Positions 1 through 41,876 of a DNA stretch of 41,876 bases are shown in pieces. The translations under genes and the position numbers were made by a program. Positions within the stretch are counted from its first letter, which is position 1. Each line of letters begins with the position of its first letter. The DNA comes from Tychonema sp. LEGE 07203. Lineage in GTDB: Bacteria; Cyanobacteriota; Cyanobacteriia; Cyanobacteriales; Microcoleaceae. The notes under the pieces were generated by a model. It saw nothing but the letters and a program-made list of their open reading frames with translations, did no database searches and was not told the origin of the DNA. The stretch lies in assembly GCF_015207285.1 (NCBI RefSeq), contig NZ_JADEXD010000044.1, forward strand, positions 1-41,876, written 5' to 3'.

Positions 1-98
1 GGGGAATGGGGAATAATTATATATTTCCAATCCCTCCGCTTCGCTCCGCCGAATGCCCGATTCCCTGTTTGGACAATTTCTTACTGCGAACCTTACTT

Positions 99-422
99 TT
101 AAGACATCGGCAATCTACCAGCAGCAGCCCGCTGCATTGTACTAACTCGCATAGAATTAGAGAAAATTCCTTGGCCTTGCAGTTGAGGAATAGCCGGTTT
201 AATTTCCACTTTCACCAACCGGGCAGTGCAGATAAAAACCGTTTGATCTACCAAATGAAAAGTCAACCAAGGTTGACTTAATAAAGGCAGCACTTCCTCT
301 TGAAATTCTTGTGCAGGAATCGGAATAGTAAAGGTTTCTGTGTGACCTTCGACATAATGAAATGTAACTTGAGTTGTGTTCTCTTTATCTTGAGTTAATT
401 GGCCAAAGGAACCTGCACGCAT
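99..422 (-). CDS. Conserved small hypothetical protein downstream of aspartase
   Basis: A 107-residue protein that I do not recognise as a named family. It has no signal peptide and no membrane segment. The middle (HYVEGHTETFTIPIP, then AQEFQEEVLPLLSQPWLTFHL and VDQTVFICTARLVKVEI) alternates like a small beta-rich domain, so a cytoplasmic fold is likely. The C-terminal tail is Ser/Met/Arg-rich. The ATG start lies about 50 bp after the aspartase stop on the same strand, so the two may share a transcript. The composition fits a real cyanobacterial gene of unknown function. Function is not inferable from the sequence. Confidence 0.6.
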   Translation of the reverse strand: MRAGSFGQLTQDKENTTQVTFHYVEGHTETFTIPIPAQEFQEEVLPLLSQPWLTFHLVDQTVFICTARLVKVEIKPAIPQLQGQGIFSNSMRVSTMQRAAAGRLPMS

Positions 423-472
423 AAATTTTGCTCCTAAACTTGAGACTTTGAAAGAATACTGCCATCTTGTGG

Positions 473-1897
473 CTAAGCATTAGCAGATGGTGTTGGCATC
501 GCGCTCATTTTTTCTAAATCTAGAACTTTTGCCAAGTCTTCTGCATTCATTAAACCCTGTTCTAGGACAATTTGCCGCAAAGATTTGCCGGTTTCGAGAG
601 ATTCTTTGGCGACGGCGGCGGCGTTGAGATAGCCAATGTGAGTGTTGAGGGCGGTAACGAGGGCGAGACTGCCTTCTGCGTAAGCGAGACACCGATCGGG
701 CTTTGCTTCAATTTTTTCGAGGCATTTTGTGCTCAGGGCGCTGATGGTATTGCCCAAAATTTCGATGCTGTGAATTAGATTGTAAGCAATCAGGGGCATC
801 ATCACGTTCAATTCTAATTGTCCCGCTTGGGCGGCAAGGGCGATCGCGCTATCGTAACCCATAACTTGAAAACACACCATCGAAGTCATTTCTGCCATCA
901 CCGGATTGTATTTTCCCGGCATAATTGACGAACCGGGTTGCACCGGAGGCAGTTGAATTTCCTTGAAACCCGTTTTCGGTCCAGAGTCCATCAAACGCAA
1001 GTCGTGGGACATTTTAACACAATCCTGAGCGAGATTTCGCAGCGCGCCAGACACATTTACAAACGGTGCCATGCTCTGCATAGCCGCCATTAAATGCCTT
1101 GCTGGTTTCAAGGGTTGGTCGATTAATTCCGAGAGAATTTCAGCAACTTTTTGACAGTATTCTGGGTGAGTATTTAAGCCCGTTCCCGCCGCACTTCCCC
1201 CCAATCCCAGGGATGTCAAATCATCGGATGCCCGGTCAATTCTCAAAGTATGTTCTCTAAGAATTTGCGCCCAAGCACCGAAGGTATCGCCGAGTCGAAC
1301 CGGTACGGCATCTTGCAGGTGAGTGCGGCCGGATTTGACGATATCTTTGAATTCTTCTGCTTTGTTTTCTAGGGCAACTACGGCCTCAGACAGCGCGGGA
1401 AAAAGAGTTTTTTCTAAGGCCAACAATCCGCCGATCCGAATCGCCGTAGGAATCACATCATTGGTCGATTGACCGTAGTTTACATGATCGTTCGGACTGA
1501 CGCGCTTGTAGTTGCCTTTTTCATCGCCCATAATTTCCAAAGCGCGATTGGAAAGCACTTCATTAACGTTCATGTGGTGAGAAGTTCCTGCCCCGGCTTG
1601 GTAGACATCAACTACAAATTGATCGCGCAATTTGCCAGCTAAAATTTCATCTGCTGCTCGGACAATTGCTTGACTGATGTCTTCTGAAATGCAGCCGAGT
1701 GCCCCATTGGCGATCGCCGCAGCTTTTTTAATTAAAACACAAGCATCGACGTAAGTTGATAAAGGTTTAAGACCGCTAATTGGAAAATTTTCAACGGCGC
1801 GCAGAGTTTGAATGCCGTAATAAACAGTAGATGGGATTTGTTTGTGTCCCATCGAGTCGCTTTCGGTGCGGTAGCTGATGGTTGGCTTTTGGTTCAT
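473..1897 (-). CDS. aspA: Aspartate ammonia-lyase (aspartase/fumarase superfamily)
   Basis: A 474-residue enzyme of the aspartase/class II fumarase superfamily, which would convert L-aspartate to fumarate and ammonia in the cytoplasm. The superfamily signature GSSIMPGKYNPVMAE is at about residues 326-340, with the catalytic loop serine in GSS. YYGIQTLRAVENF (about 26-38), the VYQAGAGTS stretch, the NYGQSTNDV loop and GRTHLQDAVPV resemble aspartases more than FumC, where one expects WGAQTQRS and GRTHLMDATP. Fumarase activity is the main alternative because the two share a fold and mechanism. Length is normal and no key residue is missing. The start is ATG. The small gene at 99-422 follows on the same strand. 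The tail SAMPTPSANA is a likely unstructured extension. Confidence 0.8.
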   Translation of the reverse strand: MNQKPTISYRTESDSMGHKQIPSTVYYGIQTLRAVENFPISGLKPLSTYVDACVLIKKAAAIANGALGCISEDISQAIVRAADEILAGKLRDQFVVDVYQAGAGTSHHMNVNEVLSNRALEIMGDEKGNYKRVSPNDHVNYGQSTNDVIPTAIRIGGLLALEKTLFPALSEAVVALENKAEEFKDIVKSGRTHLQDAVPVRLGDTFGAWAQILREHTLRIDRASDDLTSLGLGGSAAGTGLNTHPEYCQKVAEILSELIDQPLKPARHLMAAMQSMAPFVNVSGALRNLAQDCVKMSHDLRLMDSGPKTGFKEIQLPPVQPGSSIMPGKYNPVMAEMTSMVCFQVMGYDSAIALAAQAGQLELNVMMPLIAYNLIHSIEILGNTISALSTKCLEKIEAKPDRCLAYAEGSLALVTALNTHIGYLNAAAVAKESLETGKSLRQIVLEQGLMNAEDLAKVLDLEKMSAMPTPSANA

Positions 1898-2384
1898 CAG
1901 AAAAATTGGTGGTGATTATTAGGAATTGTACAATTTTTTTGTAACAGGGCTGGTGGGTGCTGTTATTGTACCGCAACCGCCGGCGACTGTACAGTAACTC
2001 GCAAATCGCGATCGCCCAAACTTATCTCAGATCCGGACGCTAAAATCTCGAATCTCAAATCAAATCTGCGGTGAAAGCGAACCGCAACTGACAGTTGACA
2101 AAAAGCTCAAATAAACATCTCTCATTATTCCTGCATAACAGGCCGGAAAGCCGGTTTTTTGACTATCTTTTTAGGAGAGATATAATAGATTGCCAAGGGC
2201 GATCGCACGCAGACAGGAATGCTCCGCTATAATCGTACAAGTACAGTGCGCGATCGCACGGCAGTTCACAAACCCGGTTTCTCGATCGATGTCTCTGAAA
2301 AACCAGCCATCAACGTTAAAAAAAGCGGGTTTTGAATGCCTTAGTCCTCAACTAAATCCACTTCACTCTTGGAGTTAAAATCCC
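1898..2384. other. Intergenic region between divergent aspA and exported-protein gene
   Basis: No convincing gene. It holds two HIP1 octamers near 2208 and 2251 and a short CCGG-AAAG-CCGG hairpin (2143-2154) followed by six T, which looks like a weak intrinsic terminator reading rightwards with no obvious gene before it. An open frame at 2190-2378 has no ribosome binding site and no family look, so it was left out. A TATAAT box near 2183 could be a -10 for the gene at 2385. Confidence 0.4.
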
Positions 2385-2837
2385 ATGAACAAACTAGCAA
2401 AAACTTTCAAGCTCCCGCTAAATATTTTGATAATCGGTTTAAGTGCCACTGCGATTTTCCCAGCTTCAGTAAAAGCTGTATCTAGTAGGATAGTTTCCGC
2501 CACTGCAATCCCGGAACAATCGGCAATTTTAATTGCTCAGCGACAGCAGCAGATTAAGTTTAAAAGAGGTGCTAGTTCAGCGGAAGTAAAAGGAGGAGTA
2601 GCGCGCGGCGAAGTCATGATTTATTTGATTCGCGCCAAACAAGGTCAAACCATGAATATTGAGATCCAATCAGTTGAGGGAAATGCTGTTTTTAAAGTTG
2701 TCGATCCGAATACAAACGCCGTAGCCGAAGGAGAAAAAAGCTGGTCGGGAAAATTGCCTCAGACGGGACAATATCAGATAGTCGTCGGTACAGAACGAGG
2801 AGGCGCGAGTTACACTTTGTCAGTTGGGATATACTAA
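2385..2837 (+). CDS. Exported PPC-like beta-sandwich protein
   Basis: A 150-residue protein with an N-terminal signal peptide: Lys-rich start, hydrophobic core LPLNILIIGLSATAIF and a probable cleavage after about residue 31. The mature part from about residue 56 (IKFKRGASSAEVKGGVARGE) ends in LPQTGQYQIVVGTERGGASY, a pattern seen in pre-peptidase C-terminal (PPC)-like beta-sandwich domains common in cyanobacterial exported proteins. No catalytic residues are visible, so it is probably a binding or structural periplasmic protein. A GGAG lies about 11 bases before the ATG. The domain assignment is by pattern only. Confidence 0.65.
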   Translation: MNKLAKTFKLPLNILIIGLSATAIFPASVKAVSSRIVSATAIPEQSAILIAQRQQQIKFKRGASSAEVKGGVARGEVMIYLIRAKQGQTMNIEIQSVEGNAVFKVVDPNTNAVAEGEKSWSGKLPQTGQYQIVVGTERGGASYTLSVGIY

Positions 2838-2970
2838 CATTTTGCTGTTTCCGAGCTAGTGGTTAAATTCTGCTAGTTACAACATTACCTAGATTCCAGT
2901 AACCCAGTTTCTTTAACACCTCCGCCAGTCTCGAAGATGACAGTGTTAGCAGCAAGGCAATCTTATCTCT

Positions 2971-3002
2971 CCAGCTAACTGCGATTCATTGTAGTTAGCT
3001 GG
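2971..3002. terminator. Hairpin, 10-bp perfect stem, between exported-protein and lipoprotein genes
   Basis: CCAGCTAACT and AGTTAGCTGG form a perfect 10-bp stem around a 12-base loop. It lies 134 bp after one stop and 69 bp before the next start. No T run follows, so it may be a leader structure or dispersed palindrome rather than a terminator. Confidence 0.4.
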
Positions 3003-3071
3003 ACATTTGAGCGATCGATCTGCTAGTTTTGTGACAAAATAGATTGTAGTTTAATTTTTTTAGGAGTTTGT

Positions 3072-3506
3072 ATGGCTCGTTTCAATCAAATCCTTGTCCT
3101 AGGTGCCGTCAGCCTTCTAACTTTGGCTGGTTGCGACAGCGCTAAGGAAGCTTCCACTCCGCAAATTTCACCCCTCCCGGTTCCTGCTGCTACTGCTGTT
3201 GCAAAAACTGAGAAAGCAGTATCCCAAGGAAACTATGCAGAATTGAGTGCTGTCGTGTCCAGTACCAAAGCAGCGGTTCAAACTGGTGATTTCGTCAAAG
3301 CAAAAACCGAATTTGACAAATTTGAAAATGCCTGGAAACAAGTCGAAGACGGCATCAAAACCAAAGCTCCTAAAAGCTACGAAGCCGTTGAAGATAGCGC
3401 AGAAAAAGTAACAGACGATCTCAAAAAAGGTCAGCCTAGCAAAGACCAAGTGCTGGCTCAGTTGGAGTCGCTAGAAACGACTATTAATAGCATTCCCAAA
3501 TCGTAA
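3072..3506 (+). CDS. Small lipoprotein with helical C-terminal domain
   Basis: A 144-residue protein whose N-terminus is a clear lipoprotein signal: hydrophobic ILVLGAVSLLT followed by lipobox LAGC, placing the lipidated cysteine at residue 21. After a Ser/Pro/Ala-rich linker comes a charged, mostly helical region (KTEKAVSQGNYAELSAVVSS to about 140) that may form a short helical bundle. It would sit at a membrane facing the periplasm or thylakoid lumen. The family resembles DUF4363-type helical proteins of cyanobacteria, but this is only a pattern match. The start is supported by TAGGAG eight bases upstream of the ATG. Function unknown. Confidence 0.7.
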   Translation: MARFNQILVLGAVSLLTLAGCDSAKEASTPQISPLPVPAATAVAKTEKAVSQGNYAELSAVVSSTKAAVQTGDFVKAKTEFDKFENAWKQVEDGIKTKAPKSYEAVEDSAEKVTDDLKKGQPSKDQVLAQLESLETTINSIPKS

Positions 3507-3611
3507 GATAGATTGCTAAATTGAGTGCTTGTTTATAGTTTTGCGATCGCCGCAATTACTCAGAAACAAGCACTCAACACTTTCTCTTTATATAAGCTCA
3601 GTATTCCAAAA

Positions 3612-3908
3612 ATGTCAACCACTATGAAGAAATCTTTTCATAAGTACCACCGCATGATAGGCATTATTGTTGCTTTGCCGCTAACCTTAACTGTGTTGAC
3701 GGGAATGGTTGCAACTATTGGTCGGGAGTGGCCGCTAAATATAGGAATTTCATCGAGATTTATGTTAAAAGTTCATACTGGTGAAATTTTTCACCTGCAA
3801 GCAATTTACCCAATTTTAAACGGCTTGGGAATGCTCGGCTTGCTGGTGACAGGTTTAAGTATGTCGGGTTTGTTCGGCAGAAGAAAGCAGCAAAATTCCA
3901 ACAATTGA
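3612..3908 (+). CDS. PepSY-associated-TM-like small membrane protein
   Basis: About 98 residues from this ATG (the open frame extends to 3525, but the upstream part looks non-coding). MKKSFHKYHRMIGIIVALPL followed by TLTVLTGMVATIG forms the first membrane helix with a HKYHR motif just before it, as in PepSY-associated transmembrane helices. A second helix (YPILNGLGMLGLLVTGLSMSG) ends in a basic tail GRRKQQNSNN. The central HTGEIFHLQ segment is typical of the same group. The histidines around the membrane could bind metal or haem; that is inference. The gene stands alone after the lipoprotein gene on the same strand. Confidence 0.6.
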   Translation: MSTTMKKSFHKYHRMIGIIVALPLTLTVLTGMVATIGREWPLNIGISSRFMLKVHTGEIFHLQAIYPILNGLGMLGLLVTGLSMSGLFGRRKQQNSNN

Positions 3909-4096
3909 AAGCAAAGATGTGAGAAACTGACGAAGGACTTGATGACGACTATTGAACCCGGTAATTTTAGGGTGGCAAATATGAACTTAAAAATCACAAC
4001 AAATAACCTATGTACGGTTGCGGTTCGTCCTACCGTAACTGTTGAACCAAAGTTCTGGATTTTGTAACAAAAATTCAAGTTCCGCATCCCGTAAAG

Positions 4097-4495
4097 TTGT
4101 TATATTTGGGTTGCCAAAACAATTTTGAAGCGGGCGCACTGTCAAATATTATGTCGCGTTACCCAAGCATAGATAACCTTGTGGGGAATCGCGGTGTACT
4201 CAAACAAGCTTTGCTAGCAGTGGGTTATCCGGCGGAAGATTTAGCTGGATATGTCGAAGGAAGCGATTTACCCTTTAATTTGCGTGCCTATCAAAAGGAA
4301 GCAGTAGAAGCATTCTATCAGAGCGGAGAGGTTAGAGGCGGCAGCAGTACGATCGTCCTACCCTGCGGCGCTGGTAAGACGATTGTGGGGATGATTGCGA
4401 TGAGTTTGGTGCAGCAAAAAACATTGATTCTCACCAGCAGTTTGACTTCGGTGCACCAGTGGCGCAGGGAAATATTAGACAAGCAGATGAATTAA
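4097..4495 (+). pseudogene. Truncated XPB/Ssl2-type DEAD/DEAH helicase remnant
   Basis: This 132-codon frame carries the start of a superfamily 2 helicase: LRAYQKEAVEAF (Q-motif-like region), the Walker A loop LPCGAGKTIVGM, motif Ia KTLILTSSLTSVHQWRREIL, and then a stop after DKQMN. Intact cyanobacterial XPB-like helicases continue with the DEAH box and a second RecA domain, none of which is visible downstream. The protein therefore has an ATP-binding loop but no Walker B or helicase C part and is almost certainly not a working helicase. Family-like sequence extends slightly upstream of this frame (DFVTKIQVPHPVKLL) back to a stop near 4050. No ATG is well placed. The remnant is best read as a decayed gene. 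Confidence 0.75.
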
Positions 4496-4591
4496 ATCGA
4501 TTTTTGCGCGGTGCAAGATATTAGTTGAAACCACTGCAAAGCTAGATTAAATAATCGCGTACTTTAGTTTGATTAGAGAGGATTTTCGCTG

Positions 4592-4610
4592 CAGGGGTTT
4601 TTAGCCCCTG
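4592..4610. repeat. CAGGGG-CCCCTG hairpin repeat
   Basis: A short palindrome (CAGGGG, seven-base loop, CCCCTG) in the 153-bp gap after the helicase remnant. It lies just past the stop of the minus-strand S4 gene and may end that transcript, but no T run follows. Similar palindromes are common in filamentous cyanobacterial genomes. Confidence 0.4.
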
Positions 4611-4648
4611 TCGGAGTCTGGCATTTACCCAATTTCCAAATTTCCGAA

Positions 4649-5434
4649 TTACAAATATCGAGTTAACTGCACTCGATAGCGTTCTTTTTTAGTAATCATA
4701 ACTTCCCCAATTTCCAATCTTCCCTTGCCGGTAACAGCGATTAAATCTCCCGACTTAACGTTATAACTAGCTTGAGTGATGTCTTTCCAATTAACTCGCA
4801 CGTCGCCTCTGTCAATAAATTCAACCATTTTGCTGCGGGACATGGCAAATCCGGCCGAAGCTACAGCATCCAATCTCATCGATGCTTCAACGGTTGTCAT
4901 TTCTTTCTTTTTCGGTTCTCTAATTTTGAGTTCGCTCAACTCAATACGCTGAGTTTTGACTGGAACCGATCGCACTTGCTGCAAACTCATCTCTAAATAC
5001 TCTACCATCTCAGGCATCACAATCGCCTGGGCCCCGCGTTCCCCCAACACAATCACGTCGCCTGTTTTTTCGCGGACAATTCCCTTACCCAACATCGCCC
5101 CCAAAAAGTCGCGGTGAGAAGCTGTATCGAACAGGAAATTGCCAGCGATTTCTACCGCAGCAATATTAACGCTAGCAGAGTCGATCGGGATTTCGGAGCG
5201 CGCGATCGCAATTCTTTGTCTTTCAGCTTGCGGGTAGCCGCCCCAAGCAACTAATTCCACATCAGTTAAGCGCTTAAATACCGTCATAGTGTCTGCCAAC
5301 TCCGGAGGCGACAGAAAATCAGTCAGAGTAACTTCCCAAGTTTTAATTGCTTGTTCGGCTCGATCGAGTGCCCGCGCCACACAGTCGCGGTTTTCGATGC
5401 CTTTTAACAGTTCTTCTCTTTGTAAATTCGCCAT
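4649..5434 (-). CDS. Photosystem II S4 domain protein (YlmH-like RNA-binding protein)
   Basis: About 261 residues from the ATG at MANLQREELL; the frame extends four codons upstream. The N-terminal two-thirds match the YlmH-like alpha/beta domain (DFLSPPELAD, WGGYPQAERQRIAIA, HRDFLGAMLGKGI, GDVIV). The C-terminal 70 residues are an S4 RNA-binding domain (MRLDAVASAGFAMSRSKMVE, then IDRGDVRVNW and VKSGDLIAVTGKGRLE). In cyanobacteria and chloroplasts this protein is annotated as the photosystem II S4 domain protein; the molecular role is RNA binding, possibly in ribosome rescue as for bacterial YlmH/RqcP relatives. Length is normal. It is a single gene with its own upstream region. Confidence 0.85.
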   Translation of the reverse strand: MANLQREELLKGIENRDCVARALDRAEQAIKTWEVTLTDFLSPPELADTMTVFKRLTDVELVAWGGYPQAERQRIAIARSEIPIDSASVNIAAVEIAGNFLFDTASHRDFLGAMLGKGIVREKTGDVIVLGERGAQAIVMPEMVEYLEMSLQQVRSVPVKTQRIELSELKIREPKKKEMTTVEASMRLDAVASAGFAMSRSKMVEFIDRGDVRVNWKDITQASYNVKSGDLIAVTGKGRLEIGEVMITKKERYRVQLTRYL

Positions 5435-5447
5435 AATTAATATCAAC

Positions 5448-5822
5448 CTACAAAATATCAGTTAAATCCAACACAAAACCTGGCAGTACATTTTCACCTG
5501 ACAGAGTTGTCGGCGAGTCTAAATTTTCCACATCTGAACCTTGACGGGAGATTGCTACTTTTCTATTTTTGCGATCGAGCAACCATCCCAAACGAGCTTT
5601 ATTTTTCACCTACACTTTCATTTTAGCCCGCAATTTTTCTAAGGAATCGCTAGCCGATCGCAATTCCACTACAAAATCGGGACAAATCGGTGCAAATTTC
5701 TTTTTTTGTTCCGCAGTTAAAGCATCCCACCTGTCGCGCTGCACCAAAGCTGCATCGGGAGAAATATCTGAACCGTCGGGCAGTTTAAATCCCGTTGAAG
5801 AACCACAGGAGTAAAATGTCAA
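5448..5822 (-). pseudogene. Broken Uma2-family (DUF820) endonuclease-like gene
   Basis: The reading frame from 5822 carries the Uma2 core: GSSTGFKLPDGSDISPDAAL, RDRWDALT, FAPICPDFVVELRSASDSL, KLRAKM, which includes the D and E/R residues of the family's nuclease-like core. A TAG stop at 5610-5612 interrupts it, and the same frame then continues for 53 codons with the normal Uma2 C-terminus (LGWLLDRKNRKVAI, TLSGENVLPGFVLDL) to a TAG at 5448-5450. Around the internal stop the usual EYIDNG-type segment is missing. The first about 80 residues are also gone: upstream of 5822 the sequence switches at once into a GTCAACA-type repeat. So both ends of the functional gene are damaged. Confidence 0.85.
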
Positions 5823-5876
5823 CAGTCAACAGTTAACCGTCAACAGTTAACCGTCAACAGTTAACCGTCAACAAAT
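5818..5876. repeat. Heptamer tandem repeat (GTCAACA/GTTAACC type)
   Basis: Alternating GTCAACA and GTTAACC heptamers, about four 14-bp units. They lie between the broken Uma2 gene and the next stop codon, and replace the 5' end of the Uma2 gene. This is the STRR class of repeat known from filamentous cyanobacteria. Confidence 0.85.
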
Positions 5877-5878
5877 AA

Positions 5879-6385
5879 CTAAGTCTCTGTATAACCTTGG
5901 ATATTTTCCGGTTCAAACTGCTGCAAAATATTAGCAGCTTTCCCAGTCAAATCATCAGTGCCCTTAACCGCAATCAAAAATTTACCCGCATTCAAACGGT
6001 TGCGGTAGGGTAAAGCATCGCCGCTACCAAAGGCCATGCCTCCGGCACCGCCGACAAATACGCTACCCATCCCGCCGGCGATCGCACCGAGCACTCCGCC
6101 GATGAGGTGATCGCCAATTTCGCCCGCCCAAGCAAAAGTCTTCAACTCAGTAATCAGACTGAAAGTAACGCCGGCAATAAAGCCAAAGGGTATCAGCCAA
6201 ATAGCCATAAGTTTCGCTTGTTTATTTGCTTGCTGGTTGGGATCTATCAAACCGAATTCATCGGCAGTTTTGTAGCCGCGGCCCAAAATGCTGACTTGCT
6301 TCATGGGCAAGCCTTCTTTTTCGAGGGCGCAGTAGGCGGCTTCGGCTTGCATTCGATCGGGCAGTACGGCGATAAGATAATTCAT
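5879..6385 (-). CDS. Conserved cyanobacterial membrane protein, stress-protein-like
   Basis: About 168 residues from the ATG at MNYLIAVLPD; the frame extends upstream through a TTG, but GGAA stands near a good distance before this ATG. The first 45 residues (MQAEAAYCALEKEGLPMKQV, SILGRG) look like the alpha/beta start of general-stress-protein 17M/DUF1269-type proteins, which often begin with a helix carrying paired A/E residues. Two hydrophobic stretches follow: LMAIWLIPFGFIAGVTFSLI and a glycine-rich hairpin LIGGVLGAIAGGMGSVFVGG. A soluble C-terminal part (FLIAVKGTDDLTGKAANILQ) resembles the N-terminal fold. Function unknown; the glycine-rich helices suggest an inner-membrane location. Confidence 0.65.
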   Translation of the reverse strand: MNYLIAVLPDRMQAEAAYCALEKEGLPMKQVSILGRGYKTADEFGLIDPNQQANKQAKLMAIWLIPFGFIAGVTFSLITELKTFAWAGEIGDHLIGGVLGAIAGGMGSVFVGGAGGMAFGSGDALPYRNRLNAGKFLIAVKGTDDLTGKAANILQQFEPENIQGYTET

Positions 6386-6673
6386 TGACAACAATTCCTG
6401 ATAGTTAGGTTCGGATACCCGGAATTTATTATAGCCTGAAAAGACTTGCTAGCTAAGCAATTGGGCGTTTTCCAGACTCCGGCCGAGTCCCACCGCCGCC
6501 CAACCTAAAATATTTCCCGCAAAAATGACCGACCATGACCGAATACAGATACAATTCAAACTGCACAAAGGCAAGCTTGAGCTGAGCTGTTAGATACGGC
6601 TCTAAGTCATAAGTCTCAACTTTGAGCTCGCCAACGCTCGGCCTATTTTTACTATTGCACTCCACTGCTTGCT

Positions 6674-8257
6674 ATGCCTAAAGTTCTAGTATCCGATCCG
6701 ATCGACCAAGCCGGAATTGACATCCTCTCCCAAGTCGCGCAAGTTGACGTAAACACAGGACTTTCAGCCGCCGAACTGGTTAAAATTATTCCAGATTACG
6801 ACGCTTTAATGATCCGTTCTGGCACCCAAGTTACCCAAGAAATCATTGAAGCGGGCAATCTACTCAAAATCATCGGTAGAGCCGGAGTCGGCGTAGATAA
6901 TGTGGATGTACCCGCCGCTACCCGCAAAGGAATTGTAGTCGTTAACTCCCCCGAAGGCAACACGATCGCCGCAGCCGAACACGCGATCGCCATGATGCTC
7001 TCGATGTCCCGCCACATTCCAGAAGCCAACGCCTCGGTCAAAAGCGGTAAATGGGAACGCAACCGCTTTCTGGGCGTAGAAGTTTACAAAAAAACCCTCG
7101 GTATCGTCGGTTTGGGCAAAATCGGCTCCCACCTCGCCGCCGCAGCCAAAGCAATGGGCATGAAACTGCTAGCTTACGATCCCTTCATCTCTACCGAAAG
7201 AGCGGATCAGTTGGGCTGCCGCTTGGTGGAACTCGAATTGCTGATGCGCGAGTCCGACTACATCACCCTGCACATTCCCAAAACCCCGGAAACCCTGCAC
7301 TTAATTAACGCTGACGTGCTGTCGAAGATGAAGCCCACGGCCCGCATCATTAATTGCGCCAGAGGTGGCATCATCGACGAAGCAGCCCTGGCAGAAGCGA
7401 TCGAATCAGGCAAGATTGCCGGCGCAGCTTTGGACGTTTACGAACACGAACCGCTAGAAGCCGATTCGCCTCTGCGGAGCGTGGGCCAAAAAATCGTGCT
7501 GACACCTCACTTGGGCGCTTCCACCGCGGAAGCTCAGGTGAATGTGGCGATCGATGTTGCCGAACAAATTCGCGATGTGCTGTTGGGGCTGCCGGCGCGA
7601 TCGGCTGTTAACATACCCGGTATTTACCCAGATTCGATCGAAAAACTCAAACCCTACCTGCAACTAGCCGAAACCCTGGGCAACCTCGTCAGCCAGCTAG
7701 CCGGAGGCCGAGTCGATTACCTCAACGTCCAACTCCAAGGCGAACTCGCCAACAACCAAAGCCAGCCCGTAGTCGTCGCCTCCCTCAAAGGCCTGCTCTC
7801 CCAAGCCCTGCGAGAGCGCGTTAACTACGTCAACGCCAGCATTGAAGCCAAAGAACGCGGAATCCGGGTAGTCGAAACCAGAGACGCCTCGATTCGCGAC
7901 TACACCGGCTCCCTGCACCTGATGGCGAAAGGAACCCTCGGCGAACACACCGTGACAGGTGCAGTCCTCGGCGAAAGCGAAATTCGGATTACCAGCGTTG
8001 ACGATTTCCCAGTCAACGTTTCCCCAACTCACCACATGCTGTTTACCCTGCACCGCGATATGCCGGGGATTATTGGCAAAATTGGTTCCCAATTGGGCAG
8101 TTTTAATGTCAATATTGCCAGTATGCAGGTAGGCCGTAAAATCGTGCGAGGCGATGCGGTGATGGTTTTGAGCCTGGATGACCCTCTACCAGAGGGCATA
8201 TTGGCCGAGATCCTCAAAGTTCCGGGAATTCGGGATGCTTACACCGTAAATCTTTAA
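6674..8257 (+). CDS. serA: D-3-phosphoglycerate dehydrogenase
   Basis: A 527-residue enzyme that oxidises 3-phosphoglycerate with NAD+ in the first step of the phosphorylated serine pathway. The NAD-binding loop GLGKIG is at residues 146-151, followed by the acidic AYDPF. INCARGGIIDEAAL carries the substrate-binding Arg at 230, and LTPHLGAST holds the catalytic His at 279. RAGVGVDNVD near 69 is a conserved substrate-loop element. After residue about 300 come the intervening (ASB) domain and a C-terminal ACT domain (HHMLFTLHRDMPGIIGKIGS onward) that binds regulatory amino acids. This is the long bacterial/plant type. ATG start with no close Shine-Dalgarno. A strong hairpin follows the stop. 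Confidence 0.95.
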   Translation: MPKVLVSDPIDQAGIDILSQVAQVDVNTGLSAAELVKIIPDYDALMIRSGTQVTQEIIEAGNLLKIIGRAGVGVDNVDVPAATRKGIVVVNSPEGNTIAAAEHAIAMMLSMSRHIPEANASVKSGKWERNRFLGVEVYKKTLGIVGLGKIGSHLAAAAKAMGMKLLAYDPFISTERADQLGCRLVELELLMRESDYITLHIPKTPETLHLINADVLSKMKPTARIINCARGGIIDEAALAEAIESGKIAGAALDVYEHEPLEADSPLRSVGQKIVLTPHLGASTAEAQVNVAIDVAEQIRDVLLGLPARSAVNIPGIYPDSIEKLKPYLQLAETLGNLVSQLAGGRVDYLNVQLQGELANNQSQPVVVASLKGLLSQALRERVNYVNASIEAKERGIRVVETRDASIRDYTGSLHLMAKGTLGEHTVTGAVLGESEIRITSVDDFPVNVSPTHHMLFTLHRDMPGIIGKIGSQLGSFNVNIASMQVGRKIVRGDAVMVLSLDDPLPEGILAEILKVPGIRDAYTVNL

Positions 8258-8268
8258 AGGATTAAGGA

Positions 8269-8305
8269 TTTTAGATTTTAGATTGGCACAATCTAAAATC
8301 TAAAA
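8269..8305. terminator. 16-bp perfect hairpin after serA
   Basis: TTTTAGATTTTAGATT and AATCTAAAATCTAAAA form a perfect 16-bp stem around GGCAC. It starts 11 bases after the serA stop. The arms are made of the same ATCTAAA heptamer that recurs in front of prmA, so this may be an inverted pair of that repeat serving as terminator. Confidence 0.6.
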
Positions 8306-8484
8306 GCTAAAATCGTTAGGCGGTAAATGTTTAAAGGATTTTGGAGTTTAGATTTTGGATGCAAGGACTGATAATTGGTAATGGGTAATTAGTCATTGGT
8401 AATTGGCAAGAAAGCGGGAATTTTTCTATTAGTCAATCCAGATTCTTCACTTTCGAGTTCCCAGTCTCCATTTCCTGACGGGCC

Positions 8485-8515
8485 AATCTAAAATCTAAAA
8501 TCTAAAATCTAAAAT
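8485..8515. repeat. AATCTAA heptamer tandem repeat before prmA
   Basis: Four direct copies of AATCTAA (period 7) directly before the prmA start codon, so they would be part of its 5' leader. Two more inverted copies form the hairpin after serA. Between them lies AT-rich sequence with GGTAATTGG-type repeats and no gene. Confidence 0.75.
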
Positions 8516-8519
8516 TGTT

Positions 8520-9410
8520 ATGGCACATAGCTGGTGGGAAATTAGAATTATTTGCGATCCGGAGCTGGAAGATATCATCTTTTGGCGTCTGGAACAATTT
8601 AAATGTCGGGGAACAGCTACTCAGATCAAAAGCAATTCCTGCCTGATGTCGGCTTATTTGCCCGAAGAACAGGCTCAATTGCTGGATTTGGCTGCTCTGT
8701 CTCTGTGGCTGCGACAAGATGCTTTGTGTGCAGGTTTGCCCCTACCTGCGATGCAGTGGGATTTGATTGAAGATGAGGATTGGGGCAGCACTTGGAAGCA
8801 GCACTGGCAGCCTCAAGAAGTGGGCGATCGCTTTTTAATTAATCCCGCCTGGTTGCCCGCGCCGACTGATACCGATCGCGTCATCTTGCGTTTAGATCCC
8901 GGTGTCGCCTTCGGTACGGGTGCTCACGCTACTACTCAACTTTGTCTGGAATCTCTGGAAATGCGTCTCGGTTTTGATGACAAAGAGTGCATAGTTGCGG
9001 ATATTGGCTGCGGATCGGGTATTTTGTCGATCGGCGCGGTGTTGTTGGGCGCTACAAAGGTTTATGCTTTGGATACCGATCCTTTGGCGGTGCGATCGAC
9101 CATTAGCAACCGACAGCTTAACCGCGTTAACCCGCAGCAGTTAATCGCAGAACTCGGAACGGTCGATCGCTTGAAAGAAATGATCGATGAGCCGATCGAC
9201 GGTTTGATGTGCAACATTTTAGCAGAAGTAATCATAGATTTAATCCCGCAGTTCACCGCCATTAGCAAACCGAGTACATGGGCCGTGCTCAGTGGCATTT
9301 TGCTCGACCAAGCTAAGCCAATTGCCGACACTCTCGAACAGCACGGCTGGATTGTGGCTACTCTGTGGAAGCGCCAAGATTGGTGTTGTTTTAACATTCG
9401 GCGCAGTTAG
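8520..9410 (+). CDS. prmA: Ribosomal protein L11 methyltransferase
   Basis: A 296-residue SAM-dependent methyltransferase that trimethylates ribosomal protein L11. The N-terminal substrate-recognition domain (about 1-95) is followed by the family-specific NPAWLPAP and [15 protein letters not shown] block at about 126-139. SAM motif I is [15 protein letters not shown] at about 159-173. Motif IV, seen in PrmA as a DxxxxNIL stretch, appears as [10 protein letters not shown] near 240. All hallmarks are intact and the length is normal. The ATG directly follows AATCTAA repeats with no Shine-Dalgarno. It is downstream of serA but more than 260 bp away, so it is probably transcribed separately. Confidence 0.95.
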
Positions 9411-9441
9411 TGTTCTGAGATTTTCGATACATATATTAGTA

Positions 9442-9506
9442 GTAGGGTGCATCAGATTCGATGATTTTGGATGCGTATTGAATCGCTAACAACTGACGCA
9501 CCTTAC
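9442..9506. repeat. GTAGGGTGC...GCACCTTAC palindromic element, copy 1
   Basis: A 65-bp element with inverted ends (GTAGGGTGCATCAG and CTGACGCACCTTAC, one to two mismatches) around an internal GATTCGATGATTTTGGATGC-like core. Two closely related copies lie at 10427 and 10506 and a diverged one at 18527. The element is too small to encode a transposase, so it looks like a MITE or REP-type element. Confidence 0.8.
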
Positions 9507-9544
9507 AATTATTTCGGAATTAATATCACCCGAAATCAGGATAG

Positions 9545-9593
9545 GGCAGTGCCGTTTCCCTACAATTAATCGCGGTAGGGAAACGGCACTGCC
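9545..9593. repeat. 19-bp perfect inverted repeat downstream of prmA
   Basis: GGCAGTGCCGTTTCCCTAC and its exact reverse complement are separated by 11 bases. It sits between prmA and the convergent gene ending at 9650, so it could end transcripts on both sides. No T run follows. It belongs to the palindromic dispersed type rather than to an ordinary terminator. Confidence 0.75.
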
Positions 9594-9649
9594 GTGTCCT
9601 CTATATCATACCGATGAAACCGGAAACGATATGACGCACCTGATTGAAA

Positions 9650-10252
9650 TTAGCTAAACATTACATAGCGGATAATCGAACCTTCGCGATCGATTTTTAC
9701 AGCGTGTTGCGAAAGTATTTCTTCCGACCACATTGGCTCAGAAACAGGCTGAGATTCAGGTTCATCGCCAATCCAAGGTGGAGAAGGCATAGATAAGTCA
9801 CGACCATTTAATTGTCGCTCTAACCACTTTATCGCTCCTGTATGTTGACATTTGCGATCGCAACAACCAGCTCCCAGAAACTGACCTTGTTCATCAAAAA
9901 CTTCTATAAAAGAGCCGCTATTATCCCAACCATCATCAACATAGCCTTGTATCAGAAGAGCAAATGAAATTTGAGATTCAACGGGAACTTTTACAAGATA
10001 TATCTCGCTGAGGCTGTGCTGAGAGTAGCAAAAATGTCGATCGTAAGTGTCAGCCACAGTTTTAGGTATGTCTTGTGGAGGTCTTTCAATCTCCACCGAC
10101 TCCAAACCATCACCAAACCCACCAAACAACTGAAGACATCCGATGCGACAGTCTGGGAAGAAATCCGAGAAAGAGTCAGAGCGATCGTAAAACTTACCGA
10201 TTTCTTCCTCGTAGAATTTTCTAACTAAAGATTCCCGAGTGCTATAATTCAT
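9650..10252 (-). CDS. Hypothetical acidic protein
   Basis: A 200-residue acidic protein that I do not recognise. It has no signal peptide or membrane segment. The N-terminal third is rich in Phe and Asp (FYDRSDSFSDFFPDCRIGCL), then comes a helix-poor region (SEIYLVKVPVESQISFALLI, WDNSGSFIEVFDEQGQFLGAGCCDR). A cluster of cysteines (CC at about 131-132, then DRKC) may bind metal. The C-terminal third has Pro-Ser-Pro and Trp-rich stretches (MPSPPWIGDEPESQPVSEPM). The ATG start overlaps no other gene. The gene sits in an accessory stretch flanked by palindromic repeats, so it may be strain-specific. No function is proposed. Confidence 0.55.
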   Translation of the reverse strand: MNYSTRESLVRKFYEEEIGKFYDRSDSFSDFFPDCRIGCLQLFGGFGDGLESVEIERPPQDIPKTVADTYDRHFCYSQHSLSEIYLVKVPVESQISFALLIQGYVDDGWDNSGSFIEVFDEQGQFLGAGCCDRKCQHTGAIKWLERQLNGRDLSMPSPPWIGDEPESQPVSEPMWSEEILSQHAVKIDREGSIIRYVMFS

Positions 10253-10426
10253 ACACTCTCTCCTATAATTTTTGTTGTTTTTGCCTTGTGCTATCGCTCA
10301 TATCAAATCCGGTTAAATGCACGTAGATAAGTAGGGGAAATCCCCCTGTGATAGCCCCTAATGTACTGCGACAATCAAACGGATGTGATATTATTCATTG
10401 ATGTCATCGGGATCGGGATCGAAGTC

Positions 10427-10487
10427 GTAGGGTGCCTCAGATTCAATCATTTTTAATCTCAAATCGCTACCAACTGACGCACGCTAC
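10427..10487. repeat. GTAGGGTGC...GC palindromic element, copy 2
   Basis: Same 61-bp element as at 10506, differing by a few bases (GGTGCCTCAG, ACGCACGCTAC). Both copies share ATTCAATCATTTT and CTCAAATCGCTACCAACTGA. They are 18 bp apart, in direct orientation. Confidence 0.8.
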
Positions 10488-10505
10488 AAGGACATGATAT
10501 TAGTC

Positions 10506-10566
10506 GTAGGGTGCGTCAGATTCAATCATTTTCGCTCTCAAATCGCTACCAACTGACGCACCTTAC
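10506..10566. repeat. GTAGGGTGC...GC palindromic element, copy 3
   Basis: 61-bp element with inverted ends GTAGGGTGCGTCAG and CTGACGCACCTTAC. Nearly identical to copy 2 and to the ends of copy 1. Confidence 0.85.
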
Positions 10567-10677
10567 AAGTTATATCAATTTCGGTCGATTACCCATGATT
10601 CTTGTAGGAGCTCACTTCGCCATAATATTTCATATAAATTGACAATCTTGTAAAACCGCCCCAACTCCTCGATTTGG

Positions 10678-11244
10678 TTAATCGTCAGTTTCTATTTCAG
10701 CATATTCATCAGTCACAACTTGTCCATCTGGCATGATAGTATTTCGCTTGTAGCTGTCGCTTAAATCGCAACCTTCAACGAGTGCTCCTCTCAAATTGGC
10801 CTCGTACAGATAAGTTTCACCCATCATTGCACCTCTAAGGTCTGCTCCTTCCAGATTGGCTCGATCTAAGCTAACTTCAAATAAACAAGCATTTTGCAGG
10901 TTGGCATTTCGGAGATTAGTATATTTTAAATTACTACCTGTCAAGTTGGCATTACTTAGGTTAGCTCTCTCCAATGAAGCTCTTTCTAGATTAGTTTCTA
11001 AACTAGCATTAGACAAATCTGCTTCGTCCAGCATACTATGAGTTAAATCAGCATAATCTAATCTAGCTGACGTAAAAATAGTACGTCTGAGATTGCTTTC
11101 TTTCAGCGTGGTATATGTCAAATCAGCTTCACTGAAATCAGCCTCACTCAAGTTTACGCCTCTTAGTTCGGCACCTTCTAGGTTAACCCGACGAAAATCT
11201 CTTTCACCCGCTGCGTATCTTTTGAGCAGTTCTTCTGCGTTCAT
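10678..11244 (-). CDS. Pentapeptide-repeat protein A
   Basis: A 188-residue protein built from repeated A(D/N)LXX units from about residue 23 to 160 (for example EGAELRGVNLSEADFSEADL and later NANLTGSNLKYTNLRNANLQ). Such repeats fold as a right-handed quadrilateral beta-helix. It opens with EELLKRYAAGERDF and ends with TIMPDGQVVTDEYAEIETDD. No membrane segments or catalytic residues are seen, so a cytoplasmic scaffold or mimic role is all that can be said. The gene is divergently oriented to a close relative at 11337 with a 92-bp gap, so the two share a promoter region. Confidence 0.85.
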   Translation of the reverse strand: MNAEELLKRYAAGERDFRRVNLEGAELRGVNLSEADFSEADLTYTTLKESNLRRTIFTSARLDYADLTHSMLDEADLSNASLETNLERASLERANLSNANLTGSNLKYTNLRNANLQNACLFEVSLDRANLEGADLRGAMMGETYLYEANLRGALVEGCDLSDSYKRNTIMPDGQVVTDEYAEIETDD

Positions 11245-11336
11245 AACTTGCCTCTTTAATCTATTTACACTTTCAAATGATAAACTAAAAGTGACAGTGC
11301 TATTATGAAAATATAAATAATTTGCATCATAAAGCT

Positions 11337-11825
11337 ATGGACGTTGAAGAACTATATAGACGTTACGCTGCCGGAGAAAGGGATTTCTCTGGAGTTGATT
11401 TAAGTCATGCTGACTTAAACATTGATAAAGTGGGATATCCCGAAGAACTCGAACCAGGTAAAAATGATTTGAGCGGTATCAATCTCAGCGGTGCTAACTT
11501 GACCGGAGCCAGACTGATTTGTGTTAACCTCAGCGGTGCTAATTTGAGCAGTGCAAACCTAGAGTCTGCTACCCTAGAATGCACGATATTGACTGGTGCT
11601 AATTTGAGTGATGCTATCCTAGATTATGCGGAACTGGCATGCGACCTAATTGATGTTGACTTGAGAGAAGCTAGTATATTTTGTACGCGATTAGTTGGTA
11701 CTGACCTAAGCAGAGCTAACTTGATGGGAGCAACATTTCAAGTCCATGTAAAAGGGTATTTAGTTTTTAGCGAAACCATTATGCCTGATGGTACTATTAA
11801 TAATGAAGATGAAGATCATGGCTAA
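11337..11825 (+). CDS. Pentapeptide-repeat protein B (paralogue of A)
   Basis: About 162 residues from the ATG at MDVEELYRRYAAGERDFSGV; an upstream TTG would add five residues. It shares the head (EELxxRYAAGERDF) and tail (TIMPDG plus acidic residues) with the divergent gene at 10678. The repeat block is interrupted near residue 29 by a short insertion (NIDKVGYPEELEPGKNDLSG), then runs as ISLSGANLTGARL-like units to about 136. The beta-helix would therefore start with a bulge. Function unknown. Confidence 0.85.
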   Translation: MDVEELYRRYAAGERDFSGVDLSHADLNIDKVGYPEELEPGKNDLSGINLSGANLTGARLICVNLSGANLSSANLESATLECTILTGANLSDAILDYAELACDLIDVDLREASIFCTRLVGTDLSRANLMGATFQVHVKGYLVFSETIMPDGTINNEDEDHG

Positions 11826-11851
11826 CCTCAATCGTTTGCGTAATAGTCTAT

Positions 11852-11922
11852 TAGACCTCTCCAAAAAATCCTGTACAAGGTAGGCAGGATTCCGGCTCCA
11901 CAAGGATTATTGAAGAGGTCTA
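11852..11922. mobile_element. MITE-like element with TAGACCTCT inverted ends
   Basis: 71 bp with inverted ends TAGACCTCTCCAAAA.. and ..TTGAAGAGGTCTA, continuing less well inward (ATCCTGT/ACAAGGAT). The outermost two bases are TA, typical of small elements that use a TA target. The element has no coding capacity. It sits directly after pentapeptide gene B. Confidence 0.55.
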
Positions 11923-12011
11923 TTATAGTAATAATTGCCTAGACAGAATTTTAAGATAGCTTCGCCTTCCACAACTCATAGGTTCGCTATAGTTCAATTT
12001 CATTAAAAATT

Positions 12012-12048
12012 AATAGCCTGGAAAGCCAAGTCAGCTTTCCAGGCTATT
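12012..12048 (-). terminator. 15-bp intrinsic terminator of the giant gene
   Basis: AATAGCCTGGAAAGC, a seven-base loop CAAGTCA and the exact complement form a 15-bp stem, 20 bp past the stop of the giant gene. On the minus strand it is followed by an AT-rich TAATTTTTAA run, as an intrinsic terminator needs. A T-rich stretch also follows on the plus strand, so it may work both ways. Confidence 0.8.
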
Positions 12049-12067
12049 TTGTTTAAATTCTAGACCA

Positions 12068-15000
12068 TCAACCTTCTGATTCGATTATTTCCTCAATCTC
12101 GTCGGGAATATTTGAAAAAAAGTCAAGCCCAGTCAAGTCCTCAATTTGGTTAACAGTCAGTTGCCATGTTCGCCAATTCCTCCAAGCAGCTTTGTTTTGT
12201 ATGTCTGGAAGATTTAGCCCCAACAAAATATTGAATGGGTGAATAACTGGTAGCGGAAAATCTCCATTATTACCTACTGAGCCATCTTTTTTAGTTGGCA
12301 CATGAGCTGGCTCAACTTCGTTTGGCGTTAAAATACCGTAAGTCGCAGCGTCAGCAATAGTGACAGTGGCAGGAGTCAGTCCTGGTTGCTCTAAATCCAG
12401 TACAACCTTCCAAGTCCAACCAGGAATATTGATTCCTTTGCTGGTCAGGATTTCAGGTACTGTTAAAAACCCTGGTCTCGAATTATGACTGTAGCGCTGC
12501 GGATTCAGATTGCTACCGTAACCTCCAGAAACAACATAAAGCTCGCTTGGGTTCTCAGTAATTGGATTGGTCTGAGTAATCTGTTTCAGCCAATCGTCGA
12601 AACTTGCCCAGGCTGGTTTATTTGGGATTTCTCCTCGAAAGTCATCGTTATTGTCATAATGCTGTGGAACTACGTTCGTAAAAAGAAAAGTCGCTATGTT
12701 GTCTTTTTCGCTATTGGTTCGCTGAGACGAAGATGTCATATGCCCCTTGGAATATCCGCTGCCAACGTAGTCATCTCTTTTGATCCGACCCCAGCTTTCA
12801 GGAATACTAGGATCTTCAATAAACCTGCTGTTTGAACGAGGAGTGTCACTCAGCCACTTTTTATTCATTTGCCAACTCACCCATTTAGGAGTTTTACTGC
12901 TGTCATCGTAAGCAGTAGCAAACTGTGCTTTCTCTAGCAGATAGTTATTTTTATCTGCAATAGCAAGGTCTGTTGTATTCCTGGCATCGGAAGGATTCCC
13001 AAACAACAAATGTTGGCTTTTGAAGAAGGCATTATCTAAGTAAACAGTACCGCCACCAACAACTTCAAACTTGAGGGTTGCTACTTGACCGCGCAAATTG
13101 TCAGGCACTTCAAATTGGAAAGTCTCAAACCCTTTAATCCCATAATCAATCTTTTGAGTGTCTGCTAAGTAAGAACCTTTTGTACGATTTGCTCGCGTCA
13201 AATTGATGGAGGATGAAACGCTTAAAGGACTTCCATCTGCTGCTGACAAAGTGACCAAAACACTTCTGCCTCGTTTCAATTCTGCTTCGGGAACATGGAG
13301 GTCAAAGCGTAAATTTCCCCACTCAGGCACGACAAAACGGTTGTGGGTAATACTTTTACCTGATTCTAACTTCAGAGCATAATTTGGTTGAGTGCGATCG
13401 ACCCCAATGCGATCCAATTCCGCGTGCAAAGCCGGAGCATCGGTTGCAGATAGCTGATTCACATCAACGAGATTGTTTGTAGTTACACTCGCTGACGTTT
13501 CACCATTATGCAAAGACCAACCAGGAATCGCATCAGAAAAAATAGTCCGATTCAGTCCCTGCGGATTGAAAACCGCATCAAAATTGCCGTTAAATAAAGT
13601 AGGAACCGCAAAATCTCCCCGCATTCTGGCATCATAAGTATTGTCAAAATCTACCGGTATGCGCTCTACAGATGTCTGCGGCCGCAACTCCTTCCCGCCG
13701 CCCAAAACCGAATAAAACCACCCCGTACCAATTCCCTCCCAAGGAGCACCATCAACACCATGTTCAAAACTGTGTTCAGGCGTATACCAAGGTGTAACCC
13801 GAGCAGAACTGTTCGCAATCTCGCTAAATGAAAAGTCCTTATCGAACAAAGGTTCGCGATACCCGTCGCCGCGTCGGCGGAAAAGAGGATTAGCATCTAA
13901 GTTTTCATCGAACGGGAAGTTAGTTGGAAACAAATCTGATGTCCCCCCATACCAGCTCAAAACACGTCCGTGTACAGCTCCCCTTCCCGCAATACCAACA
14001 GTAGGATCGGTTTCCTTCGTAAACCCAGCACGACTGCTATTGTAATCTGGATTATCTTTATTAGTTCCCAGCAAAACCGACAAATCCGGTTCTCCCAACA
14101 GCGGAGCAGTAGCATCGGGATTTTCTGACCTCCAACCTTCTCGCGGAAACTGAAGTCCGGGGGCTGTTTTTCCATCTTCTGTAGATGGAAGATTGGGAAG
14201 ATCCCGGCCCGCAGGCGAAACCGTACCTCCTGATAAATCCGGTACTGTCTGATAGTAATTATCCGCAAAAGTGACATTTTCCCAAACCTGAACCTTCGGT
14301 TCGCGGAAATCGCCGAAATTATCTGTCACCACATTTAGCCCCGGTTGGTCGAAATCGTGGGGGTCTAAAGTTGTCATCTGAAGGTCGCGAATATTAGAGT
14401 TTTCTTTTCCACCCGCTTCAGGAAAATGAGTCCCCAAACGCTGAATAATTTCGCTGTTAACAACTGTTCCCCGACTGAAACCAACAAAATGCAGCGGTGA
14501 ATTGAAAATGGCTCCTTGTTTTGCCGTGCTGTTTTCATCAATGAACAGTTGGTCTAACTGCACGAGGGAAGCAAAGAAAGTATCTGCCACTGCTTCGCTA
14601 AAACCTGAATCAGGAGCTGCCGATTCATTATTGTTCGACCAGTCATTCAGCAGCACTAACGGTTGATTGTTGTCAAGGTATGGAGCTATGTAACTCTCCA
14701 ACTTGGTGAGATAGTCGGCGTCATCTTCTGGATTCTCACCTGCTGGGAAATCTGGCGCAACCGCTCCATATTTGTTGACAGGAACCCAATAACCAGTAGC
14801 GAGGTCGTACCTCATCATCAAACCGTTGTCCTCAGCACCTGCATTGGCAATACTATTGCCCAGTTGGTAAAACTCTGAAGGAATTCCAGGGTTATCAAAA
14901 AAGGGAGCACTAAAGGGAGGCTTGAAGCCATGAGTCAGCACAGTTACGCTGGGGAAGGTATCGTCATCATCATTGGGATCGGTTAATGTTGTCCAGAAAT

Positions 15001-17188
15001 CGCCAAACTCTATGTTTCGGCTGCCATTTTTATTCCAAGCTTCAACGGCCCAATTGTACTCCTGACCCGCGGTCAAAGTAAGGTTGTCAGGTAGCGTGAA
15101 GCTGGTATTTGTACCTTCAATAAATGTTTGACCGCCATCCAAAGTCCACTTGCCAATGCCGTCATCACCTCTTTGCCAAGTTGCAGTTAGAATTCGGTTG
15201 GGGTTGAAGTCGTTCTCTTGGCTGCGGTAAAAAGAAGTATTCCAAGGTTTTGTCAGTAAATCCAACTGTTCTGGTTTGCTCAATCCTTGATTGAAAAGAA
15301 ATTCGTTGCCATTCGGCTCTGGTAAATCGACAACTTCATCCCACGGTAGCAGTCCTTCACCTTCATCGAATACGCTGAGGAAGAGGTTAACTTCTTCTAC
15401 ATTTTCACTAGGCAATTCGTCAAATTCCCATTCAAAAGTAGGAGTCAGGTCATTTATGTTATTCTCACCAGGCCCCGTTAAATCCAACCAATCTAGCGGT
15501 GTCGCAGCCAAACCGCGAGAGTTAGTTGCAGCAACGGGAGCTCGCTTGCTACCAGGCGGCACGCCGTAAGTATACTGGTTGTTCGCATCAGTCAGAATCT
15601 GGAAGTCAGCAGCAAGACTAACCGCTGGATTAATATTATCAATTGGCACTGTGGAAAGGTCAGCAACGGTAGCATTTCTTGCTGTAGCGCTGTCGAACAA
15701 AGGCAGCCCGACACCCCTACCTTTCGCGTCAATTTGAAATTGAGCGGGGTTTGTCACTGTTTTGACGAATTCTTCAGTGTCAAAAACATACACCTTGCCG
15801 TTCGCACCGCTCAAATTCGGATAGGAAGCATAGAGGTACTTGCTATCATTTGACAGAACTAAATCAGTAGCAAATCCGTCGGGAATCGGTCGAGTTGCTG
15901 CTACTAATTGCGGATTCGTCAGCGGGTCTTTGATAATGCCGATATTGCTACCGGCCCGCGGGTCTCCATCTACGCTGGGCAATTCCTGACCGAATAATGC
16001 AGTGTTATTGTTGCGGCCGACAACAAACGCATAGCTAGCATCCGGTAAAACTGTTACCGAAACTCCTTCATTCACATCGAAGTAATCAACGTCGGAATCC
16101 AACCCTAAACTTGCATAGCGAGTCGTAGCAGCAAAACTCACCGGGTCATTATTCGTAATGTTCAGTACCCCAAATCCTTCGCTATCTTTGCTGCTGTTTG
16201 TGAAGGTCATCGCAAGGGGATTGACTGTGCTGGCTATTCCTTCTACTCCTTCATCGGCTGCGATAGTTCCGATTAATTGATTCCACTTTTGGGGATTCGC
16301 ACCGGGGCTGCTTGGTCGGTCTTTGGGGTCGATGTTAACGGCGTAAATCTTGCTGTTCGCGCCGTTTGGTGCGGTAACAAACAGCTTTTTGCCGTCGCTG
16401 CTAATTGCCATTTGCCGCAAACCGTTTGGTGCTGCACCAACTGTGATAGTTTGAGTTACTTGGTGGTAGGTGGATGAGAACGGGTTGATATCGAGAACGT
16501 AGATGGAGTTGCTGCCGATTTTTCCGTCTGCAATGTAGGCGTATCGATCGCGCGGATCGATTACAATTGAACGGGGCGTTGCACCGCTAGGCAAGTCGAT
16601 CGGGTTTAAGCCAGCTACATCCGCTTTGGTATCTACCTGCTGGCGGGTTATCGGATCGACCAAAGCGACTCTACCGGAAGCTTCCAGGGGTACGTACACG
16701 CGAGAACCGTCGCTAGTTACAGTCAAATCTCTGGCTCTATCTAGCCGATCGTCCGTACCTACAGCAATGTTACCAATTAGCAAGTCGCTGCTGCTAGTTG
16801 TCGCCACAACAGATTCTGGATTAGAAGCGTTGAGGACAGCAATTTTATCTAATGTCCACTGCGCTGCAAACACGTATTCTGTAGTGTTTTCCAGCCGGTA
16901 GGAATTGCTGTTGTAGAGAACTTCTGTGGCTGGTTCTGCCGGATTTGAACTGACTTTTTCGTTCTGTTTGCGGCCCAGGACAATCCGGGAATCGCCCAAG
17001 GGTACGGTGTCGGGAACTCTGACGGCTACTTCAAATTGATTGTCTGCTAATTCGCTACTGAGGTTAGTTAATATTGTGCCTTCATAAGCTTGGCTGCCCA
17101 CATAAAATTTTACCACTAAATCGCTGAATTGGCTACCTTTTGGGTCGCCAAAATTGTCTGCTAAAACGTTGCTCCCCGTCAGAAACAA
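12068..17188 (-). CDS. Giant multidomain protein: beta-propeller, alpha/beta-hydrolase-like region and C-terminal DNA/RNA endonuclease
   Basis: Longest continuous frame, 1,706 codons (TTG at 17188; the frame stays open upstream to the poly-C run at 17402, so the real start is elsewhere). Residues about 100-500 contain YVTN-like beta-propeller repeats (RDLTVTSDGSRVYVPLEASG, RQMAISSDGKKLFVTAPNG, TDLVLSNDSKYLYASYPN). About 575-735 is a fibronectin/PKD-like linker. At 748-760 (VTVLTHGF) a hydrolase-like region begins; HFVGFSRGTVV at 900-910 places Ser905 in a GxSxG nucleophile elbow, TTLDPHD is at 939-945 and GRGAVHGRVLSWYGG offers a His at 1073. About 1270-1395 resembles a carbohydrate-binding-like beta-sandwich. 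The C-terminus is a DNA/RNA non-specific endonuclease: YSKGHMTSSSQR (His1483, usual DRGH varied to SKGH) and FTNVVPQHYDNN (about 1503-1514), with an insert before KPAWASFDDW. Probably an exported nuclease/lipase-like protein, but no signal peptide is visible. Confidence 0.8.
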   Translation of the reverse strand: MFLTGSNVLADNFGDPKGSQFSDLVVKFYVGSQAYEGTILTNLSSELADNQFEVAVRVPDTVPLGDSRIVLGRKQNEKVSSNPAEPATEVLYNSNSYRLENTTEYVFAAQWTLDKIAVLNASNPESVVATTSSSDLLIGNIAVGTDDRLDRARDLTVTSDGSRVYVPLEASGRVALVDPITRQQVDTKADVAGLNPIDLPSGATPRSIVIDPRDRYAYIADGKIGSNSIYVLDINPFSSTYHQVTQTITVGAAPNGLRQMAISSDGKKLFVTAPNGANSKIYAVNIDPKDRPSSPGANPQKWNQLIGTIAADEGVEGIASTVNPLAMTFTNSSKDSEGFGVLNITNNDPVSFAATTRYASLGLDSDVDYFDVNEGVSVTVLPDASYAFVVGRNNNTALFGQELPSVDGDPRAGSNIGIIKDPLTNPQLVAATRPIPDGFATDLVLSNDSKYLYASYPNLSGANGKVYVFDTEEFVKTVTNPAQFQIDAKGRGVGLPLFDSATARNATVADLSTVPIDNINPAVSLAADFQILTDANNQYTYGVPPGSKRAPVAATNSRGLAATPLDWLDLTGPGENNINDLTPTFEWEFDELPSENVEEVNLFLSVFDEGEGLLPWDEVVDLPEPNGNEFLFNQGLSKPEQLDLLTKPWNTSFYRSQENDFNPNRILTATWQRGDDGIGKWTLDGGQTFIEGTNTSFTLPDNLTLTAGQEYNWAVEAWNKNGSRNIEFGDFWTTLTDPNDDDDTFPSVTVLTHGFKPPFSAPFFDNPGIPSEFYQLGNSIANAGAEDNGLMMRYDLATGYWVPVNKYGAVAPDFPAGENPEDDADYLTKLESYIAPYLDNNQPLVLLNDWSNNNESAAPDSGFSEAVADTFFASLVQLDQLFIDENSTAKQGAIFNSPLHFVGFSRGTVVNSEIIQRLGTHFPEAGGKENSNIRDLQMTTLDPHDFDQPGLNVVTDNFGDFREPKVQVWENVTFADNYYQTVPDLSGGTVSPAGRDLPNLPSTEDGKTAPGLQFPREGWRSENPDATAPLLGEPDLSVLLGTNKDNPDYNSSRAGFTKETDPTVGIAGRGAVHGRVLSWYGGTSDLFPTNFPFDENLDANPLFRRRGDGYREPLFDKDFSFSEIANSSARVTPWYTPEHSFEHGVDGAPWEGIGTGWFYSVLGGGKELRPQTSVERIPVDFDNTYDARMRGDFAVPTLFNGNFDAVFNPQGLNRTIFSDAIPGWSLHNGETSASVTTNNLVDVNQLSATDAPALHAELDRIGVDRTQPNYALKLESGKSITHNRFVVPEWGNLRFDLHVPEAELKRGRSVLVTLSAADGSPLSVSSSINLTRANRTKGSYLADTQKIDYGIKGFETFQFEVPDNLRGQVATLKFEVVGGGTVYLDNAFFKSQHLLFGNPSDARNTTDLAIADKNNYLLEKAQFATAYDDSSKTPKWVSWQMNKKWLSDTPRSNSRFIEDPSIPESWGRIKRDDYVGSGYSKGHMTSSSQRTNSEKDNIATFLFTNVVPQHYDNNDDFRGEIPNKPAWASFDDWLKQITQTNPITENPSELYVVSGGYGSNLNPQRYSHNSRPGFLTVPEILTSKGINIPGWTWKVVLDLEQPGLTPATVTIADAATYGILTPNEVEPAHVPTKKDGSVGNNGDFPLPVIHPFNILLGLNLPDIQNKAAWRNWRTWQLTVNQIEDLTGLDFFSNIPDEIEEIIESEG

Positions 17189-17384
17189 AACTGGTAGATT
17201 GTTCTCAAAAGGTTGATTGTTTGCGTCTTTGAATTTGAGTTCGGCACTTTCAATCAGTGGAGGATTTTTGGGATTGGCGGCAGTTGGAGCGAGTTGAGAT
17301 GCGCGTCTTTCCGCAAAAATAGGCTCTTTACCGAAGTAGTCGATTTGTCTTTCGTTTGCAGGTTCGCCAGTGAGAGTGTCGAAC

Positions 17385-17651
17385 TCAGGCGATTTTTTTA
17401 CGGGGGGGGGTAAAACTGAAATTCTTTAATTTGGGGCTAAAATTGATGGATTTGGAGAGGATTGCGGTGTCTGCGGGGTTATTGTTAAAACTGTCTGGAA
17501 GTTCGGGGAGTGCTGGTTCTGGGGTAGGGCTGCTAAGGGCTTGAGGATTGAGTGAGTTGTCGGTGTTTATGTCAAATTCTGGTATTAAGGTCGTTTCACC
17601 GATAGGGAATGGCTCTTGACTGTTGAAGGGAGATTTATTGGAAAATTTCAT
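17385..17651 (-). CDS. N-terminal piece of the giant gene, frameshifted
   Basis: This 88-codon frame starts at an ATG (MKFSNKSPFNSQEPF) and ends KLKNFSFTPPRKKIA. Its last 12 codons overlap the upstream extension of the large frame, where the +1 frame continues VKKSPEFDTLTGEPANE into the sequence that leads to GSNVLADNF. The two frames meet at a run of nine C (coding strand). With eight C the reading frame would pass from FTPP to VKKSPEFD and give a single protein of 1,860 residues. The sequence before the start has no Shine-Dalgarno I can point to. Alternatives: a true frameshift in a decayed gene, phase variation, or a sequencing/assembly error in the homopolymer. Confidence 0.75.
   Translation of the reverse strand: MKFSNKSPFNSQEPFPIGETTLIPEFDINTDNSLNPQALSSPTPEPALPELPDSFNNNPADTAILSKSINFSPKLKNFSFTPPRKKIA
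17402..17410. other. Nine-G homopolymer (C9 on coding strand)
   Basis: A run of nine G on the plus strand within the N-terminal part of the giant gene. Changing it by one base restores the frame between the two pieces. Confidence 0.9.
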
Positions 17652-17938
17652 AAGATGCGAACAAGCGATACAGTAACTTGTGATTCTTAGTATCTCACCA
17701 TAATAAAATTGTTTCTGTCAAGCTGTTGAGGCAGAAATGTGGATTTTTGTTATAAAAGTTTACATGGTGTTTGAGATGCCTGGTACGATCGCCCTTAATT
17801 AGGCAAATACAATCTCGATCGTCCCGTAATATCGTTATGATTTAACCGCAGAGAGCGCAGAGGGCACAGAGAGAGAATAGAGAGATGAATACAGGACGAT
17901 GTTACCGGATTCGATCTAAGTAAGCAATTGCAGCATAG
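17652..17938. other. AT-rich gap upstream of the giant gene
   Basis: Contains the presumed promoter for the giant gene (minus) and the end of the membrane-protein gene at 17939. Noted: a CGCAGAGAGCGCAGAG-type low-complexity run near 17842. No coding frame. Confidence 0.4.
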
Positions 17939-18523
17939 TTAAGAACTAGAAACTAAAGAACGAATGTAAAAAGACGCGGCTCCAATTAAGTAAAAACCGT
18001 TCACCAAAATCAACAATGCTTTCCCAATATAAGAGTGAACAAAACCAAAAGCGCGGAAAGTAGACAGCAGCACTAACAGCATTTCCACCACAGAAACAAT
18101 TGACCCGTAGTGCTTTCTATCCCAATAAGAAAACAAACTGATAAAACGGTAATTGCTGAACGGAAAAAAGTGTCGGTGAGCGTCGTCGTTGTGGACTGGC
18201 AAATCTCCCAGAGAGTGCAGTATCATGCTGAGAAACAGAATTTGCACGCTTTGCCAGCCGAAGTAATAAGCAATTAGCCAACCAATAACCGCTAGGGGAA
18301 TTGAATGAAACAGCGCCACAATATTCTGGACAAAAGGCTCGTAATATGCTTTTGACCAAATTGTAGCTTCCGGCAAACGAGCAATGTATTTCGCCCAAAA
18401 GTAAAATAAAAATATTGGAATGTCGGGTAAAATTCCGCCCGTAACGATGAGTAAATTCAACTCAGAATGCTGGGTTCTACCGAGAATGGCGAGATTGATA
18501 ATTGCGTGGCTGGGAGTTTTCAT
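17939..18523 (-). CDS. Membrane-bound metal-dependent hydrolase-like protein (DUF457/YdjM-like)
   Basis: A 194-residue polytopic membrane protein. It opens MKTPSHAIINLAILGRT with an early His, as in the YdjM/DUF457 group, then has LPDIPIFLFYFWAKYI (a first D pair), a hydrophobic helix IVALFHSIPLAVIGWLIAYY, a second His/Asp block ILHSLGDLPVHNDDAHRHFF and the segment SYWDRKHYGSIVSVVEML that contains another His. These His/Asp positions would bind a divalent metal. The rest is hydrophobic. Members are often annotated as membrane-bound metal-dependent hydrolases with unknown substrate. The ATG start directly precedes the GTAAGGTGCGTCAAC-type repeat, so its promoter overlaps that repeat. Confidence 0.7.
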   Translation of the reverse strand: MKTPSHAIINLAILGRTQHSELNLLIVTGGILPDIPIFLFYFWAKYIARLPEATIWSKAYYEPFVQNIVALFHSIPLAVIGWLIAYYFGWQSVQILFLSMILHSLGDLPVHNDDAHRHFFPFSNYRFISLFSYWDRKHYGSIVSVVEMLLVLLSTFRAFGFVHSYIGKALLILVNGFYLIGAASFYIRSLVSSS

Positions 18524-18526
18524 GAG

Positions 18527-18588
18527 TAAGGTGCGTCAACTAGGATTATCTTATTCATAATTAATCAGATATTAGTTGACGCACCCTA
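18527..18588. repeat. TAAGGTGCGTCAACTA...GACGCACCCTAG palindromic element
   Basis: A 62-bp element with inverted ends (AAGGTGCGTCAACTA and TAGTTGACGCACCCT) around an AT-rich core. Its ends match those of the elements near 9442 and 10427-10566, but the core differs. It sits between the divergent upstream region of 17939 and the trxA stop. Confidence 0.75.
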
Positions 18589-18610
18589 GGTGTGAGATAA
18601 TTGGCTGTGG

Positions 18611-19766
<1,156 letters not shown>

Positions 19767-19783
19767 ATTTGGGGATTTTTTTT

Positions 19784-19823
19784 AACCGCAGATGCACGCG
19801 GATGAAAGCGGATATCTGCGGTT
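19784..19823. terminator. Hairpin after fabG
   Basis: AACCGCAGAT and ATCTGCGGTT form a perfect 10-bp stem around a 20-base loop, 18 bp after the fabG stop. No T run follows, so it may be a dispersed repeat as well as a transcript end. Confidence 0.5.
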
Positions 19824-19871
19824 GAATTGTGAAGTTAAACTCAGAGTTTCACTTGCAATTGTTTGAGCAGT

Positions 19872-20258
19872 TTAATTAGCGATATTGATTGCCTGGGAAC
19901 CAGTTAAAGAGTTAGTTGCAGTTGTAGAGCGTGCATTGTGCACCTTACTTTGACAAAATTCTTCAAATAGCTGAAAAAAAATATCGAGCGCATCTCTCTC
20001 ATCTTGAGAAAAGAATAGAATTATATTCGCCCATGACTGAGATGAGTCGATATTAAATTTTTTCTGTATCCAATCTTGAAATCCATCTAGAATATTTTCT
20101 TCTTGTAGAGGTAAGCCAAGCTGGTACTGTGCCACATTATATCCAGACAAAAAAGCCTGAAGACAACTAATTGACGGTTTGCCCAAATACACTGAAGGTT
20201 TATTCTTGATTTTTTTGAGAATATCGGAGAGATTATCCATATAGACTACCCGTTGCAT
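19872..20258 (-). CDS. Probable immunity partner of the papain-fold toxin
   Basis: A 128-residue protein (or 122 residues from the ATG at MDNLSDILKK), mostly helical. KPSVYLGKPSISCLQAFLSGY is a distinctive short block, followed by QDWIQKKFNIDSSQSW and a DE-rich segment. I have no named family for it. It follows the toxin gene by 26 bp on the same strand, as immunity genes follow toxin genes. Its last 20 or so residues (KVHNARSTTATNSL onwards) are coded by a GTAAGGTGCACAATGCAC-type palindrome and look like an added tail. Role in immunity is inference from position. Confidence 0.55.
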   Translation of the reverse strand: MQRVVYMDNLSDILKKIKNKPSVYLGKPSISCLQAFLSGYNVAQYQLGLPLQEENILDGFQDWIQKKFNIDSSQSWANIILFFSQDERDALDIFFQLFEEFCQSKVHNARSTTATNSLTGSQAINIAN

Positions 20259-20284
20259 AATTGATCAAAAAATGTCTTGGTCTC

Positions 20285-20665
20285 TTAAAACTCTGTTTGT
20301 GTCACTACAAACTCTCCATTAAAATCTTCTACAAGAAGTCCGCCAAAACTCTTGAGCCAATCATCTTTAGGGATTCCATTAGGATATAGGTTATCGAACA
20401 CTGTTTCAAGTGTTCCTAATTCTGTGGACATCTCCACAAGCACACCTTGATGAAAACCATTTGTGGAGATTTGGCGATCGCTCCCCACTGGATTGGTAAT
20501 AATTGAAAATGGGAGCCTGTCGGGGACTGTGCTAATTCTTATTATCTTACCCTTAATTTCCTGTTTGGTCAAGTAATTTTGTATGGCTTGAGAACAGGAA
20601 ACACATTGAAAATTTCTATATTTTTTAGCAATCTGCTTGAGTTCATCAAGTTGCTCCTTATTCAT
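20285..20665 (-). CDS. Stand-alone papain-fold toxin domain protein (Tox-PL-2-like)
   Basis: A 126-residue protein with features of papain-fold toxins: FQCVSCSQAIQNYL at residues 19-32 gives the candidate catalytic cysteine (Cys21 or Cys24), ISTNGFHQGVLVEM gives the His at 72, and ETVFDNLYPNGIPKDDWLK gives the Asp/Asn at 91-92. It would act as a cysteine protease or related hydrolase. The domain usually sits at the C-terminus of large secreted polymorphic toxins; here it is alone and without a signal peptide or trafficking domain. The likely immunity gene lies directly downstream. Whether it is active alone is unknown. Confidence 0.65.
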   Translation of the reverse strand: MNKEQLDELKQIAKKYRNFQCVSCSQAIQNYLTKQEIKGKIIRISTVPDRLPFSIITNPVGSDRQISTNGFHQGVLVEMSTELGTLETVFDNLYPNGIPKDDWLKSFGGLLVEDFNGEFVVTQTEF

Positions 20666-20721
20666 GATTTTATGACAAGCATACAGGTAGAGTATAACAC
20701 CTTTCTTTCAGGAGGAAAACC

Positions 20722-20757
20722 ATGACTTGCTTTAGTCCTAATGAGGAGAAAAAGTAG
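20722..20757 (+). CDS. Possible 11-residue ORF with strong ribosome binding site
   Basis: MTCFSPNEEKK, twelve codons including the stop, starts seven bases after a full AGGAGG. Such a strong site in a cyanobacterium is unusual and hints that the peptide is translated, perhaps as a leader or a decayed gene start. No gene follows on the same strand, so the evidence for a real gene is weak. Confidence 0.25.
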   Translation: MTCFSPNEEKK

Positions 20758-20767
20758 TGCGTGACTT

Positions 20768-21823
20768 TTAACTCCAAATTTTCCTAATCCAATTGTACAC
20801 CGCAGCAGATAAAGCCCGTAACTTATTTACAAAAATTTGCCAAATTGAAACTTTTCTTACCTCAAATAAATCTTCTATTTCCACGGGCAGCGGCGGCATT
20901 CCGACTACTTCATAGAGCGGATATTCGCCGCTTTTTCCCGGAATTTCAACTAATACGCATTGATTGACGATCGCCAATTCCTTGACTTCCTGATAAGTCT
21001 CCTCGGAAATCAACAAACTCGTTCCTACTTGCTTGTTCGCAGCCTCGATCCTGCTGGCAAAATTCACCGCATCTCCGATCGCCGTAACTGTCTGACTGTT
21101 CGACGCACCCAAATTCCCCACCACCGCCAAACCGCAGTGAATCCCAATACCAATCCGCAATCGGTGACGGTATAAAGTCTCAAAATAGGGATTGAGTTTA
21201 TCCAATTCCTCCAGCATCTCCACCCCAGCCCTCACTGCTTGTTCCGCCGCCTTTTCGGGATTTTCTAACCCAAACAGCGCCATGAAACCGTCTCCCATAT
21301 AATTATTAATCATCCCACCATTCTTATTGATTACAAAACCCATTTTCTGGAAATAGCGATTTAAAATATAAATTACGTCGTAGGGTAGCAGCGATTCTGC
21401 AAACGCAGTAAACCCTCGAATATCGGCAAACAAAATTGCAATTTTTTTCTCGTGCCCCACAGGTGCAGAAATCAACTTTCCCACCATTTGATCGTTAAAT
21501 GCTTCCAAGTCTTCAGAATCGATCGCCAATCTCCGCAAAATCACTTTCCCGCCAGCAATCTGTGTCTGACAAGCTAGCCTAATTTCCGGTTCTAAACGCA
21601 ATTTTTTTGCAAGTTCCTCTTCCGGCGAAGTACGCGGAGAGCAAAACTCCAAACCTTCGACAATCAAGACGCGGCAAGTCGAACACCGGGCGCTACCGCC
21701 GCAGATGTGGGTGTGGGGAATGCCGGCACTGAGGGAAGCTTCGAGAATTATATCGTCGTCGTCTATCTCGATCGTGCGATCGTCCGGCAGATAGTGAATG
21801 TGCGGCATCTGTGGCATCTCCAA
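20768..21823 (-). CDS. Ferredoxin-domain/class III nucleotide cyclase fusion
   Basis: A 351-residue protein. Residues 1-100 form a [2Fe-2S] ferredoxin-type domain with Cys41, Cys47, Cys50 (CGGSARCSTC) and Cys85 (ACQ), so the usual four ligands are present. Residues 123-310 form a class III adenylate/guanylate cyclase domain: metal Asp134 in LFADIRGFTAFAE, Asp178 in NNYMGDG, and Asn254/Arg258 in AIGDAVNFASRIE for the transition state. Which nucleotide is used cannot be settled by eye. A redox-responsive cyclase is a reasonable inference. An alternative start is MPHIHYL. The C-terminus ends in a basic helix (LRALSAAVYNWIRKIWS). Confidence 0.85.
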   Translation of the reverse strand: MEMPQMPHIHYLPDDRTIEIDDDDIILEASLSAGIPHTHICGGSARCSTCRVLIVEGLEFCSPRTSPEEELAKKLRLEPEIRLACQTQIAGGKVILRRLAIDSEDLEAFNDQMVGKLISAPVGHEKKIAILFADIRGFTAFAESLLPYDVIYILNRYFQKMGFVINKNGGMINNYMGDGFMALFGLENPEKAAEQAVRAGVEMLEELDKLNPYFETLYRHRLRIGIGIHCGLAVVGNLGASNSQTVTAIGDAVNFASRIEAANKQVGTSLLISEETYQEVKELAIVNQCVLVEIPGKSGEYPLYEVVGMPPLPVEIEDLFEVRKVSIWQIFVNKLRALSAAVYNWIRKIWS

Positions 21824-22296
21824 CCTGAATAGCGCGAGAAATCTCGCTCAAATCTGCGATCGCAATCAACCGGTGCGATGCCAACCCAATTTTTCAAACT
21901 CTTTTCTATATGCCCTGATTTCTTAACTGTATCAGGATTTTCTCTTATTTTCCGAACTCAACCGCCAAACTGAGGCCCGATACGGGACATTCAGAAAACG
22001 ATCGCCTCACTCGATCGCTATTAGATCGCCAACTTCTTCAAGAAGTCGCAGAGTTGGGAGTTCTGTTTTCTAGCGTTACTTTTATTGACAAAATTAAATT
22101 ATTCTTAATAGTTTGATACGAGCTGAAAGGCTGATAAATTCGTTGCCTAATCCGACCTTTCAGCCACATATTTTTATATTTTAGCAGGCTTTAGTTACTA
22201 AAACCTTAATTAGTAATAGTTTCAGGTTTTTGACCCTATAACGACCAGCAAATTTTTGTGAGATAGAATAGCAGCATCTTTAAAAACAGTATAAAC
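21824..22296. promoter_or_regulatory. 473-bp region upstream of the methyltransferase gene
   Basis: No gene. GCTGAAAGG (22122) and CCTTTCAGC (22156) form a 9-bp stem, followed by TTTTTATATTTT, so it can act as an intrinsic terminator or attenuator. A promoter-like pair TTGTGA and TAGAAT is near 22255-22270, just before the gene start at 22297. HIP1-like AACGATCGCC near 21998. Confidence 0.45.
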
Positions 22297-23430
22297 ATGA
22301 GTTCATCAACAGTTCTACAAAGCATCGAAAAACACATCCCTATCGTGGGAGATGTACACACCAAAAGCCCGATCGCCTACCGAGCAACTCGCTTCGCAGT
22401 CAGTGCAGTTAACGCGGTGCAAATGGCAGTAGCAGAGTCTTATATCAACGGTTTAGAAGTACCTGATTCTGTATTGCGAGGTCTTTTTGATACCTGTATG
22501 CCCGTCTTTTTTAAGTATTTTCCCTCCCTCCTCGCACCCTACGAATGGGTACTCACAGAAACAGAGCATACAGCCGAAGGCCCGCGAGATTTAATGAAAA
22601 TTCAGTACGACTTGCCTCAAGCCATGCTGAATCCGATGTTAGGTGACGGCCAACTCATTTATCCTAAATACAGCATGGGGTTGTGGGAAAAAGGAGCCGC
22701 CAATCTCGAACAAGCACAAATGCAGATGATTGATGATGTCATTGAAAAGCTACAGATACAAGATGGCGACAATATTTTAGACTTTGGCTGCGGTTGGGGC
22801 TGCGTTCCCAATTACATTCTTTCCAAATTCCCCAATGTCCAGTTTACCGGCATTAACTTGAGCCACCACCAATGCGAGTATATGCGGCACAAGATGCAAG
22901 ACCCCGAAAGCTACCTTAGTTCCGGTCGATTTACCCTATATGAAGGCGATTTGAACGACACCAACTTCGCGACCAAATTTGACACAATTCTCTCCATCGG
23001 AGTTTTTGAGCATATAGGCAATTTAAGGAAAGCTTTCCAAAAACTGGCATCTTTCCTGAAGGATAACGGCAAAGTTTTCATTCACATCATCACAGTTCGC
23101 ACCCCCAACAATATATCCAGCGTTTTCACCCACAAATACATTTTTCCCCACGGCCGTTACTGGAAATACGATGCCGTGCCCAGCCACAACCAAGACCTCA
23201 AAACCATAAAAAGCTGGTATCTCAACGGATACAATTACTCCACAACCTTTGCTAACTGGCTGAAAAACTTTGACGATTCTCAGGCAACAGTCAAAGATTT
23301 AGACTACGGCATCGACTATGCCAAATTCCGCCGCATCTGGCGGTTTTACTTGATGTGGTTTGTGGCTAATTTCGCGAGTTGCGACGGCGAATATAACGGC
23401 AACGGTCAATATTTAATGGTTCGTGCCTAA
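22297..23430 (+). CDS. CFA-synthase-like SAM-dependent methyltransferase
   Basis: A 377-residue protein of the cyclopropane-fatty-acyl-phospholipid synthase/mycolic acid cyclopropane synthase superfamily. QYDLPQAMLNPML (about 103-115) and YPKYSMGLWEKG with LEQAQ (about 122-141) are the family's substrate-loop features. The SAM loop is ILDFGCGWGCVPNYIL at about 160-175, and the family motif SIGVFEHIGN comes later at about 231-240. The long N-terminal region (1-100) is not typical of CFA synthases and fits the coclaurine N-methyltransferase-like branch. It could therefore cyclopropanate, methylate an acyl chain or methylate an amine. It is about 590 bp from lipoxygenase on the same strand. Confidence 0.8.
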   Translation: MSSSTVLQSIEKHIPIVGDVHTKSPIAYRATRFAVSAVNAVQMAVAESYINGLEVPDSVLRGLFDTCMPVFFKYFPSLLAPYEWVLTETEHTAEGPRDLMKIQYDLPQAMLNPMLGDGQLIYPKYSMGLWEKGAANLEQAQMQMIDDVIEKLQIQDGDNILDFGCGWGCVPNYILSKFPNVQFTGINLSHHQCEYMRHKMQDPESYLSSGRFTLYEGDLNDTNFATKFDTILSIGVFEHIGNLRKAFQKLASFLKDNGKVFIHIITVRTPNNISSVFTHKYIFPHGRYWKYDAVPSHNQDLKTIKSWYLNGYNYSTTFANWLKNFDDSQATVKDLDYGIDYAKFRRIWRFYLMWFVANFASCDGEYNGNGQYLMVRA

Positions 23431-23467
23431 TCGCTCATCTGCAGACAAAGCTCAAATAAACTGAACA

Positions 23468-23506
23468 TCCAGAACCTAGACTTTTTTAAGAAGTCTGGGT
23501 TCTGGA
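23468..23506 (+). terminator. 16-bp hairpin after the methyltransferase gene
   Basis: TCCAGAACCTAGACTT and AAGTCTGGGTTCTGGA pair over 16 bp with one G-T pair. It begins 38 bp after the stop. The loop is T-rich rather than the following sequence, so it could be a terminator or one of the dispersed palindromes. Confidence 0.55.
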
Positions 23507-23729
23507 TTGCCAGCTACTTATCAGGAGACTGAAACCGCCCTGTGTGGATTTAGGGCGATCGAGAAGTGTTGCTCTTTTTTGAGGAATTTGTGATAGTTGA
23601 AAAAAGTCCGGAATAGAATTTTTGATCGGCGAACAATCAATATATCAAGTTTTATTCTAAGGACGCAAGAGTTCTTCAACTCCATCCTTTATCTGTAGCG
23701 ATCGTATCTGAGATTTGATCTCGTTTCTG

Positions 23730-23978
23730 GTTGCCTCGGAATAATAAAATCGAGTCAACAGTCATTAGTTATTAGTCATTAGTCATTAGTCAGTAGTTGT
23801 TGGAAATTGGTTATTAGTTATTGGTTATTGGTTACTTGCTACGAATTCCCAATCCCTCCGCAACGCTAGAGTCCAATTCTCAATTCCCAATAACAGTCAA
23901 CAGTCAACAGTCAACAGTCAACAGTCAACAGTCAACAATCAACAGTCATGTTTGAGTGCAACCAAAATTGATATGACT
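23730..23978. repeat. Composite repeat element, left copy (flanks lipoxygenase-desaturase)
   Basis: A 249-bp element: a 32-bp left block (GAATAATAAAATCGAGTCAA inside it), then a changing core of ATTAGTC and GTCAACA heptamers, and a 33-bp right block (TCATGTTTGAGTGCAACC, then AATTGATAT). The right copy at 27204 keeps both blocks with two and three mismatches. The right block reaches into the 5' end of the longest lipoxygenase frame. Confidence 0.8.
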
Positions 23979-24017
23979 ACTAAAAAAAGGGTTATTTTTA
24001 GACAGCAGGCAAACAAT

Positions 24018-25721
24018 ATGAAACCTTTCCTTCCTCAAGACGACCCGAACCAAGAACAGCGCAAAGATTCCTTAAATCGCCAGCAAAAAGCTTATCAGTT
24101 TGACTATGAGAGTTTATCACCTTTGGCATTATTGAAAAATGTGCCACCAGTCGAGAACTTTTCGAGCAAGTATCTTGCAGAGCGGATCTTAGCAACATCG
24201 GAACTTCCAGCAAATATGCTGGCAGCCGATTCGAGAACTTTTCTCGATCCTCTCGACGAACTCCAAGACTATGAAGACTTTTTTACTCGGCTGCCGCTAC
24301 CTGCAGTTGCCAAAATTTACCAAACCGATCGCTCTTTTGCAGAACAGCGCCTGTCTGGAGCAAATCCGATGGTACTTCGCCTCTTAGATGCGAGCGATCC
24401 TCGGGCACAAACACTGACGGATCTTTCTAATTTGCACCCATTATTCGATCGGCGCCAAGAGTTGCAGGACAATAACATTTACATTGCCGATTATACGGGT
24501 ACTGACGAGCACTATCGCGCGCCTGCTCTCGTTGGAGGCGGAACCTATGAAAAAGGCAGAAAATACTTGCCGAAACCGCGGGCTTTTTTCGCTTGGCGGT
24601 GGACGGGAGTCGGCGATCGCGGTGAAATGACACCTATTGCTATCCAACTAGATCCGAACCCCGGCAGCCATGTCTACACTCCATTAGATCCTCCTGTCGA
24701 TTGGCTGTTTGCGAAACTCTGCGTGCAAGTGGCAGATGCCAATCACCACGAAATGAGCTCGCATTTAGGTCGAACTCATTTGGTTATGGAGCCAATTGCG
24801 ATCGTCACCGCCCGACAGTTGGCCCAAAATCACCCGCTGAGCCTGCTGCTGAAACCGCACTTTCGCTTTATGTTGACCAACAACGATCTGGCACGTTCTC
24901 GATTGATCAATCCCGGCGGGCCCGTCGATGAATTGCTAGGCGGCACCTTGGCTGAGTCAATGGAATTGGCTAGAGAGGCGTGCAGTACGTGGAGTCTCGA
25001 TGAATTTGCCTTGCCCGCCGAACTGAAAAATCGGGGAATGGATGATCCCAATCAACTGCCTCACTATCCTTACCGAGATGATGGATTGTTGCTTTGGGAT
25101 GCGATCGAAACCTTTGTATCGGGCTATCTTAAATTCTTTTACCCGACGGAGGGGGCGATCGCCCAAGATGTGGAACTGCAAACCTGGGCCCAAGAATTAA
25201 CCTCTCAGACAGGCGGTAAAGTCAAAGGAATGCCAGCCAACATCAACACAGTTGAACAATTAATTGCAATTGTCACAACTATAATTTTTACCTGTGGCCC
25301 GCAGCATTCAGCAGTCAATTTTCCCCAGTATGAATACATGAGTTTTGCAGCTAATATGCCCTTGGCCGCCTACCGGGACATTCCTAGGATTACCGCTTCG
25401 GGCAATCTAGAAGTAATTACAGAAAATGACATTTTACGGTTGCTTCCTCCGTACAAACGAGCGGCCAATCAACTGCAAATTCTGTTTATTTTGTCAGCTT
25501 ATCGATATGACCGTTTGGGTTATTACGATAAATCTTTCCGCGAACTTTACCGGATGAGCTTCGATGAAGTTTTTGCGGGAACCCCGATCCAATTTTTAGC
25601 GAGACAGTTCCAGCAAAATTTGAATATGGCCGAACAAAGGATTGATGCCAACAATCAAAAACGGGTAATCCCTTATTTTGCTGTCAAGCCTTCTTTGGTA
25701 CTCAATAGCATCAGTATGTAA
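24018..25721 (+). CDS. Lipoxygenase (mini-LOX without PLAT domain)
   Basis: A 567-residue enzyme from the ATG at MKPFLPQDDPNQ, which would dioxygenate polyunsaturated fatty acids to hydroperoxides. The frame continues upstream to 23952, but that part is inside a repeat, so the later ATG is chosen. Counting from 23952, iron ligands are His266 and His271 (HEMSSH), His452 and Asn456 (HSAVNF) and the C-terminal carboxylate. The final residue is Met589, ending NSISM where other lipoxygenases end in Ile. FAKLCVQVADANHHE and PLSLLLKPHFRFMLTN are family blocks; NPGGPVDELLG lies at the region that sets stereochemistry. No PLAT domain is present. Regio- and stereospecificity cannot be read by eye. It converges on a desaturase gene. 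Confidence 0.9.
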   Translation: MKPFLPQDDPNQEQRKDSLNRQQKAYQFDYESLSPLALLKNVPPVENFSSKYLAERILATSELPANMLAADSRTFLDPLDELQDYEDFFTRLPLPAVAKIYQTDRSFAEQRLSGANPMVLRLLDASDPRAQTLTDLSNLHPLFDRRQELQDNNIYIADYTGTDEHYRAPALVGGGTYEKGRKYLPKPRAFFAWRWTGVGDRGEMTPIAIQLDPNPGSHVYTPLDPPVDWLFAKLCVQVADANHHEMSSHLGRTHLVMEPIAIVTARQLAQNHPLSLLLKPHFRFMLTNNDLARSRLINPGGPVDELLGGTLAESMELAREACSTWSLDEFALPAELKNRGMDDPNQLPHYPYRDDGLLLWDAIETFVSGYLKFFYPTEGAIAQDVELQTWAQELTSQTGGKVKGMPANINTVEQLIAIVTTIIFTCGPQHSAVNFPQYEYMSFAANMPLAAYRDIPRITASGNLEVITENDILRLLPPYKRAANQLQILFILSAYRYDRLGYYDKSFRELYRMSFDEVFAGTPIQFLARQFQQNLNMAEQRIDANNQKRVIPYFAVKPSLVLNSISM

Positions 25722-25734
25722 AAGTGTATTTTTT

Positions 25735-25757
25735 GGGTTGGGCGAGACGCCCAACCC
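25735..25757. terminator. 10-bp hairpin after lipoxygenase gene
   Basis: GGGTTGGGCG, AGA, CGCCCAACCC: a perfect 10-bp stem, 13 bp after the stop. Strong, but no T run. It lies between two convergent genes. Confidence 0.65.
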
Positions 25758-25788
25758 CTACTCCCCAAAATACAATTCATTGTTTGTG

Positions 25789-25810
25789 GAACAGGCTAGA
25801 AAGCCTGTTC
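25789..25810 (-). terminator. 9-bp hairpin after the desaturase gene
   Basis: GAACAGGCT, AGAA, AGCCTGTTC: a perfect 9-bp stem, 38 bp past the desaturase stop when read on the minus strand. No T run. With the hairpin at 25735 it separates the convergent transcripts. Confidence 0.6.
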
Positions 25811-25847
25811 TTAAACAGGGTGCAAGATGTGGCTCCAATGCGAATTC

Positions 25848-26987
25848 TCAGCTTTTATAGTCTTCCACAATCGAGCAATTCACGGCCATTGTACCCGCAG
25901 AATCAGTGAAGGTGACTTCATCTTGATAATGCCGGGGTGTTTGCATCAGCAACCGCCAAGCTTCTCCAGCATCTATTAAATTCATTCGTCCGGGATAGTG
26001 AATTTGCAACAACTCTTGCACCATCGGATAATAGTCTGAGTTGATGCTGGGGAAAATGTGATGTTCTGTGTGGTAAGAAAAGTTTAAGTGCAGGACATCA
26101 AATATTTTAGGAACCCGCAGCGAAGCACTATTTATCAGCGGGTCGTTAATCTCGGTCATCCGACAGCCCATGTGATTGGTAAAGATGTAGAACATGGCGC
26201 CTGCATGACCGATCGCGATCGGCAAAATGTAGGCAAGAGCTACTTTAATCGGGTTAAACTCTAGATAGAACAAGATACTCAGGTGAATTCCGACAATTCC
26301 CAGACATTCAAAGGCGATCGTTCTTCTATCTTTCGGACTAACTGTAAAGGCAGCCGGTACGTAATCGACAGATTTATCGTTGAATAACAGTATCGAGGTG
26401 AGATTGCGGAAATTGTGTACAAACCAGGAACCGGCCATCCCGACAATTAACCACAGCGGATTGACTTCCACCGACGGTACAAATAGATTTTGAATCCATT
26501 TTCCCCAGGTGTCGGGCTGCTGGGACAGGTAATTGCGATCGGGATCTGCAGCAGAATTGGTGTTGTTGTGGTGTACGAGGTTGTGCAGATTTTTCCACTG
26601 AGTAGGCGGCATGAACAGCATACTTAGGCCAAAAAAGGCGATCGGATAAGTCAGGCGAGACTTTTTCTGAACGCTGCCGTGCATCAAGTCGTGGGAGCTA
26701 AACAGCAAAACTGTGATACTATTGCCCATGACGACGGCTAAAGGTAAGTAAAGCCATAAAAAATAGACAGACCAGCGATCGAGATTAGCAGCAATTCCCC
26801 ATCCTAACAATAAAATCGCGATATTTATCAGCAGTATCCCTAACTTGCTTGAATTTGGTTCAAAGGCATCTGATGGCAGCAGCGGGCGCAATTTTTTAAC
26901 ATATACCGAGTGGTGAATTAGCGTTTCTTCGCTTAATGTCGGTGTTTCAGTCTTGTCTAGAGTATTGATTTTTTTTTCTGATTTCAT
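25848..26987 (-). CDS. Fatty acid desaturase (membrane di-iron)
   Basis: A 379-residue membrane desaturase. Three histidine boxes are intact: HDLMH at 99-103, HNLVHH at 135-140 and HTEHH at 306-310. Hydrophobic helices surround them (LLINIAILLLGWGIAANL, LWLYLPLAVVMGNSITVLLF, and another at about 228-264). Such enzymes insert a double bond using electrons from ferredoxin. The position cannot be assigned by eye; it does not look like a plain DesA, DesB or DesC. The ATG start is preceded by AATCA-type sequence. It is convergent with lipoxygenase, 127 bp apart, and could supply its substrate. Confidence 0.85.
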   Translation of the reverse strand: MKSEKKINTLDKTETPTLSEETLIHHSVYVKKLRPLLPSDAFEPNSSKLGILLINIAILLLGWGIAANLDRWSVYFLWLYLPLAVVMGNSITVLLFSSHDLMHGSVQKKSRLTYPIAFFGLSMLFMPPTQWKNLHNLVHHNNTNSAADPDRNYLSQQPDTWGKWIQNLFVPSVEVNPLWLIVGMAGSWFVHNFRNLTSILLFNDKSVDYVPAAFTVSPKDRRTIAFECLGIVGIHLSILFYLEFNPIKVALAYILPIAIGHAGAMFYIFTNHMGCRMTEINDPLINSASLRVPKIFDVLHLNFSYHTEHHIFPSINSDYYPMVQELLQIHYPGRMNLIDAGEAWRLLMQTPRHYQDEVTFTDSAGTMAVNCSIVEDYKS

Positions 26988-27203
26988 GTTTGGGATAAGA
27001 GTATTTCGATGTCACTCAATAACTTTCTACAGTTAATTGTATCTGAGATATTGCAGGATTGTTAGCAACAGGCAAGTTTGTCATGTAAAAATTTAATGTT
27101 CTTGTGAAATAAGCCGGAGATCGCGTTGCCAAACAGCTTATAGAAAATAAGGGTATATATAAGTTATCGGATTTTGAACCAATAACCAATAATATCGTTG
27201 ACC

Positions 27204-27310
27204 GTTGCATCAGAATAATAAAATCGAGTCAACAGTTAACAGTCAACAGTTAACAGTCAACAGTTAACAGTTAACAATCATGTTTGAGTGCAACCGGAAT
27301 TGATATAACT
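27204..27310. repeat. Composite repeat element, right copy
   Basis: A 107-bp version of the element at 23730 in the same orientation, with the same left and right blocks around GTCAACA/GTTAACA heptamers. It ends 16 bp before the stop codon of the ProA-like gene. Confidence 0.8.
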
Positions 27311-27325
27311 CACAAGCAACTTACC

Positions 27326-28591
27326 TTAAAATTGTCCGTTACCTTGAACGATTTCTTTAATTGTCGTCAGCGTATCTAGCCCGATAAATCCCCGACGATA
27401 ACCTTTTTGGTTGGACATTCCCAAAAATATCGCGTCTCCCCGATTTTGATAGCGCCAAAACCGAGGGGAGGCATTAATAAAAGTTGAGGCGCTGTTGACA
27501 TCTAGAGCAAATTGGCGGCTTTCTAGGTAAGATTCAGTGGCGATGGAGTCAGCGTGTCCGCTGCTGTAGCGGTTGATCCAGCCGATCGCAATTTCTAAAC
27601 TATCAACAACTTTAAACGCGATGGTTTTGTTTAAATAAGGTTGAGTCCACTCGTAGGGTTCAGCCAGCTTCAACTCTGGGAAATCTGCGACGAGATCCGC
27701 GTCTCCGCTAATTTGAAAGCCTTTTTCTTTTAAACTGTTCCACAGCCTGACTAAGGAAGAAGGCTTTTGGTTGCGATCGATCAGCACTTTCTCGATCGCA
27801 TTTACCGGATCTGGCACGCTTTGATGGCTGTCTAAAATCATCCACCTCACCATTTCCAAACTACCAGTCGGCGACCAATAGAGGTAGCAATTGCCCATTG
27901 CCGATCGCAGCACTGGTGCCGTGCACAGTCTTACCACCTGCTGCACCAAACTCGGTCTGCCGTAGGGAATAATTAAATTGAGATATTGGTCTTGAGTCAC
28001 CAAATCCCGGATCGAAGCGCCCCGATCCGGCGGCAATACCTGCAAGCATCCTGACGGCAAACCGACATCATCGATCGCCGACATCAAAGCCTCTCCAATT
28101 ACACTATTAGTTTGCCAGCTTTCGCTGCCGCCTTTGAGTATCAAACTGTTAGCGCTTTTGAGACACAAACCTGCAGCAATCGCCCCCAACTCGGGAAACG
28201 CCTCGTAAATTAGGGCCAGCGCCCCCAGCGGCAGCGACTGACAGTACACCTGACATCGATCGACCTGATAAGAAGCATTGATCACTCTGCCGATCGGATC
28301 TGGCATTTCCCCCAACCGTTCCAGAATTTGGACTGTTGTCTTGATCCGTTCCGGCGTCAGTTTCAGCCAATCCACAATCAAGTCGGGAATCGCCATATCG
28401 CGACTCTCTTCTAGATCCAAAGTATTTGCTTCTAAAATGTCATTTTGTCGGCGTTTGAGCGCTACCGCCATCGCCTGCAAACCGGCAGCGCGATCCGTAC
28501 TCTTTGTCACCGCCAAATCCAAAGAAGCTTGATAAGCGCGGCGGGCAACATTTGCCCCATCTGATGAATGGCTAAAGTCTTCTATTATCAT
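27326..28591 (-). CDS. ProA-like aldehyde dehydrogenase lacking the catalytic cysteine
   Basis: A 421-residue member of the glutamate-5-semialdehyde dehydrogenase family, which normally reduces gamma-glutamyl phosphate in proline synthesis. The fold-defining stretches LPLGALALIYEAFPELGAIA and LKSANSLILKGGSESWQTN match ProA. At the active site ProA has SVCNA-type sequence; here it is PDPVNAIEKVLI, with Val263 where the catalytic Cys should be. The substrate loop is also changed (RSAMGNC for GHADGIC). Therefore it should not work as ProA and is probably a paralogue with another or no catalytic role. It overlaps nothing and follows the zinc-ribbon gene by four bases, so the two are likely cotranscribed. 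Confidence 0.85.
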   Translation of the reverse strand: MIIEDFSHSSDGANVARRAYQASLDLAVTKSTDRAAGLQAMAVALKRRQNDILEANTLDLEESRDMAIPDLIVDWLKLTPERIKTTVQILERLGEMPDPIGRVINASYQVDRCQVYCQSLPLGALALIYEAFPELGAIAAGLCLKSANSLILKGGSESWQTNSVIGEALMSAIDDVGLPSGCLQVLPPDRGASIRDLVTQDQYLNLIIPYGRPSLVQQVVRLCTAPVLRSAMGNCYLYWSPTGSLEMVRWMILDSHQSVPDPVNAIEKVLIDRNQKPSSLVRLWNSLKEKGFQISGDADLVADFPELKLAEPYEWTQPYLNKTIAFKVVDSLEIAIGWINRYSSGHADSIATESYLESRQFALDVNSASTFINASPRFWRYQNRGDAIFLGMSNQKGYRRGFIGLDTLTTIKEIVQGNGQF

Positions 28592-28595
28592 CTTA

Positions 28596-29000
28596 CTAAC
28601 GCCTGTAAGCCAGCCATACCATCAGCGCCGGCAGCATTGCTAGCAGCACGGCGACCATTGCCCACAGAATGACATTCGGGCCCGGAGAGTGCAGCGCCAG
28701 GGGCAACCAAATCACTAGCGGCACCAAAATCATCCCTAGGGCCAGTGGCAAGTAGTGGGTTTTCAAACCCGGATGTGCTCTGTTCCATTGGTTGCCCGTC
28801 CACTGCCAAGCCTGCTTGTAAGGATAGTTTGTTGATAGTTGCTCGATGACGTGTCCGCTTTCGTCCAATACAAATATTTGCTGACAGCGGTTGCAGCCAA
28901 AGGCTTCTGTCAGCGTTATCGGTATGAGACGGCCGCGGCGCCGGCAAGGGCACGGGTACTCATCGTTTAAGTCGATTTTTTGAGCTTTTTGGGATGGCAC
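28596..29000 (-). CDS. Zinc-ribbon membrane protein
   Basis: A 134-residue protein. The N-terminal part has YPCPCRRRGRL and FGCNRCQQIF, two Cys-x-Cys/Cys-x2-Cys pairs that fit a zinc ribbon. The C-terminal half has two membrane helices (LALGMILVPLVIWLPLALHS and ILWAMVAVLLAMLPALMVWL). It is read before the ProA-like gene with a four-base gap, so the two form an operon. I do not recognise a named family; it is a plausible conserved cyanobacterial protein. Confidence 0.75.
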   Translation of the reverse strand: MPSQKAQKIDLNDEYPCPCRRRGRLIPITLTEAFGCNRCQQIFVLDESGHVIEQLSTNYPYKQAWQWTGNQWNRAHPGLKTHYLPLALGMILVPLVIWLPLALHSPGPNVILWAMVAVLLAMLPALMVWLAYRR

Positions 29001-29420
29001 GAGCGATCGGGTAAAAAAAGCGTTTTTGCAAAGATAATTCTTAACATATCTACTTGGTCTAACTTATCAAGTCTGCCCGACCGAGGATTTTAACTGCCTG
29101 TTTCGAGCTTTGGCTCGATCGGCAATTTTGACTTGCAAGTTCTTGACTCAATTTTACCAAACAATTGGGTTTAAAGCCTCGTTTTTTGAGGACGGCTTCG
29201 ATCGTACAGTATAACTTGTTAATTGGCTCGATGTAAAACTCCGGTCTCTACTCTATTTCAAAAAATCTCTTTCAAAAAATCTCTTTCAAAAAATCTCAAA
29301 CTGGTTCGGGCATCAACCTGTGGGCGAGGAGATGTCATAGGGGCCGTGCCTGCTTTTTTTTGTTTGAACCCAGAATCCCGCCGATCGATGTCTGGGAGTA
29401 TTCTCAAGCGCAGTTAAGAC
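29001..29420. other. Gene-free stretch with 14-bp tandem repeat
   Basis: Three copies of TTCAAAAAATCTCT at 29257-29298 (period 14), plus AT-rich sequence and a CGAGCTTTGGCTCG hairpin near 29103. No coding frame convinced me. Confidence 0.6.
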
Positions 29421-29456
29421 AAAACCGAAAAATTTCTGGCGATACTTTCCGGTTTT
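29421..29456 (-). terminator. Terminator after tRNA-Gly
   Basis: AAAACCG and CGGTTTT frame a 22-base loop 24 bases past the tRNA 3' end on the minus strand. The T-rich arm is typical of a tRNA terminator. Confidence 0.55.
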
Positions 29457-29479
29457 GTTTATTTTCTTAATTTTTTCAA

Positions 29480-29550
29480 GCGGGTGACGCGATTCGAACG
29501 CGCGACATTCACCTTGGCAAGGTGACGCTCTACCACTGAGCCACACCCGC
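29480..29550 (-). tRNA. tRNA-Gly (anticodon GCC)
   Basis: A 71-base cloverleaf: acceptor arms GCGGGTG/CACCCGC, D arm GCTC/GAGC, anticodon stem TCACC/GGTGA with loop TTGCCAA (anticodon GCC), T stem GCGCG/CGCGT with loop TTCGAAT. CCA is not encoded, as usual in cyanobacteria. Confidence 0.97.
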
Positions 29551-29761
29551 ATTTCCTGCCGTCTTAACTATAATGTCTCACTTGCGGGAATTTGTCAAGT
29601 CTTTTTTGTAAGTTTTTTTCAGAAACTGGCTGCGGCGCGCCCCCGGCGATGAAATTGCAGCAGCCTGATTGTTAAAAAAATCAGTAATTGCAGTGCTTTT
29701 GACTGTCATCGGCCACTCGGCAAGGCTACAATCAAGCTGCAATTGTGGGAGAACACTGCTG

Positions 29762-29902
29762 ATGTCAGACTTAAATCGCGGAATCATGAAGTTCAAAGGA
29801 GCTGACAGCCCGATCGCCATCGCCCTTTCAGCGATCGCGATCGGTGGCGGCATCGGCTTCCTCATCTGGTGGGCACTGCAATCAGCCTATACCTTCAGCT
29901 AA
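29762..29902 (+). CDS. Small single-helix membrane protein
   Basis: 46 residues from the ATG at MSDLNRGIMKFKGADSP; a longer open frame upstream has no family look. One membrane helix (IAIALSAIAIGGGIGFLIWWAL) ends in QSAYTFS. The protein looks like the tiny conserved membrane proteins of cyanobacteria, but I cannot name it. GGGAG lies about 12 bases upstream. The gene is divergent to tRNA-Gly. Confidence 0.65.
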   Translation: MSDLNRGIMKFKGADSPIAIALSAIAIGGGIGFLIWWALQSAYTFS

Positions 29903-30060
29903 CACAGAAGCTAAAAATTAAAAAGCATTGCTCAGAAGACAGGATTTCCCAAAGATTCTGGCTTCTGTATTTTTTTTGTCCTCAGACAGCACTTGCCAAA
30001 CAGTTTGACGGTGTTTATCCTGATTTTGATGACAATTTTATTTTTAGTAACTAAGCTAAT

Positions 30061-30468
30061 ATGCGATCCCTTGTCTTAACCCTAGCCCTCACGTGTTTAG
30101 CTACCCCCGCTGTTGCCGCTACCTGCGAGGAAAGCTTTCAAAAAAAGGGAGACTTTCTCAATGGTGCTGCCTTTTCGGCGCGCGTTCAGGTTGAAGGATT
30201 AACAGTAGAAAGAGCTTTTTCCCAATTGCGACTCATTTTAGCCCGCGAGGGCATTAAGACGATCGGCAGCGATGCGAACATGGGTGTAATGAAAGCCGAA
30301 AATCCTGCAACAGCATTTCAGCGTGCTTTGCCGATCGATGTATTTGCCTCAACGTCAGGCAACCTATTAAATGTCGAAATGATCTTTACTATTCCGAGTG
30401 GCGTAGGTGCCAGCCGAGACACCGTGAAAAAATACTTGTGTGGTGCCCTAAATCAATTGTTGCCGTAA
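30061..30468 (+). CDS. Small exported protein, function unknown
   Basis: A 135-residue protein with signal peptide MRSLVLTLALTCLATPAVAA, cut probably after AVA. The mature part has two cysteines (TCEES near 22 and YLCGAL near 128) that could form a disulfide in the periplasm. AFSQLRLILAREGIKTIG and GVMKAENPATAFQRALPIDV suggest a mixed alpha/beta fold. I know no family name. It lies 158 bp after the small membrane protein on the same strand. Confidence 0.65.
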   Translation: MRSLVLTLALTCLATPAVAATCEESFQKKGDFLNGAAFSARVQVEGLTVERAFSQLRLILAREGIKTIGSDANMGVMKAENPATAFQRALPIDVFASTSGNLLNVEMIFTIPSGVGASRDTVKKYLCGALNQLLP

Positions 30469-30795
30469 ATTTGGCAAGGAGTCGAACCAGAATTTTGTCC
30501 AAATACCGACAGCTAAAGTCATTCGATTTTCGATTTTCGATTGATTCGGTGGATAAATTCTCTTTCTTGAGGATTTGAGATTTTAGATGCTTTCGATTGA
30601 TTCGGTGGATCGATCGCGTGGCGGGTACCACAGGAGAAATTCGCACCGTCAAAAGTAGCTACAGATTCAATAATTTAACCTGTGGGTAGGGATTGCTGAC
30701 AAACCCTTAAAAAATTTAACTTTGGGAGAATTTATCCCCCAAAGTTTGTCGTTAATAATCCCCGCGTCTTGAGACTGGGGAGTGTCACTTCCCAA
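30469..30795. other. Gap with repeated 18-mer and hairpin
   Basis: TCGATTGATTCGGTGGAT occurs near 30537 and again near 30594. AACTTTGGG (30718) and CCCAAAGTT (30738) form a 9-bp hairpin that could end both neighbouring convergent transcripts. No gene. Confidence 0.5.
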
Positions 30796-31686
30796 TTAAC
30801 AGTATGAGGATACATCTTCCTTGCAATCATCTGCTAAATAGCAGAGGGCTCGAAAGCGCATCCCCACCAACTGTTCGTACAGCGGGTTAATCTTGCACAT
30901 CGCCGGAATGTGGACGATTTTGTGTCCGAACAGCACGATATCTCGCTCAAAGGGACACTGGGGCGGAATCATTTTGCAGACAAAATGTGCCACTCTGGGA
31001 TCGTTAACTTCCCAGGCGTCCAGCCAGTCTTTGACGGGTTGCAGGACGTTTTTGTGGTGAGGTTTGCGTAGGGGGGATGAAAGGGGTGTTCCGGCGGAGA
31101 TGGCGTTGGCATCAAAGGCTATTTGGCTGTTGGGCCCTTTGGGTTCGGACTGGCTGTCTTCGATGGTGTGTCGCAGAGATTCGATCGCCTCGACGTTGTG
31201 ACCCAATGCTGTGCAAAACTTGTACAGTACCTCGTCTTCGCTCAGCGAGTAGGTACCGTCTGCTAAGGCTACCATGACTGCTGTTCTCAAAAAGTTCTCG
31301 CCCTTGGCGGTGCCTTTCCCCAGCACAGCAGCTAGTTCTTCTGCGGCAATGGGTTCAAAATCTGTCTCAAAAGATACTGGATGTAATTCATCTTGAGTTA
31401 GATTCGCAATCATTTTTTGCTCGTTTTCGTCAAAGTTGCCGTCGGCCCAAGCAATTGTCAACAATCCGCGCAGCCAAGCGGTGATTTCTTCATCTGTGCA
31501 GGAAGATTTTGCGTTACTCATCAGCATTTCGAGTTGGATATACCAGTTAATTTCTTGATTTGGAGCGGGAGAAATATTCCCCTCTAAATAATTTTTACTG
31601 CTTTTTTGCTCGATCGTCGATCGAGTTGTTGAAGGTTTGTGCCTGAAGATTGCTCCAAACGCTTGTAGTGGACGTGTTAAAAGCAT
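30796..31686 (-). CDS. TerB-like/Mo-dependent nitrogenase C-terminal-domain fusion protein
   Basis: A 296-residue protein. Residues about 60-170 look like a TerB-type helical domain (ITAWLRGLLTIAWADGNFDE, then VMVALADGTYSLSEDEVLYK), which has paired acidic metal-binding motifs (ADGNFDENEQ and ADGTYSLSED). A Ser/Pro linker leads to a Mo-nitro_C domain at about 215-295: LQPVKDWLDAWEVNDPRVAH, CKMIPPQCPFERDI and INPLYEQLVGMRFRALCYLA, with several Cys. This domain also occurs outside nif clusters in cyanobacteria; no nif genes are nearby. Several Met codons near the start make the N-terminus uncertain. Confidence 0.8.
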   Translation of the reverse strand: MLLTRPLQAFGAIFRHKPSTTRSTIEQKSSKNYLEGNISPAPNQEINWYIQLEMLMSNAKSSCTDEEITAWLRGLLTIAWADGNFDENEQKMIANLTQDELHPVSFETDFEPIAAEELAAVLGKGTAKGENFLRTAVMVALADGTYSLSEDEVLYKFCTALGHNVEAIESLRHTIEDSQSEPKGPNSQIAFDANAISAGTPLSSPLRKPHHKNVLQPVKDWLDAWEVNDPRVAHFVCKMIPPQCPFERDIVLFGHKIVHIPAMCKINPLYEQLVGMRFRALCYLADDCKEDVSSYC

Positions 31687-32237
31687 ATTTGTTTCTCAGG
31701 AGCTTCGCTGAATAGCGAGCTAATCTATTTCTTGATTCTATTCCCCTAAAATCTCATCTATCGGGAGGAATAGGTTTGTCTGATTCATCTTAACTTTAGT
31801 TGCACCGATTCGAGATGGCGATCGAATTTTTCGCAATAAATAACAGGTTTGCCAGCATGGGATCTAATCAGAAACCGGGTTTCTCACGCAGGGGCGATCG
31901 AACTTCGGTATGTTTACATTTTAATATATATTTTTGTAAATTTTTGTGTAACGGCTGCAACACTTGACCGCGAGCCGGCTTGATGATTTGGAAACAAAAA
32001 GATTTGAGGCGACTGCTAGCCTGTGTTGTTAAAGGTTTCGATTGCTGTGTCCGCCTCGAAACGATGGGATTGATTAAAAAAATTACTCCAAAAGAAGTAT
32101 AAAATTTGTTTGCCAAACCGTCTTTGTCCGGTGGGGATATGTAAGATTATCGATCGAATTGAGGGATTCTTGAGGGCGGCGCACTCTACAACTAACAACT
32201 GACAATTGACAACTAACAACTGACAACTAACAAATAA
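31687..32237. other. Gene-free 550-bp gap ending in heptamer repeat
   Basis: AT-rich. A GAAACCGGGTTTC palindrome is at about 31872-31885 and a run of CTAACAACTGACAA-type repeats at about 32188-32240. The open frames here lack ribosome binding sites and family features. Confidence 0.55.
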
Positions 32238-33311
32238 CTAACTGCGGCGGCACAAAATCCAGCGCAATTCCATTGGCGGGCGGGCGTTTGCCATCGGGAA
32301 AACATCTCTACCGGTTGCCCAACTCGGAAACCAGGGCGTTGGCGGCCAGGCTGTTTCTGGTAGGTAGTGGCGTTCGTACTCCCACACCAACTCGTTGGAT
32401 ATTGGGACTAAGGGCAACCCTTCCATTGCGGTGGCGAGTTCTTGGGGCGTGAATAAAGTAGACCAGGATAGCTGGGCAACTTGTCGCACGAGAGCGTCGG
32501 GCTGGTAGTCGCCGACGGTTAAAAAGGTGCTGAACAGCAACAGGCCTCCGGGAGAGAGGGAATCGCACATTTTAGCGAGGAAAAGTCGTACTTGATCGCT
32601 GTCTCGAAAATGCGAGATGACTTCGGCGGCAACTGCTAACTGGTAGCGGGCCGGTTTCATCCGCATTAAGGGATCGAGCACGTCGCCTTCGGTTACTGTG
32701 ACGGGAAGGTTTTCGGCTGTTGCTGCTGTTTTGAGTTGTTCTGCAAAGGCTGGGGTGAGTTCGACCGCATCTACAGAATAGCCCAATCTGGCTAGGGGTA
32801 AGGTGTTGCGCCCGGTACCTGCCCCCACGTCTAGTATGCGGATGCGATCGGGATTTCCCAATTTAGCAGCAGTTGCCATCAATTTTGCATCTGGATGGGA
32901 ACCGAACAGCGGAGGTTCTCTGGTGTCTACCCAGCTTTTATACTGTTCTCCAACTGTTGAGGTAGTAACAATCACTTTGCAGGCTAAACCGGTTTGCGGC
33001 GGCTGGACTGATTCGTATTGCAGGATCAGCATCGATGCTGTGGAGGTGCGGTAGCCTTGTTCTAACTTAGCGGTTAAAAGCTTGCTGAGTTCCTCTCTGC
33101 GGTCTTCTGGCAGGGGTCTGTCGAGGGTGGTAAATAGCTTTTCGATGGACTGGAGATAGTGGCTTACCATTCCCGGCAAGCAGGGAAAAACTAATTCTCC
33201 GCGAGCGGTGATGCGAGTGTTAATTTTGTAGAGGATGGCTTGCTGGAGAATGTCGGGATTTACTACCAGCGGTAGCTGTTCGGTTTTGTCGATCGTACTT
33301 TCGGCGCCCAT
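32238..33311 (-). CDS. Class I SAM-dependent methyltransferase
   Basis: A 357-residue protein. A helical N-terminal region (1-150) precedes a class I methyltransferase domain: motif I IRILDVGAGTGRNTLPLARL at about 156-175, motif II acidic VDAVELT, a YQLAVAAEVISHF motif IV/V-like stretch and LLLFSTFLTVG. The N-terminal 150 residues have no obvious family. The substrate is unknown. The reading is complete, with an ATG start following AT-rich repeats on the other strand. The gene stands alone. Confidence 0.8.
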   Translation of the reverse strand: MGAESTIDKTEQLPLVVNPDILQQAILYKINTRITARGELVFPCLPGMVSHYLQSIEKLFTTLDRPLPEDRREELSKLLTAKLEQGYRTSTASMLILQYESVQPPQTGLACKVIVTTSTVGEQYKSWVDTREPPLFGSHPDAKLMATAAKLGNPDRIRILDVGAGTGRNTLPLARLGYSVDAVELTPAFAEQLKTAATAENLPVTVTEGDVLDPLMRMKPARYQLAVAAEVISHFRDSDQVRLFLAKMCDSLSPGGLLLFSTFLTVGDYQPDALVRQVAQLSWSTLFTPQELATAMEGLPLVPISNELVWEYERHYLPETAWPPTPWFPSWATGRDVFPMANARPPMELRWILCRRS

Positions 33312-33841
33312 AAGTTCCGGGAAGAAGTTGTTAGTTATTAATTATTAGTTATTTGTTATTTGTTAGTTGTTATTGGTTAGTTGTTATTGGTTAGTTGTTA
33401 TTGGTTAGTTGTTATTGGTTAGTTGGTAGGGGCGGTGGATGGTGCGTGTCCGCCCTCAGTTGTTGGTTGTTGGTTGTTGGTTGTTAGTCATGAAAAAGTT
33501 TTTTGAGAGCTAATTGTACAACAAAACAATTTAATATAAAAAAGCAGATTTTCGATTCATTTTGTTTGGTAGCTGAGGATTTTTAGATTGCATAAAATCC
33601 GATTTGAGAGCTTTATTTTGGATAAGTCTCAAATTTTAAATCTCAAATCGACTAAGCCCTAAACCCGAGTATGTCTGAAAATCGGAGTTAGTATCTCGAT
33701 CGACTGCAGCGCCTTTAAATTGTATGTTTAGCGGCGAGGTGGAAAAAGCAAAGATTCAAGTCTTTTGGCCTTCTCCGCCTCTGTGCTCTATCCCATCAGC
33801 CATGACAGACAATGTATATGGGTAGCAACTTAAAGCTGGGC
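33312..33841. repeat. Gap with TTATTGGTTAGTTG-type tandem repeats
   Basis: About 33337-33490 contains four copies of the 14-mer TTATTGGTTAGTTG and several GTTGGTT heptamers. Nearby GGGGCGG/CCGCCCT can pair. The rest (33491-33841) shows no gene. Confidence 0.75.
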
Positions 33842-34141
33842 TTAGTTGCTGCCGGTAAAAGTTACTTCGGGGAACCTCGATTGAGCTTCTGTCATCGGGC
33901 GCCGTCTGCCTTCTTCTTGCCAGTAGTTGATTACTTCTGTGGCTTGGTTGAGAATTTCGACGCGATCGTTGTCAGCAATCCAGTGTTTGGCTTCGAGTTC
34001 GTTTTTGAGGTCTTCCCACGCATCTTTGCGAGGCCAGAAAAAGTAGGATGTCAGCGGGCTAGTTCCTTTGCCGACAACTTGGTCAACGGCGAGGGCAACA
34101 TTCTCTTCTAGCCAGAGAACTTTTAAGATGAACTTGGACAA
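33842..34141 (-). CDS. Plastid-specific-type 30S ribosomal protein PSRP-3 (Ycf65)
   Basis: A 99-residue ribosomal protein found only in cyanobacteria and plastids. The hallmark stretch [20 protein letters not shown] is complete, followed by [20 protein letters not shown] and [13 protein letters not shown]. The start is TTG, not ATG: GGAGG lies five bases before it (34147-34151 on the other strand) and the next Met would cut into the conserved N-terminus. The C-terminal tail is longer than in plastid versions and Arg/Ser-rich. Confidence 0.93.
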
Positions 34142-34329
34142 GTAAACCTCCAGGGTTTCGATGGAATTTGTTAAAATTTTCTACAATCGCTAAGCGTAGC
34201 ACATTCTGTTCGATAATGAGCGATCGGTGATGAAAAGTTTTGTCGTGCTGCTGGGTTTCGCGGCGAGAAGAAGCTCTAAACCGATAAAATTTGTGCAAAA
34301 ATCGCCCCAGATACCAGGATAATTAAGTT

Positions 34330-35118
34330 GTGAACAGAGTTATTGTAGTTTTTGATATTGACGGTGTGGTGCGGGATGTGTCCGGTTCTTACAGGCGAGC
34401 GATCGCGGATGCGGTGGAACACTTCACGGCTGGTGCTTTTCGCCCAAATTCTGTGGATATCGACTCTCTGAAGTCTGAGGGAGTGTGGAATAATGACTGG
34501 GAAGCGTCTTTTGAGTTAGTTTGCCGTTATTTTGAGGCGATCGGGCGATCGAGAAATCAACTCACTCTCAACTATAACGAATTAGTCGCTTTTTTCCAAA
34601 GTCGCTATCGCGGGCCCGATGAGCAAAATTGGACTGGTTACATTTGTGACGAACCGCTGCTGTTAAGTCCGGCTTACCTGGAAAATTTAACGGTTGGAGG
34701 AATTGTTTGGGGCTTTTTTAGCGGGGCGATGCGGGATGAAGCTGCTTATGTTTTGACAGGAAAACTGAGTTTAAATTCCCCTGTGTTGGTGGCGATGGAA
34801 GATGCACCGGGAAAACCCGATCCGGCTGGACTTTTTGCAGCAATTGAACAGTTGGAAAACCTGCACGGTTTAGCAAAGAATTTGCCCGTGGTTTATGCGG
34901 GAGATACTGTTGCCGATATTTACACGGTGGTGCAGGCGCGGGAATTGCAACCAAATCGGTTTTGGCTGGGTGCTGGAATTTTGCCGCCTCATGTTTTGGA
35001 TGATGCTTTGCGCTGCGAGGCTTATAGTGCAGCGCTGAAAAAAGCAGGTGCTGCGGCGGTTTTGCGGAATGTTGAGGAATTGACGGCGGCGCGGATTCGA
35101 GAATTAGTCAGTTGTTAG
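34330..35118 (+). CDS. HAD-superfamily hydrolase (TIGR01548-type)
   Basis: A 262-residue HAD hydrolase with a GTG start. The nucleophile motif I is VFDIDGVVRD (Asp9 and Asp11), the Lys motif is GKPDP near 158, and the acidic motif IV is YAGDTVADI near 190. The cap lies between motif I and the core (about 15-120). The protein matches the cyanobacterial group that sits near histidine-biosynthesis genes elsewhere, though no such gene is adjacent here. Phosphatase substrate unknown. The stop lies at the edge of a TTAGTTG heptamer run. Confidence 0.8.
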   Translation: MNRVIVVFDIDGVVRDVSGSYRRAIADAVEHFTAGAFRPNSVDIDSLKSEGVWNNDWEASFELVCRYFEAIGRSRNQLTLNYNELVAFFQSRYRGPDEQNWTGYICDEPLLLSPAYLENLTVGGIVWGFFSGAMRDEAAYVLTGKLSLNSPVLVAMEDAPGKPDPAGLFAAIEQLENLHGLAKNLPVVYAGDTVADIYTVVQARELQPNRFWLGAGILPPHVLDDALRCEAYSAALKKAGAAAVLRNVEELTAARIRELVSC

Positions 35119-35442
35119 TTGTTAGTTGTTAGTGGTTAGTTGTTATTGGTTAGTTGTTATTGGTTATTGGTTATTGGTTAGTTGTTAGTTGTTAGTTGTT
35201 AGTTGTTAGGAAAGTAATATGCCCCTTGATGATTTGGCGGTTGAAACCGCATCTACACAAACGATGTCGGCCTGCGCCGGCTGTTTCATAAAGGCGATCG
35301 CCAACCCGGATTTGGCATGACAACTAACAACTGCCAACTGACAACGAACAACTGCCAACTGACAACGAACAACTAACCAATAACCAATAACAACTAACCA
35401 ATAACAACTAACCAATAACCAATAACCAATAACAACTGACAA
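35105..35442. repeat. Inverted pair of heptamer-repeat arrays
   Basis: Left array (about 35105-35208) is TTAGTTG/TTATTGG-type, right array (about 35320-35442) is the reverse complement type (AACTAACAA, CCAATAAC). They flank a 110-bp core containing a GGCGGTTGAAACCGC hairpin and a HIP1 site (about 35297). The whole may fold back on itself. Confidence 0.75.
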
Positions 35443-35456
35443 CTTTCCCTTTAAGA

Positions 35457-36275
35457 TTATTTCAAGTGCAAGAATTTGTCTAATGCACTAACTGCAGCAG
35501 GCGGCCAGCGACGAGTATTCGCCACCCAATCGAGGTCTTTGTAGCGGGAATCGAGACCGACTGCGGCTACCCAATTGCTCTCAGCTTCGCCGCGATTTCC
35601 AGCTTCCCAAAGACAGGCGCTGAGGGCGGCTCTCATGTCGGCAAATTGAGGGTATCTGCGGACGATGTTTTTCATGTTGCGAATTGCTTCTTGGGTTTGC
35701 CCGTTTTGATACAGTGCTAGGGCGTGGTTGGCGCGGGCAAAGGCGTATTCGGGGGCTAATTCAAAGGCTTTGCTGTAGTCGGCAATTGCTGGTTCCCATT
35801 TTCCTAAACCTGCTTCGGCGTTGCCTCGGTTGTTGTAGGCTGCCGGATCTTTGGGGTCTAATTCTAGCACGTGATTGTAGTCGGCGATGGCTTCTTCCCA
35901 ACGTCCTAAACCTTCTAGGGCGGTGCCGCGGTTGAGGTAGGGATCGGGGGCTTCGGGAGCTAGTTCGATCGCCTTTTCGTAGTCAGCAATTGCTGGTTGC
36001 AGTTTGTTTTGGCTGACTCTAGAATTGCCTCGGTTGCTCCAAGCGGCTGCTTGTGAGGGAAATTTTTCGATGATTTGAGTCCAGAAAGTTTCGGCGGCGG
36101 GAAATTTGCCTTCGTTGGTAGCTTCAAAAGCTTTTTGAATGAGTTCGGCTAATTCCTGCTGGGAGGTGGTAATATCTGTTGGCTCAACTTGGGCGACAGC
36201 GGGCGCGATGTTTCCCAACCAAACTAAGCCGGTTACAATTAATACTGTAAAGAATGTGAAAAGTGAGCGAATCAT
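35457..36275 (-). CDS. Exported TPR-repeat protein
   Basis: A 272-residue protein with signal peptide MIRSLFTFFTVLIVTGLVWL to about residue 28 (AVA). At least four tetratricopeptide repeats follow: about 77-110 (AAWSNRGNSRVSQNKLQPAI), 111-144, 145-178 and 179-212, each with the usual W/L-x2-LG-A-Y-A pattern varied. TPRs bind partner proteins. It therefore works in the periplasm or lumen as an adaptor. Length is short for the family and no other domain is seen. It follows a repeat-rich gap. Confidence 0.85.
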   Translation of the reverse strand: MIRSLFTFFTVLIVTGLVWLGNIAPAVAQVEPTDITTSQQELAELIQKAFEATNEGKFPAAETFWTQIIEKFPSQAAAWSNRGNSRVSQNKLQPAIADYEKAIELAPEAPDPYLNRGTALEGLGRWEEAIADYNHVLELDPKDPAAYNNRGNAEAGLGKWEPAIADYSKAFELAPEYAFARANHALALYQNGQTQEAIRNMKNIVRRYPQFADMRAALSACLWEAGNRGEAESNWVAAVGLDSRYKDLDWVANTRRWPPAAVSALDKFLHLK

Positions 36276-36343
36276 TTTTGTTAGTTGAAACTTTACTAAA
36301 CATATTATTAACCGAAATTGCGGGCGTTGGTTAGGGGATGTTT

Positions 36344-36501
36344 GAAAAGTCTCGGCGACTTAAGTCGCAGCTACACAAACAAAACCTGCCGACGCCGGTT
36401 CTGAAACCCTGGATTTTCTTGAGAAAAGTCTCGGCGACTTAAGTCGCAGCTACACAAACAAAACCTGCCGACGCCGGTTCTGAAACCCTGGATTTTCTTG
36501 A
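36344..36501. repeat. 79-bp perfect tandem duplication
   Basis: Two identical 79-bp units, 36344-36422 and 36423-36501, each with GTCTCGGCGACTTAAGTCGC, CTACACAAACAAAACCTGCC and GACGCCGGTT. An inverted, diverged copy follows at about 36505-36560 (GGCGCAGGCGGACTTTGGTT). A relative of the same element lies at 35232-35290. Confidence 0.9.
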
Positions 36502-36578
36502 GTTGGCGCAGGCGGACTTTGGTTGTGTAGTTGCGGTTGTAACCGCCAGTTTGTGTAGTCGCTACTAAGGATAATTGA

Positions 36579-37328
36579 GTGAAAAAACGATTGCTAATTT
36601 TGGGCGGAACGGGAGATGCTGCTAATCTGGCTGCCAGAGCGTCTCAAATCGCCGATATTGAGGTGGTTTCTTCGCTAGCAGGACGCACTCAACAGCCTTT
36701 TACTCCCAAAACGGGTACGGTGCGAATTGGGGGTTTTGGTGGGGCGGCTGGGCTGGCGGCGTTTTTGGATTGTAGCCCGATCGACTTATTAATCGATGCG
36801 ACTCATCCGTTTGCGGCTCAGATTTCTGCTAATGCTGCGATCGCTGCTGCTGAGTGCAACGTGCCTCATTTGATGCTGGTGCGCCCTGCTTGGGAGATGG
36901 TGGAGGGCGATCGCTGGATTGAGGTTGCCAGCCACTCGGAGGCTGCAAGGGCTTTGTCGGGGCATTCTAGGCGGGTATTTCTGACGATTGGCAGGCAGGA
37001 ATTGGCGGAGTTTGCGGGTTTGGATGCTATTTGGTTTTTGATGCGGGCGATCGATCCTCCTGCACCAAACACTCCTGTTCCTAACGGTCAATTACTATTA
37101 GCAAAGGGCCCTTTTTCATTAGAAGACGAGCGAGAATTGCTGTTAGAATATCGCATCGATACAATTGTCAGCAAAAACAGCGGTGGCGCTGCTACCTATG
37201 CAAAAATTGTCGCTGCTAGGGAACTGGGAATTCCGGTGGTGATGGTGCAGCGGCCGCAGATTCCCGATGTTGAGCGGGTTGCTGATGTGGAAGGGGCGAT
37301 TTCTTGGTTGGTTGAGCAGTTGAATTGA
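36579..37328 (+). CDS. cobK: Precorrin-6A/cobalt-precorrin-6A reductase
   Basis: A 249-residue cobalamin-synthesis enzyme that reduces precorrin-6A (or cobalt-precorrin-6A) with NAD(P)H. The start is GTG. N-terminal cofactor-binding ILGGTGDAANLA is at about 7-18; the family motif IDLLIDATHPFAAQISANA at about 68-86 is intact, as are WEMVEGDRWIEV and LTIGRQELAEFAG. The C-terminal IVSKNSGGAATYAKIVAARE block is also typical. A bidirectional hairpin follows. No other cob genes are near. Confidence 0.9.
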   Translation: MKKRLLILGGTGDAANLAARASQIADIEVVSSLAGRTQQPFTPKTGTVRIGGFGGAAGLAAFLDCSPIDLLIDATHPFAAQISANAAIAAAECNVPHLMLVRPAWEMVEGDRWIEVASHSEAARALSGHSRRVFLTIGRQELAEFAGLDAIWFLMRAIDPPAPNTPVPNGQLLLAKGPFSLEDERELLLEYRIDTIVSKNSGGAATYAKIVAARELGIPVVMVQRPQIPDVERVADVEGAISWLVEQLN

Positions 37329-37355
37329 AAATCACAAGTTACGCACTTCCACTAA

Positions 37356-37419
37356 AGAAACCGGGTTTTTCTGAATCTGCGCGTGACAACGAAATATTCT
37401 CGAGAAAAACCCGGTTTCT
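37356..37419. terminator. 17-bp bidirectional terminator between cobK and capA-like gene
   Basis: AGAAACCGGGTTTTTCT and its exact complement are 30 bases apart, between two convergent genes. Each arm contains a T run, so it can act on both strands. Confidence 0.75.
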
Positions 37420-37439
37420 AACCCCCCGTGCGTCAATTT

Positions 37440-38642
37440 CTAATTATTTGTTTTGTTCTCAGTATTCAAAGAGTTAAGATGATTATTTATTTCTTGTAAA
37501 TATGCTTTTAAAACTGGATATTGCGAACTTCTTAGCAGCGGATCTTTTTTCTGGGTGACAATTGTTTCTAAGGGCAGAACCCGATAATTATATTTGTTGT
37601 TCAGAGTATAGCGATGTACCCAAGTCGGAATAGTTTTGATGCTGGTAATTTCTGTAGTTTTTTCGGGAAGCTTTTTGCGGATATTTACTTGCAAAATTAC
37701 GCCTAAATCGGTATATTTTTGAGTCTGACCGGAAATAAAGTTTCCCATTGAATAAATTGCTACAGCTTTGCGGGTTTTCCCGTTTTTTCCGGGGAAGTTA
37801 AAGATTTTGTAAGGTTGGACGACGTGGGGATGACTGCCGAGAATGATGTCTGCACCGGCTTTTAATAGATTTTCCACTAATTGTTTTTGTTGGGTGTTTG
37901 GCTGTCGCTGATATTCGTCGCCAAAGTGTAGGGAAATTGCGATTAGATCTGCTCCTTGTTTGCGGGCTTTGGCTATATCTTTGATTATCTTTTTTTCGTC
38001 GATTAGGGAAACTAAGTAATCTTTGCCTTTGGGTATGGGGATGCCGTTTGTGCCGTAGCTGTAGGCTAGCATGGCTAGTGAAATATTGTTTTTGGTGATG
38101 ATTAAAGTACGATCGCCCGTAGCTTTCGATTTGGCTGTTCCTGTGGATGCTATTTGTCGATCGCCCAAATTTGCGATCGTCCTAATTATGCCTATTTCTC
38201 CCCGATCCAAAGCATGATTGTTCGCAGTTGTCAAGATATTAAATCCGGCTTTTTTAGCAGCATCCAGTAATTGAGCCGGTGCGTTGAATAGGGGATAGCC
38301 CGTATATCCGCCGGCATCTTTACCCGCTAAGGGTGTTTCGAGATTTCCCGTTACCCAATCCCCTTTTGAGAGGATGCTTTTAACTGGTGCGAAGAAATTG
38401 TCAAAATTGTATGTTTGCTTTTTTGCATCGTAGCCCGATCTCGTTTGGGTGCTGTGCATCATGATGTCGCCGACAGCAATTAGTTTTGCTTCTTTAATCT
38501 CAGACTTTGGTTTTGCCGGAACAGATGCTGCTGCAATTGGCGATAGACTTTCTGTAGGCTGCGTGTTAGTTTTTGGGGTTTGGATGTTACAGCTTGCGAT
38601 CGAAAGCATGGCAATTACCGAGAGCGATCGACTAAAATTCAT
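37440..38642 (-). CDS. CapA-family lipoprotein (poly-gamma-glutamate-synthesis-like metallophosphatase fold)
   Basis: A 400-residue protein with lipoprotein signal MNFSRSLSVIAMLSIASCNI (Cys18 in SIASC). It then has the CapA/PgsA metallophosphatase-like fold: AVGDIMMHS at about 56-64, GNLETPL near 100, TTANNHALDRG near 138, ISLHFGDEY near 232 and ILGSHPHVVQPY near 262. The paired His/Asp/Asn positions resemble metal ligands. The family is annotated as poly-gamma-glutamate capsule biosynthesis protein, but many members act otherwise. Neighbours give no capsule context. An ATG start with GAG upstream is plausible. Confidence 0.85.
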   Translation of the reverse strand: MNFSRSLSVIAMLSIASCNIQTPKTNTQPTESLSPIAAASVPAKPKSEIKEAKLIAVGDIMMHSTQTRSGYDAKKQTYNFDNFFAPVKSILSKGDWVTGNLETPLAGKDAGGYTGYPLFNAPAQLLDAAKKAGFNILTTANNHALDRGEIGIIRTIANLGDRQIASTGTAKSKATGDRTLIITKNNISLAMLAYSYGTNGIPIPKGKDYLVSLIDEKKIIKDIAKARKQGADLIAISLHFGDEYQRQPNTQQKQLVENLLKAGADIILGSHPHVVQPYKIFNFPGKNGKTRKAVAIYSMGNFISGQTQKYTDLGVILQVNIRKKLPEKTTEITSIKTIPTWVHRYTLNNKYNYRVLPLETIVTQKKDPLLRSSQYPVLKAYLQEINNHLNSLNTENKTNN

Positions 38643-38730
38643 GATTTATGATAGTGATACCAGTTCAAAAAAAACAATGCAAGTGCAGGCAATATCCCAA
38701 CTATTATAGGGGTTCTCAAGCTTGGTGAAG

Positions 38731-38800
38731 TATGCCCGGCGCGGGCCGGTTTGGCCACTCCTGCCTATGCCCGGCGCGGGCCGGTTTGGCCACTCCTAGC
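38731..38800. repeat. 35-bp tandem repeat, two copies
   Basis: Units 38731-38765 and 38766-38800 (TATGCCCGGCGCGGGCCGGT then TTGGCCACTCCT) differ only in the last bases. Each unit contains CCGGCGCGGGCCGG palindromic sequence. Confidence 0.9.
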
Positions 38801-38915
38801 ATCTCATCTTACCCTCGAAAGGCTATATTATGTCATCAATTATTCAATAATATAACCCAACACTTTTGGGTTAAAAATACCGGGCAGTTTAAACCAGGTT
38901 TTATACAAGCTTGCA

Positions 38916-38958
38916 CCCGCACCAGGAGGCTGGGCGAAGCCGAAAGTCCTGATGCGGG
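38916..38958 (+). ncRNA. Candidate nested hairpin, structured RNA or repeat
   Basis: CCCGCA/TGCGGG, CAGGA/TCCTG and GGCT/AGCC pair as three stacked stems over 43 bases with one C-A mismatch between the first two. Such an ordered structure in a gene-free gap may be a small RNA or a dispersed palindrome; no promoter or terminator was identified. Confidence 0.3.
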
Positions 38959-39091
38959 TTGAATACCGGGAAGTTAAAATTACGTTATTGTCAGTTGTGG
39001 TTGCTAATCGCTCCAGACGATCGATAATACATCGAATAATTGACCATCTCAAAAAACCGCCCCCACTCTCACGAAAAAATCGATAAACTTC

Positions 39092-39487
39092 CTATTTCCG
39101 CCACCTGTCAAACTCATCTTCCGAACAACCGTTAATAAATTGATTGTTCACCCAACCGTTAAGGATTGTAAAAGTTTCATTAGGAGGATATCCAGAAAAT
39201 CTGGCCGCAATTTTCACCCAATTACCTTGTCTGCTAACAGCCCTAACTCCATCTCCTCTTTTGAGTTTAGCTACCACCGCGTACTTATTGCCGGGGCCTT
39301 TGCGAATGTTTACTGCGCCGCCTTCACCTGTAATAAAAGAGCACTGAGTTTGTTTTTTTAAAGCTTTTACTTTTTCGGGATCAAGAGTTTGCTGCTTGCC
39401 GAAAACTGGAAAGCTGTAAAGTGAGAAACTTAAACTTGCAACTGCCGCTGCAATGAAAAAGGCTTTTGATTGAGTAAAAATTAGCAT
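39092..39487 (-). CDS. Exported bacterial SH3 domain protein
   Basis: A 131-residue protein with a signal peptide (SKAFFIAAAVASLSFSLYSF, cleavage near 29). An SH3b-type domain runs from about 50 to 115: GGAVNIRKGPGNKYAVVAKL, KRGDGVRAVSRQGNWVKIAA and NGWVNNQFI. The Cys before it (QCSFITGEGG) and the Cys in NGCSEDEF may form a disulfide. Such domains often bind cell wall. It is upstream, on the same strand, of nothing closely linked; the amidase at 39588 precedes it by 100 bp in transcription direction and may be cotranscribed with it. Confidence 0.8.
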   Translation of the reverse strand: MLIFTQSKAFFIAAAVASLSFSLYSFPVFGKQQTLDPEKVKALKKQTQCSFITGEGGAVNIRKGPGNKYAVVAKLKRGDGVRAVSRQGNWVKIAARFSGYPPNETFTILNGWVNNQFINGCSEDEFDRWRK

Positions 39488-39587
39488 TTGTTTAATCTCC
39501 TAGAGTTAGAAAAAACGAAGTCCGAACGATCGAACGAAGTTTTTTGGGGAAAACTTAATTCCGAACGATCGAACTGTTATTGGACTG

Positions 39588-41447
39588 TTATTTGATGGAA
39601 GCAAACCATTCGGTAATGCCTTGGGCAATTGCCTCGGCTAACTTCTGCTGTTCTGTCGGATTGACAATCCATTCAAACTCTTCGGGATTGATCATAAATC
39701 CCAATTCCATTAAAACAGATGGAGCAACTGCAGGACGAGTCATGGCTAGATTATTCCAGAATACACCATAGCTCGGACGGTTCAACTTGGCAACTAAATA
39801 GTTGTGCAGAAACATTCCCAGACTGTGGGCTTGCGGGTGAAACCAGAAAGCGCCGACACCTTTAGTATTAATTGCGTCGCCGTTATCGGGCAAAGCATTG
39901 TAATGAATGGAAATTGCGATCGCAGGTTCTTCTTTTTGAATCATTTCCACCCTCGGCGGCAAATCCAAATCGACATCTTCTACCCGCGTCATTACCACAG
40001 TCGCGCCCCGATTTGCCAATTCTTCTCGCACCAATTTCGACACTGTTAAAGCTACTGTTTTTTCTCTAATCCCCACTGGACTCACCGCACCTCCATCCTG
40101 CGGCCCGCCGTGTCCGGGATCGATGAGAATCTTAATTCCCGACAGCGGCTTTGCTGGCGAATTCGGCATCGTGCTGGTATTGGCAGGCGGATGTTTTAAA
40201 GACAATACTAAAGTTGTGCCCTCGTATCTCAACTTGTAACCCCACTGCTGGGCAGATTTGAGATTGAAAGTATATTGTACTTGCAGCGGCGATATTTGTT
40301 GCCAAACCAAACTCGAAATTACTGGGTCATCGTCGAGGCGAATAATGTCAGTTTGAGCGGTGGTATTGTACAGTGTTAAAGTGAATGTGCGTTCTCCTTC
40401 TTGCACGGTGACTGGGACTGGTATTTCTAAGGGAAATAAGACCTCTGTCCAGCCGGGAACTTGACGCGATCGCGCGCTGCGAATAATCGATCGCGCTGGC
40501 ACTGCATCCTTGACAATTCGCACTTCCGATGCTTTGATCCAAGCACCGTAATCGAGTCGAATCCATTCTCCCTCGCGCCCGATAATTGTTGCTCGCGTTC
40601 CCTTCGGCAGCGGTGTCATCCGAGAAAAATCTGTACTCGCCCCGGTTCTAGCGACACCAGGATCTGCTGTTACTTCTGCTATTTCTAACTCTGCTGGGGA
40701 GAGAATAGAAATCTTCCCAGTACCTTGCTGGCTGATAGTTCGATCGTTCATTGTTAGCTCAAATACTGGCACTCCTAAATCAATTTTTTCTTTTTTGGGT
40801 AGGGAGGAGTTAGACTCATTTTCCCCCCTTGCCAAGGGAACATTAGACTCATTGCCCCCCCTTAGCAAGGGGGGGTTGGGGGGGGTTATAGCGCAGCCTT
40901 GATACTGTTCGGTGCTGCTTTTGGCGATCGGGGAATTTTCACCTAGCAGTACAGATTTGTTGTCGGGGAGTTCGACTTGCGATCGCGCTTTTAAAGGAAT
41001 AGTAACGCCAGCCAATTTTACCGCAACTAAAGCATTCGCCGGGGCGATCGCCCCAAAGCAAATATATTCCCCCGGTAAACTCGCGACATCGACTTTCGGC
41101 GTCAGGGAATCTTTCGCAAAAGCCAATCCGGCAGGGACTTGCGGCTGGTTCGACTCCCGCGTCACCTTAATTTGAACTTGCTGATTTTCGTAACGCAAGG
41201 TAAAGAGATTGTCGCCGAGTTGCAGGGGAAAAGTCGGGGCGAAATGGCCCGCCCCGCTGCGCGGAATTTGTTGGCCATTTACCGATACTTGTCCGGTTGG
41301 GGGGGCGGTACCGATTAAAAAAATGCGATCGGCTATTGTTTTGTGGTTGGCGGGAGGATAAGCGACGGACAAAGGTTGAGCGGCAATGGCTGCAGAGGCG
41401 ATCGCAATTATCATCCCAAACACAATTAATCCTAAAAATTTTCTCAT
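39588..41447 (-). CDS. N-acetylmuramoyl-L-alanine amidase (AmiC-type, Amidase_3)
   Basis: A 619-residue protein from the ATG at MRKFLGLIVFG, chosen over the longer frame because a signal peptide starts there (GLIVFGMIIAIASAAIAA). Residues about 270-310 form an SH3b-like domain (PLPKGTRATIIGREGEWIRL), then an AMIN-like beta domain (about 325-415). The C-terminal Amidase_3 domain (about 438-616) has zinc ligands His446 (DPGHGG), Glu462 (GIREK) and His515 (SIHYN) and catalytic Glu581 (MELGF). It cleaves the bond between MurNAc and L-Ala in peptidoglycan and works in the periplasm at septa or junctions. An in-frame palindromic insertion lies at residues 190-215. Confidence 0.92.
   Translation of the reverse strand: MRKFLGLIVFGMIIAIASAAIAAQPLSVAYPPANHKTIADRIFLIGTAPPTGQVSVNGQQIPRSGAGHFAPTFPLQLGDNLFTLRYENQQVQIKVTRESNQPQVPAGLAFAKDSLTPKVDVASLPGEYICFGAIAPANALVAVKLAGVTIPLKARSQVELPDNKSVLLGENSPIAKSSTEQYQGCAITPPNPPLLRGGNESNVPLARGENESNSSLPKKEKIDLGVPVFELTMNDRTISQQGTGKISILSPAELEIAEVTADPGVARTGASTDFSRMTPLPKGTRATIIGREGEWIRLDYGAWIKASEVRIVKDAVPARSIIRSARSRQVPGWTEVLFPLEIPVPVTVQEGERTFTLTLYNTTAQTDIIRLDDDPVISSLVWQQISPLQVQYTFNLKSAQQWGYKLRYEGTTLVLSLKHPPANTSTMPNSPAKPLSGIKILIDPGHGGPQDGGAVSPVGIREKTVALTVSKLVREELANRGATVVMTRVEDVDLDLPPRVEMIQKEEPAIAISIHYNALPDNGDAINTKGVGAFWFHPQAHSLGMFLHNYLVAKLNRPSYGVFWNNLAMTRPAVAPSVLMELGFMINPEEFEWIVNPTEQQKLAEAIAQGITEWFASIK
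40803..40880. repeat. CCCCCCTTAGCAAGGGGGG-type palindrome inside amidase gene
   Basis: The palindromic tract between a ..GACTCATT.. repeat (two copies, near 40813 and 40848) and a G-rich arm codes for NPPLLRGGNESNVPLARGEN, an unstructured linker. The element is in frame and does not break the gene. It looks like a dispersed palindrome used as protein linker. Confidence 0.75.
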
Positions 41448-41514
41448 TCTCAATAGGAAGAAGGAATAAGGAAGAATGCTTATAGAGTAGCAGAAAATCT
41501 TATAATATACGTAG

Positions 41515-41539
41515 GTTGGGTTGAAGAATGAAACCCAAC
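41515..41539. repeat. GTTGGGTT...AACCCAAC palindrome
   Basis: An 8-bp stem with a 9-base loop upstream of the amidase start, of the same look as the GGGTTGGGC hairpin at 25735. It lies between divergent amidase and Uma2 genes. Confidence 0.6.
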
Positions 41540-41645
41540 AGGGAAGCTGTAGCGTGGGTAATGCTGCGATTCGATGGATATCGACCCGTTGACCTTTGTC
41601 TTCGCCGTAACCCACCAAACCCAAGGTTCTCAATCCCAAAGCCTA

Positions 41646-41876
41646 ATGGTTGTCCTTCAAGTCAGACAACTCAACGTACCGCCCGGTCAGCGAGTGCTAT
41701 TCTCTGACATCAGTTGGCAAAAATTTGAAGAGATTCTCGCAGAACTCGGAGAACATCGCGCGTCGCGTCTTGCTTACGACAGCGGAACCCTAGAAATTAT
41801 GACCCCCCTCCCCGAACACGAAGACAGCAAGGAAATCATTGGCGACCTCCTCAAAGCATTCTTAGAAGAAGAAGAA
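41646..41876 (+). CDS. Uma2-family protein, N-terminal part (runs off the window)
   Basis: 77 codons from the ATG at MVVLQVRQLNVPPGQRV; the gene continues past the end. LFSDISWQKFEEILAELGEH, YDSGTLEIMTPLPEHEDSKE and IIGDLLKAFLEEEE match the Uma2 (DUF820) N-terminus: the EIM/HE block is the start of the restriction-endonuclease-like fold. Unlike the broken copy at 5448, this end is intact. Uma2 proteins are abundant in cyanobacteria and some are thought to be transposon-related nucleases. Confidence 0.85.
   Translation, partial: MVVLQVRQLNVPPGQRVLFSDISWQKFEEILAELGEHRASRLAYDSGTLEIMTPLPEHEDSKEIIGDLLKAFLEEEE

What the first reader, a model, noticed from the sequence alone, without database searches (positions are those of the whole stretch)
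22297..26987. Lipid-oxidation neighbourhood: CFA-type methyltransferase, mini-lipoxygenase and desaturase
Three genes with acyl-chain chemistry lie within 4.7 kb, two convergent, with family motifs intact. Lipoxygenase needs polyunsaturated substrate and a neighbouring desaturase could make it; the methyltransferase is of a lipid-acting superfamily. This may be a cyanobacterial oxylipin or modified-lipid module. The functional link is inference from family and position; the genes are not in one operon (two plus, one minus).
Basis: partly seen in the sequence, partly recalled or inferred. Interest (0 to 1): 0.8.

Follow-up and report, generated by a model that had tools for sequence, protein, structure and literature searches.

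The report
Methyltransferase–desaturase pair linked to alkanes
In a Microcoleus-type cyanobacterium, a lipid methyltransferase and a fatty-acid desaturase form an old, repeatedly rebuilt gene pair that in some relatives sits inside the alkane-making gene cluster, so they are good candidates for the unidentified enzymes behind the branched alkanes used as cyanobacterial biomarkers, while the lipoxygenase between them is a local addition.

Summary
The three genes are real: a CMAS-type methyltransferase (MT), a mini-lipoxygenase (LOX) and a fatty-acid desaturase (DES). The conserved unit is MT+DES, not all three. Among 195 genomes of the order, both occur in 28 and lie within 2.5 kb in 15 of those. 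In five further loci a different desaturase type adjoins MT. LOX adjoins them only in the window's genus. In seven genomes DES (with MT or an MT fragment in five) lies inside or beside the ADO–AAR alkane cassette; G048 and G026 read AAR–MT–DES–ADO. Best explanation: DES makes a double bond, MT methylates it with SAM, and AAR/ADO turn the chain into a mid-chain methyl-branched alkane such as 7-/8-methylheptadecane, whose methyltransferase a 2014 paper calls unidentified. The chemistry is inferred, not shown. The position of the catalytic Glu of cyclopropane synthases is Cys in 63 of 78 MT sequences but Glu in the window, so this copy could instead make a cyclopropane. Against: I saw no ADO link in a Nostocaceae-like family (192 genomes, capped list); the MT model is structurally nearest plant N-methyltransferases; and a B12 radical-SAM protein in some ADO–AAR cassettes is a rival methylase.

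The parts
22297..23430 (+). MT: CMAS-type SAM-dependent methyltransferase, 377 aa, probable acyl-chain C-methyltransferase; Glu238 in the place where most orthologs have Cys; Met127 in the place of a Cys of E. coli CFA synthase
   Evidence: Pfam CMAS 129.9 bits; alignment with E. coli CFA synthase 6bqc; residues across orthologs
24018..25721 (+). LOX: mini-lipoxygenase without N-terminal C2-like domain; longest ORF begins at TTG 23952
   Evidence: Pfam Lipoxygenase; best PDB match 5med, Cyanothece LOX2, E 4.9e-126; ligands and clamp residues
25848..26987 (-). DES: membrane fatty-acid desaturase, 379 aa, partner of MT
   Evidence: Pfam FA_desaturase; below the curated cut-off of NCBIfam Delta(10) desaturase DesB, 163 against 500 bits; linkage to MT
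23718..23978 (.). Left copy of a dispersed repeat with heptamer runs (AACAGTC), upstream of LOX and running into the 5' end of the longest LOX ORF
   Evidence: the repeat finder D1/D3; its 23-base core occurs 26 times in the genome, control 0
27192..27310 (.). Right copy of the same repeat in direct orientation, between DES and the proA-like gene; the two copies bracket LOX+DES
   Evidence: the repeat finder D1/D3, 89% and 74% identity to the left copy

Best explanation
MT and DES are a two-enzyme module for mid-chain modification of acyl chains, and in much of its range it supplies the ADO-AAR alkane pathway. DES (or, in some lineages, a different desaturase) puts a cis double bond into a C16-C18 chain. 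MT transfers a methyl group from SAM onto that double bond, as UfaM, BfaB and CFA synthase do. AAR reduces the acyl chain to an aldehyde and ADO removes the end carbon, giving a methyl-branched alkane; from cis-vaccenate that would be 8- or 7-methylheptadecane. Shown here: families, linkage, replacement of the desaturase, position in the ADO-AAR cassette, residue patterns. Inferred: substrate, double-bond position, product. In the window the MT keeps Glu at the bicarbonate-ligand position, so its product may be a cyclopropane rather than a methyl branch. LOX was added to this site inside Microcoleus and probably acts on its own on polyunsaturated chains.
For: 1) MT and DES linked: both in 28 of 195 order genomes, within 2.5 kb in 15 of the 28; 26 of 55 named MT loci, 16 tail-to-tail and 10 head-to-head; in a Nostocaceae-like family, 2 of 192 genomes with intact neighbours and 2 with a DES fragment beside MT. 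2) Co-occurrence: 28 of the 31 MT genomes outside the deep Glu clade have DES (Fisher p 2.5e-13); family f33, 30 genomes with both against 17 MT-only and 16 DES-only of 192 (p 4.1e-12); both without correction for phylogeny, sets counted from the printed tables. 3) Another desaturase type beside MT in L086, L090, L096, L097 (7-548 bp) and L113 (194 bp), by Pfam FA_desaturase; in L193 such a gene stands between a DES fragment and an MT fragment, inside ADO...AAR. 4) ADO within 2 kb of DES in 7 genomes, AAR on the same contig within 6 kb: G048, G026, G002, G147, G065, G021, G014; ADO/AAR confirmed by NCBIfam in L145, L191, L193 and in part in L140, L192, L194, L195. Rough chance expectation 0.10 genomes. 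5) Coates 2014 (PMC3903477, passages): methyl from SAM, vaccenic acid the likely precursor, methyltransferase unidentified. 6) UfaM methylates cis-vaccenate (PMC10876521, passages). 7) The window genome has ADO and AAR.
Confidence: 0.5

Rival explanations
1. MT+DES modify membrane or storage lipids (methyl-branched or cyclopropane acyl chains) and have nothing specific to do with alkanes; the ADO-AAR linkage reflects grouping of fatty-acid genes.
For: DES sits in a plsX-fabH-fabD row in L147 (scanned; L148 and L162 have the same ORF sizes and order, not scanned). In two scanned f31 loci (L115, L117) the gene just upstream of MT is a DAGAT/PlsC-type acyltransferase (L116 and L118 have an ORF of equal size at the same distance). 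Deep-clade MT genomes lack ADO. accA and FabG-type genes also sit near ADO-AAR.
Against: In G048 and G026 MT and DES lie between AAR and ADO, and in G021 DES does, which is tighter than general grouping.
Confidence: 0.27
2. MT is an amine or small-molecule N-methyltransferase of the coclaurine N-methyltransferase type, and its neighbours are coincidental or serve another product.
Against: By sequence the E. coli CFA synthase ranks first (E 6.6e-24 against 1.8e-22 for pavine N-methyltransferase), identity is 27% to CFA synthases and 22% to CNMT over the aligned part, and the neighbours in several lineages are acyl-chain enzymes.
Confidence: 0.1
3. The branch methyl of cyanobacterial alkanes is put on by the B12-binding radical-SAM protein found between ADO and AAR, not by MT.
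For: The protein (77-81% identical) lies between ADO and AAR in G147, G039, G062, G113 and beside ADO in G163 (with 48 and 51); a fragment in G065.
Against: Such chemistry would not need the partner desaturase that follows MT; G048 and G026 have MT+DES and no such gene in the cassette (and ORF list). Both could exist, for mono- and di-methyl alkanes.
Confidence: 0.15
4. The first reader's module: DES makes polyunsaturated chains for LOX, MT modifies the same lipids; or, bolder, MT+DES+LOX make furan fatty acids with LOX in the oxygenating role.
For: LOX sits between MT and DES in the window, G033 and six named Microcoleus-type loci; LOX co-occurs with MT and DES above chance without phylogeny correction.
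Against: LOX adjacency is confined to one genus among 195 genomes; many MT-DES loci of the same genus lack LOX; no LOX remnant in 10 LOX-less MT-DES gaps examined.
Confidence: 0.08

Closest known systems
CFA synthase (E. coli Cfa; CMAS family, PF02353)
   Same: Pfam family, Rossmann fold, His266 and Tyr317 equivalents; Glu239 equivalent present in the window
   Different: Scores 153 bits against the 400-bit equivalog cut-off; Cys139 place is Met; Glu239 place is Cys in 63 of 78 MT sequences
UfaM of Rhodobacter sphaeroides and BfaB of Mycobacterium (acyl C-methyltransferases)
   Same: CMAS-type enzymes that methylate a mono-unsaturated acyl chain without closing a ring; UfaM acts on cis-vaccenate (PMC10876521 passages), BfaB on oleate (PMC5660069 passages)
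   Different: No sequence comparison with them was made here; BfaA-type reductase is not next to the window MT; here the partner is a desaturase
Coclaurine-type N-methyltransferases of plants
   Same: Nearest predicted fold
   Different: 22% identity; genomic context of acyl enzymes
AAR-ADO alkane pathway (TIGR04058, TIGR04059)
   Same: Cassette that holds MT and/or DES in 7 of 195 genomes
   Different: Known pathway makes straight chains; no methylation step has been assigned to it in the papers I saw
Cyanothece LOX2 (5med), bis-allylic 11R-lipoxygenase
   Same: Mini-LOX, full-length alignment, iron ligands
   Different: Clamp Ile296 is Asn in 12 of 12 Microcoleus-type LOX sequences examined; C-terminal residue Met, Ile or Val

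Membership tests
CFA synthase / CMAS | Pfam CMAS above curated cut-off | tested here: met
   129.9 bits, cut-off 27
CFA synthase / CMAS | NCBIfam CFA synthase equivalog above cut-off | tested here: not met
   153.1 bits, cut-off 400
CFA synthase / CMAS | Bicarbonate ligands Glu239, His266, Tyr317 (as given in PMC11387697, passages) | tested here: met
   Window has Glu238, His263, Tyr314; but Glu is Cys in 63 of 78 MT sequences, some of them the same contig fetched twice, and in 119 of 121 in a second set (top 120 hits plus window)
CFA synthase / CMAS | Makes cyclopropane acyl chains | not testable with these tools
   Needs expression and lipid analysis
UfaM/BfaB-type acyl C-methyltransferase | Methylates the double bond of an acyl chain without ring closure | not testable with these tools
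   Inferred from partner desaturase and cassette position
UfaM/BfaB-type acyl C-methyltransferase | FAD-dependent reductase gene next to the methyltransferase (BfaA-like) | tested here: not met
   Neighbours in the window are a ferredoxin-cyclase fusion and LOX. In deep relatives L124 and L129 an FAD-binding ORF follows MT by 16-17 bp (FAD_binding_3 above cut-off, GGR_cat below cut-off)
Coclaurine N-methyltransferase type | Methylates an amine | not testable with these tools
   Fold match only
Branched-alkane pathway (AAR-ADO plus methyltransferase) | Genes physically linked to ADO-AAR | tested here: inconclusive
   Linked in 7 of 195 order genomes; not linked in the window genome and none seen in family f33
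Lipoxygenase | Pfam Lipoxygenase and the five iron ligands | tested here: met
   224.7 bits; H, H, H, N kept, chain ends in a residue whose carboxylate can bind iron
Membrane fatty-acid desaturase | Pfam FA_desaturase and three His boxes | tested here: met
   93.1 bits; boxes read from the sequence
Bacillus-type Delta(10) desaturase DesB (NF052549) | Score above equivalog cut-off | tested here: not met
   162.9 bits, cut-off 500

The most novel reading that the evidence does not exclude
MT and DES are the missing enzymes of cyanobacterial mid-chain methyl-branched alkanes (7-/8-methylheptadecane): a dedicated desaturase sets the double bond and a CFA-synthase relative, whose catalytic Glu was exchanged for Cys in most of the family, methylates it without ring closure before AAR and ADO make the alkane. 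The residue switches between Cys and Glu inside Microcoleus would then switch the product between methyl-branched and cyclopropane chains.
Probability: 0.38. Interest if true: 0.85.

Novelty: new variant of a known kind. Interest (0 to 1): 0.68.

Why it matters
Methylheptadecanes are used as cyanobacterial biomarkers, and the passage of Coates et al. 2014 that I saw says that the methyltransferase has not been identified. A named gene pair with clear genomic support makes that testable in one expression or deletion experiment, would let producers be predicted from genomes, and would give biofuel work a tool for branched alkanes. The Glu-to-Cys exchange at a catalytic position offers a natural experiment on how CMAS enzymes choose between ring closure and methyl branching.

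Tried and rejected
Three-gene oxylipin module: rejected as the general unit, since LOX adjacency is confined to the window's genus among the genomes examined. LOX loss leaving remnants: ten MT-DES gaps without LOX were searched; tblastn gave nothing better than E 4.4 and blastn nothing at E 0.01, so gain or clean loss cannot be told apart. Recombination tract for the Glu allele: binned DNA identity shows a dip near the site against several Cys-type copies, not tested statistically. Mirror-tree of MT and DES, r 0.82 over 31 pairs, Mantel p 0.001: no control with an unlinked gene pair was run, so it mostly shows shared descent. Solved structures for DES: no credible match up to E 10, best E 0.0043 to an unrelated enzyme. 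Literature for a known methyltransferase gene: searches in a library of open-licence papers; none of the passages I read names one.

Papers: seen as passages from a term search only: PMC3903477, PMC4558948, PMC5642901, PMC10150655, PMC5437038, PMC6186262, PMC11387697, PMC5660069, PMC10876521, PMC6461809, PMC7181335; PMC9118987 searched for four terms with no hit. All others: listings only. The Dembitsky 2001 report of branched alkanes in Microcoleus vaginatus was seen only as a title in the reference list of PMC10150655. The number Cys139 for E. coli CFA synthase is recalled. That the (AACAGTC)n runs resemble known cyanobacterial heptamer repeats is recalled.
Full report
The window lies in a 6.6 Mb genome in 351 contigs. 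Its contig shares gene order with named Microcoleus and Tychonema records. Three genes are at issue: MT (22297-23430 +), LOX (ATG at 24018, end 25721 +) and DES (25848-26987 -). Pfam gives CMAS, Lipoxygenase and FA_desaturase, each well above its cut-off.

What is conserved. I searched the same 195 genomes of the order with LOX, MT and DES. Counting from the printed tables, MT orthologs (49% identity or more, or fragments) are in 40 genomes, DES orthologs in 63, both in 28. The two lie within 2.5 kb of each other in 15 of the 28. Four of these are in the window's genus (G000, G033, G092, G109), tail to tail; the other eleven are in other families, head to head (two of them, G065 and G002, with fragments). 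One scan of named genomes gave 55 MT loci: DES lies within 2.6 kb in 26 of them, 16 tail to tail in Microcoleus-type loci and 10 head to head elsewhere. So the pair exists in two different arrangements, which speaks for selection on the linkage and not only for shared descent. In a second set, 192 genomes of the family of G154 (Nostocaceae-like, judged from matching Anabaena and Dolichospermum contigs), MT is in 47, DES in 46, both in 30; the genes are neighbours in G213 and G302, and a DES fragment lies beside MT in G354 and G326. The co-occurrence p values (3.8e-8 and 4.1e-12) ignore phylogeny.

Replacement of the desaturase. In four named loci (L086, L090, L096, L097) and in L113 the gene beside MT is a different, shorter fatty-acid desaturase of about 300 residues on the same strand. 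In L193 a gene of this type lies between a DES fragment and an MT fragment. MT is thus found with two kinds of desaturase. Other MT neighbours: an acyltransferase upstream in L115 and L117 and, in two deep relatives (L124, L129), an FAD-binding ORF 16-17 bp downstream. Many MT loci, 25 of the 55 named ones, have no desaturase that I found nearby, some because the contig ends.

The alkane cassette. Searching the 195 genomes for ADO (TIGR04059) and AAR (TIGR04058) showed that DES lies within 2 kb of ADO in seven: G048 and G026 read AAR- MT- DES+ ADO-; G002 reads ADO+ DES(fragment)- other desaturase+ MT(fragment)+ AAR+; G021 ADO+ DES- AAR+; G014 AAR- ADO- DES-; G147 and G065 MT- DES+ ADO+ AAR+ with MT a fragment in G065. 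They belong to families f2, f14, f21 and f26. A rough expectation for 61 genomes with both genes is 0.10; relatedness makes the real number of independent events smaller than seven. In L147 DES follows fabD, fabH and plsX. In the window's own genome ADO and AAR are together on contig C231, away from MT and DES.

Catalytic residues. In the alignment with E. coli CFA synthase the ligands of the catalytic bicarbonate, Glu239, His266 and Tyr317 (PMC11387697, passages), fall on Glu238, His263 and Tyr314 of the window MT. Across 78 MT sequences (some the same contig fetched twice) His is always kept and Tyr in 76, but Glu is Cys in 63; position 139 is Met in 70. In a separate set of 120 database proteins plus the window, 119 of 121 have Cys. 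Glu is found in the window, G033, G109, G001 and L074, whose close relatives have Cys, and in a deep group of nine genomes that lack ADO and DES. TGT to GAG needs three base changes, so recombination between alleles is likely but was not proved. Of the Glu-type Microcoleus copies, G033 (two stops) and G109 (split) are broken; among Cys types G081 is. Counted with ADO: Cys-type 21 with and 3 without, Glu-type 3 with and 9 without, G000 itself not in that table (p 3.7e-4, phylogeny ignored).

Chemistry. UfaM, a CFA homolog, methylates cis-vaccenate to 11-methyl-12-trans-18:1 (PMC10876521, passages); BfaB with the reductase BfaA makes 10-methylstearate from oleate (PMC5660069, passages). Coates et al. 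(PMC3903477, passages) report branched alkanes in 7 of 32 strains, only with the ADO pathway, with SAM as methyl source, vaccenic acid as likely precursor and the methyltransferase unidentified. From C11- or C12-methylated C18 chains, loss of C1 gives 8- or 7-methylheptadecane (my arithmetic). MT plus DES inside ADO-AAR fits this route. Missing in the window is a reductase for a remaining double bond, and the Glu form may close a ring instead.

LOX. It is a full-length relative of Cyanothece LOX2, which makes bis-allylic 11R-hydroperoxide (PMC5437038, passages). Its clamp keeps Leu258, Ala300, Leu304 and Leu506 equivalents, has Ile at 502, and has Asn in place of Ile296 in 12 of 12 Microcoleus-type sequences and in most next relatives. 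LOX adjoins DES only in the window's genus; LOX+DES in the window are bracketed by direct copies of a dispersed repeat, which could have helped rearrangement. I take LOX as a local addition with its own function.

Rival methylase. A B12-binding radical-SAM protein lies between ADO and AAR in G147, G039, G062 and G113 and beside ADO in G163, and a distant homolog (about 34%) lies next to MT in G108, G074 and G032. It may make other branched alkanes, or the same ones.

Verdict. The finding's genes are real, its three-gene module is not the unit, and following MT and DES leads to a concrete, testable candidate for a step that the literature I saw leaves open. Not in print as far as searches of an open-licence library can say.

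Noticed in passing
L194:10872-12455 (G147), L214, L215, L216: B12-binding radical-SAM protein (DUF4070, Radical_SAM, B12-binding) between ADO and AAR, 77-81% identical among these; beside ADO in G163; a distant homolog next to MT in L198, L199, L200.
   Followed up: partly
MT codon for residue 238 (window 23008-23010): Catalytic position is Glu (GAG) in the window, L054, L074 and L087 but Cys (TGT) in close relatives; three base changes apart, so probably moved by recombination.
   Followed up: partly
window 23718-23978 and 27192-27310: Dispersed repeat with heptamer runs bracketing LOX+DES in direct orientation; 23-base core 26 times in the genome, control 0.
   Followed up: partly
window 20285-20665 (-) and 19872-20258 (-): Tox-PL-2 (papain fold toxin 2, PF15643) protein followed by a 128-aa ORF without Pfam match; possible toxin-antitoxin type pair.
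   Followed up: no
window 20768-21823 (-): Fusion of a 2Fe-2S ferredoxin domain and an adenylate/guanylate cyclase domain, kept beside MT in many Microcoleus-type loci.
   Followed up: no
window 30796-31686 (-): TerB domain joined to a Mo-dependent nitrogenase C-terminus domain.
   Followed up: no
L124:5448-6425, L129:5276-6271: FAD-binding ORF 16-17 bp downstream of the deep Glu-type MT, with weak geranylgeranyl-reductase-like match; candidate reductase partner.
   Followed up: partly
LOX 24018-25721: C-terminal iron-ligand residue is Met in the window and several relatives, Val in L092; Asn at the otherwise conserved Ile296 clamp position.
   Followed up: partly
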